Assembly: GCF_900323885.1 (NCBI RefSeq) | Contig: NZ_OOHJ01000015.1 | Span: 744,001-808,000 of the forward strand | DNA from: [Actinomadura] parvosata subsp. kistnae | GTDB lineage: Bacteria > Actinomycetota > Actinomycetes > Streptosporangiales > Streptosporangiaceae | Length of the DNA stretch: 64,000 nucleotides | Direction of reading: 5' to 3' | In this document: positions 1-64,000 of the stretch, piece by piece | Layout of the letters: every line of letters begins with the position of its first letter | Position numbering within the stretch: position 1 is the stretch's first letter | Notes under the pieces: generated by a model | Told to the model about the DNA's origin: nothing | Seen by the model: only the letters and a program-made list of their open reading frames with translations | The model's database searches: none | Translations under genes and position numbers: made by a program

Positions 1-239
1 GCTCCCCGTGTCGCGCCTGGGCGCACTTCCAATCCCACGGTTGGTACTGAGCCAAACCCCAGGCTTGCTCGCTATTTCCGGCAAGGCCCGCCCAATCGGG
101 CGGCGGACCGGGCAAAACCGGCCCAGCGAGCAGCCCCTTTATCCGCAACGGTCACACAAACACCTGTCCTTCGCGTGTCCTGACGAATGACCCGCGGTGA
201 CACCGCGTAATAGGAATCGTGCTAGAGGACACGTCGCGG

Positions 240-364
240 TGCCCTCCGGGCCGCCCAGCACGACCGGGCGGAGGCGAAGGACCGTCCCGGAGGGCCGCGC
301 GGACCCTCTGCGTCCGAGCCACGGACGCGGACGGCAGGGCACCCGTCTCAGGGTGCCCGTCCGC
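240..364 (+). promoter_or_regulatory. Structured 5' leader of the transglycosylase gene
   Basis: Several strong inverted repeats sit directly upstream of the TTG start at 390. A 10-bp stem (241-250 with 286-295) encloses a 6-bp hairpin (251-256 with 266-271). Next come a 7-bp hairpin (310-316 with 322-328) and an 8-bp hairpin (337-344 with 351-358). An outer pairing 327-332 with 359-364 overlaps the 310-328 hairpin, so two alternative folds are possible. Cell-wall hydrolase genes of actinomycetes are often preceded by c-di-AMP (ydaO) riboswitches, but I do not recognise that consensus here. The RNA class is unknown. Confidence 0.4.
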
Positions 365-389
365 ACGCGACCCGACAGCGAGGATCGAG

Positions 390-869
390 TTGGACAGCAA
401 ACGCGCGCTCAACGGCACGCTCATCTCCGTCACCGCGTTCACCACGCTCGGCGCCACGTTCGGTGCCACTGTCAGCGCAACGGCCGTGTGGGCCGAGTCG
501 AAACCGCCGATCAGGACCGGAGTCTGGACCACGTCGGCACAACCCAAGATGGCGGCCGTCCGGCCCGCCAGCAGGAACAAGAAGATCGCCCTCGGCCACG
601 TCGTGCAGCGGGCCTGGAACTACCAGGAGTTCCGCTGCCTGGACAACCTGTGGACCAGGGAGAGCAACTGGAACCACCGGGCACTCAACCACTCCTCCGG
701 CGCGTACGGCATCCCGCAGGCCCTGCCGGCCGGCAAGATGAGCGGCGCCGGGCGCGACTGGAAGTCGAACCCGGAGACCCAGATCCGCTGGGGTCTGGCC
801 TACATCAAGGGGAGGTACGGCAGGCCTTGCGGCGCCTGGGGGCACTGGAAATCGCACAACTGGTACTAG
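390..869 (+). CDS. Secreted lytic transglycosylase (SLT-like)
   Basis: Probable secreted muralytic enzyme that cleaves peptidoglycan glycan strands. The 159-residue reading begins at TTG 390, preceded by the purine-rich GCGAGGATCGAG. A hydrophobic segment at residues 10-33 ends in VWA, suiting a signal peptide. The compact catalytic core begins near residue 66. WTRESNW places the likely catalytic Glu at residue 91, followed by GAYGIPQ and a C-terminal GAWGHW. Two cysteines (residue 83 and near 147) could form a disulfide. The arrangement matches small actinobacterial transglycosylase/aggregation-promoting-factor C-terminal proteins. An in-frame extension upstream to 219 is judged noncoding because it would translate the structured leader. 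Confidence 0.8.
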   Translation: MDSKRALNGTLISVTAFTTLGATFGATVSATAVWAESKPPIRTGVWTTSAQPKMAAVRPASRNKKIALGHVVQRAWNYQEFRCLDNLWTRESNWNHRALNHSSGAYGIPQALPAGKMSGAGRDWKSNPETQIRWGLAYIKGRYGRPCGAWGHWKSHNWY

Positions 870-878
870 CCGGCTCAG

Positions 879-914
879 GAGGGCATCCGGAGCGGCTGCT
901 CACCGGGTGCCCTC
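879..914. terminator. Bidirectional terminator hairpin
   Basis: A 12-bp inverted repeat (GAGGGCATCCGG at 879-890, CCGGGTGCCCTC at 903-914, one G-T pair) lies between the convergent transglycosylase and TetR genes. Its right arm covers the last codons of the TetR gene. No T-tract is visible, as is usual in high-GC actinomycetes. Confidence 0.6.
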
Positions 915-1547
915 CCGACGCCCCGCGTACGCCTCGATCGCGGTGATCAGCAGGTCGAGGCCGAACTCGAACTCCTCCTCGTGGTCGCACGCGCCGAGCA
1001 GCGCCGACAGCGAGCTGACCTCGGGGAACAGCGCGGGGTCCACCCCGTCGGGCTGGATCGTCCTGGTCTGCACGGGCGCGAACGTGGGCGTCACCCCGAC
1101 CTCGCGCAGCAGCGAGCCCACGATGTAGGCGATGAACATCCGCAGCATCCGCACCGCGTCGGCCCCGTCGAACCCGGCGCCGCGCAGCGTGGCCAGCGCG
1201 CGCTCGACGGGCAGCAGCCCGGCGGCGGAGTGGAGCTGGCGGCTGACGACGAGCATCGTGGAGCGCGGGTAGTGGTGGGCGATCTGCCGGAACGCCCTGG
1301 CCTGCACGCGCACCCGGTCGGTCCAGTGGGCGTCGGGGTCGTCGGTGAACTCGATCCGGCTCAGCACCGACTCGGCCACGCCGTCGAGCAGGGCGTCCTT
1401 GCCGGGCACGTGGTTGTAGAGCGACATGACGCCCACGCCCAGCTCGGCCGCGATGCGGCGCATGGAGATCGCGTCGGCGCCCTCCCGCTCGATGAGGTCG
1501 ATGGCCGCCGCGACGATGCGTCCCCGGGAGAGGGGCTCAGTGCTCAT
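900..1547 (-). CDS. TetR/AcrR family transcriptional regulator
   Basis: DNA-binding repressor of 215 residues. The N-terminal helix-turn-helix is clear: RGRIVAAAIDLIEREGADAI, then MRRIAAELGVGVMSLYNHVPGKDALL near residues 25-55. The C-terminal part has the all-alpha ligand-binding look of the TetR_C family, and its ligand cannot be predicted. It lies 21 bp downstream of the transglutaminase-like gene on the same strand, so the two are probably co-transcribed. It faces the transglycosylase gene across a shared terminator. Confidence 0.9.
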   Translation of the reverse strand: MSTEPLSRGRIVAAAIDLIEREGADAISMRRIAAELGVGVMSLYNHVPGKDALLDGVAESVLSRIEFTDDPDAHWTDRVRVQARAFRQIAHHYPRSTMLVVSRQLHSAAGLLPVERALATLRGAGFDGADAVRMLRMFIAYIVGSLLREVGVTPTFAPVQTRTIQPDGVDPALFPEVSSLSALLGACDHEEEFEFGLDLLITAIEAYAGRREGTR

Positions 1548-1568
1548 GGCTCATTCTATGGACGGGCG

Positions 1569-2432
1569 TCAGGCTCCGGCCGCTCTCAGTTTGATCTCCG
1601 TCCGCCGGTGGTCGGGCGGCGGGTAGCCGGCGACGACGTCCGGCACCACGACGTCCGGGCCGGCGTACGCCTGCCTGAACCGGCTGGCCTCGATGTCGGC
1701 GGCCAGATCGTCCACCCGCTCGCCGGGCAGGTCGTCCATCGCGCCCCACCGGTCCCAGGTGAGCATCTCGTGCTTGTTGAGCGCGGCCAGGTCGAACACC
1801 ACGCTCCTCGCGATCAGCGGCAGCCCTCTGAGTCTCGGGTCCTCGATCCCCGGCGCCGTCACGAACCGGCGCGGATCGGCTTTCCCGGCCCGGCACGACC
1901 GCCACGCCCGCCCGGCCGTCAGGAACCGCTCGCGCGGCATGTCGCCGAGCGGCAGCGGCTCGCTCTCGCCGGGTGTCGTGTACCCCTGCTCGAACTCCGG
2001 CTCCACCAGCCGCCACCGCTCGCCGTCCCACACCTCGGGGATCATGTGGTCGAGCCACCACCCCGGGATCAGGTAGTCGGCGAAGCCGTAGCGGGCGCGG
2101 GCCGGGATGCCGTGGTGGCGGGCCAGCGCCAGGTACAGGACGGTGTTGTCGCGGCAGCACCCCAGCACCCGCCCGGTCGCCTCCCGCCCGGCCGGCGGCG
2201 GCGCCGGATCGAGCTCCCTGGCCCTGGCCAGCATGGCGTCGGCGTAACGCAGGTTCACCTCGCCGACCCGGCCGGGCGTGAACCCGTGCCGGGCGAGATC
2301 CCCGTTGGCCCAGTAGTGGAAGACCAGCCGGGCGGCCGACTCCCTGATCAGCTCGCGCGGCACGCCGTCGATCCACGCGGCCAGCGGGCCCGGGTCGGTG
2401 AAGGTGCTCTGGGTCGCGTAGAAGTCGAGCAT
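1569..2432 (-). CDS. Transglutaminase-like domain protein
   Basis: Protein of 287 residues with a transglutaminase/protease-like core. The catalytic Cys is likely in GCCRDNTVLYLALARHHG, a typical context followed by GIPARARYGFADY. The His is in WWLDHMIPEVW, and a downstream acidic residue lies in WRLVEPEF. No signal peptide or membrane segment is seen, so it is probably cytoplasmic. Many bacterial members act as proteases or amidases rather than crosslinkers, and the substrate is unknown. It is divergent from the NACHT gene (60 bp apart) and followed by a TetR gene that may be its regulator. Confidence 0.85.
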   Translation of the reverse strand: MLDFYATQSTFTDPGPLAAWIDGVPRELIRESAARLVFHYWANGDLARHGFTPGRVGEVNLRYADAMLARARELDPAPPPAGREATGRVLGCCRDNTVLYLALARHHGIPARARYGFADYLIPGWWLDHMIPEVWDGERWRLVEPEFEQGYTTPGESEPLPLGDMPRERFLTAGRAWRSCRAGKADPRRFVTAPGIEDPRLRGLPLIARSVVFDLAALNKHEMLTWDRWGAMDDLPGERVDDLAADIEASRFRQAYAGPDVVVPDVVAGYPPPDHRRTEIKLRAAGA

Positions 2433-2491
2433 GCCCGCCAGTGTGCGTAACGGGTCCCCGCGACGCCACAGGTTTTCGGCAGACTGGAGCC

Positions 2492-5400
2492 GTGCGGCAG
2501 ATCCTGACCTATCACGACGCCGTCGTCCTGCTCGGAGGGCCCAGCAGGATCACGAACCTCCTCGACAAGGCGTCGTCGCTGGCCCTGTTCGGGATGGGCG
2601 CGATCGACCTGTTCGACGCCCGCGGCGAGGCGGTGCGGCTCGGCGACGCCTTCATCCGGGGCCTGCGCGACAAGGTCAAGGGCCTGAGCCGGTACGACGC
2701 GACGCGGCGGCTGGTCGCGGCCCACTCGGTGATCGTGGTCACCGCGTACCTGGAGGCGCTGGCCGAGACGGACGTGCTGCGCGAGCTGACCGCGGAGGAC
2801 CAGCGCCGGATCACCCGCGCCGAGCACCTCGGCGTGCTGATCGAGCCCCTGCCCATGCCCGCCCCCGACCTGCCCTACGAGCACGTGCTGGCCGACCTGG
2901 GCCGCGTGTACCGCTCGTTCACCGGCCCGCTGGTCGAGCTCCTGTCCGGCCTCGCGCTGTGGGACACGTGGGACGAGACCGCCCGCGACCGGCTGCCCGC
3001 GGACCTGCCCGCCCGGGCGGTGCGCCGTTACGAGGAGCTGTTCCGGCGGCTCGTCGCCGAGTTCCCCGAGGTGGCCTCCTGGTCCGACCGCGTCGAGCAC
3101 CAGGCCACCAGGAACGAGATCCGAGGTCTGGCGCACGGCCTGGCCGGGATCCAGGAGCAGGTGGCCAGGCTCCCTCCGGCCCGCGGGCCGTCCGAGCGGC
3201 TGGCGGCGCTCGTCCGCTCGAACCGGGCCACGCTGCGGCGGCCGATCGTGAGCGCCGCCGCCACGCCGAGCGGGGTGACCATCCCGCCGCTGGACGAGGG
3301 CTACGTCAACCCGGCCTACCGCCTGCTCGTCTCCTCCTGGCGCCACCTCGTCATGTCGGAGGACGTCTGGGCGAAGCTGCCCCGCCACAGCCGCCTGGAC
3401 GCGTTCCTGACCGGCCATCTCACGCTCCCCCAGGCCACCAGGACACCTCTCCTGGTGCTCGGGCAGCCGGGCGCGGGCAAGTCGTCGCTGACCCGGGTGC
3501 TGGCCGCGCGGCTGGCCGCCGCGTCGTTCCTGCCGCTCAGGGTGGAGCTGCGCGCCGTCCCCGCCGACGGCGACGTGCGCACGCAGATCGAGCACGGCAT
3601 CCGGGCGGCACTGGACGAGCCGATGTCGTGGCCGGACTTCGCGCACGCCGCCGAGGGCGCGCTCCCGGTCGTCATGCTGGACGGCTTCGACGAGCTGCTC
3701 CAGGCGACGGGCGTCAACCAGACCGACTACCTGGAGCGGGTCGCTCAGTTCCAGCAGGACCAGGCGGACAAGGGCCGGCCGCTGGCGGTCATCGTCACGT
3801 CCAGGACCGCCGTGGCGGACCGGGCGCGGATCCCCGAGAAGACGCTCGTCCTCCAGCTGGAGCCCTTCGACGACGACCAGATCCGGGAGTGGGTCGCCAC
3901 GTGGAACCACGTGAACCGCGGGCACTTCCGCCGCCGCGGCCTGGAGCCGCTGCCCCTGGACAAGGTGCTGGCCGTCCGCCAGCTCGCCGGGCAGCCCCTG
4001 CTCCTGCTCATGCTGGCCCTGTACGACGCCGACGCGAACGCGCTGCGCCACATGCCGGTGGACCTGCACGAGGCGGAGCTGTACGAGCGGCTGCTGCACG
4101 ACTTCGCCGTCCGCGAGGTCGGCAGGTCCCATCCCCGTCTGGCGGGCGGCGAGCTGGAGCGGGCCGTGGAGGACGAGCTGCTGCGCCTGTCGATCACGGC
4201 GTTCGCGATGTTCAACCGCGGCCTGCAGTGGATCGCCGAGCCCGACCTGGACGCCGACCTGCGGGCGCTGCTGGTCGATGAGGCGCGGCGGCCGGCGGGG
4301 CCGCGCCGCGCCGTGCCGCGGGCGGAGGGCGTCATCGGCGGCTTCTTCTTCGTGCACACCTCCCAGGCCCTGCGCGACGAGGAGCGGCTCACGACCTACG
4401 AGTTCCTGCACGCCACCTTCGGCGAGTACCTGATCGCCCGCCTGGTCGTCAGGGAGCTGTCCGGCCTGGCGGAGGAGCTGGCCGCCGCCGGGTCCCGCCG
4501 TCCCGCCCCGCCGGACGACGCCTACCTGCACGCGCTGTCGTCGTTCGCCGCCTTCACCGTCCGGGCGCCCATCGCGGACTTCCTGCGGTACGGCCTGCGC
4601 CACGCCGTCCCGGCCGATCGGCGCCGCCTCTTGACGGGCCATCTGTGCGAGCTGTTCGCGGCGGCGCTGCACGGCCGGCCCGGCTCGGTGTACGACGCGT
4701 ACCAGCCGGTGCGGAACATGGAGCTGACCGCCCGGTGCGCCGTCCACAGCGCCAACCTGCTGCTGCTCGCCGTGCTGTCGTCGGACGAGCCGCTGGCGGG
4801 CACGGAGTTGTTCCGCGTCGAGCAGCCGGAGCACGCGAACGAGCGGTGGCGCCGGATCGCCCGGCTCTGGCACTCCCAGCTCAGCCGGGCGGAGTGGGAC
4901 TCGCTCACCCGCACGCTGCACGTCCGTCACGAGCTGAGCGACGGGACGCGGACAATGCGGGTCGCGTTCGACCGGGACCCGGTCTTCGACTCGCGGGACC
5001 TGGTCTTCTTCACCTGGCCCGGAGCCGACTCCGACAGCCCGCCCCGGCTGCGGGCGAGCGACGAGAGCTGGATGCGGGAGATCTCCTTCCGCGACGACAC
5101 CTCGCTCGGGCATCTCTTCGTCAACCTGATCCCCTACTACGAGGTGGCCGGCACGCTGGACGCGCATCCGCGCAGCCCGGCCGCCGACCTGCTGGCGCTC
5201 CTGCTGGCCGACGCCCCGGACCGCGCCCTGTACGAGCGCGCGCTGTCGGGGTCGCCGTCGCCGCGCTACACGGACCGGGTGCTCAGGCGGCTGGCGCTCG
5301 ACGCCCCCGCGCTGCCGGGGCCTTACGTGCTCGATCTGGTGATCATGGCCGCCGGGCGCGGGGCGGGCCAGGAGCCGCTCGACCGCCTCCTCCGGATCCT

Positions 5401-5578
5401 GGCGGAGCATCCGGGCGTCGAGGACGAGGAGCTGCGGGCGGCGGCCCGGCTAGTCGCGCGGCAGCCGCAGGACCATCCGGGTCCGCGGCCCGTCCTCGAT
5501 CCGGAGGTCACCCCCGTGGGCCCGGGCGATGTCGCGGGCGATGGGCAGCCCGAGCCCGCTCCCCCCGGTGTCCCGTGA
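2492..5578 (+). CDS. NACHT-domain NTPase (bacterial NLR-like)
   Basis: Large STAND-type NTPase of about 1028 residues, starting at GTG 2492 with GGAG upstream. Residues 1-300 are helical and open with ILTYHDAVVLLGG, resembling the NACHT N-terminal helical (NNH) families. The NACHT core has Walker A GQPGAGKSS at 324-332 and Walker B VVMLDGFDEL near 394-402, followed by the usual sensor and winged-helix stretches. The C-terminal half is helical without obvious LRR, WD40 or TPR repeats. Bacterial NACHT proteins include anti-phage effectors (bNACHT), so a defence role is plausible but inferred. The last 42 codons run antisense through the histidine kinase gene. Confidence 0.85.
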   Translation: MRQILTYHDAVVLLGGPSRITNLLDKASSLALFGMGAIDLFDARGEAVRLGDAFIRGLRDKVKGLSRYDATRRLVAAHSVIVVTAYLEALAETDVLRELTAEDQRRITRAEHLGVLIEPLPMPAPDLPYEHVLADLGRVYRSFTGPLVELLSGLALWDTWDETARDRLPADLPARAVRRYEELFRRLVAEFPEVASWSDRVEHQATRNEIRGLAHGLAGIQEQVARLPPARGPSERLAALVRSNRATLRRPIVSAAATPSGVTIPPLDEGYVNPAYRLLVSSWRHLVMSEDVWAKLPRHSRLDAFLTGHLTLPQATRTPLLVLGQPGAGKSSLTRVLAARLAAASFLPLRVELRAVPADGDVRTQIEHGIRAALDEPMSWPDFAHAAEGALPVVMLDGFDELLQATGVNQTDYLERVAQFQQDQADKGRPLAVIVTSRTAVADRARIPEKTLVLQLEPFDDDQIREWVATWNHVNRGHFRRRGLEPLPLDKVLAVRQLAGQPLLLLMLALYDADANALRHMPVDLHEAELYERLLHDFAVREVGRSHPRLAGGELERAVEDELLRLSITAFAMFNRGLQWIAEPDLDADLRALLVDEARRPAGPRRAVPRAEGVIGGFFFVHTSQALRDEERLTTYEFLHATFGEYLIARLVVRELSGLAEELAAAGSRRPAPPDDAYLHALSSFAAFTVRAPIADFLRYGLRHAVPADRRRLLTGHLCELFAAALHGRPGSVYDAYQPVRNMELTARCAVHSANLLLLAVLSSDEPLAGTELFRVEQPEHANERWRRIARLWHSQLSRAEWDSLTRTLHVRHELSDGTRTMRVAFDRDPVFDSRDLVFFTWPGADSDSPPRLRASDESWMREISFRDDTSLGHLFVNLIPYYEVAGTLDAHPRSPAADLLALLLADAPDRALYERALSGSPSPRYTDRVLRRLALDAPALPGPYVLDLVIMAAGRGAGQEPLDRLLRILAEHPGVEDEELRAAARLVARQPQDHPGPRPVLDPEVTPVGPGDVAGDGQPEPAPPGVP

Positions 5579-6763
5579 CCGGGTGCGGTCCAGGCGGGTG
5601 AACCGCTCGAACACCCGCTCCCGCATCTCCTCCGGGATCCCCGGCCCGTCGTCGGACACCTCCACCACGGCCTCGTCGCCGCGGGCCGCGACCGACACCC
5701 ACACCCGCGTGTCGCCGTAGCGGTCGGCGTTGGACAGCAGGTTCGCGACCAGCCGGGCCAGGCGCAGGCGGCTGCCGCGGACGTACACCTCCGGCTGCAC
5801 GTCCAGGGTCACGGGGAGGCGGCCGGGACGGCGGGCGGCCTCCTCCTCGACCAGCCGGCCCAGCTCGAACCGGTCGGAGCCGATCTCCACGCCGGCGTCC
5901 AGCCGGGCCATGAGCAGGAGGTCGCCCACGATGTCGGACAGCCGCTGGGCGTCGTCCATGGCGGCCCGCCAGTCGGCCTCGGTGCGTTCCTCGACGCCGG
6001 CCTCCAGCCGGACGAGCAGCCCGGCGATGGGGGTGCGCAGCTCGTGGGAGGCGTCGGAGACGAAGCGGCGGTGCCGCTCGACGGCGTCCTCCAGGCGGCC
6101 GAGCGTGTCGTTGACGGTGACGGCCAGCTCGGCCACCTCGTCGCCGGTCGAGGGCACGTCCACCCGGCGGGTGAGGTCCTCGGCGCTGATGCGTTCGAGG
6201 CCCTGCCGGATGCACTCCACGGGGGCCAGCACGTGCCCGACGCCGTACCAGGCGGCCCAGCCCATCAGCGCCAGCAGCGCGGCGGCGGAGCCGTACAGGA
6301 CCAGGGGCAGGAACGAGGAGCGCAGCAGGACGGGCTCGCGCACCGCCGCGTAGACCACGACCGGCCCGTAGGCGCTGATGTGGTTGCTGGTCCCGACGAC
6401 CAGCATGCAGCCGCGGCCCTGGCACACCCGGTCGCTGACGCGGGGGTCGCCGCCGCCGGGCCGGGCCGAGGTGAGCGGCGGGCGGCCCGCGACGGCGGCG
6501 CTGGCCGCGACGACCCGGCCGCGGGCGTCCACGACCTGGAGCATGCTGACGTTGTCCTGGGGCGGGATGGGCCCGGTGTAGCGCCGGTCGTCGATGACGG
6601 TGGTGATGCGGCGGCTGGCCTCGTCGGCCTGGTCCACGAGGTCCGACCGGACGAGCATCGGGTACATGACGGAGATCAGCGTCACTCCGGCCAGGATGAG
6701 CACCCCGAACGAGACCACCGTCGCGATCGTCATCCGGGCCCTGATGGAGCGGCCGTGCATCAT
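5450..6763 (-). CDS. HAMP-domain sensor histidine kinase
   Basis: Membrane sensor kinase of 437 residues. TM1 lies at about 10-33. A periplasmic loop of about 130 residues contains a Cys-x(5)-Cys (VCQGRGCML). TM2 is near 160-180 and is followed by a HAMP region (STGDEVAELAVTVNDTL). The HisKA phosphoacceptor is in SDASHELRTPIAGLL. HATPase boxes are present: N box NLLSNADRYG, G1 DDGPGIPEE and G2 GGSGLGLPIARD. No response regulator gene is nearby, so the kinase is an orphan within this window. Its 3' end overlaps the tail of the convergent NACHT gene. Start 6763 is the first of two adjacent ATG codons. Confidence 0.92.
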   Translation of the reverse strand: MMHGRSIRARMTIATVVSFGVLILAGVTLISVMYPMLVRSDLVDQADEASRRITTVIDDRRYTGPIPPQDNVSMLQVVDARGRVVAASAAVAGRPPLTSARPGGGDPRVSDRVCQGRGCMLVVGTSNHISAYGPVVVYAAVREPVLLRSSFLPLVLYGSAAALLALMGWAAWYGVGHVLAPVECIRQGLERISAEDLTRRVDVPSTGDEVAELAVTVNDTLGRLEDAVERHRRFVSDASHELRTPIAGLLVRLEAGVEERTEADWRAAMDDAQRLSDIVGDLLLMARLDAGVEIGSDRFELGRLVEEEAARRPGRLPVTLDVQPEVYVRGSRLRLARLVANLLSNADRYGDTRVWVSVAARGDEAVVEVSDDGPGIPEEMRERVFERFTRLDRTRSRDTGGSGLGLPIARDIARAHGGDLRIEDGPRTRMVLRLPRD

Positions 6764-6799
6764 ACGTCCGACTGTGCCACCTGTCGTACAAACCGCAGG

Positions 6800-7279
6800 T
6801 CAAACGGATGTGTAGAAGCGGCGGTGCAGCTCGCGGACCTCCTCTGCCAGCTCGGGCACGGGGCCGTCGACGATCACTCCTGGCGCGATCTCGGCGACCG
6901 GCAGCGTGCGCACGGGCGGCGCCGGCACGCCCAGCTCGCTCAGCCAGGCGGCGAGCTGGGCCGAGGAGGCGACGTAGGCGATGCGCCCGAGCCCGACCCA
7001 CGCGTGGGCGGCGGCGCACATGGGGCAGTGCTCGCCTGAGGTGTAGACGGTGGCGGCGGCGCGCTGCTCGGGCGTCAGGTGCTCGGCGGACCAGCGGGCG
7101 AGGGCGAACTCGGGGTGGCGGGTGCGGTCTCCCGACGCCACCCGGTTGTGGTCCTCGGCGAGCACGGTGCCGTCGCCGGAGACCAGCACGGAGCCGAACG
7201 GCTCGTCACCCACCTCCAGGGCGCGGGTGGCCAGCTCGACGCAGCGGCGCAGGTACGGCAGCTCGGACGACTCGATCAC
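6800..7279 (-). CDS. Nucleoside deaminase (CMP/dCMP deaminase family)
   Basis: Zinc-dependent deaminase of about 159 residues, probably acting on a purine base or nucleoside (guanine deaminase-like). The zinc ligands are in HPEFAL (His with the catalytic Glu) and the PCxxC-type SGEHCPMCAAA. The conserved GDEPFGSVLV opens the fold. I prefer GTG 7279 because GGAG stands 6 bases upstream. A longer in-frame reading to 7390 adds residues that do not look like the family. It lies upstream of the kinase gene on the same strand, with 36 bp between them. Confidence 0.87.
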   Translation of the reverse strand: MIESSELPYLRRCVELATRALEVGDEPFGSVLVSGDGTVLAEDHNRVASGDRTRHPEFALARWSAEHLTPEQRAAATVYTSGEHCPMCAAAHAWVGLGRIAYVASSAQLAAWLSELGVPAPPVRTLPVAEIAPGVIVDGPVPELAEEVRELHRRFYTSV

Positions 7280-7394
7280 AACAGACTCCAGCAAAGGTAA
7301 CGGCCCGCCGAAAGTGCATGAGCATTCATGTTTCCCCACGTCATGTACGGATATCCGGCCTTGGGGCCACAGAAAATCGGTTGATCCCACGTAT

Positions 7395-7400
7395 TAGCCT
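7395..7400 (+). promoter_or_regulatory. -10 hexamer TAGCCT
   Basis: TAGCCT stands 7 bases before ATG 7408, the spacing seen before several genes in this window. A purine-rich AGAAGGG in the gap could also serve as a ribosome binding site, so the transcript may be leaderless or have a very short leader. Confidence 0.4.
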
Positions 7401-7407
7401 AGAAGGG

Positions 7408-9192
7408 ATGCCTCCCGATACGCACAAACCTCGCCGTCCCCTGCTGTCTTCCAACTCCTTGTGGCGGATGAAGCCGTATCTCCGCCCGTACGTCGCCAGA
7501 CTGGTCATCATCTGGCTGACCGCGCTCGTCGGTGTCGGCCTCGTCATCGTGTTCCCGCTGATCATCAAGTCCGTCATCGACGGGCCCGTCGAACACGGTG
7601 ACTCCGGCGCGCTGCTGCCCCTGGGGCTGCTCGCGATCGGCGTCGGCGCGCTAGAGGCGCTGCTCATCCTGTTCCGGCGCTACATCCAGGTGAAACCGGT
7701 GCTCGGCCTGGAGACCGCCGTCCGCGACGACCTGTACGAGCACCTGCAACGCCTGCCCATGGGCTTCCACGGAGACTGGCAGTCCGGGCAGCTGTTATCG
7801 CGGGCGACGACGGACCTGTCGACGATCCGCCGCTTCCTCGGCTTCGGCGCCCTGTTCCTCGTGATGAACGTGCTGCAGGTCGTCACGGTCACGGTGCTGC
7901 TGCTGAACATGTACTGGCCGCTGGGCCTGCTGGTGCTGGCCTCGGTCGTGCCGATCGTGTGGACGTCGCAGCGCTTCGAGAAGCGCTACATCAAGATCTC
8001 CCGCCAGGTGCAGGACGAGCAGGGCGACCTGGCCACGCTCGTCGAGGAGTCCGCGATCGGCATCCGCACGATCAAGGCGTTCGGCCGCCGCCACCACGTC
8101 TACGACCAGTACGACGACGCGGCGCGCAAGGTCTACGGCTCCTCGATGGACAAGGTGCGCCTGTCGGCCAAGTTCTTCTCCTTCCTGGAGATCATCCCCA
8201 ACATCACGCTGGCGCTGGTGTTGCTGATCGGCGCGCTCGCGGTCGGCTCCGGCGCGCTGACGCTGGGCGCGCTGATCGCCTTCACCACGCTCATGCTGCA
8301 GCTCGTCTGGCCGGTGGCGAGCCTCGGCTACCTCCTGGTCATGGCTCAGGAGGCGATGACCTCGGCCGACCGCCTCATGGAGGTCATGGACACCGTCCCG
8401 GCCATCGAGGGCGGCACCGAGACGATCGAGGAGCCGCGCGGCCACCTGCGCTTCGAGGGCGTGGGCTTCCGCTTCCCCGACTCCGACAAGCCGGTGCTGC
8501 GCGACGTGTGGCTGGAGGTCCGGCCGGGCGAGACGGTGGCCGTCGTGGGCGCGACCGGGGCGGGCAAGACCACGCTGACCGCGCTGGTGCCGCGCCTGCT
8601 CGACCCCACCGAGGGCCGCGTCACGATCGACGGGCACGACGTGCGCGACCTCGACCTGAAGACGCTGCGCTCGGTGGTCGCCACCGCGTTCGAGGAGCCC
8701 ACGCTGTTCTCGATGAGCGTGCGCGAGAACCTCAAGCTCGGCCGCCCCGACGCCACCGACGAGGAGCTGGAGGAGGCGGTGCGCACCGCGCAGGCGATGT
8801 TCGTGCACGACCTGCCGTGGGGCCTCGACACCCGCATCGGCGAGCAGGGGCTGTCCCTGTCCGGCGGGCAGCGGCAGCGGCTCGCCCTGGCCAGGGCGGT
8901 GCTGAGCAGGCCGCGCGTGCTGGTGCTCGACGACACGCTGTCGGCGCTCGACGCCGAGACCGAGGCCCTGGTGGAGGAGGCGCTGCGGCACGTGCTGCGC
9001 GACGCGACCGGCATCGTGGTCGCCCACCGCGCCTCGACCGTGCTGCTGGCCGACAAGGTGGCGCTGCTGCGCGACGGCACGATCACGCACGTCGGGCAGC
9101 ACCGCGAGCTGCTGGCCCGGGTTCCGGAGTACCGGGAGCTGCTGGCCCAGGACGCCGACCTCGACGACGCGGCGGAAGGAGCACTCCGATGA
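7408..9192 (+). CDS. ABC exporter half-transporter, degenerate NBD
   Basis: First subunit (594 residues) of a heterodimeric type IV ABC exporter: six membrane helices, then one nucleotide-binding domain. The NBD has Walker [12 protein letters not shown], a consensus signature LSLSGGQRQRLALARA, and Walker B VLVLDDTLSALD, where the usual catalytic Glu is Asp. That substitution is the hallmark of the degenerate site in heterodimeric exporters. Start ATG 7408 follows AGAAGGG. Its stop overlaps the start of the partner gene (ATGA), implying translational coupling. The substrate is unknown; families of this type carry lipids, drugs or peptides. Confidence 0.93.
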   Translation: MPPDTHKPRRPLLSSNSLWRMKPYLRPYVARLVIIWLTALVGVGLVIVFPLIIKSVIDGPVEHGDSGALLPLGLLAIGVGALEALLILFRRYIQVKPVLGLETAVRDDLYEHLQRLPMGFHGDWQSGQLLSRATTDLSTIRRFLGFGALFLVMNVLQVVTVTVLLLNMYWPLGLLVLASVVPIVWTSQRFEKRYIKISRQVQDEQGDLATLVEESAIGIRTIKAFGRRHHVYDQYDDAARKVYGSSMDKVRLSAKFFSFLEIIPNITLALVLLIGALAVGSGALTLGALIAFTTLMLQLVWPVASLGYLLVMAQEAMTSADRLMEVMDTVPAIEGGTETIEEPRGHLRFEGVGFRFPDSDKPVLRDVWLEVRPGETVAVVGATGAGKTTLTALVPRLLDPTEGRVTIDGHDVRDLDLKTLRSVVATAFEEPTLFSMSVRENLKLGRPDATDEELEEAVRTAQAMFVHDLPWGLDTRIGEQGLSLSGGQRQRLALARAVLSRPRVLVLDDTLSALDAETEALVEEALRHVLRDATGIVVAHRASTVLLADKVALLRDGTITHVGQHRELLARVPEYRELLAQDADLDDAAEGALR

Positions 9193-11033
9193 CCACGACG
9201 GTTCAGGAGAAGAGCGACTCCTGGCGCGGCGTCGCCTCCGAGGACCAGGAGGAGCTGACGGACCGGGTGTCCGTGCTGCTGCGGGCGCGTTCGCGGCGGC
9301 TGCTGGGCGACCTGCTGCGGCCGTACAAGAGGAGGATCGCGCTGCTCGTCGCGATCATCGTGGTCTCCAACGCGGCCGGCCTGTCGATCCCCTACCTGGT
9401 CTCGGTGGGCATCGACGCGGGCATCCCGCCCATCACGAACGGCTCGGGGGCGGGGATCCTGGTCACCGTGGTCGCGGTGATCCTGGTCGCGGCGGTCACG
9501 CAGGCGCTGACCCGGCAGGCGTTCCTGCGGCTGATGGGCGCGGTCGGGCAGAGCATCCTGCTGACGCTGCGCAGGAGGGTGTTCGACCACTTCCAGCGCC
9601 TGTCGCTGAGCTTCCACGAGCAGTACACCTCGGGCCGGGTGATCTCCCGGCTGACCTCCGACATCGAGGCCATCGCCGAGCTGGTGCAGTCGGGCTTCGA
9701 CGCGCTGGTCAAGGCGGTGCTGACGCTGGTCGGCACGGCGGTGCTGCTGCTGGTGCTGGACGTGCACCTCGGCCTGGTGGCGCTGATCCCGATCCCGCTG
9801 CTGCTGCTGTTCACCAAGTGGTTCCAGCGGCAGTCGGCCGTGGTCTACCGGCGGACCCGCGAGACGGTCGCCCTGGTGATCGTTCACTTCGTGGAGTCGA
9901 TGATCGGCATCCGCGCGGTGCAGGCGTTCCGCAGGGAGCCGCGCAACCAGGAGATCTTCGAGCAGCTCAACGACGACTACCGCGACGCGAACGCGCGCAG
10001 CATGGTCCTCGGCGCGACGTTCATGACCGGCGTCAAGCTGATCGGCAACATGACGATCGGCGCCGTGCTGCTCTACGGCGGCTACCTGGCCCTGCACGGC
10101 GAGGTGTCGCCCGGCGTGCTGGCGGGCTTCATGCTGTACCTGCGCTCGTTCTACGAGCCGATGCAGGAGATCAGCCAGTTCTACAACACGCTGCAGTCGG
10201 CCGGCGCGGCGCTGGAGAAGCTGTCGGGCGTGCTGGAGGAGGAGCCGGCCGTGCCCGAGCCGCGCGAGCCGCAGGCGCTGCCGCACGGCAGGGCGCGCGG
10301 CAAGGTGCGCTTCGACGGCGTCGAGTTCGCCTATGTCAAGGAGATGCCGATCCTGCCCCGGCTCGACCTGACGATCCCGGCGGGCCAGAGCGTGGCGCTG
10401 GTCGGCGCGACGGGCGCGGGCAAGACGACGCTGGCCAAGCTCATCTCCCGCTTCTACGACCCGACCGAGGGGCGCGTGCTGCTCGACGGCGTCGACCTGC
10501 GCCGGCTCGACGAGCCGACGCTGCGCCAGGCCGTGGTCATGGTGACGCAGGAGAACTTCCTGTTCAACGGCACGGTCGCGGACAACATCAGGTTCGGCAA
10601 GCCCGACGCCACCGACCGCCAGGTCCGCGAGGCGGCCAAGGCCATCGGCGCCCACGAGTTCATCGCCGGCCTGCCCCAGGGCTACGACACCGAGGTGGGC
10701 AAGCACGGCGGCCGGATGTCGGCCGGGCAGCGGCAGCTCGTCGCGTTCGCGCGGGCGTTCCTCGCGGATCCGGCCGTGCTGATCCTCGACGAGGCCACCT
10801 CCAGCCTCGACGTGCCGAGCGAGCGGCTGGTGCAGCGGGCGCTGCGCACGATCCTCGCCGAGCGCACGGCGCTGATCATCGCGCACCGGCTCTCGACGGT
10901 GGAGATCGCCGACCGGGTGCTGGTGATGGATCGCGGCCGGATCGTCGAGGACGGGCCGCCGGCCCAGCTCATCGCCTCGGCGGGCCGCTTCGCCGGGCTG
11001 CACCGGGCGTGGCTGGAGAGCCTCAGCTCCTAA
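9189..11033 (+). CDS. ABC exporter half-transporter, catalytic NBD
   Basis: Second subunit (614 residues) of the heterodimeric exporter. An N-terminal extension of about 40 residues precedes the transmembrane domain. The NBD has Walker [14 protein letters not shown] and a canonical Walker [12 protein letters not shown], but an altered signature [15 protein letters not shown] (MSAGQ instead of LSGGQ). Pairing this signature with the Asp-bearing Walker B of the partner produces one degenerate and one competent ATP site, so the two genes have diverged together. It starts inside the stop codon of the upstream gene. Confidence 0.93.
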
Positions 11034-11455
11034 GGGTGCGGGCGCACCGAGGCCACGGCGTTGGCGAACAGCTCGTAACCGACGAACAGGGCCAGCGGCA
11101 CGCCCAGCGCGACCAGGAGCCTGCCGGGCAGGTGCGCCCGCTCCGGAACGGGAGCGGGCGCCCTGACCGGCGGCACCGGCTCGTTCTGTCCGGACTCGGG
11201 TTCGGGCTCATGCTCGGGCTCGGGGACGCGGATCGGGTGTCCGGAGGGGAACCACGTCACCCGGTATCCGCCGCAGGCCGGGCAGCAGGCGTCCGACCAG
11301 GGCGGCGGTACCGGGACCCCCGAGCTGAGCCAGATGTCGCCCCCGTTGCCGTAGGCGTCGGAGAGGTGTCTGACGACGAAGTCCTCTTCCCAGACGTGCA
11401 GGCAGCGCAGGCATTCGAAGGGCCACGTCTCTCGGGTCTCGAAATCCTCGGGCAC
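11030..11455 (-). CDS. Zinc-ribbon protein with C-terminal membrane segment
   Basis: Function unknown. Two CxxC pairs (FECLRCLHVW and CCPACGG) look like a zinc ribbon and are followed by a Pro/Glu-rich linker and one C-terminal helix (LLVALGVPLALFVGYELF). It is a paralogue of the next gene: FVVRHLSDAYGN aligns with YVVRHTEDDHGN, and SGVPVPPPWSDACCPACG with AGLRVPPPSSGAICPQCG. Start GTG 11455 (GGAAGG 8 bases upstream) gives an N-terminus matching the paralogue; GTG 11491 is the alternative. It converges on the ABC exporter gene, overlapping its stop by 4 bp. Confidence 0.7.
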   Translation of the reverse strand: MPEDFETRETWPFECLRCLHVWEEDFVVRHLSDAYGNGGDIWLSSGVPVPPPWSDACCPACGGYRVTWFPSGHPIRVPEPEHEPEPESGQNEPVPPVRAPAPVPERAHLPGRLLVALGVPLALFVGYELFANAVASVRPHP

Positions 11456-11491
11456 AGGGAGCACCTTCCGGCCGGTTGATCGCCTTGTCAC

Positions 11492-11503
11492 TCCGAGTGT
11501 CCG
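11492..11503 (-). promoter_or_regulatory. 12-bp box shared upstream of the zinc-ribbon paralogues
   Basis: CGGACACTCGGA on the minus strand is identical to the sequence at 11904-11915 upstream of the paralogous gene. It may be a promoter or operator retained after duplication. Confidence 0.35.
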
Positions 11504-11581
11504 TCCGGTTACGATTCTCCTTCAAGACGGGCTTATGACACCGATGGCCAGGAAACACTTACCGCCTGTCAGAATGCGCGG

Positions 11582-11884
11582 TCAGTAGAGCGGCCTGGGC
11601 ACCGGGCTGAGCAGCGGCGTCGCGTCGGGCCCCCTCGGCTCGGCCGGCGGGATCAGCTCCGGATGGCGCCGCAGGTAGCCGTCCGGGAACGTGGTCGCCT
11701 GCTGGCAGCCGCACTGCGGGCAGATGGCGCCCGACGACGGCGGCGGGACGCGCAGGCCGGCCCGCAGCCAGACGTCCGCCTCGTTACCGTGATCATCTTC
11801 GGTGTGCCTGACGACGTAGTCCTCCTGCCAGACGTGCCAGCAGCCGCGGCACTCGAAAGGCACGTTCCTGAGTTCCTCTTCCAC
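11582..11884 (-). CDS. Zinc-ribbon protein (paralogue)
   Basis: Function unknown, 100 residues. Cys pairs in FECRGCWHVW and ICPQCGCQQ could bind one zinc ion. It lacks the membrane anchor of its downstream paralogue and ends in a Pro-rich tail. GTG 11884 has AGGGGGTGA about 8 bases upstream. The pair appears to be a tandem duplication followed by divergence of the C-termini. Confidence 0.72.
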   Translation of the reverse strand: MEEELRNVPFECRGCWHVWQEDYVVRHTEDDHGNEADVWLRAGLRVPPPSSGAICPQCGCQQATTFPDGYLRRHPELIPPAEPRGPDATPLLSPVPRPLY

Positions 11885-11903
11885 TGTGAGGTCACCCCCT
11901 GAT

Positions 11904-11915
11904 TCCGAGTGTCCG
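11904..11915 (-). promoter_or_regulatory. 12-bp box shared upstream of the zinc-ribbon paralogues
   Basis: Second identical copy of CGGACACTCGGA (minus strand), 20-31 bases upstream of GTG 11884. Confidence 0.35.
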
Positions 11916-11943
11916 CCTCCTCATCGGAATCCCGCAACCAGCC

Positions 11944-12279
11944 TCATCTCATGGAGAAGACAAAGGTGACGGCGCCCGCGACCACGCTCAGCGTCCCGAG
12001 CCAGGCGAACACCACGTCCACCCCCGCGTCGAGCGGCCGGCCGGCGTGCAGGGCGGCCTGGACGCGGCGGTAGCGCAGCCGCGTCCTGATCAGCAGCACG
12101 CCGCCGCAGAGCGCGGCCATCGCGAAGCCCGCGACGGCGATCGCGGGCAGGCCGTGCCGGACGGCGAGCCCGGCCGCGCCGAGCCCGCCGGTGGACAGGG
12201 CCACGGCGGTGCGCACCCACGCCATCCGGGTGCGCTCGCTCTGCAGCCCCCTGTCCCAGATCTCCTCTTCAGCGGTCAT
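11944..12279 (-). CDS. DUF202 family membrane protein
   Basis: Small membrane protein of 111 residues. The N-terminal signature WDRGLQSERTRMAWVRTA is typical of DUF202. Three hydrophobic helices follow at about 25-45, 47-66 and 88-109. The molecular function of the family is unknown. It is the second of two neighbouring DUF202-type genes, 4 bp apart on the same strand and probably working together. Confidence 0.85.
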   Translation of the reverse strand: MTAEEEIWDRGLQSERTRMAWVRTAVALSTGGLGAAGLAVRHGLPAIAVAGFAMAALCGGVLLIRTRLRYRRVQAALHAGRPLDAGVDVVFAWLGTLSVVAGAVTFVFSMR

Positions 12280-12283
12280 ACGG

Positions 12284-12610
12284 TCACGCGGACAGGATGA
12301 TCAGGACGAGGGCGACGACGGCCACGGCCGCGACGCCGTACCCGAAGACGGCCGCCAGCGCGGGCGGCGGCAGCGGCGCCTGCTGCCGCAGCGCGCGCTG
12401 GATGTTGCGCCAGCGCGGGTAGGCCATGCCCGCCGCCAGCGCGGAGAGCGTGACCAGCACGATGGCCAGCGCGGTACGGATCCACGGCACGAACACGTCG
12501 GACGGCACCGCCGCCATGGCCACCCCACCCGCGCTGAGCGCCAGCGCCGTGCTCAGCCAGGTGAGGAAGGTGCGTTCGTTGGCCAAGGTGAAACGCGGGT
12601 CGGGTTCCAT
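12284..12610 (-). CDS. DUF202/YidH family membrane protein
   Basis: Small membrane protein of 108 residues with the family opening RFTLANERTFLTWLSTALA, then helices near 22-40, 45-62 and 85-106 separated by a basic loop (YPRWRNIQRALRQQ). It is paralogous in layout to the next gene and likely in one transcript with it. Pairs of YidH/YidG-like genes are common in bacteria. Function unknown. Confidence 0.87.
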   Translation of the reverse strand: MEPDPRFTLANERTFLTWLSTALALSAGGVAMAAVPSDVFVPWIRTALAIVLVTLSALAAGMAYPRWRNIQRALRQQAPLPPPALAAVFGYGVAAVAVVALVLIILSA

Positions 12611-12666
12611 GGGAAATACGCTAATTCGTACCCATTTCCCCTAGAGAAGCCGGGATTAGCGGCGGC

Positions 12667-13053
12667 TCAGCTGCAGGCCTGGGCCACCTTCTCCACGTAG
12701 GCCGCGCTCTCGGAGGTGACCTTCTGCAGCGCGTCGACAGCGTCGTTGGCGTCTTGGACGGTGATGCTCGTCAAGGTCTTCGCCATGCTGTCGGTGGCCT
12801 CCTTGAGCGTGGTGTTGGCGGCCTGGTCGGCCACGTCGTTCAGCTTGCCGGCGGCGTCGTCGATGGCTTTGTCCATGGCCTGCGGGTCGTCGGTGAGCTT
12901 GCTGATCTGCGCGCCCAGGTCGGTGATGATCTTCGGTGCCTCCAGGCACGCCTGGGCCTTGTCGATGGTGTTGTTGACCTCACTGCAGCCCGCTGCCAGG
13001 ACGCAGGCGGCGAAGAGGGCCAGGGGCAAGAACCGGCTCTTGAGTCGAGGCAT
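12667..13053 (-). CDS. Putative lipoprotein
   Basis: Exported lipoprotein of 128 residues. A signal peptide ends in the lipobox LAAGC, with the acylated Cys at about residue 23. The mature part is an alpha-helical, Asp/Ala/Lys-rich domain with heptad-like spacing (ISKLTDDPQAMDKAIDDAA) and two further Cys (one in AQACLEA, one near the C-terminus) that may form a disulfide. No enzymatic motif is visible. Function unknown. Confidence 0.75.
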   Translation of the reverse strand: MPRLKSRFLPLALFAACVLAAGCSEVNNTIDKAQACLEAPKIITDLGAQISKLTDDPQAMDKAIDDAAGKLNDVADQAANTTLKEATDSMAKTLTSITVQDANDAVDALQKVTSESAAYVEKVAQACS

Positions 13054-13074
13054 GTCTCGACCCTACCCAAGGGT

Positions 13075-14028
13075 TCACGCCCCTGCGGTGACCGAACGTA
13101 GCCAGTCGATGAGCAGCGCGTTGACCTCGTCCGGGCGTTCCTGCTGGGCCCAGTGCCCGCAGCCGTCCAGCAGGTGCGCACCGGACAGGCCCGGCATCGT
13201 CCGGGGGAACGCCTCGATGGCGCCGGCCATCCACGTGGTGCTGGCGTCCAGCGTCCCGCCGACGAACAGCGCCGGCTGCGTGATCGGCGCGCCGTCCCAG
13301 GCCGCCAGGTCCTCCCAGTCGCGGTCCACGTTGCGGTAGCGGTTCAGGGCGCCGGTCAGGCCGGTGCGCTCGAACTCGCCCGCGTACACGTCCATGTCGG
13401 CCTCCGTCAGCCAGGACGGCAGCGCGTCCTTCACGAAGCGGTCACGCAGCCGCCCGCCGCTCGGCACGAAGTACGCCCCCTGCCCCTCCGCCGACAGCGC
13501 CTGGTAGAACCCGGCCAGCCAGCCGCGCACGTCCGGCTCGATCTCGGCCTCCGCCCGGCCCTGCGCCTGGAAGTAGCTCACGTAGAACTCCTCGTCCCCG
13601 CCCACCGTGGCGAAGCCGTCCGTCGGCCGGTGCGGGCCGCGCGGCGCGTACGGGACGCTCATCAGGCCGACCGCCCGGAACAGGTCCGGCCTGAGCAGGG
13701 CGCTGTTCGCGGCGATCGACGACCCCCAGTCGTGGCCGACGACCACGGCGCTGCGCTCGCCGAGCGCGCGCACCACGGCCGCGTTGTCGGCGACGTGGGC
13801 CAGCATCCGGTAGTCCTCGACGCGCGCGGGCGCGGAGGAACGGCCGTAGCCGCGCACGTCGATCGCCGCCGCGCGGAACCCGGCCGCGGCCAGGGCGGGC
13901 AACTGGTGGCGCCAGGAGTACCACGACTCGGGAAAACCGTGCACCAGCAGCACCAGCGGCCCGCTGCCCTGCTCCGCCACGTGGATCCGGCCGCCCGGCA
14001 CCTCGACCAGGCGATGGGTCTGTGTCAT
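13075..14028 (-). CDS. Alpha/beta hydrolase (epoxide hydrolase-like)
   Basis: Hydrolase of 317 residues. The oxyanion-hole motif is HGFPESWYSW. The nucleophile elbow is VGHDWGSS, whose Asp nucleophile is typical of epoxide hydrolases and haloalkane dehalogenases. The catalytic His is in GCGHWAQQERP. A cap domain lies between residues about 140 and 240. DVRGYGRSS is the usual strand-4 motif. It is divergent from the beta-lactamase gene, and the shared 247-bp region carries a dyad. The substrate is unknown. Confidence 0.9.
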   Translation of the reverse strand: MTQTHRLVEVPGGRIHVAEQGSGPLVLLVHGFPESWYSWRHQLPALAAAGFRAAAIDVRGYGRSSAPARVEDYRMLAHVADNAAVVRALGERSAVVVGHDWGSSIAANSALLRPDLFRAVGLMSVPYAPRGPHRPTDGFATVGGDEEFYVSYFQAQGRAEAEIEPDVRGWLAGFYQALSAEGQGAYFVPSGGRLRDRFVKDALPSWLTEADMDVYAGEFERTGLTGALNRYRNVDRDWEDLAAWDGAPITQPALFVGGTLDASTTWMAGAIEAFPRTMPGLSGAHLLDGCGHWAQQERPDEVNALLIDWLRSVTAGA

Positions 14029-14162
14029 GTACGCCCTCCATCTCGCAATATCCGTGCCAACTCTCCGCCGTGGAAGGGGCGGCGGGCGAATCCTGTTGCC
14101 GTTCCGGCAAAACCTGGCCGGCGGGCTTCTCCGAGCCGCTGACCTGCACCCATACGGCGTTG

Positions 14163-14185
14163 GATATCGATCGTTTCGCGATATC
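14163..14185. promoter_or_regulatory. Operator-like dyad upstream of the beta-lactamase
   Basis: A 7-bp inverted repeat, GATATCG (14163-14169) and CGATATC (14179-14185) with a 9-base spacer, lies between the divergent hydrolase and beta-lactamase genes in an unusually AT-rich patch. ATATCG is also directly repeated. It is likely a repressor or activator site; no regulator gene is adjacent. Confidence 0.45.
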
Positions 14186-14275
14186 GCTATTAGACATCAC
14201 GTGATCGCATCTGCTTTGCTCCTCACCTCCGAACCCATCAACCGCTTTCAACACACGACAGCGAGGACACAAGGC

Positions 14276-15208
14276 ATGCGACACCTCCGCTCCCGGGCCG
14301 CGCTCCAGGCGGCCGCCCTGACCCTCTCCCTCGCCGCGGGCGGCGCCCTCACCACGGGCACCGCCCCGGCCACGGCCGCCTCGGTCGTGGCGCCCCAGAC
14401 CGGGCAGGCCCAGGTCACGAAGGAGCTGCGCGCGCTGGAGGCGTCCTTCAAGGGCCGCATCGGCGCGTACGCCATCGACACCGCGACCGGCAAGACGGTC
14501 GGCTACCGGTCGGGCGAGCGCTTCCCGCTGCTGTCCACGTTCAAGGCGCCGCTGTGCGCGGCCGCCCTGCACCGCGCCCGCACCACCGAGCCCGGCCTGA
14601 TGGAGAAGGTCGTCAAGTGGACGGCCGACGACCTCAAGCCCAACTCCCCCACGACGGAGAAGCACGTCGAGGACGGCCTGAGCGTCGCCAAGCTGTGCGA
14701 GGCGACCATCACCGAGAGCGACAACACCGCGGCCAACATGGTGCTCAAGCAGATCGGCGGCCCGGCCGGGCTGACGAAGTACTTCCGCTCCCTCAAGGAC
14801 CCCGTCTCCCGGCTCGACCGCTACGAGACCGAGCTGAACGACTGGACCCCCAAGGAGAAGCGCGACACCACCACGCCCGCCGCCATCGCGCGCGACCTGC
14901 GCGCGCTCACGACCGGCGGCGCCCTGAACGCCAAAGACCGCGAGCAGCTCAACGCCTGGCTGATCGCGAACAAGACCGGCGACGCCCGCATCCGCGCCGG
15001 CCTGCCCAAGACGTGGAAGATCGGCGACAAGACCGGCACGAACGGCGAGATCGGCGGCGCCAACGACATCGCCGTCGCCTGGCCGAACGGCACGTCCGCC
15101 GCCCCGATCATCCTGGCCGTCTACACCCACCGCACGGTCGCGGCCACCGACGACTCCGTGGTGGCCAAGACCGCCACGATCCTGGCCCGCGGGCTCGGCA
15201 GGCTCTGA
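14276..15208 (+). CDS. Class A beta-lactamase
   Basis: Secreted serine beta-lactamase of 310 residues. A signal peptide spans about 1-35 (ending TAPATAA). All class A motifs are present: STFK (active Ser at residue 87), SDN at 148-150, ExxLN (Glu 184, Leu 187, Asn 188) supplying the deacylating Glu, and KTG at 252-254. Start ATG 14276 is chosen because the signal peptide begins there. Its TGA overlaps the ATG of the PBP gene by one base, so resistance enzyme and target-type enzyme are translationally coupled. Confidence 0.93.
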   Translation: MRHLRSRAALQAAALTLSLAAGGALTTGTAPATAASVVAPQTGQAQVTKELRALEASFKGRIGAYAIDTATGKTVGYRSGERFPLLSTFKAPLCAAALHRARTTEPGLMEKVVKWTADDLKPNSPTTEKHVEDGLSVAKLCEATITESDNTAANMVLKQIGGPAGLTKYFRSLKDPVSRLDRYETELNDWTPKEKRDTTTPAAIARDLRALTTGGALNAKDREQLNAWLIANKTGDARIRAGLPKTWKIGDKTGTNGEIGGANDIAVAWPNGTSAAPIILAVYTHRTVAATDDSVVAKTATILARGLGRL

Positions 15209-17397
15209 TGTCGCGTCGGGGGACGAACATCCTGCGCCTGGCCACCGCCGGCACGGCCGCGGGTCTGGTGGTGGCCGCGCTCGCGATCCCGGCGGTCGGG
15301 GGCGCCGGGATCGGCTTCGTGACGGCGGCCGGCGAGGTCAACCTCAAGCCGCTCGACCTGGCCGAGCCGCCGCCGGCGGAGGTCACGATCGTGCGCGACG
15401 CCAAGGGCGGCGAGATCGCCCGCTTCTACGAGGAGTACCGCGAGGTCGTCGGGTTCGACGAGATCGCCGACACGATGAAGACGGCGATCGTCGCGATCGA
15501 GGACTTCCGCTTCTACGAGCACGGGGCGATCGACATCGAGGGCACCCTGCGCGCCCTCGCCACCAACCTGCAGTCGGGCAAGGTGAGCCAGGGCGGCTCC
15601 AGCATCACCCAGCAGTACGTCAAGCAGGTGCTGCTCAACTCGGCCGGCACCGAGGCGGAGCGGAACGCGGCCGTCGAGGCCAGCTACGCGCGCAAGCTCA
15701 ACGAGCTGCGCTACGCGATGGGCATCGAGCAGAAATACACCAAGGACCAGATCCTCGCCAAATACCTGAACATCGCCTACTTCGGCGCCAGCGCCTACGG
15801 GGTGGAGGCGGCGGCCCGGCGCTTCTTCGGCGTCTCCGCCGCCGACCTCACCCTCCCGCAGGCCGCCACGCTCGCCGGCGCCGTCCAGGACCCCAACGCC
15901 ACCGACCCGAACCTGGGCCGGCGGCAGCGCGAACGCCTCCTCAACCGCCGCAACGTCGTCCTGGACCGGATGGCCGAGCTGGGCAGGATCACCGCCGCCG
16001 AGGCCGCCAAGGCCAAGGCCACCAAGCTCGGCTACAAGGGCACCCGCATCCCCGGCGGCTGCGAGAGCAGCGAGTATCCGTACTTCTGCCTCTACGTCCG
16101 CCACGAGATCCTCGGCAACCCCGACTTCGGCCGCACGTCCAAGGCCAGGCTCGCGATGCTCAACCGCGGCGGCCTGACCATCACGACCACCCTCGACCCC
16201 GCCATGCAGGCGGCGGCCGACCGGGCGATCAAGCGGTACGTGCACCCGTCGGACGCCCCCGTCGCCGCCCAGGCCCTCGTCAAACCCGGCACGGGCGCGA
16301 TCAAGGCCATGGCGGCCAGCCGACGCTACGGGACGAACGCCGCCAAGAACGAGATCTCCTACAACGTCGTCGCGAACACCGCCCACGGAGGCGGCATCGG
16401 CTTCCAGCCCGGCTCCACGTTCAAGACGTTCACCCTGATCACGGCCCTGCAGCAGGGCATGAAGCTGGACGACGGCATCGCCGCGGGCGCCGGCTACCGG
16501 GCGCCGGCGTACTCGACGTTCAAGACCTGCAAGGGCCAGAACGTCGGCGACCCGTCCCACACCGTCACCAACGACGAGGGCTCCCCCGGCTGGAAGACCC
16601 TCAGGACCGGCACCTGGAACTCGGTCAACACGTTCTTCATGGAACTGGAGGAACGCGTCGGCCTCTGCGAGACCGTCAAGACGGCCAAGGCCCTCGGGAT
16701 CCGGCGCGCGGACGGCAAGAAGCTGCAGGAGTACGAGACGTTCACGCTCGGCATCAACGAGTCCGACCCCGTGACCGTCGCCACCGCCTACGCCGCCATC
16801 GCCGCCCGCGGCAAGTACTGCGCCCCGCTCGCGATCACCCAGATCACCGACCGCGACGGCCGGACCACCCGCTACCGCCCCAAATGCCGCCAAGCCCTGG
16901 ACCCCGCCATCGCCGACGCCACCGCCGAGGTCCTGTCAGGCGTCTTCACCAAGGGCACCATGAGCGGCGTCGGCGGTCTCGACCGCGACGCCGCCGGCAA
17001 GACCGGCACCACCGACGACTACGCCTCGGCCTGGTTCGCCGGCTTCACCCCCGACCTGGCCTCCGCCGTCAGCCTCGGCGACCCCCGCGGCTCCCAGCAG
17101 CACAAGCTGACCGGCGTCACCATCGGCGGCCGTTCCTACGGCTCCGTTCAGGGAGCCAGCATCCCCGGCCCCATCTGGCGCGACACCATGCTCTCCGCGC
17201 TCCGCGACGTCCCCGCCACCCCGTTCACCCCGATCGACCGCGACCGCTTCGAGGGCTGCTCCTCCGCCTGCCGCCCGGACAAGAACCCGGAGGACCCGCC
17301 CGGGGAGGACCCGCTGGGGGAAGACGCGGCAGGTGAGAACCAGGCGGGGGACGCCTCCCCGGAGGTGACCCTCTCCCCGGAGAACTACCTGGACTGA
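15208..17397 (+). CDS. Class A penicillin-binding protein (GT51 plus transpeptidase)
   Basis: Bifunctional peptidoglycan synthase of 729 residues, anchored by an N-terminal membrane helix (about 9-35). The GT51 domain has AIEDFRFYEHGAID (catalytic Glu 98) and GGSSITQQYVKQ. The transpeptidase domain has STFK (Ser 403), SVN (Ser 472) and KTGTTDD (Lys 598). A short acidic Pro-rich tail follows. It is co-transcribed and translationally coupled with the beta-lactamase. Expression in one unit with bla suggests an inducible cell-wall stress or resistance module, which is inference. Confidence 0.94.
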   Translation: MSRRGTNILRLATAGTAAGLVVAALAIPAVGGAGIGFVTAAGEVNLKPLDLAEPPPAEVTIVRDAKGGEIARFYEEYREVVGFDEIADTMKTAIVAIEDFRFYEHGAIDIEGTLRALATNLQSGKVSQGGSSITQQYVKQVLLNSAGTEAERNAAVEASYARKLNELRYAMGIEQKYTKDQILAKYLNIAYFGASAYGVEAAARRFFGVSAADLTLPQAATLAGAVQDPNATDPNLGRRQRERLLNRRNVVLDRMAELGRITAAEAAKAKATKLGYKGTRIPGGCESSEYPYFCLYVRHEILGNPDFGRTSKARLAMLNRGGLTITTTLDPAMQAAADRAIKRYVHPSDAPVAAQALVKPGTGAIKAMAASRRYGTNAAKNEISYNVVANTAHGGGIGFQPGSTFKTFTLITALQQGMKLDDGIAAGAGYRAPAYSTFKTCKGQNVGDPSHTVTNDEGSPGWKTLRTGTWNSVNTFFMELEERVGLCETVKTAKALGIRRADGKKLQEYETFTLGINESDPVTVATAYAAIAARGKYCAPLAITQITDRDGRTTRYRPKCRQALDPAIADATAEVLSGVFTKGTMSGVGGLDRDAAGKTGTTDDYASAWFAGFTPDLASAVSLGDPRGSQQHKLTGVTIGGRSYGSVQGASIPGPIWRDTMLSALRDVPATPFTPIDRDRFEGCSSACRPDKNPEDPPGEDPLGEDAAGENQAGDASPEVTLSPENYLD

Positions 17398-17412
17398 CCC
17401 GCCCCCGCGGAC

Positions 17413-17441
17413 GGCCCGCCCTCTCAACGAGACGGCGGGCC
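17413..17441 (+). terminator. Terminator after the bla-PBP operon
   Basis: GGCCCGCC (17413-17420) pairs with GGCGGGCC (17434-17441), and the stem continues inward with TCTC/GAGA around an AAC loop. It sits 16 bp after the PBP stop codon. Confidence 0.7.
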
Positions 17442-17575
17442 ATCCCATGGCCGCGAGAGGTACTCATTCCCCCAGCGACACCGCCCGCCATTCAACCGGT
17501 GCGCAGGGCGTCGACGGACTCCTCGGTCCTTCCCGGGCCTTCTCGCGGTCCGTCACCGCCGGACAGAATGTCCCT

Positions 17576-17965
17576 GTGACGACCCAGGACACCCGCGTCG
17601 AGCAGGTACCGCCCACCGCGCTGATCGCCCGATACATCCTGACCTTCCAGGTGGCCTGCGGCGTCGTGGGCACCGCGCTCGCCGCCTACCTCCTCATCGG
17701 CTCCGGCCTGGCCACCGCGTTCCTGCTGCTCCTGCTCGCCTCCGTAGCCTTCGTCGTGCTCTCGTGGCTGCTGGTGGCCCGCTGGCCGTCCCGCCGGAGG
17801 GTGGTGCGATGGGGAGCCGTGGGGGTCGAGGTGGCCGTTTGCGGTTTGGCGCTGGCCGCGGCCGGGTCCGGCGGGGGCGGCGGCCCGCTCGCCTGGAGCG
17901 TGCTGCCCGTGGCGGCCGTCGTCCTGCTCCTCACGCCCTCCGCGGGCCGCTGGTTCGACCGGTGA
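17576..17965 (+). CDS. Small integral membrane protein
   Basis: Function unknown, about 129 residues from GTG 17576. Four hydrophobic helices are visible (about 20-42, 46-66, 78-97 and 103-120), with a glycine run (SGGGGG) between the last two. The N-terminal 17 residues are polar. In-frame sequence upstream to 17447 is less convincing as coding because it would begin within 6 bp of the terminator hairpin. Conserved small membrane proteins of this type are common in actinomycetes. Confidence 0.6.
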   Translation: MTTQDTRVEQVPPTALIARYILTFQVACGVVGTALAAYLLIGSGLATAFLLLLLASVAFVVLSWLLVARWPSRRRVVRWGAVGVEVAVCGLALAAAGSGGGGGPLAWSVLPVAAVVLLLTPSAGRWFDR

Positions 17966-18014
17966 TCTGCCGGCGGCTCGTTCGCGCGGCCACTGATCGG
18001 GTAGCGCCCCGGGC

Positions 18015-18830
18015 ATGCGCGTCGCCACACTGAACCTCTGGGCTCGCCACGGCTCCTGGAGCAGGCGCAGGCAGGTGCTGATCGACGGGTTCCGCGAGCT
18101 GGACCCCGACCTCGTCGCCCTCCAGGAGTCCGTCGTGACGGACGACTACGACCAGGTCATCGACCTGCTGGGCCCCGGCTACCACGTCGTCCACCAGAAG
18201 GGCGGGGAGGCCGACGGCACGCGCGCCTCGATCGCGAGCCGCTGGCCGCTGCGAGGGGTGCGGCAGCTGCGGCTGGACGTCACCGACCGGGTGGATCCGT
18301 CGGAGTTCGCGGGATGGGCCGGGCTCGCCGAGGTCGAGGTCCCGGAGCTACGGCGGGGGCGCCTGCTGTTCGTCAACCACAAGCCGTCCTTCCGGCTCGG
18401 CCACGAACGCGAGCGCGAGCTGCAGGCCGTCCGGACGGCGAGGCTGATCGAGGAGGTCGCGGGCGGCCTGGACGGCGACGTGCACGTGGTGGTGGCGGGC
18501 GACTTCGACGCGCCGCCCGACGCGGCCAGCGTCCGGTTCTGGTCCGGGCTGCAGTCTCTGGAGGGGATGAGCGTGGCCTACCGCGACGTGTGGGCGTGGG
18601 CGCGCCCGCACGAGGCCGGGCACACGTTCACACCCCACAACCCGCTGGTGCGGGGCGGCAACTGGCCGCTGGAGACGGGCCGGCGCATCGACTACCTGTT
18701 CGTACGGTGCCACGGCAGCGGGCCGACGTTGCGGCTGGTGGACTGCCGGCAGATCTTCGACCGTCCGGTGGACGGCGTCTGGGCCAGCGACCACTTCGGC
18801 CTGGTGGCGGATCTCGTACCGATGTCGTGA
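18015..18830 (+). CDS. Endonuclease/exonuclease/phosphatase family protein
   Basis: Metal-dependent hydrolase of the EEP superfamily, 271 residues. Motifs in order: ATLNLWARHG (Asn ligand), DLVALQES (metal-binding Glu), VVAGDFDAPPDA (Asp pair), RRIDYLFVR and ASDHFGLVADL (catalytic Asp-His). There is no signal peptide, so it probably acts in the cytoplasm on a phosphodiester or phosphate ester. Members include DNA/RNA nucleases and phospholipid phosphatases, and the sequence does not decide between them. It converges on the DinB-like gene with 2 bp between stop codons. Confidence 0.88.
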   Translation: MRVATLNLWARHGSWSRRRQVLIDGFRELDPDLVALQESVVTDDYDQVIDLLGPGYHVVHQKGGEADGTRASIASRWPLRGVRQLRLDVTDRVDPSEFAGWAGLAEVEVPELRRGRLLFVNHKPSFRLGHERERELQAVRTARLIEEVAGGLDGDVHVVVAGDFDAPPDAASVRFWSGLQSLEGMSVAYRDVWAWARPHEAGHTFTPHNPLVRGGNWPLETGRRIDYLFVRCHGSGPTLRLVDCRQIFDRPVDGVWASDHFGLVADLVPMS

Positions 18831-18832
18831 CG

Positions 18833-19378
18833 TCACGGGGCGCCGGCGGCGCGCAGGAGGCGTAGCTGGCCGATCTCGGTGACGTTCTTCATCAGCTCGG
18901 CGTTCACCCACGCCACCATGTGCGCGACCGTGAGCCCGGACCCCTCCGGCCACGGGAACGGCGCGGCGGCCTCCAGGTCGGCCTCGGTGAGCCCGTCCAG
19001 CACCGCCAGCCACTCCTCGCGCAGCCCGCGCAACCACGCGACCGCGCTCTCCCCGTCACCCGGCCACGTCACCTCGGACCTGTCACGCGGCGCGCGCCCC
19101 TGCGCGTGGTCGAGGGCCACGCTCCACCACCAGCCGATGTGCCAGCTCACCCAGGCGATCGTGGGCACCGGCACGGGGTCCGGCTCGCTCTCCGCCCAGT
19201 CCGGCCGCCACGCCCCGCCGTCGTCGCGGCGCACGGTCCAGCAGTGCGGGCCGGGCTCCCACAGGAAGTCCTCCGGCTTCAGCCGCTCCAGGTGGTACTC
19301 GAACAGGGACCAGGTGAACTCGAACTGCCAGCGGAGCAGCTCACATCGGTTTCCGGACACCGGCCGATGCTCGCACAC
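18833..19378 (-). CDS. DinB-like four-helix protein
   Basis: Protein of 181 residues resembling the DinB/YfiT metal-binding four-helix bundle. FTWSLFEYHLERLKPEDFLW opens helix 1, ISWHIGWWW-type WVSWHIGWWW carries a metal-binding His, and TVAHMVAWVNAELMKNV carries the third-helix His. Members are often thiol-dependent enzymes or proteins of unknown role. There is no obvious operon partner. Confidence 0.8.
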   Translation of the reverse strand: MCEHRPVSGNRCELLRWQFEFTWSLFEYHLERLKPEDFLWEPGPHCWTVRRDDGGAWRPDWAESEPDPVPVPTIAWVSWHIGWWWSVALDHAQGRAPRDRSEVTWPGDGESAVAWLRGLREEWLAVLDGLTEADLEAAAPFPWPEGSGLTVAHMVAWVNAELMKNVTEIGQLRLLRAAGAP

Positions 19379-19480
19379 CCGGGCCCGTCCCGTGAATCGC
19401 TTTTATCCGTCGTGCCGCTTCCTCACGGCGGCACACCTCGGGATCGTCGCCGTCGAGGACGTGAACCATGGGCCCTCCCG

Positions 19481-20371
19481 TCACTCCGTGGTGAAGGCGA
19501 GCGGCACGCCGCAGGCGTCCTGCGCCGCGACGTAGAAGCCGCCGTCCGGGGTGATGCGGGTGGGGATCTCGTTGCCCTCGATCAGCTCGCGTGCGGCGCT
19601 CAGGTCCCGGACGGCGACCGTGTGGGCGGCCAGCAGGGGCACGGCGGGCGGTACGTGCCCGGGCAGGAGGCCGTCGAGCGCGGAACGGGCGACGATCTCC
19701 ACCCGGCCGTGCCGCAGCGGCAGTACCCGCTTGGCGCCGTCGATCCGCACGTCGGCGTCCAGGAGGCGGGCGTAACGCTCTTCGTGCTCGTCCACCTCGC
19801 CGTCGGGCACGACCAGCAGCACGCCGTGCAGGCCGACCGTGCCGTTGGGGTGGCCGAGGTAGTGGGGCTGGTGCACGTACTGCGGGGTGTGGTGCTGGGT
19901 GGCCTGGAGCGCGCCCTCGGGAGTGTGGACGGCGTCGACGCGGACGCTGTCGGCGCGCACGGTGCGCGGCCCGTCCGGGGTGGTGACCTCGCGTTCCAGC
20001 GCGCGGACCCCCGTGGACGCCAGCCCGGCGGCCCGCAGCCGCTCGGCGGTGACCTTGATGTCGCGTGAGCCGAGGGTCATCAGCAGCCCCCGGTACGTGC
20101 GCCGCAGCTCGTGCACGCCCCACGGGTCGGGCGCGACCGGATCGACGATGCCGAGCAGCTCGATGAACGACCGGCCGAAGTAGGCGCACCGGTTGGCCGT
20201 GCAGGTGGGCAGGAGCGGCCCGCCGGGGCGTTCGGCCAGGAGGTGGGGCGAGACGGGGCTGAGCGTGAAGCCGAGGCGTTCGTAGCGGGCGGACGCGGCG
20301 GCGAGGTCGGTCGTGATGAGCACGGTGTGGTCGATGGAGTCGATGTCGGCGCTGCGGCCGGGCGTTTCCAT
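19481..20371 (-). CDS. VOC-family (glyoxalase-like) protein
   Basis: Protein of 296 residues with two vicinal-oxygen-chelate halves. The first begins SIDHTVLITTDLAAASARYE near residue 12; later beta-alpha modules contain GLHGVLLVVPDGEVDEH and AAHTVAVRDLSAARELI. YFGRSFIELLGIVDP fits the glyoxalase_3-like subgroup. It probably binds a metal and a small organic substrate or acts as a resistance/dioxygenase-type protein; the substrate is unknown. ATG 20371 was chosen as the first start giving a family-like N-terminus. The gene lies downstream of the DoxX gene and may be co-transcribed with it. Confidence 0.8.
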   Translation of the reverse strand: METPGRSADIDSIDHTVLITTDLAAASARYERLGFTLSPVSPHLLAERPGGPLLPTCTANRCAYFGRSFIELLGIVDPVAPDPWGVHELRRTYRGLLMTLGSRDIKVTAERLRAAGLASTGVRALEREVTTPDGPRTVRADSVRVDAVHTPEGALQATQHHTPQYVHQPHYLGHPNGTVGLHGVLLVVPDGEVDEHEERYARLLDADVRIDGAKRVLPLRHGRVEIVARSALDGLLPGHVPPAVPLLAAHTVAVRDLSAARELIEGNEIPTRITPDGGFYVAAQDACGVPLAFTTE

Positions 20372-20435
20372 GTGCTTGGTCCTTGTTCCGTGGGAGGGGC
20401 AGGGTTGGGGCCGATGGGGCTGGCCGGGGCGCGGC

Positions 20436-20876
20436 TCAGACGGCCGCCGCGATGGCCGCCCCGATGAAGAGCAGCTGCAAGGCCGTACGGGCGGGCAGGG
20501 CAGTGACGGGCTTGCCGGCCAGGGTGAGGCCCCGGCGGGCCGCCGAGACGTTGGCGGGGAACATGGCGACCATGAGCAGCGCCAGCCCGGCCGCCGCGTA
20601 CGGCGCCACCGGGGGCACGAGCAGCCCGGCCGCGCCGGCCAGCTCAAGGACGCCGGTGAGGGTGACGAGCAGGGCCGGTGCGGGGAACACCGGCGGGATC
20701 ATCGCGACGAAGTCACGGCGCCACGAGGGCAGGAAGTGCGGCACGCCGGTGAAGACGAACATCAGGGCGAGCGCGCCTCGCAGCGCGGGCTGCCAGGCGT
20801 CCAGCACCTCGACCCCCATGAGACCGATGAGCCGCAGGACGACGAAGCCGCCGGTGAGGGCGATGAACGGAACCAT
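20436..20876 (-). CDS. DoxX family membrane protein
   Basis: Membrane protein of 146 residues with four helices (about 5-20, 30-48, 66-88 and 92-108). It has the DoxX features RGALALMFVFTGVPHF and TGVLELAGAAGLLVPP. Some DoxX-like proteins act in thiol/redox stress; here the role is unknown. ATG 20876 has GGAGG 4 bases upstream. It is divergent from a TetR gene, with two near-identical operators between them, so it is probably the regulated target together with the VOC gene. Confidence 0.87.
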   Translation of the reverse strand: MVPFIALTGGFVVLRLIGLMGVEVLDAWQPALRGALALMFVFTGVPHFLPSWRRDFVAMIPPVFPAPALLVTLTGVLELAGAAGLLVPPVAPYAAAGLALLMVAMFPANVSAARRGLTLAGKPVTALPARTALQLLFIGAAIAAAV

Positions 20877-20885
20877 CCGTCCTCC

Positions 20886-20906
20886 AATCTTGTCACCGGC
20901 AAGATT
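20886..20906. promoter_or_regulatory. Operator 1 of the DoxX/TetR divergent region
   Basis: Perfect inverted repeat AATCTTG-N7-CAAGATT. It overlaps the region just upstream of the DoxX ribosome binding site. It is near-identical to operator 2, 35 bp away centre to centre, and is the expected type of site for the adjacent TetR protein. Confidence 0.75.
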
Positions 20907-20920
20907 GAAGGGTGCGCCCG

Positions 20921-20941
20921 TATCTTGTCAACGTCAAGATA
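20921..20941. promoter_or_regulatory. Operator 2 of the DoxX/TetR divergent region
   Basis: Perfect inverted repeat TATCTTG-N7-CAAGATA, 50 bp before the TetR reading frame. It differs from operator 1 only at the outermost pair. Confidence 0.75.
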
Positions 20942-20990
20942 GGATGCAGGGGTAGAACGGTGAGGCATTCCGAGCATGGAGGTGGGGTAG

Positions 20991-21551
20991 ATCAGCCAGC
21001 AGGCCTACCATCACGGCAACCTGCGGCGCGCCATCATCGACGCCGCCCTTCAGGCCATCAGCGAATCCGGCCCGGCCGGATGGAGCCTGCGCGAGCTGGC
21101 CCGGCGCGCCGGGGTCTCGCATGCCGCCCCCGCCCACCACTTCGGCGACAAGCAAGGGCTGCTGACGGCCGTGGCCGCCGAGGGTTTCGAGATGTTCGCC
21201 GAGACCCTTGAACGGGCGGCCGAAGACGTGTGGGAGGTCGGCGTCGCCTACGTCCGCTTCGCCATCGATCACCGGCCCTACTTCGAGGTGATGTTCCGGC
21301 CGGAGTTGTACCGGGTCGACGATCCCAGCGTGCAGTCTGCGCACCAGCGGGCCGCCCAGGTGCTCGTCACCAGCGCCAGTTCATTGTCGCCGAGGCCGGC
21401 GGACGACCGGCTGACCACGATCGCCGCCTGGTCACTGGCCCACGGGTTCGCCAGCCTTTGGTTGAGCGGCGCGCTGCCGGAGAGTGCGGACGGTGATCCT
21501 GAGGCTCTCGCCCGCTCGATGATCCGGCTCATGTTCGGCGCCCTGCGCTGA
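20991..21551 (+). CDS. TetR/AcrR regulator (WHG domain) with apparent ATC start
   Basis: Repressor of about 186 residues. The reading frame opens ISQQAYHHGNLRRA, and YHHGxLR is the usual N-terminus of this subgroup. The HTH follows (WSLRELARRAGVSHAAPAHH, then FGDKQGLL). The C-terminal part, with HRPYFEVMFRPELY, matches the WHG domain. A strong Shine-Dalgarno GGAGG at 20979-20983 is followed directly by TAG then ATC at 20991. No ATG, GTG or TTG exists between the stop and the conserved motif, so the start is either a rare ATC, a mutation or a base error. The likely targets are the divergent DoxX-VOC genes through the two operators. Confidence 0.75.
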   Translation: MSQQAYHHGNLRRAIIDAALQAISESGPAGWSLRELARRAGVSHAAPAHHFGDKQGLLTAVAAEGFEMFAETLERAAEDVWEVGVAYVRFAIDHRPYFEVMFRPELYRVDDPSVQSAHQRAAQVLVTSASSLSPRPADDRLTTIAAWSLAHGFASLWLSGALPESADGDPEALARSMIRLMFGALR

Positions 21552-21600
21552 AGCCCCGGGCGGGTTTTCAACGCGAGGCAACCTCCGTTGCGACCTTCGA

Positions 21601-21750
21601 GCCTGCACCCGGCCTACGCTGCGCCCCTGGACCTGCACCGGCCCTACGTTGCCGCCCTGGACCTGCACCGGCCCTACGTTGCCACCCTGGACCTGCACCG
21701 GCCCTACGTTGCCACCCTGGACCTGCACCCCGCCTGGGTCGCGCTTCAGA
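21601..21750. repeat. 30-bp tandem repeat (three near-perfect plus two degenerate copies)
   Basis: Near-identical 30-base units begin at 21631, 21661 and 21691, with degenerate copies at 21601-21630 and 21721-21750 and a further trace before 21601. The unit begins ACCTGCACCGGCCCTACGTT. The period is a multiple of 3, and both strands stay open (LHRPYVATLD-type peptide on plus, VQVQGGNVGP-type on minus). The repeat lies between convergent TetR and UTRA genes and I do not consider it a gene. Confidence 0.85.
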
Positions 21751-21790
21751 GACGTGCGTTTGACCTACGCCATGGGCGGTGAGCGCAGGC

Positions 21791-22429
21791 TCAGAACTCG
21801 TCGTGGCCCGCGACCTGCGTGATGGAGAAGACGTGCCGGCTCGCCGCACAGATCGTTTCGAGGACGTGGACAGGGATGTCTTCGCTGGAGTAGCTGGCCC
21901 TGAGCACCTGCACGACCCACTCCCCCGGATCGAGCTCCAGCGTCTCGCGCTCGAACGCCGTCGGCGGCCGGGCGATCAGGCTCTCCTCGGCGTGACCGAA
22001 CGTGTGGCCGAGGGCGACGATCGCGGACTGGAGCGACGGCCGTACGAACTCGGGCTCGGCCAGCCGGGTGCCGCCGAACAGGTCGGCGCGGAAGTAACTC
22101 GTCGCGATGCGCACGGGGACGTCGTTCGCGGTCATCATCTTGCGCCGCGCCACGACGTCCATGCCAGGCTCGATCCGCAGGCAGGCCGCCACCTGCTCAC
22201 CGGCCGGTTCCAGCCCGACGTACAACATCCGCCGCCCCGCCCTGAGGCCCTGACGCTGCGCCTCCGCCAGGAACAGTGAGGCGGAGGCCCGGACGGCGGG
22301 CTCCGTCGGCAACGCCTGCCGCACGAGAACGCGCGGCGCCGCCTGCCCCTCCCGGACCTGTCCCTTACGAGCGCGTTCTGCGGGATCGCTCTCCTGGCCG
22401 CCTTCCCACCTCGGCGTCTTGTCACCCAA
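21791..22429 (-). CDS. UTRA-domain regulator lacking a GntR DNA-binding domain
   Basis: About 212 residues, nearly all a UTRA ligand-binding domain: QGLRAGRRMLYVGLEPAG, then MDVVARRKMMTANDVPVRIA, ATSYFRAD and ETLELDPGEWVVQVLRASY. A normal GntR/HutC-type regulator would have a winged helix of about 70 residues before this; none is visible here or in the other frames just upstream. It may be a stand-alone UTRA protein or a truncated regulator. TTG 22429 is preferred (AGGAGGAGG about 10 bases upstream); GTG 22459 is an in-frame alternative. Confidence 0.7.
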   Translation of the reverse strand: MGDKTPRWEGGQESDPAERARKGQVREGQAAPRVLVRQALPTEPAVRASASLFLAEAQRQGLRAGRRMLYVGLEPAGEQVAACLRIEPGMDVVARRKMMTANDVPVRIATSYFRADLFGGTRLAEPEFVRPSLQSAIVALGHTFGHAEESLIARPPTAFERETLELDPGEWVVQVLRASYSSEDIPVHVLETICAASRHVFSITQVAGHDEF

Positions 22430-22559
22430 GCGGATGTCGCCTCCTCCTGAATCCGGCACGCTGAGGCACTCTAGTGCCTGGCATAACGCCGCTGGACGGC
22501 TGCGCAGTGATGCTGCTTACGTCGCGGTGGCTTTGCCTGACGAGGGTCTCCGCGAGGTG

Positions 22560-22697
22560 TCAGGCCGTGACCTCTGCTTGCTCCAGGCGCTTCACTTGGG
22601 TGTGGCAGGTGCGCCTCAAAGCGGGCCTGGAGACGGTCAAAGCCCACCAGTCGTCACTTCTGCCGGCGGTGACGGTGTACGTGTCGCGCTTGCTCAC
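22560..22697 (-). pseudogene. HicB-like antitoxin remnant
   Basis: A 45-codon fragment from GTG 22697 reads SKRDTYTVTAGRSDDWWALT and then HTQVKRLEQAE before a stop. This resembles the N-terminal part of HicB-type antitoxins (YTVxVxRxGxWWAxxVP...HTQxRRLxQAE). The C-terminal half (about 25-35 residues and any DNA-binding tail) is not in frame, and the spacing between the two conserved blocks is slightly long. No HicA-like toxin is visible next to it. Best read as a decayed gene in a degraded intergenic region. Confidence 0.4.
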
Positions 22698-22911
22698 TGC
22701 TCCTGCTCTTTCGCGCCGGCCACTCGGCTCGGTCAACAGTGTGACGCCTTCCCGCTGGCCGGCGCAGCAGATCGACCGGTGACCCGGATCCATAGCCTGT
22801 GTGGTGAAAATCATGGCCGGAGCGTTGGTGGCCGCCAGATCACCTGACCGTTGGTCACCTCCGGTCAGGATGGCGACCGGGACGACGCCGCGGTCACGCC
22901 GATGATCGGCC

Positions 22912-22991
22912 GCGAAGCGCCCCCAGCGAAGCCCTGGGGCGCAGCCGCTTTTCAGGGTGGGCTCCCAACGGCCAACCCGGTAAACGGGATT
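22912..22991. repeat. Intergenic repeat, copy 1
   Basis: Starts GCGAAGCGC, contains GCGAAGCCC and ends in a 33-base block (22959-22991) that recurs at 23106-23138 with one mismatch. It lies in a gene-free stretch downstream of the substrate-binding protein gene. Confidence 0.7.
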
Positions 22992-23069
22992 CGGGCGGGC
23001 GAGAGGCGCCAAAGGCGCCGTGGGGTGCGCCGCCAGGCGCCAAAGTCAAAAACGCCTGAGCCCCAGAGC

Positions 23070-23138
23070 GCGAAGCGCCACACAGCGAAGCCCTTTTTTC
23101 GGGGCGGGCTCCCAACGGCCAACCCGGTAAAGGGGATT
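23070..23138. repeat. Intergenic repeat, copy 2
   Basis: Second copy of the element at 22912-22991, 11 bases shorter in the middle, where it has a T6 run instead of GC-rich sequence. It ends 12 bp before the stop codon of the substrate-binding protein gene, so it forms its 3' untranslated region. AGCCC/GGGCT arms could act as a terminator on the minus strand. Confidence 0.7.
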
Positions 23139-23150
23139 GGGGTGGGCGGC

Positions 23151-24440
23151 CTAGAGTTTGGCGAAGCAGGGGCCGTCGAAGGTGTGTGCCTTGGCCGTGG
23201 GTCCCGTGAAGAAGTCTTTGACGGTGGTGACGCCTGTCGGTGCCTTCTCGTCCACCTTGTTGATGAGTGTCTGTCTGAACACGGCCGTCTGGTCCGCGTA
23301 GTTTCCGGCCTCCGCCGGCAGCATGCCTTCGTAGTCCACGCTCTTGAGTGTCTTCACCGCTTCCAGCAGGCCTTTTCTGCTCACGTTCCCGCCGGCCACC
23401 ATCGCGTCCAGGGCCGCTTTCATGGGGTACGCCCACGCCCAGCCGGAGGTGTAGCCGTCGTTGGGGGTGACGCCGGGCAGCGCGGCCCGCATGGCCTTGT
23501 GTCCGGGCGTGTCGGCGTCCCAGGGCTTCCCGGGGGCCGACTGTTCGTACAGGGCTTTGAGGGCGGGGGCGGCGGGGGATTTGAGGAGGGCGGGGTTCCA
23601 GGTGGGGCCGGTGCCGATGAAGCGGCCTTTGTACCCGCCGGCGGCGGCCTGGCCGATGATGGTGGCGGCGTCGGCGGGGCCGGTGGTGAGGATGACGAGG
23701 TCGGGTTTGTTCTTGGTGATCTCGGTGATGGCGCGGCCTTGTTCGGTGGCGCCGCTGGGGGTTTCGACGTTGGTGAAGGTCAGGCCGTCGCGGGCGGCGG
23801 CGAATTTGGCGCCGGCGGCGGCGTCGGCGCCGTAGTCGCCTGCGAGGTGGACGGCCATGACGGTTTTGACCTTGTACGTGTCCACGGCGTAGTCGACGGA
23901 GTTCATGGCTTCGACGCAGTAGTTGGAGCCGGTTTCGATGATGACGTCCTCGAATTCCCAGGCGGAGGTCCAGGAGGCGGGGGCGGCGACGATGTCGTTG
24001 GCTTTGAGGTCGCCGAGGATGGCGGCGGTGGTGGGTGAGCCGAGTGTCTGGGCGAGGCCGAGTACGTGTTCTTTGATCTCGTTGTAGACCTGGCGGTGCA
24101 CTTCGGGGTTGTACTTGTTGTCCTTGACGTATTTGGTGACGTCGACTTCGTATTTGCCGCCGATGCCGCCGGCTTTGTTGACGCGGGCCCAGAAGGCTTT
24201 CTGGGCGTCGGTGATGGGGACGGCGAGTGCGGCGAAGGGGCCGGAGGTGAGGTCGGAGATGGTGCCGAGGTAGATGCAGCCTTTCTTGCTGTCCACCGCG
24301 GACGGGCAGGGCTCGCTGGTGACGCCGGGAGCCTGGGCGGCGGCGCCGCCCGTACTGCCTTGGTCGTCCCCCCGGAAGACGCCGCACGCGGACAGAAGGG
24401 CCGCTATGGCGACGTAGGTGACTGCACAGCGACTCTTCAT
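23151..24440 (-). CDS. Liv-type ABC transporter substrate-binding lipoprotein
   Basis: Periplasmic-binding-protein-type receptor of 429 residues with lipobox LLSACG (acylated Cys 19). The mature part has the type I fold of Leu/Ile/Val receptors: YLGTISDLTSGPFAALAVP near the start, then NKAGGIGGKYEVDV and PDLVILTTGPADAATIIGQ. It is the last gene of the livF-livG-ligase-livH-livM-SBP operon. The neighbouring acyl-CoA ligase suggests that the ligand is a carboxylic acid rather than an amino acid. The ribosome binding site GGAGG is followed at once by its complement CCTCC. Confidence 0.9.
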   Translation of the reverse strand: MKSRCAVTYVAIAALLSACGVFRGDDQGSTGGAAAQAPGVTSEPCPSAVDSKKGCIYLGTISDLTSGPFAALAVPITDAQKAFWARVNKAGGIGGKYEVDVTKYVKDNKYNPEVHRQVYNEIKEHVLGLAQTLGSPTTAAILGDLKANDIVAAPASWTSAWEFEDVIIETGSNYCVEAMNSVDYAVDTYKVKTVMAVHLAGDYGADAAAGAKFAAARDGLTFTNVETPSGATEQGRAITEITKNKPDLVILTTGPADAATIIGQAAAGGYKGRFIGTGPTWNPALLKSPAAPALKALYEQSAPGKPWDADTPGHKAMRAALPGVTPNDGYTSGWAWAYPMKAALDAMVAGGNVSRKGLLEAVKTLKSVDYEGMLPAEAGNYADQTAVFRQTLINKVDEKAPTGVTTVKDFFTGPTAKAHTFDGPCFAKL

Positions 24441-24471
24441 GGAGGTTCCTCCTATACAGGGCTATACAGGG
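24441..24471 (-). promoter_or_regulatory. Tandem decamer and self-complementary Shine-Dalgarno before the SBP gene
   Basis: The 31-bp gap between the LivM stop and the SBP start holds two tandem copies of TATACAGGGC (plus strand) and GGAGG-TT-CCTCC at 24441-24452. The latter places the SBP ribosome binding site opposite its own complement and may tune SBP translation. Confidence 0.35.
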
Positions 24472-25617
24472 CTAGTACGAGAAAGGCCACGCCTTCCAGT
24501 AGTTCCGCACCCGGATCCACAAGCCGTACAGGCCCCGAGGCTCGAAGATCAGGAAGAGCACGATCAGCAGCCCGTAGAGAACGGTCTCGACCTGGAAGAC
24601 GTTGGGCGTCTTGGTGGTGTCCGCGCTGATGAACGGCACCAGCGCGGGCAACGACCTGGTGACGGGCTGCAGCAGGGAGATGAACAGCGCTCCGGCGATG
24701 GATCCGGACACGGTGGCCACCCCGCCGATCAGCACCATGGCGATGAACTGCACCGACAGCAGGAGGTTGAACGACCCGGGCTCGACGTACCCGGAGATGG
24801 TGTAGAGCAGCCCGCCCGCGCATCCCGCGTAGAAGGAGGAGATGCCGAAGGCGAGCACTTTGTAGCGGGTGAGGGGCACGCCGATGACGGCGGCGGCGAT
24901 GTCGCGGTCGCGGATGGCGGCGAAGGCGCGGCCGACGCGGGAGCGGGCGAGGTTGCGGGCGGCGACGGCGAAGACGATGAGCAGGGTGAGCATGAGCGTG
25001 TAGAGGAGCTGTTCCTTGGTGCCGAGCGGCCCGTCCTGGTCGAGCCGTACGCCGAGGAGTTGCGGCACGGCCGCTTCCCTGCCGACGCCGGGCCCGCCGG
25101 TCAGCTCGTCCCATTCCTTGAAGACGTGCTCGCCGAGGAAGACCAGCCCGAGGGTGACGACGGCGAGGTAGAGGCCGCGCAGCCGGGTGGCGAGCGGCGC
25201 GACGAGCACGCCGGCCGCGGCGGCGGCGAGGCCGGCGGCGGGCAGCCAGATCCACAGCTCGGCCAGGCCGTAGCCGAGGGTGTCGCCGCCGGGCGGGCCG
25301 GACAGGGCGGCGGCCGTGTACGCGCCGATCGCGACGAAGAAGGCGTGCCCGAGGGAGACCTGCCCGGCGTACCCGGTGACGAGGTTGAGCCCGATGGCCC
25401 CGATGGCCAGCGCGTACGCCCCGGCGAGCACTTCGAGCGACCGGTCCTGCAGCAGCACGGCCAGCGCGAAGGCGAGCAGCACGAGCACCGCCGTCCCCGT
25501 CTTCTTGGCGGGGGTGTCGAGCAGCGCCATGTCCTGCGTGTAGGAGGTGTAGAGCAGGGGCCGGCCGCGCACCCTGCGGGACCGTCCGGCCGGTATGTGG
25601 GGCGCGGCCCTGGTCAT
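24472..25617 (-). CDS. ABC transporter permease, LivM type
   Basis: Inner-membrane permease of 381 residues with about ten helices. Family motifs include YALAIGAIGLNLVTGYAGQ, SLGHAFFVAIGAY and the cytoplasmic coupling loop SRVGRAFAAIRDRDIAAAV, then GVPLTRYKVLAFGISSFYAG. ATG 25617 overlaps the TGA of the LivH gene (ATGA). An N-terminal extension of about 35 residues precedes the first helix. It forms the channel with LivH. Confidence 0.92.
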   Translation of the reverse strand: MTRAAPHIPAGRSRRVRGRPLLYTSYTQDMALLDTPAKKTGTAVLVLLAFALAVLLQDRSLEVLAGAYALAIGAIGLNLVTGYAGQVSLGHAFFVAIGAYTAAALSGPPGGDTLGYGLAELWIWLPAAGLAAAAAGVLVAPLATRLRGLYLAVVTLGLVFLGEHVFKEWDELTGGPGVGREAAVPQLLGVRLDQDGPLGTKEQLLYTLMLTLLIVFAVAARNLARSRVGRAFAAIRDRDIAAAVIGVPLTRYKVLAFGISSFYAGCAGGLLYTISGYVEPGSFNLLLSVQFIAMVLIGGVATVSGSIAGALFISLLQPVTRSLPALVPFISADTTKTPNVFQVETVLYGLLIVLFLIFEPRGLYGLWIRVRNYWKAWPFSY

Positions 25618-26501
25618 ACCCGCTCGACCTCCCGCGTCCCGAACAGCCCGTACGGCCGTACGAGCAGCACGACCAGCATGACGACGTACGGCGACACGAC
25701 CGCGAAGTTCTGCCCCAGCCAGGGCGCGTACTCCCCCTGGTACGACTGGAACAGCGACTCGACCACGCCGACGACGAGCCCGCCGGCCACGGCGCCGCCG
25801 AGCGAGTCGAGGCCGCCCACGATGATCGCGGGCAGCGCCTTGAGCGCGACGACCCACGTCATCTGCTCGATGCCCTGCCCGGTGCCGACGAACATCCCGG
25901 CGATCGCGGCGAGGAACCCGGCCAGCCCCCACGACAGCGCGAACACCGCCCCCACGGACACTCCCTGCGCGAGCGCGGTCTCCTGGTCGAAGGCGGCGGC
26001 CCGCATGGCCAGCCCGTAGCGGGTGTGGCGGAAGAACGCGAACAGCAGCCCCACCAGCACGGCGGTGGCCGCCATCATGGCCAGCCAGCGCGTCTGCACG
26101 ACGAGCGGCCCGATCGACACCTGCATGAACCCCCACGGGTCGCCGACCTGCCGCACGTCCCTGCCGATGAAGGCGTTGACGACCACCCGGACGACGACGT
26201 CGATCCCGAGCGTGATGATCGCGACGACGAAGACGGGGCGGCCCACCATGGGCCTGATCGCCACCCGTTCGATCGCGAGCGCCACGCCCGCGATGAGCAG
26301 CGCCGACAGCAGCACGGCCGGGTAGAACCCCGTCACACCGGTCAGGTGGCTGACCGCGACGCCGCCGGCGAGCATGAGGGCGGGCTGGGCGAAGCTGATC
26401 ACCCGCGTCGCCTTGTAGATGATCACGAAGCCGAGCGCGAGCAGCGCGTACACCGAGCCGTTGCCCAGCCCCCTGATGAGGGTCTCCAGCAGCCCCTTCA
26501 C
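25614..26501 (-). CDS. ABC transporter permease, LivH type
   Basis: Inner-membrane permease of 295 residues. It opens LIRGLGNGSVYALLALGFVI and carries the coupling-helix region TRYGLAMRAAAFDQETALAQGV and the C-terminal ALPAIIVGGLDSLGGAVAGG, all typical of LivH. GTG 26501 overlaps the TGA of the ligase gene (GTGA). It is translationally coupled on both sides. Confidence 0.92.
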   Translation of the reverse strand: MKGLLETLIRGLGNGSVYALLALGFVIIYKATRVISFAQPALMLAGGVAVSHLTGVTGFYPAVLLSALLIAGVALAIERVAIRPMVGRPVFVVAIITLGIDVVVRVVVNAFIGRDVRQVGDPWGFMQVSIGPLVVQTRWLAMMAATAVLVGLLFAFFRHTRYGLAMRAAAFDQETALAQGVSVGAVFALSWGLAGFLAAIAGMFVGTGQGIEQMTWVVALKALPAIIVGGLDSLGGAVAGGLVVGVVESLFQSYQGEYAPWLGQNFAVVSPYVVMLVVLLVRPYGLFGTREVERV

Positions 26502-28348
26502 CGGGCGTACATCCCTTCGACCAGGTCCTCGAAGAGCTTGGCGACGGCGGAGCGCTTGACCTTCTGGGTGGCGGTCAGCTCGCCGTCCTCGTGGTCGAGC
26601 TCCTTGGGCAGGAACGCGAACCGCTTGACCTGCTCCACGGACGCGAACCGCTCGTTCACGCCGTTCACGATCTCCTGGACCAGCTCCCGCACCTGCGGCT
26701 TTTCCGACAAATCCCGATAAGTGGTGTACGGCAGGCCGCGCCGCCGCGCCCACTCCCCCACCGTGTCCGGCTCGATCCCGATCAACGCCACGAGGTACGG
26801 CCGCTGGTCCCCGACGACCACGGCCTCCTTGACGTACGGGGACGCCTTGAGCGCGTTCTCGATCTCGCTGGGCGCGATGTTCTTGCCGCCGGCCGTGATG
26901 ATGATGTCCTTCATCCGGTCGGTGATCCGCACGTGCGTGCCCTCGACCCACTCGCCGACGTCGCCGGTGTGCAGCCAGCCGTCCTCGTCGAGCACGTCGG
27001 CGGTGGCGCGCGGGTTGCGCCAGTAGCCGGCGAAGTTGCCCGGGTGCCGGGTCAGGATCTCGCCGGTGGCGTCGTCGATCTTCAGCTCGATGCCGGGGTG
27101 CGGCTCGCCGACCGTGCCCAGGCGCACCCGCCCGGGACGGTTGGCGGTGGCGACGGCGGTGTTCTCGCTCATGCCGTACACCTCGTGCATGGGCACGCCG
27201 ATCCCCATGTAGAACTTGAGCACGTCCGGCGCGATCGGCGCGGCGCCGGAGGCGGCGTAACGCACCCGCCGCATGCCGATCCGCTCGCGCAGCGCGCGGT
27301 AGCAGAGCACCCAGCCCATCGCGTACGCCGCCCGCGTCCCGAGCGTGTGCCGGCCGCCGGTGCGTACGAGCGTGTCGCCGATGCGGTCGGCCACCCGCAG
27401 CCAGAGCCTGGTCAGCGCCCGCTTCACCGGCGAGGCCGACTCCACCCTGATGTCCACCTGCGCGAGCACCTTCTCCCAGATGCGCGGCACCCCGAACAGG
27501 ATCGTCGGCTGCACCTCGCGCAGGTTGGCGGGGACGGTGTCGATGGACTCGGCGAAGTTCACCTGCACCCCGGCCGCCGCGTTGAACCACACGGTGAACG
27601 CCCGCTCGGCCACGTGGCACAGCGGCAGGTACGACAGCGCGAGATCGCGCTCCGAGGGCGGCGGCGCGGTGAAGCCGCCGCCCTCGACCAGCGTGCGCAC
27701 CGCGAACTCGACGTTCGCGACGGTGAGCATCACCCCTTTGGGCGGCCCGGTCGTGCCGGAGGTGTAGATGAGCGTCATCACGTCGTCCGGCTCCGCCTCC
27801 GCCATCCGCCGTTCCACCGCCCCGGGATGCTCGGCGCGGTGCGCGGCCCCGAGCGCGAGCAGCTCCGGCCACGACATCAGCACGTCGTCGTCGTAGCGCC
27901 CGCGGATGCCGCGCGGCTCCAGGTAGACGATGCGCCGCAGGTCGGGACAGTCGCCGAGCACGGACAGCGCCTTGTCCACCTGCTCCTGGTCCTCGGCGAC
28001 GAGCAGCTTGGCGCCCGAGTCGGCCAGCAGGTAGGCGACCTCGGCGGGCGGGTTCGTCGGGTAGAGGCCGACCGTGATGCCGCGCGCCGCGACGGTGCCG
28101 AGGTCGGCGTAGAGCCATTCCGGGCGGTTCTCGGAGTGCACGGCCACCCGGTCGCCCGGCTCGACGCCGAGCGCGAGCAGGGCGTGGGCGACCAGCTCGA
28201 CCTGCGTCCAGTACGCGCCCCAGGTCACCTCCTGCCAGATGCCGAAGTCCTTGTGCCGCAGGGCGACGGCCCGGGGAGCGCTCCTGGCCCGCTCGCGCAC
28301 CCGGGTCACGATGGTGGCGGTCGTCCTGGACATGGTGCCGGTGGTCAT
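26498..28348 (-). CDS. AMP-forming long-chain acyl-CoA synthetase
   Basis: Ligase of 616 residues that adenylates a carboxylate and transfers it to CoA. Motifs: LIYTSGTTGPPKGVML (P-loop), YGMSEN (A5), DGWLHTGDVGEW, DRMKDIIITAGGKNIAPSE, and a C-terminal TATQKVKR with the catalytic Lys. It belongs to the FACS family. It sits between LivG and LivH with 4-bp overlaps at both ends, so it is an integral part of the operon. The likely role is activation of the imported acid on entry. The substrate is unknown and could be a fatty, aromatic or steroid-derived acid. Confidence 0.92.
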   Translation of the reverse strand: MTTGTMSRTTATIVTRVRERARSAPRAVALRHKDFGIWQEVTWGAYWTQVELVAHALLALGVEPGDRVAVHSENRPEWLYADLGTVAARGITVGLYPTNPPAEVAYLLADSGAKLLVAEDQEQVDKALSVLGDCPDLRRIVYLEPRGIRGRYDDDVLMSWPELLALGAAHRAEHPGAVERRMAEAEPDDVMTLIYTSGTTGPPKGVMLTVANVEFAVRTLVEGGGFTAPPPSERDLALSYLPLCHVAERAFTVWFNAAAGVQVNFAESIDTVPANLREVQPTILFGVPRIWEKVLAQVDIRVESASPVKRALTRLWLRVADRIGDTLVRTGGRHTLGTRAAYAMGWVLCYRALRERIGMRRVRYAASGAAPIAPDVLKFYMGIGVPMHEVYGMSENTAVATANRPGRVRLGTVGEPHPGIELKIDDATGEILTRHPGNFAGYWRNPRATADVLDEDGWLHTGDVGEWVEGTHVRITDRMKDIIITAGGKNIAPSEIENALKASPYVKEAVVVGDQRPYLVALIGIEPDTVGEWARRRGLPYTTYRDLSEKPQVRELVQEIVNGVNERFASVEQVKRFAFLPKELDHEDGELTATQKVKRSAVAKLFEDLVEGMYAR

Positions 28349-29109
28349 GCCGTCCCTCCCAGGTACGCCTCGATGACCGCGGGATCCCGCTGCACCTCGG
28401 CCGGGCTCCCGAGCGCGACCGGGCGGCCGAAGTCGAGCACGAGCACCCGGTCGGCCAGGTCCATGACCAGGCCCATGTCGTGGTCCACGAGCACGACGGG
28501 AATGCCCAGCTCGTCCCTGATGTCCAGCACGAACCTGGCCGTGTCCTCGGTCTCCTCCAGGTTCATGCCGGCCACGGGCTCGTCCAGCAGGAGCAGCCGG
28601 GGCTCCATGGCCAGCGCCCGCCCCAGCTCCACCCGCTTCTGGATCCCGTACGGCAGCAGCCGCACCGGATGGCGGCGCCACGCCTCCAGCTCCAGGAAGT
28701 CGATGATCTCCTCCACCTTCGCGCGGGCGGCCAGCTCGGCCCGACGGGCCCGGCCGTACCAGACGAGCGCGGACAGCGCTCCGTAGCGGAAGTGGTGGTG
28801 GCGGCCGAGCATGAGGTTGTCGAGGACGGTCAGGTTGTGGAAGAGCTCCACGTTCTGGAACGTGCGCGCCAGCCCCATGGCCGCGATCTCGTACGGGCGG
28901 CGGGCCAGCAGGTCCTCGCCGAGGAAGGTGACCCGCCCGCGCTGCGGCCGGTAGACGCCGGACAGGACGTTGAAGATCGAGGTCTTGCCGGCGCCGTTCG
29001 GCCCGATGACGGCCAGCAGCTCCGCCTGCCGCACCTCGAAGGAGACCCCGTCGACGGCCTTGACCCCGGCGAAGCTCAGGTGCACGTCCTCGAACGTCAG
29101 GAGAGCCAT
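28345..29109 (-). CDS. ABC transporter ATP-binding protein, LivG type
   Basis: Cytoplasmic ATPase of 254 residues. Walker A is GPNGAGKTSIFN. Walker B LLLLDEPVAGMN is followed by the LivG-typical EETEDTARFVLDI. The signature is atypical: LLPYGIQKRVELGRAL in place of LSYGxQRxLEIARAL. The C-terminal AEVQRDPAVIEAYLG is characteristic of LivG. Its start lies inside the end of the upstream LivF gene (13-bp overlap) and its stop overlaps the ligase start. Confidence 0.92.
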   Translation of the reverse strand: MALLTFEDVHLSFAGVKAVDGVSFEVRQAELLAVIGPNGAGKTSIFNVLSGVYRPQRGRVTFLGEDLLARRPYEIAAMGLARTFQNVELFHNLTVLDNLMLGRHHHFRYGALSALVWYGRARRAELAARAKVEEIIDFLELEAWRRHPVRLLPYGIQKRVELGRALAMEPRLLLLDEPVAGMNLEETEDTARFVLDIRDELGIPVVLVDHDMGLVMDLADRVLVLDFGRPVALGSPAEVQRDPAVIEAYLGGTA

Positions 29110-29858
29110 CTTTTTCTCCGCTTGTAGTGCTTGACCTCGCGGAAGGAGCGGACGGCCCCCAGGTAGAACTCCTTGATGTCCTCATCGGCGAGCAGGTCGC
29201 GCGACGGCTTGTCCATCACGATCTTCCCGGTCTCCATGACGTAGCCGTGCGCGGCGATGGACAGGGCCATCGTGGCGTTCTGCTCGACGAGCAGGACCGT
29301 GGTGCCCTGGCGGTTGATCTCCACGATGAGGTCGCGCACCTGCCCGACCAGCGACGGCGCCAGGCCCAGGCTGGGCTCGTCCAGCAGCAGGTACTTCGGG
29401 CCCGCCATGAGGGCGCGGCCGACGGCCAGCAGCTGCTGCTCGCCGCCCGACAGGTAGCCCGACACGCTCCTGCGCCGCTCGCGCAGCACCGGGAACAGCC
29501 CGTAGACGCGGTCGAGGTGGGAGCGGGCGGCGGTGTGGCCGCCGACCTTGAGGTTCTCCTCGACGGTCAGCTCGGCCAGGATGCGGCGGCCCTCCATGAC
29601 CTGGCTGACGCCGCGCCGGACGATCTGGGCCGGCCGCAGGTGGTGGATCGGCTCGCCCTCCAGCGTGACCTCGCCCTTGGTGATCTCGCCGTCGTGCACG
29701 CCGAGCAGCCCCGAGACCGCGCGCAGCAGCGTGGTCTTGCCGGCGCCGTTCGCGCCGAGCAGCGCCACGATGGAGCCGGGCGGCACGCGCAGGCTCACGC
29801 CGCGCAGCACGAGCATCACGTCGTCGTAGACGACCTCGAGGTTGCGGACCTCCAGCAC
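29097..29858 (-). CDS. ABC transporter ATP-binding protein, LivF type
   Basis: First gene of the Liv-type operon, 253 residues. Walker A is GANGAGKTTLLR, signature LSGGEQQLLAVGRAL, Walker B LLLDEPSLGLAP, and the switch His region is VLLVEQNATMAL. The tail from about residue 230 (LGAVRSFREVKHYKRRKRW) is longer and more basic than in amino-acid LivF proteins, as in the subgroup linked to acyl-CoA ligases. The promoter lies in the 126-bp gap shared with the divergent UBP-finger gene. Confidence 0.92.
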   Translation of the reverse strand: MLEVRNLEVVYDDVMLVLRGVSLRVPPGSIVALLGANGAGKTTLLRAVSGLLGVHDGEITKGEVTLEGEPIHHLRPAQIVRRGVSQVMEGRRILAELTVEENLKVGGHTAARSHLDRVYGLFPVLRERRRSVSGYLSGGEQQLLAVGRALMAGPKYLLLDEPSLGLAPSLVGQVRDLIVEINRQGTTVLLVEQNATMALSIAAHGYVMETGKIVMDKPSRDLLADEDIKEFYLGAVRSFREVKHYKRRKRWLS

Positions 29859-29971
29859 GCTCGGCTCCCCGCCTCGGTGTGGCCTGTGTCACTCCCCCGC
29901 TGAGGCCAATGTCCACGCTTGCTCAGCGACCGACAAGAGGCCCGGCCGGATTTCGCACGGCAGGGTGCGCC

Positions 29972-29977
29972 TAGGAT
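29972..29977 (+). promoter_or_regulatory. -10 hexamer of the UBP-finger gene
   Basis: TAGGAT is 7 bases upstream of ATG 29985 and no Shine-Dalgarno is visible, consistent with a leaderless transcript. Confidence 0.5.
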
Positions 29978-29984
29978 TTCTGGT

Positions 29985-30242
29985 ATGGCAATTTGTGAGC
30001 ATCTTTCCAAGGCCGACGACCCCGCCGCCAAGACGCCGGAGGGCTGCGAGGAGTGCCTGGCCTCCGGGGGCCGCTGGGTGCACCTGCGGCGCTGCCTGGA
30101 GTGCGGCCACATCGGGTGCTGCGACTCCTCCCCGGCCAAGCACGCCACGGGGCACTTCCACGAGACGGGTCACCCCGTCATGCAGTCGTTCGAGCCCGGC
30201 GAGAGCTGGCGCTGGTGCTTCGTCGACAGCCAGATGGGCTGA
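29985..30242 (+). CDS. UBP-type zinc finger protein
   Basis: Small protein of 85 residues that is essentially one ZnF-UBP domain: Cys/His ligands in CEHL, GCEECLASGG, RRCLECGHIGCCDSS, KHATGHFHETGHPVMQ. In eukaryotes this fold binds the ubiquitin C-terminus. In actinomycetes stand-alone copies are common and their partner is unknown. It is divergent from the Liv-type operon and converges on the antiporter gene with 3 bp between stop codons. Confidence 0.9.
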   Translation: MAICEHLSKADDPAAKTPEGCEECLASGGRWVHLRRCLECGHIGCCDSSPAKHATGHFHETGHPVMQSFEPGESWRWCFVDSQMG

Positions 30243-30245
30243 CCG

Positions 30246-31819
30246 TCACCGTTCGAGGATCGCCTCCTCGAAGTCGAGCTGCGCCATCACCTCGCGCAGC
30301 ACCTCGTCGTCGAGGCGGCGCTCGTCACGCAGCCGCACGAACACCTGCCGCTCGGCCTGCAGCATGTCGCGCCGCAGGCGGCGGTAGAGAGCGCTGGGCG
30401 TCTCGGCGCCGCCAGCGCCCGTGCCGCCGCCCAGGCGCTCCCACGCCGTCAGCGAGCGGCGCCACGACTTCTCCCTGAGCTGGTCGATGACCTGCCGCTG
30501 GATCTCGTCGGGCTCGCCGTCGAGCTCGCCGACCAGCCGCTCCAGCTCCGCCAGGCCCGACTCCAGCGCGGCCTGCTGCGCGGCCGCCTCTGCCAGCCGG
30601 TCTTCGTACTGCTCCTGCTCGCTCGACACGCCCAGCCGCCTGATCAGCATGGGGAACGTGGTGCCCTGGATGAGCAGCGTGCCGATCACGGTCGTGAACG
30701 TCAGGAACAGCAGCAGCGCCCGGTCGCGCTCGGCCACCCCCGAGATCGAGAACGCCGCCGCCAGCGACACCACGCCCCGCATGCCCGCCCAGCCGAGGAT
30801 CACGGTCTCCCCCGCCGACGGCCCGGTGCCCTTGTGCAACACCTTGATCACCGATGTGACCGTGAACACCCACACGAACCTGCTGACGATCGTCACCGCC
30901 AGCACCGCCGCCGCGTAACCCGCCACCGCCCACGCGCTGTAGCCGGTGATGCCCTCGATCACGGTGACGAGCTGCAGCCCGATGAGCGCGAAGACGATCG
31001 CCTCGAGGAAGAAGTCGGTCACCTTCCACACCGCGTCGGACACCAGCCGCGTGCCGAACCCGCGCAGATGCATGCGGTTGCCCAGATAGAGGCCCACGAT
31101 CACGACCGCGATCACGCCCGACGCGTGCACGCTCTCCGCCGCCAGGTAGGCCGCGAACGGGATCAGCAGCATCAGCGTGTTCTCGACCAGCGAGTCACGG
31201 GTGTGCTGGAAGATCCAGGCGAAGACGAACGCCAGCGCCAGCCCGATCGCCACGCCCACCGCGGCGGCGAACAGGAACTCCCCAGCCCCTCCCACAGGTC
31301 GACGGCCCCGCCCACGGCCGCCCCGATGGCCACGCGGTAGAGCGTCAGCGCGGTGGCGTCGTTGAACAGGCTCTCGCCGATGAGGATGGTCAGCGACCGG
31401 CGCGGCAGCCCCAGCCGCCGCCCGACCGCGACGGCCGCCACCGCGTCGGGCGGCGCGATGATGGCGCCCAGCGCGAACGCCAGCGCCAGCGGCAGGCCCG
31501 GCAGCAGAAGGTGGACGACCAGCCCGACCACGGCCGTGGTGAACAGCACCAGCCCCACCGACAGCAGGCCCACGGCCCGCTTGACGTCACGCAGCCGCAG
31601 GTAGGAGCTGTCGAGCGCGGCCGAGTAGAGCAGCGGGGGCAGGAACACGTAGAGGACGAGCTGCGGCTGCAACGGCACCGCCGGCACCATCGGCGAGACC
31701 AGCAGCCCGGCCGCCACCAGCAGCAGCGGCGCCGGCCAGCCCTTGCGGCGCGCGACCGCCGCCACCGCCACCGCACCTCCGGCCAGCAGCAGCAGCTGCA
31801 AACCCATGCTCGGATCCAC
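30246..31819 (-). CDS. Na+/H+ antiporter, CPA1 family (single-base frameshift)
   Basis: Twelve-helix cation/proton antiporter with a cytoplasmic helical tail, read in two frames. The N-terminal part (31819 to about 31290) contains SLTILIGESLFNDATALTLY, with the conserved ion-binding FNDATA. After VDLWEG the sense continues in the other frame with GAGEFLFAAAVG through to the stop at 30246, including GWAGMRGVVSLAAA. The break is at the C4 run 31286-31289 (G4 in the coding strand). One additional G restores a continuous protein of 524 residues, a normal CPA1 length. It is therefore either a recent frameshift or a missed base; both halves are intact otherwise. Confidence 0.85.
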
Positions 31820-31914
31820 CGGCGCCCCTCCAGCCCCCAGCCGGGCGATCGCGAGCCGACCGCCTCAGCTCCATCGTCCCGCCGGAAGCGTACCCGGCGT
31901 GCCGGGGTGCGGGA

Positions 31915-33117
31915 TCACCACTCCCTGCGGTCGCTTCTTTCGTGGTAGTCGGGCTGCTCGGGGCGCAGGCGCTCGCCCGTGGAGAACATGGGGTCCCCGA
32001 CGTACGGGCGCGACATGCCCGCGTCGGGCTGCTGCCCGTACTGATCCGGGGAACCGTACTGGTCCTGGTGGCCGTACTGGTCCTGCGGCGGGTACTGCTC
32101 CTGGCGGCCCAGCGCCAGCAGCGGGTCCACCGGGTTCGGCTGCTGGCTCTGCTGGTACGAGCCGTAGTCCTGGGCGGGCTGCTGCTGCTGCGGAGCGGAG
32201 CGGCGGCGGCCCGCCCCCGGGATGCCGTGCATGGGCGTGCCCAGCCCCGCCGCGCTCGGCGTGGGCTGGGGCTGCTGGTAGGTGTCCTGATAGGTGTCGG
32301 GGCGCCGGCTCCCGTACGGGTCCGAGGGGTACGGGTCCTGCTGGTACGGCTGCTGCTGGGGGGCCGCCTGGTACGGCTCGGCCGCCTGCGAGGGGAAGCC
32401 GAGCGGGTCGGTACTGAGCGGCGACGGCCTGCGCTGGTCGCCGCCCGGCAGCTGGTAGACCGGTTCGCTGCCGTCGACGTACTGCGGCCCCGTGAACGGG
32501 TCGGCCTGGGCGGCGGGCTGCTGCGTGTAGTGGGGGCCGCTCAGCGGGTCGGAGGTGTACTGCGGGCCGCTGAAGGGGTCGCCGGTGTACTTCTGCTGCG
32601 GGCCCGTGCTGTCCACGTACTGCGGGCCGGTGAAGGGCGCGCGGGGCTCCCCGTACGCGGGCGTGGTGTCACGCGCTGTGTCCCTGGGGGCCGTGGTCTC
32701 GCCGTAGGAGGCCACCAGTTTGTCCTGCGGCGCCGGGCCCCTGGCCACGAGGACGTCGTTGGGCGACAGGGCGGCCGTGGGCCGCTCGTCGAGCGGCGGC
32801 GCCGGCGGCGGCTGCGTGTGCTGCTGGGGCCGGTGGTACGTGCCGGTGCCCGGCATGACCTCCGTGCCGGGGTCGTGCGCGGGCACGGCGGGCTGCTCGC
32901 CCGTCGCCTCCGCGAACCCCTCGTCGAGGGTGTCGAGCAGCCGGCCGACATCCTCCATCGGCATGCGGAAGCTCGCTGTGCACATCTCGCCCCGCCACAG
33001 GCTGAGGACCAGCGTGCCCTCATGCCACGTGACACGCAGGCACCGCTCCTGACCTCGTGCATCGAAGAAGACTTCGCCGAACGACGGCAACGGGACAACT
33101 TCCGACATGGCAGACAT
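31915..33117 (-). CDS. Actinobacterial protein with long Q/P/Y-rich disordered tail
   Basis: Function unknown, 400 residues. Residues 1-70 form a small folded domain (SFGEVFFDARGQERCLRVTW, then FRMPMEDVGRLLDTLDEGF). The remaining about 330 residues are low-complexity and rich in Gln, Pro, Tyr, Gly, Asp and Ser. They include four GPQY/GPHY modules spaced about 12-17 residues apart in one block, and DQYG repeats near the C-terminus. There is no signal peptide or membrane helix. The composition is prion-like and could mediate multivalent assembly, which is inference. It is divergent from dinG. Confidence 0.7.
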   Translation of the reverse strand: MSAMSEVVPLPSFGEVFFDARGQERCLRVTWHEGTLVLSLWRGEMCTASFRMPMEDVGRLLDTLDEGFAEATGEQPAVPAHDPGTEVMPGTGTYHRPQQHTQPPPAPPLDERPTAALSPNDVLVARGPAPQDKLVASYGETTAPRDTARDTTPAYGEPRAPFTGPQYVDSTGPQQKYTGDPFSGPQYTSDPLSGPHYTQQPAAQADPFTGPQYVDGSEPVYQLPGGDQRRPSPLSTDPLGFPSQAAEPYQAAPQQQPYQQDPYPSDPYGSRRPDTYQDTYQQPQPTPSAAGLGTPMHGIPGAGRRRSAPQQQQPAQDYGSYQQSQQPNPVDPLLALGRQEQYPPQDQYGHQDQYGSPDQYGQQPDAGMSRPYVGDPMFSTGERLRPEQPDYHERSDRREW

Positions 33118-33377
33118 ACTGCTTTAACCAGCCTTTATTCGTCCACTCAACCCCGGAAAACCCAGAGGAACCGGCCTTCCCATCTACACCCGGACTCCCA
33201 CCGGTCACACCCTGTGAGGATCGTCGGCGACCAGTTGGAGTCCCGATCGCCCAGTGTGCCACGCGACGCGCCGGGAGTATCCGGGAACGCCGGGATGCGT
33301 CTGGCCGATCACACCGCGTTCGGCCGCGTCCGGCCGCGTCCGGCCCAAGGGTCGGCACGGCGGCCCCGGAATGCGGG

Positions 33378-33383
33378 TAGCGT
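33378..33383 (+). promoter_or_regulatory. -10 hexamer of dinG
   Basis: TAGCGT lies 8 bases before GTG 33392. No LexA-type palindrome is visible in the 270-bp intergenic region. A short direct repeat of CGGCCGCGTC occurs at about 33319-33340. Confidence 0.45.
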
Positions 33384-33391
33384 TTACTGCC

Positions 33392-35365
33392 GTGCCGGAC
33401 TCCCATCTCCCACCAGTGGACGAACTGCTCAGCATCGCGGTCAGCGCTCTCGGCGGGAGCGAACGGCAGGGCCAGCTCACCATGGTCCGCGCCGTACAGA
33501 AGGCCATCGACGACGAGGAGCACCTGGCCGTCCAGGCCGGCACGGGCACCGGGAAATCCCTCGCCTACCTCGTGCCCTCCATCCGGCACGCCATGGACAG
33601 CGACCGCCCCGTCGTCATCTCCACCGCCACCATCGCCCTGCAGCGCCAGCTCGTCGACCGCGACCTGCCCCGCCTGTCCGAGGCGCTGGCCAAGGAGCTG
33701 CCGCACGAGCCGACGTTCGCCATCCTGAAGGGCCGCCGCAACTACCTGTGCCGCTACAAGGCGACCGCCGGCTGGCCCGAGGAGGACGAGCAGGACCAGC
33801 TCTTCGACCCGCGCGAGGTCAGCGCCACCGGCCGCATGGTGCAGCGCATCCAGGAATGGGCCGAGGAGACCGAGACCGGCGACCGCGACGAGCTGGTGCC
33901 GGGCGTCAGCGAGCAGGCGTGGCGGCAGTTCTCCGTCAGCGCCCAGGAATGCCTTGGCGCCAACCGCTGCCCCAGCGGCGCCGAATGCTTCGCCGAGCTG
34001 GCCAGGGCGCGAGCCGGCGAGGTCGACGTCGTCGTCACCAACCACGCGCTGCTCGCCATCGACGCCATGGGCGACCTGCCCGTGCTGCCCGAGCACGAGG
34101 TCGTCGTCGTCGACGAGGCCCACGAGCTGGTCGACCGCGTCACCTCCGTCGTCACCGGCGAGCTGTCCGAAGCCTCGGTCATGCTCGCCGTACGCCGCGT
34201 CGGCCGCCTCATCGACCAGCCCGTCGCCGACCAGCTCATGGAGGCCGGCGAAGACCTCAAGGCGCTGCTGGCCGCCGCCCCGCCCGGCCGCATCGACGAG
34301 CTGCCCCAGGTGCTCGGGCTGACCCTCCAGCTCATCCGCGACACCGCCTGGCGCTGCATCACCGCCATGGGCCCGCGCAACGCCGACAAGGACGACCCCG
34401 ACAAGGCCGGCCAGCGCAAGGCCGCGTTCACCGCGCTCGACGAGGTCCACGACACCGCGGTGCGCATGCTCGACGCCTACGGGCACGCCTCCGAGGCCGA
34501 CCGCGCAGAAGTGGTCTGGCTCGACGCCGGCACCGACCGCCGCCCGCCCTGCCTGCGGGTCGCGCCGCTCACCGTCAGCGGCATGCTGCGCGACAAGCTG
34601 TTCGGCGAACGCACGGTCGTGCTCACCTCCGCCACCCTCGCGCTCGGCGGCACCTTCGACGCGCTGGCCGCGCAATGGGGCCTCGCCGACGGCAAATGGC
34701 AGGGCATCGACGTCGGCTCCCCGTTCGACCATCCCCGCGCCGGCATCCTGTACGTCGCCAAACACCTCCCCCAGCCCGGCCGCGACGGGCTCCCCCAGCA
34801 GTACCTCGACGAGATCGCCGAGCTCATCGAAGCCGCCGGCGGCCGCACCCTCGGCCTGTTCTCCTCCATGCGCGCCGCCAAGGCCGCCACCGAGGCGCTG
34901 CGCGACCGCCTCGACGTGCCGCTGCTGTGCCAGGGCGACGACTCCACGATGCTGCTCGTCAAGCAGTTCGCCGAGGACGAGCCCACCTGCCTGTTCGGCA
35001 CCCTGTCCCTCTGGCAGGGCGTCGACGTCCCCGGCCCCTCGCTCCGCCTCGTCATCATCGACCGCGTCCCCTTCCCCCGCCCCGACGACCCCCTCACCTC
35101 CGCCCGCCAGCGCCACGTGGCCGCCAGGGGCGGCAACGGCTTCATGGCCGTGGCCGCCAACCACGCCGCCCTCCTCCTCGCCCAGGGCGCCGGCCGCCTG
35201 CTGCGCTCCCAGAACGACAAGGGCGTCATCGCCGTCCTCGACCCCCGCCTCGCCACGGCCCGCTACAGCGGCTTCCTGCTGAACTCGCTCCCCCCGTTCT
35301 GGCGCACCATGGACCCCGCCATCCCCCGAGCCGCCCTGAAACGCCTCGCCGCCGAACCCTCCTGA
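33392..35365 (+). CDS. dinG: ATP-dependent DNA helicase DinG (XPD-like)
   Basis: Superfamily 2 Fe-S helicase of about 657 residues that unwinds DNA 5'-3', probably in repair. Walker A GTGTGKS is at about 51-57 and the DEAH box VVDEAHEL at about 239-246. Four Cys (about 120, 187, 193 and 199: NYLC, QECLGANRCP, AECF) form the Fe-S cluster site. Helicase motifs IV-VI include LFSSMRAAKAA, TLSLWQGVDVPG and LLAQGAGRLLR. GTG 33392 is preferred because a -10 hexamer stands 8 bases before it; ATG 33371 is in frame and possible. Confidence 0.93.
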   Translation: MPDSHLPPVDELLSIAVSALGGSERQGQLTMVRAVQKAIDDEEHLAVQAGTGTGKSLAYLVPSIRHAMDSDRPVVISTATIALQRQLVDRDLPRLSEALAKELPHEPTFAILKGRRNYLCRYKATAGWPEEDEQDQLFDPREVSATGRMVQRIQEWAEETETGDRDELVPGVSEQAWRQFSVSAQECLGANRCPSGAECFAELARARAGEVDVVVTNHALLAIDAMGDLPVLPEHEVVVVDEAHELVDRVTSVVTGELSEASVMLAVRRVGRLIDQPVADQLMEAGEDLKALLAAAPPGRIDELPQVLGLTLQLIRDTAWRCITAMGPRNADKDDPDKAGQRKAAFTALDEVHDTAVRMLDAYGHASEADRAEVVWLDAGTDRRPPCLRVAPLTVSGMLRDKLFGERTVVLTSATLALGGTFDALAAQWGLADGKWQGIDVGSPFDHPRAGILYVAKHLPQPGRDGLPQQYLDEIAELIEAAGGRTLGLFSSMRAAKAATEALRDRLDVPLLCQGDDSTMLLVKQFAEDEPTCLFGTLSLWQGVDVPGPSLRLVIIDRVPFPRPDDPLTSARQRHVAARGGNGFMAVAANHAALLLAQGAGRLLRSQNDKGVIAVLDPRLATARYSGFLLNSLPPFWRTMDPAIPRAALKRLAAEPS

Positions 35366-36289
35366 CCCGCGCCGGGTCTGGTGGGCGGGCACCCGCATGC
35401 GCTTTCCCTCCGCCACAACGACCTTGTCGCCACTCGCCGCCCACTTTGCGCCGAACCGCGCCGCACACCACCCCACCGCACCGGCGCTCGAAAGGCACGT
35501 GCCCTGAGGGCACGACTCGACGCCCGGCTCGCCAGGACACGGCTCGGTGGGACACGACTCGACGCGCCTCGGGCAGTGCACGGCGCGGCGCGGGGCAGGC
35601 TTACGGCTTGACGCGCGGCTGGGCAGGCTAAGCATCGGTGAGGCAGGACTCGGTGGGCAGGACTCGGTGGGCAGAGCTCGACACGGCTCGGGGCAGTGCA
35701 CGGCTCAATGCGCGACTCGGGCCAGGGGGGCCCGGCGGGGCACAGGCCACGGCGTGCCAGGCGGCGGGCAGGGCTCGGTGGGGCACGGTCCAAACGCGGC
35801 CCGCAGCAAGGCGGCTCGGTGGGGCACGGCCCAACGCGGCCCGGAGCAAGGCGCAGCTGGGCAGAGCACGACACGACGCAAGAGCGCCCTCAACGCGCGC
35901 CCGTCGGAAGCGGCCCATTCAGGCGCCGGTACGGCGAGCAGCCCAACGGCGCGACCCGGCGCAACGCGCACGGCGAGCAACCCAACGATCCGGCCCAGCG
36001 CGCCCGGCGGGTAGCGGAGGGAACGGCAGCCGCACCACCGCACCGCCGAACCAGCCCGGCGCACCGCCGCCCCATGCGGGCGCCGGTGCGGCGAGGAGTC
36101 CTACGAACCGGGCCGGCGCAACGGGTGCGGCGAGCACCCGGGAGGGGTGTGACCACGGAACTCGGTCAAGGATGCGCCGTTACGGCGGCCGGCCACGTGC
36201 GGGTCTAGAAGCGTCCCCCTGGAGGCGCTCAGCCACGTACGGCGGGTGGCGCCCACCGGGCCTTGCCGTAAAAAAGAAGGAAGAAAAAA
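35366..36289. repeat. Degenerate GC-rich repeat region without a supported gene
   Basis: This 924-bp stretch between convergent dinG and the SGNH hydrolase gene holds many imperfect short repeats: GGACACG(A/G)CTCG variants at 35530-35560, GGCAGGACTCGGTGG twice at about 35643-35673, GGGGCAGTGCACGG variants, a ~40-base unit GGCTCGGTGGGGCACGG repeated at about 35774 and 35813, and CGCCGGTGCGGCGAG variants to about 36140. All frames are largely open because of composition. I recognise no protein in it. Confidence 0.7.
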
Positions 36290-37042
36290 TCACCAAGGGG
36301 CGAGATCGGGCCGCTTGGGAGAGACCCCGTCGCCGGAGGAGACGCCGCGCAGGCGGCGGGCCACCCAGGGCACGAGGTGCTCGCGCAGCCACTGCGCGTC
36401 CTCGCGCCGCCGCGCCCGCGGATCCACTTCCCGCTGCGGCCACTCCTTGCGCCAGTCCTCGAACGGCACCCCGAGCACGTCGAGGACGCGTGCGGCCACG
36501 AGCCGGTGTCCGTCCTCGTTCATGTGGAGGCGGTCGGGGCTCCAGGCGCGCCAGTCGCGCAGGCCCTGCATGGACCATTGGTCGACGAGCCGGCAGCCGT
36601 ACAGGTCGGCGATGGAGCGGATGTGCAGGTAGTAGATGGCGAAGCGGCCGCGCAGGCGGCGCATGATGGGCGTGTCGCGCGGGTCGACGCCGGTGAACAG
36701 CAGCACGTCGGCCCCGCCGCGGCGCAGGTCGCGGACGGCGGCGGCGAGTTTCTTGGCCATCACGTCGGGGTCGCTGCCGGGCCGGAGCAGGTCGTTGCCG
36801 CCGGCGCAGAAGCTGACCAGGTCGGGGGCCATCTCGACGGCCAGCGGCACCTGCTCGGCCACGATCTGGTCGAGCAGTTTGCCGCGCACGGCCAGGTTGG
36901 CGTAGCGGAAGGAGGGGTCGTCGGCGGCGAGCCGCTCGGCCACCCGGTCGGCCCAGCCACGGTAGTGCCCGTCCGGTCCGGGATCGTTCAGTCCTTCTGT
37001 GAAGCTGTCACCGAGGGCGACGAAGGACTTGTAGTGCCTCAT
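36290..37042 (-). CDS. SGNH/GDSL hydrolase
   Basis: Esterase/lipase-type hydrolase of 250 residues. Block I is [14 protein letters not shown] (catalytic Ser in GDSFTEG), block III is CAGGNDLL, and the catalytic Asp-His pair is in [16 protein letters not shown]. No signal peptide is seen, so it is likely cytoplasmic. The substrate is unknown. ATG 37042 overlaps the TGA of aroQ (ATGA), so it is translationally coupled to the end of the shikimate operon. In many actinomycetes pepQ and efp follow this operon instead. Confidence 0.9.
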
Positions 37043-37473
37043 GAGGTGGTGTTCATCTCCGAAATAGCATGCAGCGCAAGGACGTACGACTGTAGTCCGA
37101 AGCCCGCGATGGTGCCCGTCGCCACCCCGGCCACGACGGAGGTATGGCGAAACTCTTCCCTGGCGGCGGGGTTGGAGATGTGCACTTCGATGAGCGGGGC
37201 GGTGCGCTGGGCGATGGCGTCGCGCAGCGCGTAGGAGTAGTGGGTGAAGGCGGCGGGGTTGAGCACGACGGGGATGGCGCCGTCGCAGGCTTCGTGGATC
37301 CAGCCGATCAGCTCGGCCTCGGAGTCGGTCTGGCGCACGTCGACGTCGTGGCCGAGCTTGCCGGCGGTCTCGCGGCAGAGGTTGACGAGGTCCTCGTAGG
37401 TGTCGGCGCCGTAGATGGAGGGCTCGCGCTTGCCGAGCCGGCCCAGGTTGGGCCCGTTGAGTACGAGGATCAT
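37039..37473 (-). CDS. aroQ: Type II 3-dehydroquinate dehydratase
   Basis: Third step of the shikimate pathway: 3-dehydroquinate to 3-dehydroshikimate, as a dodecamer in the cytoplasm. It is 144 residues, the usual length. Motifs: [20 protein letters not shown] (flexible loop with catalytic Arg and Tyr), [15 protein letters not shown], and [17 protein letters not shown] with the catalytic His. ATG 37473 overlaps the TGA of aroB. It is the last shikimate gene of the operon. Confidence 0.95.
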
Positions 37474-38543
37474 GCGGAGATCTCCTTGTAGGCGGCTTCG
37501 AGCAGCTCTTCCGCGGGGCCTTCGAGGCGGCCGGGTCTGGCGAGGTCGTCGAGGACGACGAAGCGCTGCTTGGCGCCGCGGTTCTTCTTGTCGAGGCGCA
37601 TGTGGTCGCGCAGCCGGGGCCAGGCGTCGGCGCGGTAGCTGATGGGCAGGCCGACGCTGGTGAGGATGGCGCGGGTGCGGGCGACGACGTCGGCGCGGCC
37701 GGACAGCCTGGACAGCTCGGCGGCGTAGACCATGCCGATGGCGACGGCCTCGCCGTGGCGGATGGCGTAGTGCTCGTCGCGTTCGATGGCGTGGGCGAGC
37801 GTGTGGCCGTAGTTGAGGATCTCGCGCAGGCCGGCCTCGCGCAGGTCGGCGCCGACGACGTCGGCCTTGACCTGGATCTTGCGTTCGATCAGCTCGCGGG
37901 TGTGGGGGCCGTCGGGGCGGGTGGCGGCCTCCGGGTCTGCCTCGATGAGGCGCAGGATCTCGGGGTCGGCGATGAAGCCACCCTTGATGATCTCGGCCAG
38001 GCCGGCGACGTAGTCGGCCTTCGGCATGCTGCCCAGCGTGGACAGCTCGCACAGGACGCCGGCGGGCGGCAGGAAGGTGCCGACGAGGTTCTTGCCTTCG
38101 GGCGTGTCGATGCCGTTCTTGCCGCCGACCGCGGCGTCGACCATGGCCAGCAGCGTCGTCGGGACGAGCACGACCTGCACGCCGCGCAGCCACGTCGCCG
38201 CCACGAACCCGGCCAGGTCCGTCGTCGCGCCCCCGCCCACGCCGACAACGGCGTCGGAGCGGGTGACGCCGTGGCGGCCCAGCTCGGACCACAGCCGCGC
38301 GGCCACCTCGACGGTCTTGGCCTGCTCGCCGTCGGGCACGGGCAGCTCGACGACCTCGTAGCCGCTCTCCGCCAGCGCCGCGGCGACCGGGCGGGTCAGC
38401 TCGGGCAGCGTCTCGGGGCCGATCACGGCGACGGTGCGCACGCCGGGCTTGAGCAGCGTGGTCAGCTCGGCCAGCACGCCGGTGCCGACCACCACGTCGT
38501 ACGGGCTGTCGCCGCGCACGTGGATTCTCGTCGGGGAGGTCAC
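37470..38543 (-). CDS. aroB: 3-dehydroquinate synthase
   Basis: Second shikimate step: converts DAHP to 3-dehydroquinate using NAD+ and a divalent metal. It is 357 residues, normal length. Motifs: [17 protein letters not shown] (NAD binding), [20 protein letters not shown], and metal-ligand regions [12 protein letters not shown] and [11 protein letters not shown]. Overlaps aroQ and aroK by 4 bp each, so the whole operon is translationally coupled. Confidence 0.96.
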
Positions 38544-39043
38544 GCGGGCAGCCCCCTGACGATCTCGTCGGCGAGCTCTTCCGGCTCGCGCTTGTCGGTC
38601 ACCACCGTGACCGCGGCCAGCCGCTCGTAGACCGGCCGCCGCTCCTCCATGAGCTTCTTGAGCTGGCTGCGCGGGTTGAGCACCAGCAGCGGCCTGGCCG
38701 CGGCGAGCCCGACCCGCTGCACCGCGTCGGACAGCCCGACCTGGAGGTAGACGACGTGCTGGCCGGCGAGCAGCGCCTGCGTCTCCTCGTGCAGGACGGC
38801 GCCGCCGCCGAGGGACAGGATGCCGTCGTGCTCGGCCAGGGCGCGGCGCACGGCCTCGTGCTCCAGCTCGCGGAAGCGGGCCTCGCCGTCCTCGACGAAG
38901 ATGTCGGCGACGGGCTTGCCCGCCACTGCCTCGACGTCGGCGTCGGTGTCGCGGAACTCGACGCCGAGCCGCTCGGCGAGCAGCCGCCCGAGCGTGGTCT
39001 TGCCGGACCCGGGAGGCCCGATCAGCACAGCCTTGGCCGTCAT
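38540..39043 (-). CDS. aroK: Shikimate kinase
   Basis: Phosphorylates shikimate at the 3-hydroxyl. It is 167 residues, usual for the family. Walker A is [16 protein letters not shown], the shikimate-binding Asp is in FRDTDADVE, the GGG motif is LSLGGGAVL, and the LID Arg is in AAARPLL. ATG 39043 (protein MTAKAVLIG) overlaps the TGA of aroC; an in-frame extension further upstream would lie inside aroC and is not used. Confidence 0.95.
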
Positions 39044-40221
39044 TTGATCACCATGGATGAGAGGTAGCCGGACAGGTTGCGGGCGACTTCCTCCACGGAG
39101 TCGCCGCCGAACTTCTCGATCGCCGCGTCGGCCAGCACCAGCGCGACCATCGCCTCGGCCACGATGCCCGCCGCCGGGACAGCGCACACGTCGGAGCGCT
39201 CGTGGTGGGCCTTGGCGGCCTCGCCGGTCTTGACGTCGATCGTGGCCAGCGCCCTGGGAACGGTGGAGATCGGCTTCATCGCGGCGCTGACCCGCAGGAT
39301 CTCGCCGTTGGTCATGCCGCCTTCGAGGCCGCCCGCGCGGTTGGTGACGCGGCGCACGCCGTCGGCGGTGGTGTACTCGATCTCGTCGTGGGCGCGGGAG
39401 CCGGGCCTGCGCGCGGTCTCGAAGCCGTCGCCGACCGCGACGCCCTTGATCGCCTGGATGCCCATGAGGGCCGCGGCGAGCCTGGAGTCGAGCCGCCGGT
39501 CCCAGTGCGTGTAGCTGCCCAGGCCGGGCGGCAGGTTGTAGGCGAGGACCTCGACGACGCCTCCGAGCGTGTCGCCGTCTTTGTGCGCCTTGTCGATCAC
39601 GGCGACCATCGCGGCGCTGCCCTCGGGGTCGGCGCAGCGGACCGGGTCGGCGTCGATCCTGGCCAGGTCGCCCGGGCCGGGCAGGGTCTCGGCCGGGGTG
39701 CGCGCGCCGCCGATCTCGGTGACGTGGCTGACGATGTCGACGCCGAGCGCCTGCTTCAGGAACCGCCGGGCGACCTCGCCCAGCGCCACCCGCGCCGCCG
39801 TCTCGCGGGCGCTGGCCCGGTCGAGGACGTTACGGGCGTCGTCGAAGCCGTACTTCTGCATGCCCGCGAGGTCGGCGTGCCCGGGACGGGGGCGGGACCT
39901 GGGGGCGTTGCGGGCCAGGCCCTCCAGCTCGGCCGGGTCGACCGGGTCGGCCGCCATGACCTTCTCCCACTTGGGCCACTCCGTGTTGCCGACCCTGATC
40001 GCGACCGGGCTGCCCATCGTGCGCCCGTGCCGGACGCCGCCGGCGATCGTCACCTCGTCCTGCTCGAACTTCATCCGAGCGCCGCGCCCATAACCGAGCC
40101 TGCGGCGGCGCAGTGCCTCGTCGATGGCGGCCGTGGTCACCTCTACCCCGGCCGGCAGGCCTTCGAGGATGGCGACGAGTTCGGGCCCGTGGGACTCTCC
40201 GGCGGTCAACCAGCGCAACAT
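39040..40221 (-). CDS. aroC: Chorismate synthase
   Basis: Final shikimate step: EPSP to chorismate, requiring reduced FMN. It is 393 residues, typical. Motifs: [21 protein letters not shown] at the N-terminus, [24 protein letters not shown] and the C-terminal [18 protein letters not shown]. It is the first gene of the aroC-aroK-aroB-aroQ block, which feeds aromatic amino acid and secondary metabolite synthesis. Confidence 0.96.
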
Positions 40222-40264
40222 GCGTACAAGTCTTCCATGTACGGCCCAGTGAGATGTCCCTCGA

Positions 40265-40890
40265 TCACCATCCGAGACAGAGTGTCGGGAGGGTGCCGAG
40301 CAGCATGAAGGTGCCGAAGGGGAACTCGGTGTGCCGGGTGGCCCGCCCGGTGGCCAGCAGGCAGAGCGCGTAGAGGGCGCCGAGCAGTTGCCCGCAGAAG
40401 GCCGCCACGACCAGGGCCTGCCAGCTCAGCGCGGCGGTCGCCATGCCGATCAGCCCGGCGATCTTGACGTCGCCGAGCCCCATCGCCTCCGGTCTGGCGA
40501 GCCACAGCAGCGCGTACACCGCCGTCAGCGCCGCCCCGCCGGCCAGCGCCCTGGGCAGCTCCCCTGTGGGGAGCAGCGCCACCGCCATGATCGGGTACGC
40601 CGGTAGCGTGATCGCGTCGGGCAGCGTGCTGGTCCGCCAGTCGATGACGGCCAGCGCCACGGCGATCACGGCGAAGCACACGTACGGCGGCCCGGCCCGC
40701 CACCCGCCAGCGCGGCCACGGCGGCGCTGACCAGCTCCAGCGCCGGCCAGGGGCGGGCGAGAGCGGGCTCGCCGGAGTAGGAGGCGGCCAGTGCCCTGAT
40801 GCGGTCTCCGCAGACGAGGCCGGCCAGCGCCATGAGTGCCACCACCCGGCCGACGCTAACCGCGCCCGCGGGCCGCCCGCGCCCGGCCAT
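40265..40890 (-). CDS. A24 prepilin peptidase-like protein (single-base frameshift)
   Basis: Membrane aspartic peptidase of the type IV prepilin peptidase family, broken by a frameshift. The C-terminal part (about 40700-40265) has both catalytic Asp motifs: [11 protein letters not shown] and [13 protein letters not shown]. The N-terminal part is in another frame from ATG 40890: [20 protein letters not shown] and [18 protein letters not shown], then the first frame resumes with [10 protein letters not shown]. The break is at the C3 run 40703-40705. One more G in the coding strand gives a continuous 208-residue protein. It lies in the same orientation as aroC, 43 bp upstream. Confidence 0.65.
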
Positions 40891-40910
40891 GCACAGCGGG
40901 TATGGGACGG

Positions 40911-41447
40911 TCAGCGCTTCCTGGAGAACCAGCGGCGCTTGCGCGGCGGGGCCTCCTCCACCTTGGCCACGGTCACGCCGGCCAGCTCGCTCACCGTCCC
41001 CGACTCGACCGCGGCCAGCGCCGCCAGCACCTCGCCCTCGATCACGAACTGCACCGGCCCCGCCACGTCCACCACGACCGCCGCCGCCCGCTCCTGCACG
41101 GCCGCCTGGCAGACCTGCAGCGTGGTCGCCTGGATCGGGCGCGCGTCGGGCCGCCACCTGGTCATCGCCTGCGTGCCGGTGAACGCGAGCACCGCCTGCC
41201 TGCCGTCCTGCCCGACGAGCTTGGGCAGGGCCATCTCGCTCTCCTTCTCCTGCCGCAGCCCGTGCTCCCCCACCTCGGACTCGGTCAGCAACGCGACCAC
41301 GGGCACCAGCAGGCGGGCGCCGCCGAGCGCGTTCAGCACCTCGGCGGGGCCGGCCGTGCCCTCCTGGTAGGCGGCCAGGGCGGCGGCGACGGCGGGGGCG
41401 GCGCCGCCGTCGTCGTTCGGATCAAGGGGTCGCGGGATGCTCGGCAC
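40911..41447 (-). CDS. SseB family protein
   Basis: Protein of 178 residues with the SseB N-terminal fold: VLNALGGARLLVPVVAL, then DGRQAVLAFTGTQAMTRW and ATTLQVCQAAVQERAAAVV. A basic tail (PPRKRRWFSRKR) ends the protein. SseB-like proteins are common and uncharacterised in actinomycetes, often thought to be stress-linked. It lies directly upstream of the prepilin peptidase gene on the same strand. Confidence 0.82.
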   Translation of the reverse strand: MPSIPRPLDPNDDGGAAPAVAAALAAYQEGTAGPAEVLNALGGARLLVPVVALLTESEVGEHGLRQEKESEMALPKLVGQDGRQAVLAFTGTQAMTRWRPDARPIQATTLQVCQAAVQERAAAVVVDVAGPVQFVIEGEVLAALAAVESGTVSELAGVTVAKVEEAPPRKRRWFSRKR

Positions 41448-41514
41448 AACGTCCGAGACTACCGGCGCCGGCCACCGCCCCCGATCCCGGCCACGTTCCT
41501 GGTCATGTTCCTGG

Positions 41515-42483
41515 TCACTCGCGTTCGTCCCCGTCCCCGAGCCTGGCCCGGATCGTGTGGATCGCCGCCGTCAGCACGGGCGGCACGGTGATGGCGATCA
41601 CGACGGCGTCGGCGAGCCGGTCGGCCGCCGCGTCCAGTACGAGCCAGCCGAGCAGCGGCGCGAGCAGGGCCCACGCCCGCAGATCCGACCGCACGACCCA
41701 CCGCAGAAGGCGCACCGCCGGGGGTGCGCCGCGCGGAAGGGCTTCGTGCCGGCGGAGCGTCAGCGCCATCCGCGGCATGCCGGCCAGCAGCCGGAACGCG
41801 AACCGTGACCGGGCTCTGCCGCCGGGCAGCGCGAGCAGCTCGCCCAGCCATTCCTCCACCCACCTGGCCCGCGCCACCGGCGGCAGCAGGATCGCGCCCG
41901 CGGCGACGACCCCGAAGGAGACGTGCGCGCCGCCGAGCCCGGACAGGTTCGCCAGAGCCAGCCGCCGCAGCTCCTCCTCGACCTGCCGCAGCCCCAGGCG
42001 GGCCGCTACGGGAGCGACGACCTCCAGGTTCTCCCGCGAGTTCACCCGCTGCCTGGCCTCGGGCAGGCCCCGGATCGTGCGCTGGTTGTGCAGCCGGTCC
42101 GCGAGCTTGAGCGTGAGCACGCGCTCGTCCATCGAGGTCGCCCAGTCGGGCGGCCGGCACCTGTCGTCATCGAGCCGCTCCAGGCCGCGCAGCAGGCCGA
42201 TGATCACCGAGCCGAACTCGGCGGCCAGTTCCTCAGGCGGGCAGGCGGTGTCCGGCAGCACGTCGTGGAGCAGCGCCGCGCAGAGCAGCTCGTGGTCCAT
42301 GCGCAGCTCGGCCAGGATCACCGCGACGGCGACCGGATGGGTGATGTAGGGGCTCCCGTCGCGGCGGAACTGCCCGTCGTGCCAGCGGGCGGCCACCTCG
42401 TACGCCCGCCGCACCAGCCGCACCTGCTCGTCGGCCGGCGCACCCTCGAGGACCCGCAACAGAGGCTGGAGATGATCGCTCAC
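41515..42483 (-). CDS. RSH-like HD-domain protein (no synthetase domain)
   Basis: About 322 residues. Residues 20-165 match the (p)ppGpp hydrolase domain of Rel/SpoT proteins: DGSPYITHPVAVAVILAEL (metal His 49), LLHDVLPDT (His 73, Asp 74), LTLKLADRLHNQRTI (Asp 129) and VAPVAARLGLRQVEEEL. The catalytic HDxxED motif reads HDVLPD, with Pro 77 in place of the conserved Glu, so hydrolysis may be impaired. No synthetase domain follows. The C-terminal part has hydrophobic stretches (WALLAPLLGWLVL and DAVVIAITVPPVLTAAI) that may anchor it in the membrane. GTG 42483 overlaps the PadR stop. Confidence 0.8.
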   Translation of the reverse strand: MSDHLQPLLRVLEGAPADEQVRLVRRAYEVAARWHDGQFRRDGSPYITHPVAVAVILAELRMDHELLCAALLHDVLPDTACPPEELAAEFGSVIIGLLRGLERLDDDRCRPPDWATSMDERVLTLKLADRLHNQRTIRGLPEARQRVNSRENLEVVAPVAARLGLRQVEEELRRLALANLSGLGGAHVSFGVVAAGAILLPPVARARWVEEWLGELLALPGGRARSRFAFRLLAGMPRMALTLRRHEALPRGAPPAVRLLRWVVRSDLRAWALLAPLLGWLVLDAAADRLADAVVIAITVPPVLTAAIHTIRARLGDGDERE

Positions 42484-42809
42484 GACAACCCCACCACCCA
42501 TCCCGGCACCCGCTGCCGCCGCGACCGGTAAGCCTTGGCGATCGCCTCGCGCGCCTGCTCGGCCCCGTCCGTGGTGATCCGGTAGTAGCGGCGCCGCGGG
42601 CGCCCCTCCGTGACGTGCGTCTCCGGCTCCTCCCACCGGCTCTCCACCCACCCGGCCTGCTCCAGCCGCGCCAGGATCGGGTAGAGCGTGCCGCTGGGCA
42701 GCCCGGCGAGCTCGCACAGCTCCAGCCCGTAGCGCTCGCGCTCGGGGGCGGTGAGCAGGGCGCGGAGCACCGCCTGCGTGGGCATCGTCATCCTCAGGCG
42801 GTCCTGCAT
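42480..42809 (-). CDS. PadR family transcriptional regulator
   Basis: Winged-helix regulator of 109 residues. The DNA-binding domain reads TQAVLRALLTAPERERYGLE, GLPSGTLYPILARLEQAGWV and RPRRRYYRITTDG (wing). The start at ATG 42809 is only 10 bp from a palindrome, so autorepression is likely. It is translationally coupled (GTGA) to the RSH-like gene and probably controls it. The C-terminal dimerisation helix is short. Confidence 0.9.
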   Translation of the reverse strand: MQDRLRMTMPTQAVLRALLTAPERERYGLELCELAGLPSGTLYPILARLEQAGWVESRWEEPETHVTEGRPRRRYYRITTDGAEQAREAIAKAYRSRRQRVPGWVVGLS

Positions 42810-42818
42810 GTGTCGAAC

Positions 42819-42832
42819 TCTACATAGGTAGA
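42819..42832. promoter_or_regulatory. Operator-like palindrome upstream of padR
   Basis: TCTAC-ATAG-GTAGA is a perfect 5-bp inverted repeat with a 4-base spacer, 10 bp before the padR start. It is in the expected place for PadR autoregulation. Confidence 0.55.
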
Positions 42833-42881
42833 TGGACGCGCACCGTCACCCAAGGGTGCGAGCCGTGTGGCTCGCGCTCCC

Positions 42882-43973
42882 TCACCCCAGGTCGGCAATG
42901 GCGGCCACCGGCCCGCCGCCGGACGGCCCCTGGTGCACGGCCGCGACCGACACGAACACCGCCGGATCCCCCGTGACCGACGCGGCCACTCCGCCCACGG
43001 CCGCCTTGATCTGCCGGTGCCAGTGCACGTCGGAGTCGTCCAGCATGATGTTGCGCCGGCCGCGCACCCGCCCGGACGGGTCGGCCTCGCACTTCATGAA
43101 GACGTTCACGAGCCGCCCGCCGAGGTCCGACGGGTGGGGGCGGTCGGGCAGCGGGAGGCCGGCGTCGCGGATGGCCTCCCAGATGCCGTCGGCGTCGAGG
43201 GCGTCCTTCATGACGCTGTGGCCGATGCGGTAGCGCCCGCCGATGCCCCGGACGTTCCCCACGAGCACGATCTGCGCGCGGTCCAGCTCGACCCCGGACG
43301 AGCAGGAGGCGACGGACGAGTACAGCGACAGGTCCTTGTGGATCTGCTCGGCGGCCGGCATCTCGATCTCGCCGAGGGCGACCGCGATGCCGAGGGCGGT
43401 GGTGGAGTTGGACAGGTCCATGGAGGGGCCGGTCTCCTCGATGGCGGTGTCCTGGCCGCGGCTCTTGGCGTCGGTGATGGTGGCCAGGGTGAGCAGCGGC
43501 GTCTTGGTCTGGACGTAGTGCACGTCGCGCGGGTCGTCGATGCCGGCGATCTTCATGGCCTCACGGACGCCGGCGGCGACCTTCTCGACCATGGCGGGCC
43601 GGCCGATGTCCTCGGGGAGGATGACCTCGCTCATGGCGACGCCGACGGACAGGCGGGGCTCCTCGGAGGCGGGCGCGTCGGCCGTGGTGGCGAAGATGGT
43701 GGCGTGCGGGCTGAGGATGCCGTCGGTGCCGCCGGACCAGACGAGCGGCACGCTGTCGGGCGAGGGGTGCCCGTGCTCGGCCAGGACCTCGCGGAAGGCG
43801 CGGTCGGCGAGGATGCGGGTGTAGTCGTTGACGCCGCCGTTGCCCTCGGTCTTGCCGATGACGGCCAGCACCCGCTCCGCCTCGATGACGCCGTCGGCGA
43901 TGAGCCTGGACAGGCCGGAGGCGTCGGTGACGCTCTCGATCGGCACCTTGCGCACTTCGATCGGGTCCGGCAT
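42882..43973 (-). CDS. Ring-opening amidohydrolase (cyanuric acid hydrolase/barbiturase family)
   Basis: Enzyme of about 363 residues of the AtzD/Bar family, which opens cyanuric acid or barbiturate-type rings with a Ser-Lys dyad. It shows three internally similar units: [36 protein letters not shown] and the C-terminal [17 protein letters not shown]. Lys residues in each unit and [20 protein letters not shown] fit the family. ATG 43973 is preferred (AAAGGG upstream). An isolated gene: no other triazine or pyrimidine catabolism genes are near. The substrate is unverified. Confidence 0.88.
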
Positions 43974-44083
43974 GCCTTGCCCTTTCTGCTGGTGGCGGGT
44001 CCCCACGCTACCGAGCGGGTCTGCGGGGTTCATGGTCAATGTGTGCCCATGAAGCCCGGCGGTGATGTCAAGGTGCGCTCAGC

Positions 44084-44134
44084 GCTCTCATAGGGTCGGG
44101 GCTCTCATAAGGTCGGGGCTCTCATAGGGTCGGG
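44084..44134 (+). repeat. 17-bp tandem repeat, three copies, each with a -10 hexamer
   Basis: GCTCTCATAGGGTCGGG occurs at 44084-44100, 44101-44117 (one change, TAAGGT) and 44118-44134. Each unit carries a TANNNT hexamer at 44091, 44108 and 44125. The last hexamer ends 6 bases before GTG 44137, so it is placed to drive a leaderless transcript of the hydrolase gene. Confidence 0.85.
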
Positions 44135-44136
44135 CT

Positions 44137-44841
44137 GTGATTCGCGAAGCACACGTCAACGGGATCAGGCTCGTGTACCGGGAGGAAGGCGACCCCGCCG
44201 CTCCTGCGCTGGTGCTGCTCCACGGGCGCACCGCCGACCACAACGACTGGAACGGCATCACGCAGCACTTCGCGGCCCGCCATCACGTGCTCGCGCCGGA
44301 CCTGCGGGGCCACGGGGCCAGCGACCGTCCGGGCTCGTACCCGCTGCCGGAGATGGCGGCGGACGTCGTGGCGCTGCTCGGCCACCTGAGCGTGGAACGG
44401 GTCCGGCTGGTCGGGCACTCGCTCGGCGCCGTGGTCGCCGCCCACGTGGCGATGGGCCGTCCGGACCTGATCGAGCGGCTCGTCCTGGAGGACCCGCCGC
44501 CCGCGTACCCGATCAAGGGGCGCCCGCCGATCGTGGAGGACGGGCCGGCCGCCTTCGACTGGCGGATGATGCACGACACCGAGCGGCAGCTCATCGACCC
44601 CGATCCCGCCTACGTCGAGGGGCTCGCGCGGATCACGGCGCCGACGCTGGTGCTGTCGGGGACGCGCAGCCCGTTCGAGCCGGACCTGGCGGAGCGCGTC
44701 CCGGGCGCGGAGCTGGTGCGGGTCGAGGCGGGGCACCTGGTGCACATGGACGCCCGCAAGGAGTTCCTGCGCGTGGTGGACGCGTTCCTCGAACAGGGCG
44801 CCCCGCACCTGACGAAAAGGACTTCGCCGGGGCAAACGTGA
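44137..44841 (+). CDS. Alpha/beta hydrolase
   Basis: Hydrolase of 234 residues. Oxyanion motif LVLLHGRTADHNDW, strand-4 motif DLRGHGASDRPG, nucleophile elbow VGHSLGAVVAAH (Ser), and catalytic His in VEAGHLVHMDARKEFL. The cap is very short, so the protein is smaller than most of its class. GTG 44137 has no Shine-Dalgarno but stands 6 bases after a -10 hexamer. The substrate is unknown. Confidence 0.9.
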   Translation: MIREAHVNGIRLVYREEGDPAAPALVLLHGRTADHNDWNGITQHFAARHHVLAPDLRGHGASDRPGSYPLPEMAADVVALLGHLSVERVRLVGHSLGAVVAAHVAMGRPDLIERLVLEDPPPAYPIKGRPPIVEDGPAAFDWRMMHDTERQLIDPDPAYVEGLARITAPTLVLSGTRSPFEPDLAERVPGAELVRVEAGHLVHMDARKEFLRVVDAFLEQGAPHLTKRTSPGQT

Positions 44842-44875
44842 CCTTAACGTCATAAAGATCCGCAAAGGTGGAGGG

Positions 44876-45976
44876 GTGCTTACCAGGCTCAGCGATCTTG
44901 TGAAGGAACGGCTGGGCACGTTCGGCCTGACGGCCCCGTCGATCGCGCAGTGCGCGGTGGGCTCCGCCCTGGCCTGGACCGCCGCCATCGAGCTGCTCGG
45001 CCACCCCCGCCCGTTCTTCGCCCCCATCTCCGTGCTGATCTGCGTCGGCGTCGGTCTGGGGCAGCGGCTGCGGCGGGTCGTCGAGCTGGTCGTCGGGGTC
45101 AGCCTCGGCGTCGGCGTCGGCGACCTGCTGGTGTCGTGGATCGGCTCGGGCGCCTGGCAGCTCGCCCTGGTGGTCGGGCTGGCCATGACGGTGGCCGTGC
45201 TGCTCAACAGCGGAGCCCTGTTCGTGGCGCAGGCGGGCTCGTCGGCCGTGCTGGTGGCGACCCTGGTGCCGGGCGACGGGGCCGGCGGCCTCGACCGCAT
45301 GGCCGACGCGCTCACCGGCGGCGTCATCGGGATCGCGGCGGTGGCGCTGCTGCCCGCCAGCCCGTTCACGATCGCGGCCAAGCACCTGTCGGGGGTGCTC
45401 GACGCGCTGTCCACCGTGCTGGAGCGGGCGGCCGAGGCCATCGAGAAGCGCGACGCGGACCTGGCCGCCGAAGCGCTGGAGGAGGCGCGTACGACGCAGG
45501 CGGCGGTGGAGGAGTTCGAGGCGGCGCTGGAGACCAGCAAGGAGATCACGATGATCTCGCCGCTGCACTGGCACCGGCGCGCCCGCCTGGCCCGCTACGA
45601 GACCGCCGCCGTGCCGGTGGACCTGGCGCTGCGCAACGCCAGGGTGCTGTGCAGGCGCACCCTGGCCTCGCTGGGCGAGTCGAGCCCGCCGCCGGCCGCG
45701 CTGGCGGAGGCGATGCGCGAGGTGTCGGAGGCGGCGCTGCTGCTGCAGCTGGAGCTCGGCGCCGGCCGGGAGCCGGCCCTGGCCCGTCAGGCGCTGCTGG
45801 CGGTGGCCGCCAGGGAACGGCCGGACGGGCTGGGCTTCTCGGCCCACGTGATCATCGCGCAGCTCCGTTCCGTGGTGGTGGACCTGCTGCAGGCGACGGG
45901 GATGGAGCACGAGGAGGCCACGGCGGCGCTGACGCCACTGGACGAGGCGGGCGTGAGCGAGCGGCCCGCGCGCTGA
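44876..45976 (+). CDS. FUSC/aromatic acid exporter family protein
   Basis: Membrane protein of 366 residues. The N-terminal half has about six helices (residues 20-165), including HPRPFFAPISVLICVGVGLGQ and RVVELVVGVSLGVGVGDLL, typical of FUSC/ArAE exporters. The C-terminal half is a cytoplasmic helical domain with a coiled-coil-like stretch (LERAAEAIEKRDADLAAEAL). Likely effluxes an organic anion, but the substrate is unknown. It lies 35 bp after the hydrolase gene and may be co-transcribed. Confidence 0.87.
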   Translation: MLTRLSDLVKERLGTFGLTAPSIAQCAVGSALAWTAAIELLGHPRPFFAPISVLICVGVGLGQRLRRVVELVVGVSLGVGVGDLLVSWIGSGAWQLALVVGLAMTVAVLLNSGALFVAQAGSSAVLVATLVPGDGAGGLDRMADALTGGVIGIAAVALLPASPFTIAAKHLSGVLDALSTVLERAAEAIEKRDADLAAEALEEARTTQAAVEEFEAALETSKEITMISPLHWHRRARLARYETAAVPVDLALRNARVLCRRTLASLGESSPPPAALAEAMREVSEAALLLQLELGAGREPALARQALLAVAARERPDGLGFSAHVIIAQLRSVVVDLLQATGMEHEEATAALTPLDEAGVSERPAR

Positions 45977-45996
45977 ACCCGGGCCTCAGCCTGGGT
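45977..45996 (+). terminator. Terminator after the FUSC gene
   Basis: ACCCGGGC (45977-45984), a CTCA loop, then GCCTGGGT (45989-45996) form an 8-bp stem with one G-T pair, directly after the stop codon. A CTCCTAGGAG palindrome and TTT follow at 46003-46015. Confidence 0.6.
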
Positions 45997-46088
45997 GCGT
46001 TCCTCCTAGGAGTTTCTCACCTCTCCCTCGGCCGCGCCGGCCTGGGCAGACTCGTCCCGACCAGCACCCCGGGACGACGGAGGTTCCC

Positions 46089-46385
46089 ATGATCGGCAGA
46101 ATGCTGCTCACCCTCGGCCTGCTCACCACGACGACCGGCTCGGGCGGCGCCCCGCACCCGTACGTCGGCATGTGGGTCACCGCCGACGGCCGGATCCGGC
46201 AGGAGCTGCTGCCCGACGGCCGGTACGAGGAGGCGCGCGACGGCCGGGAGCGCGCCTACACCGGCCGGTACACCGTCACCGGCTCCCACCTCGACTACTT
46301 CGACGACGCCGGCTTCACCGCCACCGGGGACGTCCGTGACGGCGTGCTCTACCACGAGCACCTGGTGCTCTACCGGGAGCGGTGA
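46089..46385 (+). CDS. Atu4866-domain protein
   Basis: Small protein of 98 residues. A short hydrophobic N-terminus (about 1-20) suggests export. The rest is the compact Atu4866-type domain: YVGMWVTADGRIRQELLPDG, GRYEEARDGRERAYTGRYTV and a C-terminal GVLYHEHLVLYRE. The domain is often encoded next to aldo/keto reductases or oxidoreductases; here it converges on one, with adjoining stop codons. Molecular role unknown. Confidence 0.8.
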   Translation: MIGRMLLTLGLLTTTTGSGGAPHPYVGMWVTADGRIRQELLPDGRYEEARDGRERAYTGRYTVTGSHLDYFDDAGFTATGDVRDGVLYHEHLVLYRER

Positions 46386-47404
46386 TCAGCGGCGCGGGAC
46401 GAGGTGGAAGAAGGAGCCGTCCATGGGGCCGAGGTCGGCGCGGGAGATCTCGTCCAGCCGGGCCCGGGCTGCCTCGGGCAGGTCGAGGTCGAAGGCTTCC
46501 AGGTTCTCGCGCAACTGCTCGACCGTACGGGGGCCGAGCAGCACGGACGTCACCCCGGCGCGGCCCGCGACCCAGGCCAGCGCGACCTTGGACGGTGTGG
46601 TGCCGAGCTCGGCCGCGACCTGGGAGACGGCCTCGGCGATCTCCAGGTTGCGCTCGGTGAGCAGGGACTCGGCCCACCGGTTCGCGCCGGGCATGGAGTG
46701 GCCGAGGAGCCGGCCCATGCGGCTGCCGGCGTCGGGGGCCTGGCCGCGCCGGTAGCGGCCGGCCAGCACGCCGCCCCGAGCGTCCCGTACGCGACGACGC
46801 CGAGGCCGTGCCGCTCGCACGCCGACAGGATCTCGGCCTCGATGACCCGCTGGACCAGGGAGTACTGCGGCTGGAGGCTGACGAGCGGGGTGCCGCCGAC
46901 GCGGGCGGCGGCCCATTGCGCCTCGACGATCTGGGTGGCGGTGAAGTTGGAGCAGCCGAGGTAGCGGACCTTGCCCGCCTTGACGAAGCCGTCGAGCGTG
47001 GCCATGGTCTCCTCGATGGGCGTCGAGGGATCCCACTGGTGGCACTGGTAGAGGTCGATGTAGTCGGTGCCGAGCCGGCGCAGGCTGGCGTCGAGGGCCC
47101 GGGTGAGGTGGCGGCGCGACAGGCCGCGCCCTTCGGTGCCGACGGGCATGGCGCCCTTGGTGGCCAGCACCATCCACTCGCGCCGGCCTTTCAGCGCGCG
47201 GCCGACTATCTCCTCGGTCTCGCCCCGGTGGTACAGGTCGGCGGTGTCGATGAAGTTCCCGCCCGCCTCGGCGAACGCGTCGATGATCCGCCCGGCCTCG
47301 GCCTCGTCGCTGGCGGCCAGGCCGTGCTCGGTGCCGAAGTTCATCGTGCCCAGGCAGGCGCGGGAGACGCGCAGGCCGGAGTGTCCCAGGTTCACGTGGT
47401 CCAT
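46386..47404 (-). CDS. Aldo/keto reductase (single-base frameshift)
   Basis: NADPH-dependent reductase with an intact fold except for one frame break. From ATG 47404: LGHSGLRVSRACLGTMNFG, FIDTADLYHRGETEE (catalytic Asp and Tyr), VLATKG (Lys), LYQCHQWDP (His) and LGCSNFT, up to VVAYGTLG. The sense then continues in another frame with GGVLAGRYRRG, ALAWVAGRAGVTSVLLGPRT and the end at 46386. The break is at the C4 run 46774-46777; one more G in the coding strand gives a 339-residue protein of normal size. It is divergent from a TetR gene with shared operators. Confidence 0.85.
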
Positions 47405-47422
47405 GAGGGGATCCCCTACAAT

Positions 47423-47438
47423 CGGAATGCTTGTTCCG
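47423..47438. promoter_or_regulatory. Operator 1 between aldo/keto reductase and TetR
   Basis: CGGAATGCTTGTTCCG, an imperfect palindrome, differs from operator 2 by two bases and lies 27 bp from it (centre to centre). Confidence 0.65.
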
Positions 47439-47449
47439 GATGGACGATA

Positions 47450-47465
47450 CGGAACACTTGTTCCG
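47450..47465. promoter_or_regulatory. Operator 2 between aldo/keto reductase and TetR
   Basis: CGGAACACTTGTTCCG is a perfect 7-bp inverted repeat with a 2-base centre, 24 bp before the preferred TetR start. Likely bound by the adjacent TetR protein. Confidence 0.7.
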
Positions 47466-47488
47466 GATGTCAATGAGGAGTGATGGCG

Positions 47489-48049
47489 ATGATGCGCGCC
47501 GACGCGCGACGCAACCGTGCCCGCGTGCTGGACGCCGCCGAGACGGTGCTGGCCAGGGACGGCCTGGCCGCGTCGATGCGCGAGATCGCCGAGGTGGCCG
47601 GGGTCGGGGTCGGCACGATCTACCGGCAGTTCCCCACCAAGGAGGCGCTGTATCAGGCCATCGTGGAGGACCGGATGCGGCGGCTGGCCGACCGGGCCGG
47701 CGAGCTGGCCACGGCCGAGGATCCGGGGGCGGCGTTCTTCGAGTACTTCACCACGATCGTGGCCGACTCGACGATGAAGAAGGTGCTGGTGGACGCGCTG
47801 GCGGTGGCCGGCATCGACGCCAAGGCGGGCTCCCCCGACATCAAGGGAGCGATCGAGACGCTGCTGACGCGGGCGCAGCGGGCCGGGGCGGTGCGCGGCG
47901 ACGTGGGCATGGAGGAGCTGCTGGCGCTGCTGAGCGCCGCGTGCCTGGCCGCGCAGCACCACCACTGGGACGAGGGCCTGCGCACGCGCACGCTGGCGGT
48001 CGTCTTCGACGGCCTCCGCCCGGCGCGGGGAGAGGCGGCGCACGTCTAG
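47489..48049 (+). CDS. TetR/AcrR family transcriptional regulator
   Basis: Repressor of about 186 residues. The HTH domain reads RRNRARVLDAAETVLARDGL, MREIAEVAGVGVGTIYRQFP and TKEALYQAIV. The C-terminal domain is of the SbtR-like type (ACLAAQHHHWDEGLRTRTLA). ATG 47489 is favoured by GAGGAG 8 bases upstream; GTG 47480 and ATG 47483 and 47492 are in frame. Probably represses itself and the divergent aldo/keto reductase via the two operators. Confidence 0.9.
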   Translation: MMRADARRNRARVLDAAETVLARDGLAASMREIAEVAGVGVGTIYRQFPTKEALYQAIVEDRMRRLADRAGELATAEDPGAAFFEYFTTIVADSTMKKVLVDALAVAGIDAKAGSPDIKGAIETLLTRAQRAGAVRGDVGMEELLALLSAACLAAQHHHWDEGLRTRTLAVVFDGLRPARGEAAHV

Positions 48050-48059
48050 AGTGCGCCGG

Positions 48060-48560
48060 GTGGGAGATCTGTACGAGCTGGCGCTGTCCCTCGACCTCAC
48101 CGCCGCCGTCACCGACGACGAGCTGGCCGAGCTGCGCTGGCACCTCGGCCAGGGCCCGCTGCCCGGGCGGCTGCCGATCGGCAGCGACCAGTACGCCGTG
48201 ACCTACCCCCTCGGCGACCCCGACGACCCCGCCTGCGAGTGGATCACCGACGACCCGGAGCCCCTGTTCGCCCGGCGCGGCCCCGCCTGGCAGGTGGGCG
48301 GGGCCCTCGTGGCCGAGCTGGTCCGCCGGGAGCCGGCCGGCTGGGCGCTGACGGTCCGCCACACCGTCCATCCCGACCAGTTCTACTGGGTGAGAACCCT
48401 GCTCGGCTGGCTCGGCCGCCACTCGGCCGGCCCCGGCCCGTTCGTCGGCTACCTGCGCTTCGGCGAGAGCACCCGGATCGACCCGCTCCTCGTGGAGGAC
48501 GGGCGGATCCGGATGCCGGCGGACGTCGTCGCGCACACCCCGTACTGGCAGGGCGACTGA
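48060..48560 (+). CDS. Conserved actinobacterial hypothetical protein
   Basis: Function unknown, about 166 residues. It opens VGDLYELALSLDLTAAVTDD and contains ELAELRWHLGQG, RREPAGWALTVRHTVHPDQF and FVGYLRFGEST, giving a mixed alpha/beta look with no membrane segment or catalytic motif I recognise. GTG 48060 is preferred because TAGAGT (48047-48052), overlapping the TetR stop codon, lies 7 bases before it. GTG 48051 is the in-frame alternative. Confidence 0.72.
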   Translation: MGDLYELALSLDLTAAVTDDELAELRWHLGQGPLPGRLPIGSDQYAVTYPLGDPDDPACEWITDDPEPLFARRGPAWQVGGALVAELVRREPAGWALTVRHTVHPDQFYWVRTLLGWLGRHSAGPGPFVGYLRFGESTRIDPLLVEDGRIRMPADVVAHTPYWQGD

Positions 48561-48561
48561 G

Positions 48562-49728
48562 TCAGGAGGACAGCCGCTTCAGCCGCGCCACCGCCTCGTC
48601 GATGACCTCCTCCTTCTTGCAGAAGGCGAACCGGACGAAGTGCCGCCCCCGCTCGGCGTGGTCGTAGAACACCTGCGTGGGGATGGCCACCACCCCGGCC
48701 AGCTCGGGCAGCCGCCGCGTCAGCTCCAGCCCGTCGGTGAAGCCGAGCGGCCGGATGTCGGTCTGGACGAAGTACGTGCCCGCGGGCCGCAGCACCGAGA
48801 ACCCGGCGGCCGACAGCCCCTCCATCAGCCGGTCGCGTTTGTCCTGCAGCCCGGCCCCGAGCGCGGCCACCCACTCCATCTCGTGCCGCAGCCCGTAGGC
48901 GACGGCGAGCTGCCAGGGCGCGCTCGCCGTGAACGTGAGGAACTGCTTGACCGTCTGCACCGCCGTGACCAGCGCGGGCGGCGCGCACACCCAGCCGGTC
49001 TTCCACCCGGTGACGGAGAACGTCTTGCCCGCCGACGAGATCATCACCGTGCGCTCGCGCATGCCGGGCAGCGTGGCCATCGGCACGTGCTCGACCCCGT
49101 CGAAGGTGAGGTGCTCGTACACCTCGTCGGTGATCGCGATCAGCCCGCGCTCCTGGCACAGCTCGGCGATGACGGTCAGCTCGTCGCGGGTGAAGACCGT
49201 GCCGGTGGGGTTGTGCGGGGAGTTGACGAGGATGGCGCGGGTGCGCGGGGTGACGGCGGCGCGCAGCTCGTCGGGGTCGAAGGTGAAGCGGCCCTCGACG
49301 GGCCTGAGCGTGACCGCCACCAGCTTGGCCTGCGCCAGGGCGATCGAGGCGGCGTAGGAGTCGTAGTAGGGCTCGAAGGCGATCACCTCGTCGCCCGGCT
49401 CGCACAGCGCGAGCACGCTCGCCGCCACGGCCTCGGTGGCGCCCACGGTGACCAGGACCTCGCCCACCGGGTCGTAGGCGAGCCCGTAGTGCGCCGCGCG
49501 GTGCTCCGACACGGCCTGCCGCAGCTCCAGCACGCCGGGCCCCGGCGGGTACTGGTTGGCGCCGGCGCCGATGGCCTGGACGGCGCGGTCGAGCATCGCG
49601 GCCGGCCCGTCGGTGTCGGGGAAGCCCTGGCCGAGGTTGATCGCTCCGGTCTGGACGGCGAGCGCGCTCATCTCCGCGAAAATGGTCGTGCCGAAGGCAC
49701 GCATCCTGCTGACAAGTGGTTCGGTCAC
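48562..49728 (-). CDS. PLP-dependent aminotransferase, class I/II
   Basis: Fold-type I aminotransferase of 388 residues. Motifs: NLGQGFPDTDGP, NQYPPGPGVLELRQAV, NSPHNPTGTVFT, ITDEVYEHLTFDG and the PLP Lys in SSAGKTFSVTGWKTGW, followed by VRFAFCK with the substrate-carboxylate Arg. The closest relatives are likely N-succinyldiaminopimelate aminotransferase (DapC) or kynurenine/glutamine transaminases; the sequence does not separate these. It is divergent from a peptidase-like hydrolase gene. Confidence 0.92.
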   Translation of the reverse strand: MTEPLVSRMRAFGTTIFAEMSALAVQTGAINLGQGFPDTDGPAAMLDRAVQAIGAGANQYPPGPGVLELRQAVSEHRAAHYGLAYDPVGEVLVTVGATEAVAASVLALCEPGDEVIAFEPYYDSYAASIALAQAKLVAVTLRPVEGRFTFDPDELRAAVTPRTRAILVNSPHNPTGTVFTRDELTVIAELCQERGLIAITDEVYEHLTFDGVEHVPMATLPGMRERTVMISSAGKTFSVTGWKTGWVCAPPALVTAVQTVKQFLTFTASAPWQLAVAYGLRHEMEWVAALGAGLQDKRDRLMEGLSAAGFSVLRPAGTYFVQTDIRPLGFTDGLELTRRLPELAGVVAIPTQVFYDHAERGRHFVRFAFCKKEEVIDEAVARLKRLSS

Positions 49729-49741
49729 GGCCCCACACTAT

Positions 49742-49747
49742 TAGTCT
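49742..49747 (+). promoter_or_regulatory. -10 hexamer of the exported hydrolase gene
   Basis: TAGTCT ends 6 bases before GTG 49754 and no Shine-Dalgarno is present, consistent with a leaderless transcript. Confidence 0.5.
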
Positions 49748-49753
49748 CGTCCC

Positions 49754-51463
49754 GTGATCATTCGGGTCGTGCTCGCCCTCGCCCTGTCCGCGCCTCCCGT
49801 CCTGTCCCCCGCGACCGCGCCGGGGGTCCCCTGCCCTGTCCCCATGCCCGACCACACGACCTGCGGTTTCCTGGAGGTTCCCGAGCGCAGGGACGCCCCC
49901 GAGCGCAAGATCAAGGTCGGGTACGCCGTGCACCTCTCGACGGCCCCCGGCCGCAGGCCCGACCCCGTGGTCTACATGAGCGGCGGCCCCGGGTCGGCGT
50001 CGATGCAGCTCACGGGGTTCCTGAGCCAGATGTTCCCCGACCGTGACGTGGTCACCGTGGAGCAGCGCGGCAGCAAGTACTCCCAGCCCGTGCTGGCCTG
50101 CCCGGAGACGGCGCAGGCGCTGCTCGGCCGCCTGCGTCAGCCGCCCGCCGACGTGGGCGCCGCCGCCGTCCGCTGCCGCGACCGGCTCGCCGAGCAGGGG
50201 ATCGACCTGCGCGGGTACACCACGAAGGAGATCGCGGCCGACGTCGTCGCGTTACGGGAGCGGCTCGGCTACAAGTCATGGAACCTGTTCGGCGTCAGCT
50301 ACTCCACCCGCGTGATGGCGGACGTCGCCGCGGCCGACCCCGAGGGGGTGCGGTCGGTGCTGCTCGACTCGTACCTGCCCGCCGGCGTCGCCTGGTACGA
50401 CGACGCCGCCAGGAACCTGGGCGACACGATGGCGCTACTGGGCGTGCGCGACCGGTTCGAGGAGATGCGGGCGCGGCTCAACCGGTCGCCCGCCCGGGTG
50501 CCGACGATGGACCCGCTGGCCGGCAGGGAGTTCACGGCCCGGATGAGCGGCGACGACGTGGCGGCGATCCTGGCGGAGGCGCTGCACGAGGCGGAGGTCG
50601 CCGCGGTGGCGCCGGCCATGGTGACCGCGCTGGCGCGGGGGCACGACGAGGTGCTGCGCCCGCTGGCGGACGCCGTCGGCGGGGGGCTGGTCTCGCACGA
50701 GTTCGGGCTGTACCACGCGGTGCAGTGCCAGGACGAGGTCCCGTTCAACACCTTCGCCACCGGCTCCCGGCTCTTCACCATCAACGCCGACAAGGCGGTG
50801 TGCGACGCCTGGAAACTGCCCAAGGCCGCACCGGCGAACCCGCCCGCCGTGCAGGCGCCCGTCTACGTCGCCGGCGGTCAGTACGACCCCACGACACCCC
50901 CGAGAACCGCGAAGCCCGCCGCCGAGGCGCTGCCGAACGCCCGCTTCCAGGAGTTCCCCCGCCAGTCCCACGCCCTCTTCCTGTCGAGCCCCTGCGCCCG
51001 CCGGCAGATGGCCGCGTTCGTCGCCGACCCCGCCCGCCCGTCCGGCTCCCCCTGCCAGGACCCGGACCACTCCATCAAGGCGGACGACCTGCACCCGACC
51101 GGCGCCCCGTACCAGATCTCCGGCACGCCGTGGCTGGCCGCGCCGCTCGCCCTGTTCGCGCTCGCCAGCCTGGTCCAGCTCGTCGCGGGCGCGCTCAAGG
51201 GCAGGGGCCTGGCCGCGTTCGGCGGGCTGGCCGGCGTGGCGTTCACCGGCCTCGTCGTCCAGTCCGTCCTGTCGATGATGAACGAGAACGAGACGGCGCT
51301 GGCCGTCGGCCTGCCCGCCCTGGCCGTGCCCTACTCGGCGCTGGCCGTGGCATCGGCCGTGCTCACCGGCGCCGTGCTGATCCGCCGCCGGCGGTGGCCG
51401 CAGCTCGCGGCGGCCGTCGTCAGCGCCGCTTTCCTCGTATGGTGGTTCTTCTGGGCACTGTAA
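49754..51463 (+). CDS. Exported alpha/beta hydrolase (tripeptidyl aminopeptidase-like) with membrane tail
   Basis: Serine hydrolase of 569 residues. The signal peptide is about 1-23. The hydrolase opens VVYMSGGPGSAS (oxyanion hole) and VTVEQRGSKYS; the nucleophile elbow is LFGVSYSTRV. Catalytic Asp lies in VAGGQYDPTTP and His in RQSHALFLSSPC. From about residue 450 there are four hydrophobic helices, an unusual C-terminal membrane domain for this family. It probably cleaves peptides outside the cell, tethered to the membrane. The 3' end overlaps the DUF418 gene by 25 bp. Confidence 0.85.
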   Translation: MIIRVVLALALSAPPVLSPATAPGVPCPVPMPDHTTCGFLEVPERRDAPERKIKVGYAVHLSTAPGRRPDPVVYMSGGPGSASMQLTGFLSQMFPDRDVVTVEQRGSKYSQPVLACPETAQALLGRLRQPPADVGAAAVRCRDRLAEQGIDLRGYTTKEIAADVVALRERLGYKSWNLFGVSYSTRVMADVAAADPEGVRSVLLDSYLPAGVAWYDDAARNLGDTMALLGVRDRFEEMRARLNRSPARVPTMDPLAGREFTARMSGDDVAAILAEALHEAEVAAVAPAMVTALARGHDEVLRPLADAVGGGLVSHEFGLYHAVQCQDEVPFNTFATGSRLFTINADKAVCDAWKLPKAAPANPPAVQAPVYVAGGQYDPTTPPRTAKPAAEALPNARFQEFPRQSHALFLSSPCARRQMAAFVADPARPSGSPCQDPDHSIKADDLHPTGAPYQISGTPWLAAPLALFALASLVQLVAGALKGRGLAAFGGLAGVAFTGLVVQSVLSMMNENETALAVGLPALAVPYSALAVASAVLTGAVLIRRRRWPQLAAAVVSAAFLVWWFFWAL

Positions 51464-52410
51464 GGACGGGCACCGTAAGAACACGCATCCACGAACTCGA
51501 CGCCCTGCGCGGCTTCGCGGTGGGCGGCATCATGCTGGTCAACACCTGGCAGCACGTCGAGATCAAGAAGACGCACCCGGTGGGGCTCGACTGGCTCATC
51601 GAGGGCCTGTTCCAGAGCCGGTTCTATCCGATCTTCTCGTTGCTGTTCGGCATCAGCTTCCTGCTGTTCCTGCGCGGCAACAGCCGCTGGGCGCTGCTGA
51701 GCAGGCTCTTCTGGCTGTTCTGCTTCGGGATGATCCAGCACCAGTTCTACGAGGGCGAGGTGCTGACCGACTACGCCTTCTACGGCGCGCTGGTGCTGCT
51801 GCCCGCCTCGTTCCTGCCGCCCGGCCTGCCCGTGCTGCTGCTGGGCCTGGTGGGGGTCGGGTGGGCGGTACATCCCGCCGTGGGCGGCGGGCCGTTGCTG
51901 ATCCCGGGCCTGTTCCTGGTCGGCATGGGCCTGTGGCAGCTGCGTCCGCCCCGGTCGCTGCTGCTGCCCGGGTTCGCGGCCGCCGCGCTGGCCACGCTCC
52001 TGCTGACGGCGGCCTGGACGAGCACGCACGACTGGACGGTCTACAGCGTGGCCGCCCTGGCGGGCGCGGCGGCGTACGCGCTGGGCCTGCTGCTGATCCT
52101 GCGGCCGAAGCTGTCGGCGGTGCTGGAGCCGCTGGGCAGGATGGCGCTGACGAACTACGTGTCGGGAACGGCGATCATCGCCCTGGCCCTGCCGCTGCTG
52201 GAGGCCGACCGCACCCGCTGGTCGGTCGTGGGGCTGACGGTCGTCACGCTGGTCGCGCAGGCCCTGTTCAGCAGGTGGTGGCTGTCGGCCTTCAGGTACG
52301 GGCCGCTCGAATGGATATGGCGCTGCCTGACCTGGTTTCGAGTGGTGCCCAACCGGTTAAAGTCGGGCCGTGACGAGAATCGCCCTCTGCCAGATCCCGG
52401 TCTCCCCTGA
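51439..52410 (+). CDS. DUF418 family membrane protein
   Basis: Integral membrane protein of about 323 residues. It opens HELDALRGFAVGGIMLVNTW, followed by FYPIFSLLFGISFLLFLRG, and later RMALTNYVSGTAII, all DUF418 marks; about eight helices are visible. The family is thought to be transport- or acyltransfer-related but is not characterised. ATG 51439 lies inside the preceding gene. The C-terminus extends 41 bp into the nitrilase gene, and its last residues (GRDENRPLPDPGLP) look nonconserved, as if the original stop had been lost. Confidence 0.82.
   Translation: MVVLLGTVRTGTVRTRIHELDALRGFAVGGIMLVNTWQHVEIKKTHPVGLDWLIEGLFQSRFYPIFSLLFGISFLLFLRGNSRWALLSRLFWLFCFGMIQHQFYEGEVLTDYAFYGALVLLPASFLPPGLPVLLLGLVGVGWAVHPAVGGGPLLIPGLFLVGMGLWQLRPPRSLLLPGFAAAALATLLLTAAWTSTHDWTVYSVAALAGAAAYALGLLLILRPKLSAVLEPLGRMALTNYVSGTAIIALALPLLEADRTRWSVVGLTVVTLVAQALFSRWWLSAFRYGPLEWIWRCLTWFRVVPNRLKSGRDENRPLPDPGLP
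52358..52363 (+). promoter_or_regulatory. -10 hexamer of the nitrilase-family gene
   Basis: TAAAGT ends 6 bases before GTG 52370, within the DUF418 coding region. Confidence 0.5.
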
Positions 52411-53146
52411 CCCCGCCGCCAATCTGAAGAGGGTCAGGGAGGCGCTCGCGTCCGCCGAGGGCGCCGACCTGGCGATCTTCCCCGAGGCCACGCTCACCCG
52501 CTACGGCCGGCGCATCACCACGCTGGCCGAGCCGCTCGACGGGCCGTTCGTGTCCGGGCTGGCCGACGCGGCCCGCGAGCACGGGCTGGCGGTGATCGCG
52601 GGCGTGTTCGAGCCCGGCGACGACCGGGTGCACAACACCGCCGTCGCGATCGACGCCCGGGGCGAGCTGAAGGCGGCCTACCGGAAGATCCACCTGTTCG
52701 ACTCGTTCGGCGCGAAGGAGTCCGACCTCGTCGCGCCGGGCGCCGAGCCCGCCGTGGTGGAGCTGGCCGGCCTCAGGGTGGGCCTGATCACCTGCTACGA
52801 CGTGCGCTTCCCCGAGCTGGCCAGGGCGCTGGTCGACAAGGGCGCCGAGCTGTTCGCGGTGATCGCCGCGTGGGGGTCGGGCCCCCTCAAGGAGGACCAC
52901 TGGGTCACCCTGGTCAGGGCGCGGGCGCTGGAGAACACCATGTGGACCGCCGCCGTCGGCCAGGCGCCCAACCCGGCGGAGTCGTCCGACGGGTTCGGGG
53001 TGGGCCGCAGCATGCTGGTCGACCCGCTCGGCGTCGTCCGCTCCGACCTGGGCACCGGCCCCGGCGTGCGGGTCGTCGAGGTCGACCGGGAGTGGACGGC
53101 CACCGCCAGGGCGATGCTGCCCTGCCTCGAACACCGCGTGCTGTGA
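52370..53146 (+). CDS. Carbon-nitrogen hydrolase (nitrilase superfamily)
   Basis: Amidase-type enzyme of 258 residues with the full Glu-Lys-Cys triad: FPEATLTRYG (Glu), YRKIHLFDSFG (Lys) and LITCYDVRFPELA (Cys). The size and YRKIHLFD motif fit the Nit2/omega-amidase or deaminated-glutathione amidase branch, but the physiological substrate cannot be fixed. GTG 52370 stands 6 bases after TAAAGT and lacks a ribosome binding site, so it is probably leaderless. Confidence 0.92.
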   Translation: MTRIALCQIPVSPDPAANLKRVREALASAEGADLAIFPEATLTRYGRRITTLAEPLDGPFVSGLADAAREHGLAVIAGVFEPGDDRVHNTAVAIDARGELKAAYRKIHLFDSFGAKESDLVAPGAEPAVVELAGLRVGLITCYDVRFPELARALVDKGAELFAVIAAWGSGPLKEDHWVTLVRARALENTMWTAAVGQAPNPAESSDGFGVGRSMLVDPLGVVRSDLGTGPGVRVVEVDREWTATARAMLPCLEHRVL

Positions 53147-53180
53147 CCCCCGCGCGGTCCACGCCGGGGTCAAGCGATCG

Positions 53181-53186
53181 TAAAGT
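53181..53186 (+). promoter_or_regulatory. -10 hexamer of the hypothetical gene pair
   Basis: TAAAGT ends 6 bases before GTG 53193, the same arrangement as at 52358. Confidence 0.5.
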
Positions 53187-53192
53187 AGGACT

Positions 53193-53639
53193 GTGAGCGG
53201 AACGCAGATGCAGAAGGTGGTCCCGCCGCGTCTGCTCGTGCCATACCTGTCGGGCAAGCGCACGGTCATCTCGGGCTACGTCTACCGAGTGCAGGATTGC
53301 GTCAGGCTGACCACCCCTGAGGCCCTCTACTACGGGCTCGACCTGTCCTTCGACGGCTCCGAGCTGTTCGCCGAGGTGCCCGAGCTCTATGTCATGCGCT
53401 GGTTCGCCCGCGACGTCGACACCTACGCGGTGCCGTACGGGCCGCACATGGGCGGCGACTGGAGCGACGCGCCGCCGTTCGCCGGAAACGGGTTCACCAC
53501 CTCCTCCGAGCACGTGGTGCCGCAGTTCCACACCGTCCCGATGCCGATCCCGGCGGGGGCGGAGATCGTGCACCTCACGGGCGAGGGCGAGCGGCCCTTC
53601 GCCGCGTACGACGGGCTGACCTGGCGGCCCGCCGCATGA
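53193..53639 (+). CDS. Hypothetical protein
   Basis: Function unknown, 148 residues. No membrane segment or catalytic motif. Conserved-looking stretches are PPRLLVPYLSGKRTVISGYV, TPEALYYGLDLSFDG and VVPQFHTVPMPIPAGAEIV, suggesting a beta-rich domain. It is leaderless by position. The stop overlaps the start of the next gene (ATGA), so both products probably act together. Confidence 0.7.
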   Translation: MSGTQMQKVVPPRLLVPYLSGKRTVISGYVYRVQDCVRLTTPEALYYGLDLSFDGSELFAEVPELYVMRWFARDVDTYAVPYGPHMGGDWSDAPPFAGNGFTTSSEHVVPQFHTVPMPIPAGAEIVHLTGEGERPFAAYDGLTWRPAA

Positions 53640-54031
53640 GCGACGACATCGCACCGGTCGCCTCCGGCTTCGTGGCCCGCTACGGCGAGCGCACGCTCCC
53701 CGCCGCGCTCGGCCCCGACAACGACCAGGTGGTGCTGTTCAGCGAGACGGAGCTGGAGGGCTTCGAGGCCGTCTCCGGCTACTGGCGGCGCGTGGTGCCC
53801 AGGTCGCAGGTCGAGTGGCTGGTGCTCATCCGCACCGTGGGCGCGTTCGGCGGCGAGCCGTGCATCGTCCTCGACGAGGACGACGACGGCCTGCACATCG
53901 CCTACACCGGGCACAGCGGCATGAAGGCCGAGGCGCTGGGCTACTGGATGGTCGACCACGGCGCCTACGAGGTCGTGGTGCCGCGCGAGGAGGTCTTCTC
54001 CATCCGCGTCGAAAGGATCCCGGTCCCCTAA
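53636..54031 (+). CDS. Hypothetical protein
   Basis: Function unknown, 131 residues. It contains PDNDQVVLFSETELEGFEAV, SGYWRRVVPRSQVEWLV and CIVLDEDDDGLHIAYTG; beta-rich, cytoplasmic. Translationally coupled to the preceding gene. No informative family recognised. Confidence 0.7.
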   Translation: MSDDIAPVASGFVARYGERTLPAALGPDNDQVVLFSETELEGFEAVSGYWRRVVPRSQVEWLVLIRTVGAFGGEPCIVLDEDDDGLHIAYTGHSGMKAEALGYWMVDHGAYEVVVPREEVFSIRVERIPVP

Positions 54032-54066
54032 GTCAACGATCGGCGCGTCCGCGTGTCTTTAGGGAT

Positions 54067-54564
54067 GTGACCGAAACAGCGACCATGGCGCAGCCGTCGT
54101 TCGCCGAGCTGTTCGCGGCCCAGTACCACTCCCTGGTACGCCTGGCCGGGCTGCTCGGCGCGGACGATCCTGAGGACATCGCCCAGGAGGCGTTCGCCCG
54201 GCTGCACTCGCGGCGGTTGCGCGACGACGGGGCCGCGATGGCCTACCTCCGCGCGACCGTCTGCAACCTGACCCGTAACCGCCTGCGGCATTTGCGCCTC
54301 GTCCGGCTGCGCCGCCCCGACCCTCCCGAGCCCGTCCGCAGCAGCGAGCACACCGTGCTCGTCTCCGAGGAGCACCGCGAGCTGCTCGCGGCCGTGGACC
54401 GGCTGCCGCGCCGCCAGCGCGAGGCGCTCGTCCTGCGGTACTGGCTGGACCTGTCGGAGCGCGAGATCGCCGACGCCATGGGCGTCTCGCCCGGATCGGT
54501 GAAGACCCACGCCAGCAGGGGCCTGGCGGCCCTGGGCCGGGCGCTGAAGGAGGAGGAGCGGTGA
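54067..54564 (+). CDS. ECF RNA polymerase sigma factor (SigE-like family)
   Basis: Sigma factor of about 165 residues. Region 2: FAELFAAQYHSLVRLAGLLG, DDPEDIAQEAFARLH and AYLRATVCNLTRNRLRH. Region 4: LPRRQREALVLRYWLDLSER, EIADAMGVSPGSVKTHASRG. GTG 54067 is used; ATG 54085 is the in-frame alternative. Its stop overlaps the start of a membrane-anchored protein gene (GTGA), so that protein is the likely anti-sigma or sensor partner. Confidence 0.9.
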   Translation: MTETATMAQPSFAELFAAQYHSLVRLAGLLGADDPEDIAQEAFARLHSRRLRDDGAAMAYLRATVCNLTRNRLRHLRLVRLRRPDPPEPVRSSEHTVLVSEEHRELLAAVDRLPRRQREALVLRYWLDLSEREIADAMGVSPGSVKTHASRGLAALGRALKEEER

Positions 54565-56495
54565 ACCACCTGGAAGAGCGCCTGCGGGCGGCGTTCGACG
54601 CCCGTGCCCAGACCTACGACACCAGCCCCGACGCGTGGCTGCGGGTGCGCGAGCGCCGGCCGCGCCGCCACCGCGCGCTGCGGCTGGCGGCGGCCGCGCT
54701 GCCGGTGGCGCTGCTGGCCGTGTTCGTTCCCGTCCTGCTCAACGGGGGCCTGGGCAGGAACACCGCGGCCGACGCCGACGCCCTCTACCAGCGGCTGATG
54801 CAGGACAGGACCCCGGCCGGGGAGCAGCTCACCGTGGACAACCCGTCGGAGGGCAAGCCGCTGCGGCTCTGGTTCGCCAGGGCGAAGCAGGGGCATCCGG
54901 AGCTGTGCTACGTGCTGGAGCGGGCCGCCGCGGAGCCGTACGGGAGCTGCTCCGCCGTCACGGAGGAGGCCGACGCGGAGGCGTGGTTCGCCGGCAGCAC
55001 GCTGCGCGACGGGGCGCGGGACGCGCTGGACTGGGGCGTGGCGCTCCAGGACGTCGGCGGGATCACCGGGGTGGCCGAGGACGGGCGGCGGGTGCCCGGC
55101 ACGGTGCTGCGGCCGGCGGGGGCGCCGTACGCGATCTGGACCGTGACCTACCCCGCCCGGCAGGCCATGTCGGGGATCGAGGTCTCGGACGGCGCCGGCC
55201 GCGCGATCGGGACGACCTCCCGCGCGCTGATGGAGGGCCAGGAGCCGGGCGAGCTCCTGGGCGCGCCCCTCGACCTGCCCGCCGGGGTCACCGTGGACGC
55301 GTGGCGGACGCCGCAGGAGACCACGATCAGGTGGACGCGGCACGGCACCCACCTGTTCTCCTCGACCCCCAGGCTCGACCAGCCGGTGTTCGCGACGCAG
55401 AGCGAGAACCTGATCACGGGCCTGGCCCGCGGGAACGTCGCCAGGGTCGCGTTCGTCTTCGCCGGCGGGACGACGGCCGAGGCCGAGACCCGGCCGGACC
55501 CGTGGGGCCTGGGCGTCACGCTGTTCGCCGTGGACGACCCGACGCGGGATCCGGCCGACCGCTTCGCCACCGTCGCCTACGACGCGTCGGGCGCGCAGCT
55601 CTGGCGCGGGGAGCCCGAGAGCACCGACCCGCTGAACAACTTCCCGCCGGTCGGCGAGGTGATGACCATCCCGGGCGCCGGGGACGCGGACAACCCGGTG
55701 CACGCCTGGTTCGCCAACATCCCCATGAAGGGCGGCCGCAAGGACATGGTCACGCTGTGCAAGTCGGGCGGACTGTCCGCCTGGGGCGGGACGGGTCCGA
55801 GCTGCTCAGGCGGCGCCCTGACGAACCCGTTCACCGCCCACAAGCTGACCACCTACCTGCCGGAGCCGGGCACGGTCACCTACCTCGGGGTGGCGAACGA
55901 GAAGTGGGAGTCGGTGACGGCGGTGCTCTCCGACGGGCGCCGCGTCCCCGCCGCGTTCCTGCGCGGCGCCGGCACCCCGGCGGCGATCTGGCACGTCACG
56001 ATCCCGAACGGCGACGTGGTCGTCTCCGGCTTCACCATGAAGCCGAAGGACGGGCCGCTGGAGCGGCACCCGGAGCCGGACCGGACCTGCGGGCGCCGGG
56101 CCGTGAGCGCCGACGCGGGCCCCCAGCCGCTCGCGGCGGGCCTGAGCGCCGTCGTGGCCGAGCCGGCCTGCGTGGCCTTCTTCGAGGGCGGCCAGGTGGA
56201 CACCTCGCTGCCCGGCCCCCTGCCCGGCGAGAAGCTGAGCGACCTGCTCGACGCCCGTCAGCCGGTGCAGTGGCGGCGCGGCACGGCCACCTGGTACGGC
56301 TACGCCCTGCCCGGCACGGCCCGCGTCGAGCTCGTCACCTCCAACGGCCGCACCAGCACCGTCGAGGCCGTGCCCGACCGGTTCGGCCAGGGCGTGACGC
56401 TGTTCGGCGGGCCGGTCCCCGAGGGCGGCGAGTTCAACGCCGGCACGGTGATCAGGGGGTTCGACGCCGACGGCAAGCAGCTGTGGCGTAACTAG
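54561..56495 (+). CDS. Membrane-anchored partner of the ECF sigma factor with repeated ectodomain
   Basis: Function unknown, 644 residues. Residues 1-38 are cytoplasmic (LEERLRAAFDARAQTYDTSP is also seen in other sigma-linked proteins). One TM helix lies at about 39-60, then a large extracytoplasmic part. The ectodomain has internal repeats: FGxGVTLF...DAxGxQLWR modules at the end (DPWGLGVTLFAVDDP and DRFGQGVTLFGGPVP), and RRVPGTVLRPAGAPYAIW against RRVPAAFLRGAGTPAAIW. There is no ZAS zinc motif, so if it is an anti-sigma factor it is atypical. It overlaps the sigma gene by 4 bp. Confidence 0.75.
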   Translation: MNHLEERLRAAFDARAQTYDTSPDAWLRVRERRPRRHRALRLAAAALPVALLAVFVPVLLNGGLGRNTAADADALYQRLMQDRTPAGEQLTVDNPSEGKPLRLWFARAKQGHPELCYVLERAAAEPYGSCSAVTEEADAEAWFAGSTLRDGARDALDWGVALQDVGGITGVAEDGRRVPGTVLRPAGAPYAIWTVTYPARQAMSGIEVSDGAGRAIGTTSRALMEGQEPGELLGAPLDLPAGVTVDAWRTPQETTIRWTRHGTHLFSSTPRLDQPVFATQSENLITGLARGNVARVAFVFAGGTTAEAETRPDPWGLGVTLFAVDDPTRDPADRFATVAYDASGAQLWRGEPESTDPLNNFPPVGEVMTIPGAGDADNPVHAWFANIPMKGGRKDMVTLCKSGGLSAWGGTGPSCSGGALTNPFTAHKLTTYLPEPGTVTYLGVANEKWESVTAVLSDGRRVPAAFLRGAGTPAAIWHVTIPNGDVVVSGFTMKPKDGPLERHPEPDRTCGRRAVSADAGPQPLAAGLSAVVAEPACVAFFEGGQVDTSLPGPLPGEKLSDLLDARQPVQWRRGTATWYGYALPGTARVELVTSNGRTSTVEAVPDRFGQGVTLFGGPVPEGGEFNAGTVIRGFDADGKQLWRN

Positions 56496-57976
56496 CCGAG
56501 GTTGCGGTACCGGGCCTGGCGGGCCGCGAAGCGGTCGGCCGGGCCCACCCGCAGCAGCTGCGCGATCTCGTGCTCCAGCGCCCGCCCCACCCGCTCGCAG
56601 AACTGCCGGGGCTCGTAGGCGGCGTCGGGCAGCTCGGGGATCACCCGGTCGACGATGCCGTCGCGGCGCAGGTCGGTGGCGCGGATGTGCTGCGCCTGGG
56701 CGATCTCGGGGGCGAAGTCGACCGAGCGGTAGAGGATGGCGGAGGCGCCCTCGGGCGGCAGCGGCGCCAGCCAGGCGTGCTGCGCGCACAGCACCCGGTC
56801 GGCGGGCAGCAGCGCCAGCGCCGCGCCGCCCGCGCCCTCGCCGAGCAGCAGGCAGACGGTCGGCGCTTCGAGCATGACCAGCTCGGCCAGGCAGCGGGAG
56901 ATCTCGGCGGCCAGCCCGCCCTCCTCGGCCGCCTTCGACAGCTCGGAGCCCGCCGAGTCGATCACGGTGACCAGGGGCAGGCCCAGCTCGGCGGCCAGCC
57001 GCATGCCGCGCCTGGCCACCCGCAGCCCGGCCGGGCCGAGCGGCGAGCCGGCGCGCTGCAGCCGCCGGTCCTGGCCGAGCACCACGGCCGGCGCGGTGCC
57101 GAACCTGGCCAGCGCCAGCAGCAGCCCCGGCTCGTTCTTGCCCTCCCCGGTGCCGCTGAGCCGCGTCACGTCGGTGGCGGCGAGCTTGAGCAGCGTACGC
57201 AGGCCGGGCCGGTCGTCGCGGCGGGACCGGGTGATCGCCTCCCACGCCTCCACCGGCCGCAGGTCCTCCTCCGGCGGCTGCCCGGCCTCGATCGCGTCGC
57301 GGTCGGCGGCGAGCACGGCCAGCGCCCTGACGGCCGCCTCCCGCGCCTCCTCGGCCGAGACGACCGCATCGAGCAGCCCCTTGGCGTGCAGGTTCTCCGA
57401 CACCTGCACGCCCTCCGGGAACGGGTAACCGTGCAGCGACTCGAACACGCGCGGCCCGAGGAACCCGATCAGCGCCCCCGGCTCCGCCACCGTGACGTGC
57501 CCGAGCGACCCCCACGACGCGAACACCCCGCCCGTCGTCGGATGCCGCAGGTAGACGAGATACGGCAGGCCCACCGCCCGGTACGCCTGGATCGCCGCGG
57601 TGATCTTCACCATCTGGACGAACCCGAGCGCGCCTTCCTGCATGCGCGTGCCGCCCGAGGCGGGCAGGGCCAGCAGCGGCAGCCGCTCGCGGGCCGCCCG
57701 CTCGGCCGCGCTCACGAACCGCTCGGCCGCCACCACCCCGATCGAGCCCGCCATGAACGAGAACTCGCACGCCACGACGGCCACCCTGCGCCCGTCGAGC
57801 AACCCCTCACCGGTGATCACGGCCTCGTCGTAGCCGGACTTGACGCGGGCCGCGGCCAGCTCGTCGGCGTAGGAGGAGCCGGGCTCCGCCGGATCGGCGG
57901 GCGGCGCGTCCCACGACTTCCACGACCCCCGGTCGAGGATCGTTTCGATCAGTGTGCGCGCGTCCGGACGGCTCAC
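56492..57976 (-). CDS. Acyl-CoA/acetyl-CoA carboxyltransferase, fused beta-alpha
   Basis: Carboxyltransferase of 494 residues. The N-terminal half is AccD-like (GEGLLDGRRVAVVACEFSFM and SGGTRMQEGALGFVQM). The C-terminal half is AccA-like (AAELGLPLVTVIDSAGSELS and LLLGEGAGGAALALLPADRV). The AccD zinc ribbon is absent. It transfers carboxylate from biotin to an acyl-CoA, giving malonyl-CoA or a branched homologue. A biotin carboxylase/BCCP gene is not in this window, so it must be supplied elsewhere. It converges on the sigma-partner gene with a 4-bp overlap. Confidence 0.9.
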   Translation of the reverse strand: MSRPDARTLIETILDRGSWKSWDAPPADPAEPGSSYADELAAARVKSGYDEAVITGEGLLDGRRVAVVACEFSFMAGSIGVVAAERFVSAAERAARERLPLLALPASGGTRMQEGALGFVQMVKITAAIQAYRAVGLPYLVYLRHPTTGGVFASWGSLGHVTVAEPGALIGFLGPRVFESLHGYPFPEGVQVSENLHAKGLLDAVVSAEEAREAAVRALAVLAADRDAIEAGQPPEEDLRPVEAWEAITRSRRDDRPGLRTLLKLAATDVTRLSGTGEGKNEPGLLLALARFGTAPAVVLGQDRRLQRAGSPLGPAGLRVARRGMRLAAELGLPLVTVIDSAGSELSKAAEEGGLAAEISRCLAELVMLEAPTVCLLLGEGAGGAALALLPADRVLCAQHAWLAPLPPEGASAILYRSVDFAPEIAQAQHIRATDLRRDGIVDRVIPELPDAAYEPRQFCERVGRALEHEIAQLLRVGPADRFAARQARYRNLG

Positions 57977-57997
57977 TATCGCTCCCTAGATGTCAGC

Positions 57998-58013
57998 CAA
58001 CGATGCAATGTTG
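57998..58013. promoter_or_regulatory. Dyad upstream of the carboxyltransferase gene
   Basis: CAACGATGCAATGTTG has symmetric outer arms (CAAC/GTTG) and a symmetric TGCA centre, 22 bp before the start at 57976. A possible GntR/TetR-type operator. The rest of 57977-58172 holds nothing I can name. Confidence 0.35.
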
Positions 58014-58172
58014 ACGCATGAGCGCCCCGGCTGGTGCCATCCGCCGGCGATCATCGTTCGCGCTCTTCCGGCCGGGCGAGCACGGCGTCGTCACCGAGGG
58101 GTCCGGGCAAGATCCGACCTCCTCGCGTTCGTGGTGAAAGAACATTCTCTCAGGAGCCCGCCCCCCGTCACC

Positions 58173-58178
58173 TACCCT
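58173..58178 (+). promoter_or_regulatory. -10 hexamer of the kinase gene
   Basis: TACCCT ends 7 bases before GTG 58186. Confidence 0.4.
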
Positions 58179-58185
58179 GGGTCCA

Positions 58186-58716
58186 GTGAAAGACCTGGCC
58201 TCCCGCATTTCCCGCCTGCGCCCCTCGTGCGGCCCCGTCCGGCTGGTCGCCGTCGACGGGCCCGCCGGGTCCGGCAAGACGACGCTCGCCGGGCGGCTCG
58301 CGGCCGAGCTCGGCTGCCAGGTCATCCACAGCGACGACTTCCCCGTCCCCTGGGAGGAGGGGCCCGGCGGCTGGTTCCACGCCCTCGAGGCGCAGGTGCT
58401 GCGGCCGCTCCAGCAGGGCCTCCCCGGCGGTTTCCGCAGGTACGACTGGGTGCGCGGGCACTACGCCGAGCAGGTGGAGGTGCCCGTCGCGCCCGTCCTC
58501 GTCATCGAGGGCGTCGGGACGGCCCGCGCCTCGGCCGCGGGCCTGCTGGCGTACACGATCTGGGTGGAGGCCGCCGAGCCGGTGCGGCTGCGGCGGGTGC
58601 TGGCGCGCGACGGCGCCGCGCTGGAGCCGCGGTGGCGCGAGTGGTTCGCGGCGGAACGGACGTGGTTCGCCGCGGACCGCACCCGCGAGCGAGCCGACCT
58701 GGTGATCACGACATGA
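58186..58716 (+). CDS. Uridine kinase-like P-loop kinase
   Basis: Small kinase of 176 residues. Walker A is VDGPAGSGKTTLAGRL, followed by VIHSDDFPVPW (Asp likely binding substrate and metal), VLVIEGVG and the LID-type VRLRRVLARDG. It resembles uridine kinase/AAA_18-type nucleoside or small-molecule kinases; the substrate is not determined. GTG 58186 is 7 bases after a -10 hexamer. Its last codons form the first unit of a 40-bp triplication. Confidence 0.87.
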   Translation: MKDLASRISRLRPSCGPVRLVAVDGPAGSGKTTLAGRLAAELGCQVIHSDDFPVPWEEGPGGWFHALEAQVLRPLQQGLPGGFRRYDWVRGHYAEQVEVPVAPVLVIEGVGTARASAAGLLAYTIWVEAAEPVRLRRVLARDGAALEPRWREWFAAERTWFAADRTRERADLVITT

Positions 58717-58820
58717 GGTGCGCGGCGCCGCTCAAGGTCTTTGGGATCAGGACGTGAGGCGGGCGGCGCCGTTCAAGGTCTTGTGATCACGACGTGAGAT
58801 GGGCGACGTCGTTGAACACG
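58704..58820. repeat. 40-bp triplication covering two convergent gene ends
   Basis: Units start at 58704, 58745 and 58785 (GATCACGAC(A/G)TGAG..., GATCAGGACGTGAGG..., GATCACGACGTGAGA...). Units 1 and 2 share GCGGCGCCG(C/T)TCAAGGTCTT. Unit 1 contains the kinase stop codon and unit 3 the stop codon of the convergent phosphatase. Confidence 0.7.
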
Positions 58821-59455
58821 ACCAGCTCGCCGCCCGCCCGCCAGACCGACACCGAGGCGTTCAGCACCGGCGCGAACTCCAGCACCGCCGCCAGCTCCGC
58901 GTCCGGCCGCCCGTCGAGGACGTGGCGCAGCGCCAGCACCACCGAGTCGTGGGCGACGATCAGCACGCGCCGCCCCGCCGCCCGCCGGTCGAGATCGCCC
59001 ACGAAGCCGCGCAGCCGCACCACCACGTCGCCCAGCGACTCGCCGCCCGGCGGCCGGTAGGCGTAGGCGCCCTCGGCCTCGCGCCGGGCCAGCTCCTCCG
59101 GGTGCCGCTCCCTGATCGCCGCCAGGTTCAGCGGCGCGAACGCGCCCGCCTCCTGGTCCCGCAGCCGCTCGTCCACCGTGACGGGCAGCGGCCCGGCCCC
59201 CCACACCTCCTGCGCGATCTTCCAGGTGTCGAGGGCGCGCAGGTACGGCGAGCACCACACCAGCTCCGGCGCCTCTCTCGCCGGCAGCGCCGCCAGCAGC
59301 CGGCCCAGCGCCGCCGCCTGCGCCCGGCCCAGCTCCGTCACCGTCACCTCGTCGTCGCCGCGCTCGTAGACCAGCGGCGTCTCCCCGGCCCGCCGGTGCG
59401 CCAGGTTCGCCTCGCTCTCGCCGTGACGCACCGCCATGATCCGTTCAGGGCCCAT
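58787..59455 (-). CDS. Histidine phosphatase family protein
   Basis: Phosphoglycerate-mutase-like phosphatase of 222 residues. The RHG motif is MAVRHGESEANLA (phospho-His), with YLRALDT supplying an Arg, RLRDQEAGAF the acid region and VLIVAHDSVVLALRHVL the second His. Cytoplasmic; substrate unknown. ATG 59455 follows GAGGATGGGG. Divergent from the dehydrogenase gene by 39 bp. Confidence 0.9.
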   Translation of the reverse strand: MGPERIMAVRHGESEANLAHRRAGETPLVYERGDDEVTVTELGRAQAAALGRLLAALPAREAPELVWCSPYLRALDTWKIAQEVWGAGPLPVTVDERLRDQEAGAFAPLNLAAIRERHPEELARREAEGAYAYRPPGGESLGDVVVRLRGFVGDLDRRAAGRRVLIVAHDSVVLALRHVLDGRPDAELAAVLEFAPVLNASVSVWRAGGELVVFNDVAHLTS

Positions 59456-59482
59456 GTCCCCATCCTCACACGGCGGTGATCG

Positions 59483-59488
59483 TACGGT
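59483..59488 (+). promoter_or_regulatory. -10 hexamer of the dehydrogenase gene
   Basis: TACGGT ends 6 bases before ATG 59495; GGAGG occupies the gap and could serve as ribosome binding site. Confidence 0.4.
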
Positions 59489-59494
59489 GGAGGC

Positions 59495-60355
59495 ATGACT
59501 TCTGTCGCACTTCTCGGAACAGGGCTCATGGGGCTGCCCATGGGCCGCAACCTCGCCAGGGCCGGCCTGCGCGTGAGCGTGTGGAACCGTACCAGGGACA
59601 AGGCCCTGCCCCTTGAGGCCGACGGCGCGGTGGTCGCGCACTCCCCCGCCGAGGCCGTCGAGGGCGCCGACGTGATCCTCACGATGCTCAGCGACGGCGA
59701 CGCCGTGCACGACGCCGTCACCGCCGCCGCCCCCGTCCTCCGGGCCGGGCAGGTGTGGGCCCAGATGAGCACCGTCGGCCTGGCCGCCACGGACCGGCTC
59801 GCCGCCCTCGCGGACCGGCACGGGCTGACGTACGTGGACGCGCCCGTGCAGGGCACCCGGCAGCCTGCCGAGCAGGGCAAGCTCGTCATACTCGCCTCCG
59901 GCCCCGACACGGCCCAGGAGGCGCTGGAGCCCGTCTTCGGGGCGCTCGGGCAGCGCACGCTCTGGCTCGGCCCGGCCGGGGCCGGCACGCGGCTCAAGAT
60001 GGCCACCGTCAGCTACGGCATCTCCCTCACCGCCGTCGTCGCCGAATCGCTCTCGCTCGCCCAGGGCCTCGGGCTCGACCCCGACCTCGTCCGCCAGGTC
60101 GTCACGGGCGGCCCCATGGATTCCGCCTACTTCCAGGCCAAGGCGAAGGCCATCCTGGAGGGCGACTTCACCCCCAGCTTCACCGTCCGCAACGCCGAGA
60201 AGGACACCCGGCTCATCCACGAGGCCGGCGCGGCCGTGGGGGTCCGGCTCGACGTGGTGGCCGCCGCCGGCGAACGGTTCCGGCGAGCGGAGGCGCAGGG
60301 GCACGGGGAGGAGGACATGGCGGCCACGTATTTCGCCAGCTTCGACAAGCCGTAA
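59495..60355 (+). CDS. NAD(P)-dependent 3-hydroxyisobutyrate dehydrogenase-like oxidoreductase
   Basis: Beta-hydroxyacid dehydrogenase of 286 residues. The Rossmann motif is ALLGTGLMGLPMGRNLARAG, the substrate region is VDAPVQGTRQPAEQGKL (usually DAPVSGG), and the catalytic Lys lies in GTRLKMATVSYG. The Asn that normally follows the Lys by four positions is replaced, and with the altered DAPVSGG motif this suggests an imine- or succinic-semialdehyde-reductase-like branch with unknown substrate. The stop lies 13 bp before the first RNA element. Confidence 0.9.
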   Translation: MTSVALLGTGLMGLPMGRNLARAGLRVSVWNRTRDKALPLEADGAVVAHSPAEAVEGADVILTMLSDGDAVHDAVTAAAPVLRAGQVWAQMSTVGLAATDRLAALADRHGLTYVDAPVQGTRQPAEQGKLVILASGPDTAQEALEPVFGALGQRTLWLGPAGAGTRLKMATVSYGISLTAVVAESLSLAQGLGLDPDLVRQVVTGGPMDSAYFQAKAKAILEGDFTPSFTVRNAEKDTRLIHEAGAAVGVRLDVVAAAGERFRRAEAQGHGEEDMAATYFASFDKP

Positions 60356-60368
60356 CCGCTAGGGTTTC

Positions 60369-60451
60369 AGCAGGCCGCCTTCCTACGGGGAGGATGGAAG
60401 TGGGCCCGGGTGTACTGCCGGAATTGACAGGAGCCCGGGCTTCGCGCTTTC
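60369..60451. ncRNA. Structured RNA element, copy 1 (candidate DUF3800-associated RNA)
   Basis: Layout: a 44-nt conserved arm (60369-60412), a variable 17-nt middle, then a 22-nt conserved arm (60430-60451) containing GAGCCCGGGC and GCGCTTTC. The first arm holds a hairpin CCTTCC-TACGG-GGAGG, and GCCCGGG near its end pairs with CCCGGGC of the second arm. Copy 2 begins 118 bases later with the same layout. Strand is uncertain; the stems form on either. Structured RNA motifs next to DUF3800 genes have been reported from comparative genomics; membership here is inference. Confidence 0.55.
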
Positions 60452-60486
60452 CAGGTGACTATTCGTGTGCGACCGGGTACAGTGAG

Positions 60487-60567
60487 AGCAGGCCGCCCTC
60501 CTACGGGGGGGATGGAAGTGGGCCCGGGTGACCCGCCGGACGACGGGAGCCCGGGCTTCGCGCTTTC
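60487..60567. ncRNA. Structured RNA element, copy 2 (candidate DUF3800-associated RNA)
   Basis: Same two arms (60487-60530 and 60546-60567) around a different 15-nt middle. Differences from copy 1 in the hairpin keep pairing: CCCTCC-TACGG-GGGGG against CCTTCC-TACGG-GGAGG, replacing U-G by C-G and U-A by U-G. The second arm ends inside the stop codon of the DUF3800 gene, so on the minus strand the element is the immediate 3' untranslated region of that gene. Confidence 0.55.
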
Positions 60568-61135
60568 ACTGGATCTCTTGTTCCCGCACCAGCATGCCGG
60601 CTTCCAACTGGCTCCAGAATCTTGGATCACCACGCTCCGCGAGGACCTTCGCTCCGGCGATAATGTCCGGCAACCACAGCAAGGGCTCCAACACCGGATC
60701 GCTCCACGACAGACGCAACCGTGGCGGCATCGCGTGGCGACCTTGCAACGCGACGATCAACTTGCGATCCCGACCGTCGAGCAGACTGTCACGACGCTCG
60801 AAGAGCACGTCAACCACATGATGGTCGCCCAACTCCCACAGCAGGCATTCCATACACTTCCGACGCGCTCGTTCCTGGCGCTTCGGATCGAGACCGGTGC
60901 CGAGAATGATGATGCCAGTCGGCTGGAGCCCCGCCACCGCCTCGATGAGCTGCGTTCGGCGCTTGTCGTTCTCATCGTGCCAGTGCAGGCGCAGCTGTCG
61001 GTGCAGCAACAGCCCGCGCAACTCGGCGCGGTAGTGGTCGGCCTGGTGCGGAGCAACGAGCACGGCCGCCATCAGGTACACGCTTCGCGCGAGCACCATG
61101 GACTCATCGACATACGCCGAGAACGGGAGGATCAC
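60566..61135 (-). CDS. DUF3800 domain protein
   Basis: Protein of 189 residues with DUF3800 hallmarks: AYVDESMVLARSVYLMAAVL at the N-terminus (acidic pair at 10-11), ELRGLLLHRQLRLHWHDE, and near the C-terminus PVLEPLLWLPDIIAGA. The family is thought to have an RNase H-like fold with conserved acidic residues and is of unknown function, often in mobile or defence contexts. GTG 61135 has no ribosome binding site, but TAGCAT stands 8 bases upstream. It abuts two structured RNA elements at its 3' end. Confidence 0.8.
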   Translation of the reverse strand: MILPFSAYVDESMVLARSVYLMAAVLVAPHQADHYRAELRGLLLHRQLRLHWHDENDKRRTQLIEAVAGLQPTGIIILGTGLDPKRQERARRKCMECLLWELGDHHVVDVLFERRDSLLDGRDRKLIVALQGRHAMPPRLRLSWSDPVLEPLLWLPDIIAGAKVLAERGDPRFWSQLEAGMLVREQEIQ

Positions 61136-61180
61136 GAGGGATCATGCTAGCCCTCGCAAACACGAAGCGTGATTAAGTCC

Positions 61181-62989
61181 TCACAATTCGTCCACCTCCG
61201 CATAAGCCCTCCCTCCCGAGAGCTTCGCGTAGCCGGGCCCCCGGTCGAAGAAGCGGTCGGCGGGGGGTCGGAGGCGGGCGCGGAGTTCGGCGGTGCCCTG
61301 CTCGTCGATGCGGTCCCCGTCCAAAACCACGCCGTAGTCGCCCAGCGCGCCAGCGATCGACACCTTGCCGTCGCGGACGTCGGCGGCCACGGCGCGCGGG
61401 TCTCGGTCGTACGGGGAGCCCCAGCCGCCGCCTCCGGTGGTGCGGATCCTGATGAGGTCGCCGGCCTGCACGGGGTGGTCGTCGACCAGGCCTTCCATTT
61501 CCTTGCCGGCGATCTCGACGCGGAAGGGCCGGCCGGCGAGGCCGCCGTTGACGCCCCAGCAGGACAGGATGGAGCGGTCGGCGATCGACATGTACGAGGC
61601 GTCGCGCAGCATGCGGATGTGCTTGTCGTAGCCGAGCCCGCCCCTGAACATGCCGGGCCCGCCGGAGTCGCAGGCCAGGGCGAGGCGTTCGACGCGGAAG
61701 GGCCAGCGGGCCTCGGCGAACTCGACGGGGATGTTGCGGGAGTCGGGGACGATGTGGATGGTGTCCTCGCCGTCGGCGTACCAGCGGCCGCCGGAGCCGC
61801 CGCCGAGGACTTCGCGCATGAGGTACGGCTGCCCGTCGGCGTCGATGCCGTGGACGCCGGTGTAGCGGATGGTCTCCTGGTCGGCGGGCATGCGGCCGCC
61901 GGTGGCCTTGGCCAGGACGCCGGCGAGGACGCCGAGCAGGCGCAGGATGACGAACGTTCGGGCGTTGGTGGGAGCGGGGAAGACGGGGGTGAGGAGGGTG
62001 CCCTTCTCGGGGAAGATCATTTTGATGAGGGGCACCACTCCCTCGTTCACGTCCAGCTCGGCCATGCGTTCGGGGGTGTCGGCGAGGTTGCGCAGCACCG
62101 GGGCGAGCCACTTCTTGAGGAAGACGCCGCCCGCGTAGTCGCCGGCGTGGTTGATGGGGCCCTTGGCCTGGGGTGAGGTGCCGGTGAAGTCGATGGTGAG
62201 CGGGGCGTCGGCGGCGTGGTCGACGGTGAGGGTGATGCGCTGGGCGTGCAGGCGGGGCTCGTCCACGCCGTCGTGCTCGGCGTAGTCCTCCCACACGTAC
62301 GTGCCTTCGGGGATCTTGGCGAGCAGTTCCCTGCGGAAGGTCTCGGTGGTCTTGGCGATGATCGCGTCGAAGCACTCCTCGACGGCCTGCTTGCCGTAGC
62401 GGTCGAACAGCTCGCCGAGCCGCCGGGCGCCCATGAGGCAGGCGGAGCATTCGGCGTCGAGGTCGCCGGCGAGGGAGTCGGGCATGCGGGAGTTGCGGGT
62501 CATGATCCGCAGCGCGGCCTCGTTGGGCACGCCCTGGTCCCACAGCTTGATCGGCGGGACCATCAGGCCCTCTTCGTAGACGGAGCGGGCGTGCGAGGGC
62601 ATGGAGCCGGGCACGGAGCCGCCGATGTCGTCGTGGTGGCCGAACGCCTGCACGAAGGCGACGACCTCGCCCTCGTGGAAGACGGGGACGGTGACGCACA
62701 GGTCGGGCAGGTGGCCGATGCCGCCTTCTGAGAGGTAGACGTCGTTGTGGAAGTAGACGTCGCCGGGCTTCATGGTCTCGATGGGGAAGTCGCGCACGAT
62801 CGGCTGGACGAGCGCGCTGTAGGAGCGGCCGGTGAGCTTGCGCAGCCGGGCGTCGTGGATGCCGGCGCGGAAGTCGTGGGCGTCGCGGATCATCGGCGAG
62901 CGGGCGGTGCGGGCGATGGCGGTCTCGACCTCCTTCTCGACGGAGGCGAGTGTCCCTTCGACGATCTCCACCAGGATGGGATCAGTCAC
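61181..62989 (-). CDS. Hydantoinase B/oxoprolinase family protein
   Basis: Subunit of 602 residues of an ATP-dependent hydantoinase or 5-oxoprolinase-type enzyme. Motifs: DPILVEIVEGTLASVEKEVE, PGDVYFHNDVYLSEGGIGHL, DIGGSVPGSMPSHA, DFTGTSPQAKGPIN, and the C-terminal IRTTGGGGWGSPYDRDP. It overlaps the hydantoinase A gene by 8 bp, as expected for the A-B complex. The substrate could be a hydantoin, 5-oxoproline or a ketone (carboxylase branch); the sequence does not decide. Confidence 0.93.
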   Translation of the reverse strand: MTDPILVEIVEGTLASVEKEVETAIARTARSPMIRDAHDFRAGIHDARLRKLTGRSYSALVQPIVRDFPIETMKPGDVYFHNDVYLSEGGIGHLPDLCVTVPVFHEGEVVAFVQAFGHHDDIGGSVPGSMPSHARSVYEEGLMVPPIKLWDQGVPNEAALRIMTRNSRMPDSLAGDLDAECSACLMGARRLGELFDRYGKQAVEECFDAIIAKTTETFRRELLAKIPEGTYVWEDYAEHDGVDEPRLHAQRITLTVDHAADAPLTIDFTGTSPQAKGPINHAGDYAGGVFLKKWLAPVLRNLADTPERMAELDVNEGVVPLIKMIFPEKGTLLTPVFPAPTNARTFVILRLLGVLAGVLAKATGGRMPADQETIRYTGVHGIDADGQPYLMREVLGGGSGGRWYADGEDTIHIVPDSRNIPVEFAEARWPFRVERLALACDSGGPGMFRGGLGYDKHIRMLRDASYMSIADRSILSCWGVNGGLAGRPFRVEIAGKEMEGLVDDHPVQAGDLIRIRTTGGGGWGSPYDRDPRAVAADVRDGKVSIAGALGDYGVVLDGDRIDEQGTAELRARLRPPADRFFDRGPGYAKLSGGRAYAEVDEL

Positions 62990-64000
62990 GACTTATCTCC
63001 ACATTTCCGTATTCGTCGAGCTTGGCGGTGAAGCCGGGGTGGATCGGGATCGTCGAGCCGTACTCCTCGATCACGGCGGGCCCGTGCACGGTCGCGCCGG
63101 GGCCGAGGGCGGCGCGCTGGTGGATCGGGGTGTCGCGGGTCTCGTCGAAGTGCACGGGACGCACCGACGTGGCGCCCTCGCCGGCCTTCTCCAGGCGGCG
63201 GATGACCGGGCGGGTGATGGGGCCGATGCCGGAGACGCGCAGGTTCACCCATTCGACGCCGTGGCGCGGGTCGTCGCGGTAGGCGTAGCCGTACAGCTTC
63301 TCGTGGGCGTCGTGGAAGCGGGAGAGCACCTCGGCGTGCCAGTCCTCGTCGATCTCGCCCGCCGGGGCGGGCACCCGCACCTCGTACGCCTGGCCGTAGT
63401 ACCGCAGGTCGGCGCTGCGCTGGTAGACGGGGTCGTCGAAGCCCTCGCGGTCGAGTGCCTCGCCCGCCTGATGCTCCAGGTCGTGGAAGATCTCGACGGC
63501 CTTGCCGAGCGAGAGGTCGCGGGTGACGTACGTCCGGACGTAGTCGTTCTTGACGTCCACCGTGAGCAGCCCGAACGCCGAGACGTTGCCGGGGTCGCGC
63601 GGGATGAGCACCGACGGCAGGCCGAGGATGTCGATCAGCCGGCACGCCAGCAGCGGCCCCGACCCGCCGAACGTCACCAGCGGGAAGTCGCGCACGTCGA
63701 GCCCGCGCTTGACGGTGAGCTGCCGGATCGCGTTGCTCTGGTTGAACGCGCTGATCTCCAGGATGCCGGTCGCCGTGCGCTCGGGGGTGAGGCCGAGCTT
63801 GTCGGCCAGGGCCTGGATGCCGGTACGGGCGGCGTCGACGTCGAGCGGGATCTCCCCGCCGAGCAGGTGCGGCGGGATGCGGCCGAGGAACACGTGCGCG
63901 TCCGTCACCGTCACCTCGGTCCCGCCCTTGCCGTAGCAGAGGGGGCCGGGGTCGGCGCCCGCCGAGCGCGGCCCCACCTTGAGCGTGCCTTCGGGCGAGA
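62982..64000 (-). CDS. Hydantoinase/oxoprolinase A subunit (5' end beyond window)
   Basis: C-terminal half of the ATP-binding partner; the gene enters from the right edge and has no start here. Visible motifs: GPRSAGADPGPLCYGKGG, VTDAHVFLGRIPPHLLGG, FPLVTFGGSGPLLACRLIDI and the end HGPAVIEEYGSTIPIHPGF, all typical of HyuA. It uses ATP to open or carboxylate the substrate with subunit B. About 340 residues are present; full-length proteins have about 650-700. Confidence 0.93.
   Translation of the reverse strand, partial: SPEGTLKVGPRSAGADPGPLCYGKGGTEVTVTDAHVFLGRIPPHLLGGEIPLDVDAARTGIQALADKLGLTPERTATGILEISAFNQSNAIRQLTVKRGLDVRDFPLVTFGGSGPLLACRLIDILGLPSVLIPRDPGNVSAFGLLTVDVKNDYVRTYVTRDLSLGKAVEIFHDLEHQAGEALDREGFDDPVYQRSADLRYYGQAYEVRVPAPAGEIDEDWHAEVLSRFHDAHEKLYGYAYRDDPRHGVEWVNLRVSGIGPITRPVIRRLEKAGEGATSVRPVHFDETRDTPIHQRAALGPGATVHGPAVIEEYGSTIPIHPGFTAKLDEYGNVEISRD

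Follow-up and report, generated by a model that had tools for sequence, protein, structure and literature searches.

A padR gene overlapping that of an RSH-type HD protein with an incomplete catalytic motif, and a possible role of the pair in alarmone sensing

The window, that is, the whole stretch of 64,000 nucleotides that was analysed, contains a pair of genes in which padR is followed by the gene of a protein with three parts, namely an HD domain of the RSH type, a helical module, and a hydrophobic tail. The GTG start codon of the HD protein overlaps the padR stop codon by 4 bp (GTGA). The padR product was recognized as a PadR-type winged-helix protein, its Pfam score exceeding the cut-off. 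The features of the locus are collected in Table 1. A search of positions 38000–46500 for RNA elements gave no Rfam match at the gathering threshold.

Table 1. Features of the padR–HD gene pair and its surroundings (positions are those of the window)
Feature	Position	Strand	Basis or remark
padR, PadR-family winged-helix repressor, 109 aa	42480..42809	-	Pfam PF03551, E=6.2e-13, 49.0 bits, cut-off 27
Protein with RSH-HD domain, helical module and hydrophobic tail, 322 aa, GTG start	41515..42483	-	
RSH-type HD domain, residues 18-180	41944..42432	-	HD_4, TIGR00691, AlphaFold2, Foldseek
RRDGSPY / RRDGRPY loop, residues 40-46	42346-42366		window subclade (L005, L006, L007, L009, L010)
Codons of His73-Asp74, metal ligands, kept	42262..42267	-	H73 in 37/37, D74 in 36/37
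Codon of Pro77, Glu position of hydrolases	42253..42255	-	
PadR-associated helical module, residues 186-245, LLPxxxRxRWxEEWxxEL...GMPRMAxTLR	41749..41928	-	common to HD-less proteins
Two hydrophobic helices, residues 266-312, probable membrane hairpin	41548..41688	-	hydropathy, alignment, low-confidence model region
Presumed padR promoter/operator: palindrome TCTACCTATGTAGA (42819-42832) over -10-like TAGAGT (42817-42822)	42817..42832	-	
Perfect inverted repeat GCGAGCC/GGCTCGC, 4-base loop, between barbiturase-like gene and padR	42858-42875		
Amido_AtzD_TrzD (barbiturase / cyanuric acid hydrolase type) gene, directly upstream of padR	42882-44024	-	Pfam

Thirty-seven members of the HD protein family were identified, the window protein included: 27 in the genus of the host, L042, and nine others. 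The genus is taken to be Nonomuraea, since a protein of one of its genomes recurs, identical from residue 6 on, in the Nonomuraea gerenzanensis record NZ_LT559118.1. Within the genus, 27 of 54 genomes (that of the host among them) code for a relative extending past the HD domain, and the other 26 proteins are 47–75% identical to the window protein. When 150 genomes were drawn from the taxonomic family, 11 full-length matches were obtained, nine of them outside the genus; one relative, from Actinomadura meyerae DSM 44715, was among the matches listed. Among 148 genomes drawn from the class, that of the host alone matched at E <= 1e-72. The HD domain and the module lie in one open frame in the relatives also.

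PadR was found directly upstream, and on the same strand, in 36 of the 37 HD-type loci (window's included), the exception being L149, where no PadR lies within 1.4 kb upstream. With the start codons that we chose, a 4-bp overlap of padR and the HD gene was seen at 24 of the 27 genus loci, the remaining three having gaps of 109, 238, and 247 bp instead. PadR is scarce in the host genome (40 matches in 13.6 Mb), and the chance that a given upstream gene is a PadR is about 0.3%, if one gene per kb is assumed. The coupling to PadR that had been claimed in the original prediction is thus borne out. Genes around the pair were compared within 1.5 kb on either side (within 3 kb at L042, and over less where a contig ends). 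Of the 27 genus loci, 15 have the barbiturase-like gene next to the pair and 16 have SseB there, as against none of the 10 loci outside the genus for either gene. An operon that includes either of them was rejected, as neither is kept beyond the genus. Since these neighbours vary among loci, padR and the HD gene make up the constant unit.

The HD domain of the window protein matched Pfam HD_4 (E=5.2e-28). The match to NCBIfam TIGR00691 (E=4.7e-45; 154 bits, below the whole-protein cut-off of 499 bits) covered only profile positions 1–165 of 687; hence, the protein is without the synthetase part, as had been stated before. The best PDB sequence match with phmmer was RelA of entry 8fr8 (E=4.5e-37). 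AlphaFold2 resolved the domain, with a pLDDT of about 89–95 over most of residues 21–180 and 67–73 at residues 101–120, and the best Foldseek matches of the HD model were to Thermus thermophilus Rel (E=2.2e-10). Both the sequence and the predicted fold place the domain in the RSH superfamily. Identity of the domain was 50–53% to the long Rels of the genus and 38–49% to the further long Rels listed. The host also codes for a long Rel (open frame of 763 aa) and has an SAH-like gene (open frame of 222 aa).

To place the family, trees were built with 39 (tree with a single small alarmone hydrolase, SAH), 23, and 17 of 92 long RSHs. When 16 SAHs of the genus (a subset of a longer list) served as outgroup, the family grouped with 17 long RSHs at a support of 100/100, the SAHs lying on a separate branch. 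The HD domain was, therefore, RSH-like as predicted and did not group with unrelated HD proteins, but a kinship with small alarmone hydrolases, for which a phylogeny had been proposed, was not supported, nor was an SAH origin of the domain. The single-SAH tree was set aside for this question, as its long SAH branch (2.84) fell inside the family. When rooted on 23 long RSHs, the family formed one clade (100/99). In the best tree with the SAH outgroup, the long RSHs arose within the family, which was one clade in 30% of the bootstraps; from these trees, the family would be either sister to the long RSHs or their source. It may be noted that 79 of the 92 long RSHs were found by patterns spanning PYITHPVAV and CAALLHDV residues, a choice that biases conservation in these two stretches, not at position 77. 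Alignment A3 contained the window protein, L042, and 42 of these 79 loci.

The HDxxED catalytic motif is incomplete in the window protein, reading HDVLPD. His49, His73-Asp74, Asp78, and Asp129 are present and Pro77 replaces Glu, exactly as had been read earlier from the window; R40 and N133 are there as well. The equivalent of position 77 was Glu in all the 92 long RSHs examined and in all 16 genus SAHs compared. Among the 37 members, it was Asp in 12, Glu in 11, Arg in four, Ala in three, Pro, Thr, and Ser in two each, and Gly in one. Thus, the lost Glu of the original prediction holds for the window protein and for 26 of the 37 members, but 11 keep Glu and Pro occurs in two only. In Acinetobacter baumannii SpoT, substitution of Y51, E82, D83, or N147 is reported to inactivate the HD domain (PMC9974481). 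Aligned by motifs, these correspond to window residues 46, 77, 78, and 133. Judged by this alignment, 26 of the 37 members have replaced a residue needed for hydrolysis and have preserved the metal site and most of the pocket; the count falls to 14 of 37 when Asp is taken as a conservative replacement.

Most other residues of the site were far more constant. H35, R40, H49, H73, R130, H132, and N133 were invariant in all the members; D74, D129, and T136 were each found in 36 of 37, K126 in 35, Y46 in 35 (with Phe in the other two), K or R at 144 in 35, and Asp78 in 31. On a tree of the 37 members and 23 long RSHs, built without column 77, position 77 had undergone at least seven changes between Glu and non-Glu, and at least 16 changes of residue, as against none at the same site within the 23 long RSHs. 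Among the 43 columns unchanged in these long RSHs, column 77 ranked fourth by number of changes within the family. The columns exceeding it (103, 116, and 115) all belong to the α6–α7 segment (residues 97–121), which is shorter in every member (17–28 residues, compared with 34–37 in the 92 long RSHs) and in which the conserved motifs of the long RSHs are lost or variable. Residue 147 of the window protein, aligned with R161 of SpoT, is Val. Because of this residue and the shortened segment, nucleotide binding may be altered too. The loop at residues 40–46 reads mostly RKSGDPY in the long RSHs, and S-G-D or S-G-E predominates there both in the family and in the long RSHs, compared with the RRDGSPY or RRDGRPY of the window subclade. 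Since the equivalent loop of SpoT is reported to help coordinate guanine (PMC9974481), this subclade may have a changed base preference. The dN/dS of the HD part was 0.22–0.69 in 11 overlapping pairs, suggesting that selection has been kept but partly relaxed.

The main point that goes beyond the original prediction concerns the C-terminal part. By its sequence, this part is a PadR-associated module that is found also in proteins lacking the HD domain. Its residues L200, P201, R205, W212, L216, R225, P237, and L243 were invariant in alignment A2 (20 of the 27 genus members). AlphaFold2 gave the module a pLDDT below 60. The hydrophobic C-terminal segments were confirmed, Kyte-Doolittle means over 19 residues reaching 1.72 (residues 186–204) and 2.04 (residues 290–308); the hydrophobic tail is present in 16 of the 27 genus members and missing in 11. 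The proteins without the HD domain have quite different N-termini. Six such loci were obtained by searching with the window protein, 19 further ones by a module profile (36 of 53 genus genomes), and seven in the wider draws; short weak matches at G016:C31 and G006:C97 lie outside all counts. PadR was upstream in 29 of these 32 loci (6/6, 17/19, and 6/7, respectively), being absent at L123, L128, and L210, the contig of the last ending about 0.3 kb upstream. No Pfam family matched the module above the cut-off when the window protein and the 16 sequences of alignment A1 (out of 33 module sequences) were scanned. A Pfam scan of 14 of the 32 non-HD partners yielded no sensor above the cut-off, so that most of the non-HD partners say nothing about alarmones.

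The host genome has two more PadR and module pairs with unrelated N-termini, L122 (G000:C34:28376) and L127 (G000:C26:837696). The palindromes before their padR genes, CTCTAACTAGCCCCTAGTTAGAG and CTCTACCTAGCCCCTAGGTAGAG, respectively, are longer than that of the window. L140 is a third, weak pair of the same genome. Together with L138 and L139, it represents a minimal version in which a short ILPGxARRERYLEQWLAD start and hydrophobic segments lie beside PadR; the module matches of these three are weak (E 5.8e-7 to 3.8e-5). At L036:714-1998, a tandem pair of padR-like genes stands ahead of one module protein.

One of the HD-less proteins, at L218:1085-2265 (L221:2259-3430) in another actinomycete family, is made of 284 aa, and its gene overlaps padR by 4 bp. 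Here, the module is followed by a CC...H...C stretch resembling the zinc-finger region of RSH proteins. The protein matched TIGR00691 at positions 549–606 (E=1.8e-5) and PRK10872 at positions 597–735 (E=6.5e-5), both far under the whole-protein cut-offs. Its only two PDB matches at E <= 1 were both to members of the RSH superfamily (E=0.03 and 0.08). With a profile built from 74 Rel C-termini, the full-length protein scored 27.3 bits, and 20,000 shuffles of its residues 91–284 at most 9.9 bits. Pfam showed no zinc-finger match in the protein, its pairwise BLASTP score against the Rel of the same organism was no better than that of shuffles (18.1 bits, against up to 26.6), and no relatives were found on plasmids. 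From the profile matches, we take the region at this single locus to be an RSH zinc-finger, perhaps with an ACT part also.

Upstream of padR, the palindrome TCTACCTATGTAGA (42832..42819, minus strand) was found over the presumed padR promoter, in keeping with the earlier claim that PadR has a palindrome of its own. TAGAGT lies 7 nt ahead of the padR ATG (42807–42809). The same hexamer, with a spacer of 6–7 nt to the start, was present at 32 of 36 HD-type padR genes (expected 0.14) and at 12 of 23 non-HD ones (expected 0.11). TAGAGT so close to the start is what we take to be the pattern of a leaderless actinobacterial promoter. TCTA..TAGA palindromes occurred at 18 of 36 HD-type (expected 0.5) and eight of 23 non-HD loci (expected 0.27). 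It is likely, on this pattern, that padR has a leaderless promoter that includes a palindrome. Relatives vary in the left half of this palindrome, and half of the HD-type loci have none. The 16-mer of the window occurred once in the genome when up to two mismatches were allowed; hence, the pair probably controls itself, and a regulon beyond the operon was rejected by the same search. The GCGAGCC/GGCTCGC repeat, which is stronger than TCTACCTATGTAGA and lies further upstream, is a second candidate for the palindrome originally meant; it is missing from the top repeats of the nearest relatives.

Gene coupling, modularity, the residue pattern, and a promoter-like sequence are, therefore, seen in the sequence. 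For the function, we give about an even chance to padR and the HD protein forming a self-contained, autoregulated PadR–partner dyad with a (pseudo)hydrolase as alarmone sensor. PadR would repress its own promoter, and the module would hold PadR or let it go, in many cases at the membrane. The HD domain would bind an alarmone such as (p)ppGpp together with Mn, with slow turnover or none, and a rise or fall of the nucleotide would change the grip of the module on PadR. The pair would then work like a HAAS-PadR dyad into which a sensor of the stringent response has been plugged. The original suggestion of an inactive HD domain fits in part: the acid is lost while the metal ligands and most pocket residues are kept, but Glu stands at position 77 in 11 members and Asp in 12, and some members may, for this reason, still hydrolyse.

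These same residues, along with the metal ligands and Asp78 (31 of 37), would suit a protein that is still a hydrolase, weak on (p)ppGpp or acting on another 3'-phosphorylated nucleotide, in which Asp or water replaces Glu and PadR sets the dose. SAHs elsewhere are reported to vary in substrate (PMC9765508). However, Pro, Arg, Ala, Gly, Thr, or Ser occupies position 77 in 14 of the 37 members, including the window protein, and substitution of E82 inactivates the SpoT HD domain according to PMC9974481. Retained hydrolysis also accounts poorly for the α6–α7 motifs being lost or variable and for the HD-less module proteins sharing the same PadR arrangement. We regard it as rather unlikely.

Binding of a nucleotide might also have been given up altogether; the folded HD domain would then act as a scaffold or as a surface to which proteins bind, and the signal would come from the membrane or another protein. 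The shortened α6–α7 segment, the one changed phosphate contact, and dN/dS values up to 0.69 agree with this, and there is a precedent in Escherichia coli RelA, whose inactive HD domain is described as switching the synthetase (PMC8012599). RelA, by contrast, is without the whole HDxxED motif (PMC8012599), and the metal ligands and most of the pocket hardly vary among the 37 members, making a mere scaffold unlikely. That the HD part is a functionless, decaying copy of a Rel HD domain could be read from the lost Glu and the higher dN/dS of some pairs, but it is very improbable, given one frame for HD and module, PadR coupling at 36 of 37 loci over several genera, a near-invariant metal site arguing for purifying selection on the ligands, dN/dS below 1 in all 11 pairs, and a conserved promoter-like sequence.

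Returning to the alarmone-sensing dyad, a wider proposal is more tentative, and we hold it at less than even confidence. The module and PadR may form a new class of signalling dyad in Actinomycetes, which would have acquired different pieces of the stringent-response enzyme on at least two occasions (the HD domain among Streptosporangiaceae and their relatives, and the zinc-finger region, with ACT perhaps, in another family), reading the alarmone or the state of Rel and the ribosome directly at a repressor. The known effects of (p)ppGpp on transcription are exerted mostly via RNA polymerase, GTP pools, or a few enzymes. If the sensing reading is true, a repressor whose own partner is a degenerate ppGpp hydrolase would make an alarmone switch that is both direct and local, having evolved by the conversion of an enzyme into a sensor. 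Since Glu, Asp, and other states coexist among the relatives, the order in which catalysis was lost and control gained could be tested. The PadR-associated module would also provide a handle for finding further sensors.

Among known systems, the HAAS-PadR-like wHTH dyads, proposed as an alternative to two-component systems (PMC11237479, mSystems 2024), resemble the pair in that a stand-alone PadR lies beside a protein whose helical signalling module is joined to sensors of several kinds or to membrane segments. Such a stand-alone PadR was found at 36 of 37 HD-type and 29 of 32 non-HD loci. Unlike in those dyads, there is no Pfam HAAS (PF22564) match in the window protein or the 16 A1 module sequences, and hhalign of the module against 29 HAAS sequences gave a probability of 4.2% over 12 columns; HAAS membership of the module was rejected on both grounds. 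The main text of PMC11237479 contains none of the terms 'SpoT', 'ppGpp', 'HD domain', and 'alarmone'. The only PF22564 match of the host genome (G000:C22:1462976-1463421) is directly beside a PadR match, and this genome thus seems to have an ordinary HAAS-PadR dyad in addition to the pair described above. No PadR–RSH pairing was found in the titles, abstract starts, and passages of the literature searched, and neither 'PadR' nor 'transmembrane' occurs in the main text of PMC3153485, a survey of the RSH superfamily.

With the long RSHs (Rel/SpoT, TIGR00691), the family shares the HD fold, the metal ligands, and the RLHN motif, but it has no synthetase or further RSH domains, has lost Glu77 in 26 of 37 members, and has the α6–α7 segment shortened. 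Like the SAHs (Mesh1, RelH, SAH), the members have HD as their only RSH domain, and Mesh1 and SAH structures were also among the Foldseek matches. Unlike them, the family lies on a separate branch (100/100), and the 16 genus SAHs keep Glu. Finally, the pseudo-hydrolase of E. coli RelA, in which the inactive HD domain is reported to act as a switch for the synthetase in the absence of the whole HDxxED motif (PMC8012599), is similarly an RSH HD domain that lacks complete catalytic residues and is kept for a regulatory role. Unlike RelA, the present family keeps the metal ligands, has no synthetase to regulate, and is coupled to a PadR repressor instead.

Follow-up and report, generated by a model that had tools for sequence, protein, structure and literature searches.

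Organization of the locus

The window, by which we mean the whole stretch of 64,000 nucleotides that was analysed, comes from a 13.6 Mb genome whose nearest named relatives belong to Nonomuraea. This whole genome has a single locus in which copies of a small RNA adjoin a gene for a DUF3800-like protein. Its parts are as follows.

60360–60365, + strand: possible −10 element TAGGGT of RNA copy 1 (sequence reading; the −10 box of copy 2 is equally far from its RNA)
60370–60451, + strand: small RNA copy 1, inner loop CCGGAAUUGA (covariance model R1, 89.0 bits; repeat comparison)
60455–60460, + strand: −35 box GTGACT of RNA copy 2 (sequence reading; GTGAC conserved upstream in relatives; promoter enrichment)
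60478–60483, + strand: −10 box TACAGT of RNA copy 2 (sequence reading; 17-nt spacer to the −35 box)
about 60487/60488–60567, + strand: small RNA copy 2, inner loop CCGGACGA (covariance model R1, 90.6 bits, E = 1.4e-22)
60566–61135, − strand: DUF3800-like protein of 189 aa (PF12686 matched weakly by members of the family; profile comparison with canonical DUF3800)
61144–61149, − strand: −10 box TAGCAT, belonging to the DUF3800-like gene (in 23 of 82 upstream regions TAnnnT stands at the same fixed place)
61160–61172, − strand: operator-like sequence TCACGCTTCGTGT (TNAC-N5-GTNA with its last base changed)

As the preliminary description had stated, the two RNA copies are spaced 118 bp apart and the second ends inside the stop codon of the DUF3800-like gene: its 3′ end (60567) overlaps that codon (60566–60568 on the + strand) by 2 nt. 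The 5′ arms of the two copies are 91% identical and the 3′ arms 96%. The surroundings are ordinary, with hydantoinase A/B genes past 61181 and an NAD-binding dehydrogenase gene that ends at 60355 on the other side. Because the −35 region of RNA copy 1 is poor, this copy may be co-transcribed with the dehydrogenase gene. For RNA copy 2, the promoter-like arrangement GTGACT-17-TACAGT (60455–60483) would place the transcription start at about 60488–60491.

Fold and coding strand of the small RNA

The element, about 80 nt long, consists of a hairpin (P1), an exposed GGAAGU(G) of which GGAAGU is invariant, a long hairpin (P2) carrying an inner stem-loop, and a tail (U)UCGCG(C)UUU. Among 97 homologues from the family set, two-sided changes were found at 12 of 17 base pairs and standard pairs occupy 95% of the aligned cells; the number of two-sided cells (147) compares with a mean of 49 after shuffling and was reached in none of 500 shuffles. 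A second set of 59 mostly more distant homologues gave the same picture, with 16 of 17 pairs covarying and 200 two-sided cells versus 54 in shuffled alignments (0 of 500). Both the CCYUCC/GGRGG hairpin and the bracket GCCCGGG/CCCGGGC, which had been proposed from the window alone, are thus real. An additional closing helix (P0, 5′ GCCGC with 3′ GCG) was rejected, being present in single members only (ACCGC/GCGGU in L034) and out of register across the alignment.

The RNAalifold consensus energy is −22.8 kcal/mol on the RNA strand and −6.6 kcal/mol on the other, and wobble cells on the RNA strand comprise 165 G-U versus 19 A-C. As the wobble pairs are strand-asymmetric and the promoters described below one-sided, selection acts on RNA and not on DNA, and the element is an RNA encoded on the strand opposite the DUF3800-like gene. 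Strand energetics, the G-U/A-C asymmetry and the side on which the promoter lies likewise speak against a 3′ UTR structure transcribed with the gene. In lower-GC hosts the tail turns into a U-tract (GCGUUUUUCU), for which reason P2 probably doubles as a terminator.

The middles of the two window copies had initially been described as unrelated and as a possible guide-like segment. Both turn out to be one and the same inner stem-loop, which reads CUG-CCGGAAUUGA-CAG in the first copy and CCG-CCGGACGA-CGG in the second, and they represent two from a small set of loop types that recur; the middle of copy 1 is found letter for letter in another Nonomuraea (locus L003). Only 23 loop types occur in the 97 RNAs, four of them (AUGGAAU, CCGGACGA, CCGGAAUUGA and AGGGAUAU) account for 72%, and the loop is closed by a covarying stem. 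Such few, conserved and base-paired loops led us to reject a variable guide of the TnpB, IscB or CRISPR kind.

Association of the RNA with DUF3800-like genes

In six close relatives (GTDB) and at 27 further loci of the family, the element lies just past the stop codon of the gene in every case. A covariance model was then derived from 33 copies and run on 251 Streptosporangiaceae genomes (E ≤ 1e-5), yielding 115 RNA clusters, 72 of which adjoin one of 94 DUF3800-like hits. All 72 of these loci are tail-to-tail, the RNA being on the 3′ side of the gene and running in the opposite direction. When 20 of the 22 hits devoid of an RNA were searched again with filters off, 18 proved to have one (23.5–44.7 bits, the next-best background match scoring 15), and the two others are partial matches. 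Altogether, 90 of the 92 DUF3800-like genes examined carry the RNA, invariably tail-to-tail. At the level of genomes, 58 of the 251 contain both partners, the protein occurring in 67 and the RNA in 70 (Fisher p = 5e-35). RNA and protein distances over 73 units are correlated (Mantel r = 0.75, against at most 0.13 in 999 permutations), as expected for a pair that is inherited together. The view that protein and RNAs form one unit is upheld by this co-occurrence, fixed layout and correlation.

The RNA also occurs in many families of the class, as judged from a search of 297 genomes. Outside the family, 37 of 43 protein hits have an RNA within 400 bp, and 36 of these 37 units are convergent; the remaining one is in tandem, its nearest RNA being that of the preceding copy. 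Conversely, a DUF3800-like gene, in some cases a partial copy, is detectable at 25 of the 27 RNA loci found outside the family. Comparing the flanks of DUF3800-like homologues, as had been suggested at the outset, therefore shows the element recurring beside them in the family, the class and on plasmids.

Gene-linked clusters hold one to four RNA copies at the standard threshold and five if laxer hits are counted; 12 of the 72 units have two to four. Some genomes contain many copies of the unit. The entire gene-RNA unit is duplicated in tandem at L115, L181, L184, L172 and L175.

Homologues were present in 64 plasmid records. An RNA scoring above 30 bits was found at 12 of 14 plasmid loci, namely in 7 of 7 from Arthrobacter, Clavibacter, Rhodococcus and Streptomyces and in 5 of 5 from Kocuria, Mycolicibacterium, Mycobacterium and Clavibacter pCM1, while Dietzia and Streptomyces loci show a match of only 17–18 bits at the right place. 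The Kocuria plasmid measures 5.7 kb and has four genes, one of them DUF3800-like. A serine recombinase gene lies directly upstream in pCM1 and in the Mycobacterium lentiflavum plasmid, and ParA adjoins the unit in two others. The sole homologue that a profile search detected on a viral contig carries the RNA as well. No DUF3800-like homologue was found in a phage collection, and a search of viral contigs with the RNA pattern gave no match.

Transcription signals

A sigma70-like promoter precedes 74 of 150 RNAs (5.2 expected), the same pattern being found in 11 of 147 downstream regions and in 1 on the antisense strand. Over the 150 upstream regions, [TC]AnnnT is most frequent between positions −12 and −6 relative to the start of the RNA. 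At two Mycolicibacterium plasmid loci (L231 and L236) the RNA lies downstream of the protein gene on the same strand and has retained boxes resembling a promoter (TTGCAG-18-TAGACT and TTGCGG-18-TAGACT) together with a U-tract. Judged from these sequence signals, the RNA is an independent, trans-acting gene and not an antisense or 3′ UTR element. The mRNA of the DUF3800-like gene is probably leaderless, since a −10 box of the TAGCAT type stands so near its GTG start.

In many units an inverted repeat recurs in the promoters of the protein gene and of the RNA. Exact TNAC-N5-GTNA was found upstream of 28 of 82 homologous protein genes (1.2 expected) and of 24 of 150 RNAs (1.5 expected), so that one regulator may act on both; we take this repeat to resemble a BldD-type operator.

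The DUF3800-like protein

The window protein contains a YVDES motif and conserved residues H51, W52, R89, R91, E113, R115, D123, W154 and D157. It has no Pfam match at E ≤ 1. When 18 relatives were scanned, DUF3800 (PF12686) was the sole Pfam family recovered, weakly (11 of 18 at E ≤ 1, best E = 0.0049) and below the gathering cut-off of Pfam. Profile comparison with canonical DUF3800 by hhalign gave a probability of 85.6% (E = 5.6e-6) over only 44 N-terminal columns, and NCBI names the pCM1 plasmid member a 'DUF3800 domain-containing protein'. On account of the weak PF12686 similarity, the profile comparison and this name, we use the label DUF3800-like; the preliminary assignment as a DUF3800 gene stands to that extent, full Pfam membership being unsupported in the window protein and weak family-wide. 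A sequence search of the PDB with the protein returned nothing significant, and one of the 18 members, from Arthrobacter p232 (L161:1483–2067), weakly matches the PADLOC candidate PDC-M04A (E = 1.2e-4).

Canonical DUF3800 members are RNase H-fold nucleases (PMC10910872, PMC12669027). By analogy with that family, the protein is probably an RNase H-fold nuclease as well, and the conserved D10/E11, E113, D123 and D157 are compatible with an acidic active site. AlphaFold2 models built from a 5-row alignment and from a single sequence reached pLDDT values of only 39 and 50 and were not usable.

RNAs without the protein

RNA clusters devoid of a DUF3800-like gene are common in the family (43 of 115), proteins devoid of an RNA rare (2 of 92). 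The preliminary description had regarded elements standing away from any DUF3800 gene as evidence against a link between the two. Such elements do exist in this number, yet several of them are deletions or remnants of the gene. The hydantoinase site of Nonomuraea, compared in 30 genomes, illustrates this: the protein gene is present in 12, all of which have the RNA, and in none does the protein occur alone. In three genomes (G262, G232 and G228) the RNA is kept and the protein gene is absent, and two of the 12 protein genes (L118 and L123) are broken beside an intact RNA. L110, L112 and L131 represent natural RNA-only strains: here the stretch from the hydantoinase gene to the RNA contains no DUF3800-like gene. 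Several orphan RNAs elsewhere adjoin fragments of a DUF3800-like gene. The intact orphans suggest that some RNAs act without the DUF3800-like protein.

Other orphan RNAs adjoin genes of different nuclease and toxin families: PIN at distances of 13, 8 and 28 nt (L075, L099 and L102), PemK/MazF (L088 and L103), ParE (L081) and NYN (L070). With 55 PIN genes in eight genomes, three among about 40 orphans is, by our estimate, far above chance (Poisson probability roughly 1e-5, assuming about 7,700 genes per genome). Several of these neighbours are at the 8–30 nt spacing of DUF3800, and some have a recognizable protein antitoxin gene upstream.

Clusters of three to five RNAs, spaced 60–1700 nt, were observed at L089:1001–4036, L090:1034–2204, L091:1173–1565 and L092:1428–2361, most of the RNAs having a recognizable promoter-like sequence. 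Spacers in L089 contain a fragment like the small gene that precedes PIN at L075, and the four clusters look like an eroded toxin-antitoxin or defence island. By eye, the orphans at L071, L076 and L082 lie near pairs of helix-turn-helix and DUF397-like genes, which are common in actinobacteria, so that their proximity may be due to chance.

Proposed function and alternatives

We propose, at even odds (a probability of about 0.5), that the RNA is an antitoxin which holds a DUF3800-like toxin inactive in trans and serves the maintenance of plasmids and islands, possibly also defence. Two facing genes would produce the protein from a leaderless mRNA and the ~80-nt RNA from its own sigma70-type promoter. 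The RNA would bind the protein in trans and so keep the nuclease inactive; once the RNA is lost with a plasmid, or depleted when transcription is shut down in the host, the nuclease would be set free. What the data show is the pairing, the strand and the fold of the RNA, the promoters, and that the RNA does not depend on its orientation; we infer that the protein is both a nuclease and a toxin, that it is bound by the RNA and that it is thereby inhibited. We favour this reading because the protein is almost never found without the RNA while the RNA is often found without the protein; because the unit is carried by plasmids, has recombinase and ParA neighbours and occurs in tandem; because there are extra RNA copies per unit; and because other nuclease toxins take the position of DUF3800 beside orphan RNAs. 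Each of these four arguments, from asymmetry, ecology, extra copies and orphan neighbours, is circumstantial. The toxin-antitoxin idea, advanced earlier as a type III-like pair, thus survives as the best mechanism; the type III anatomy does not, the RNA having its own promoter and being convergent and free-standing. No RNA-antitoxin system known to us combines a convergent arrangement with a separate promoter, which counts against the proposal, as do the orphan RNAs of intact structure. A wider proposal is more tentative: the pairs might constitute a new toxin-antitoxin type found throughout the Actinomycetes, in which an independently transcribed RNA of two hairpins counters an RNase H-fold toxin in trans and the scaffold has sometimes been switched to PIN, MazF or other nucleases.

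Alternatively, the RNA could activate rather than inhibit, as cofactor of a ribonucleoprotein effector (a defence or processing enzyme) that requires it for activity. The tight co-inheritance of both partners and the invariant exposed GGAAGU fit this, and DUF3800 nucleases serve as accessories of CRISPR types V-A2 and VI-F (PMC10910872, PMC12669027). However, RNAs outlast the loss of the protein, which is unexpected of a pure cofactor; there is no variable guide, and small cryptic plasmids hold just the unit and a few other genes. We consider a cofactor role somewhat unlikely.

In a cis-acting role of the type I kind, the RNA would regulate the neighbouring DUF3800-like gene, either through antisense transcription or by forming a structured 3′ UTR or terminator; this would account for the nearly constant convergence and the abutting stop codon. 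The two Mycolicibacterium loci argue otherwise: with the RNA flipped onto the strand of the gene and yet behind its own promoter-like boxes, control by antisense pairing was rejected, and neither it nor 3′ UTR control can be the conserved function. In addition, the fold covaries, for which antisense pairing has no need, and the window RNA overlaps the coding sequence by just ~2 nt, so that cis control appears improbable.

Equally little probability attaches to a general small RNA, or a partner of several nuclease toxins, for which DUF3800 would be merely the commonest neighbour. It would explain why orphans lie 8–28 nt from PIN genes at three loci, PIN genes being rare, and near PemK, ParE and NYN, and why many orphans retain fold and promoter; yet outside the family just 2 of the 27 RNA loci of the class search are devoid of a detectable DUF3800-like gene, and several orphans are proven deletions or remnants. 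Very improbable, finally, is a mobile or recombinational DNA hairpin (attC-, REP- or TnpB-end-like) by which the gene would be moved from place to place: multiple copies, arrays, changing neighbourhoods and plasmids would suit it, but strand-asymmetric wobble pairs and one-sided promoters point to RNA, and in Nonomuraea the unit is inherited vertically behind one hydantoinase gene.

If the RNA is indeed an antitoxin, it would oppose an RNase H-fold toxin in an architecture outside the numbered types, and there is a real chance that the unit defines a new type of RNA antitoxin. The pair is compact, plasmid-borne and multi-copy; its transcription signals are clear, and orphans as well as orientation flips occur naturally. 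The question of whether the RNA inhibits, activates or regulates can now be reduced to a simple experiment on this pair.

Comparison with known systems

Earlier work had reported structured RNAs next to DUF3800 genes without assigning them a function. The association was noted again with DUF3800 nucleases in CRISPR loci (PMC10910872). Our RNA family, the protein subfamily, the arrangement of two convergent promoters, the occurrence on plasmids and the pattern of orphans were not found described in the literature consulted or in Rfam. The suspected membership of an Rfam DUF3800 motif was not borne out by covariance-model searches: neither DUF3800 motifs nor riboswitches nor any other Rfam family matched in the window (E ≤ 5), at 15 relatives (E ≤ 3) or at further loci (E ≤ 1), and the same search recovered DUF3800-XI at a canonical DUF3800 gene (L199:2111–2159) as a positive control. 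The Rfam motifs DUF3800-I to -XI (e.g. RF02969, RF02968 and RF02975) resemble ours in being structured RNAs of unknown function beside DUF3800 genes. The copy of DUF3800-XI at L199, however, is 48 nt long and lies immediately upstream on the strand of the gene, whereas our RNA measures ~80 nt and lies at the 3′ end, almost always in convergent orientation. It is absent from canonical DUF3800 loci. The protein resembles PF12686 weakly in sequence and shares with it YVDES and a conserved Asp late in the chain, within [LM]xDxxA, but is smaller (~190 aa) and has conserved HW, R-x-R, E-x-R and LLW-x-x-D of its own.

If our proposal is right, the unit resembles the type III systems ToxIN, CptIN and TenpIN, in which an RNA antitoxin opposes a ribonuclease on plasmids and islands. 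It differs from them in that no tandem-repeat antitoxin stands upstream in a toxin operon, the RNA instead having two hairpins and its own promoter, and in the protein family, since PF12686 alone within Pfam, and not ToxN, CptN or TenpN, matches the 18 members. With type I systems it shares a small RNA on the strand opposite the protein-coding gene. In contrast to those, antisense overlap is not needed, as the same-strand RNAs of L231 and L236 indicate, and the protein is a soluble-type, enzyme-like polypeptide of 189 aa rather than a small hydrophobic peptide.
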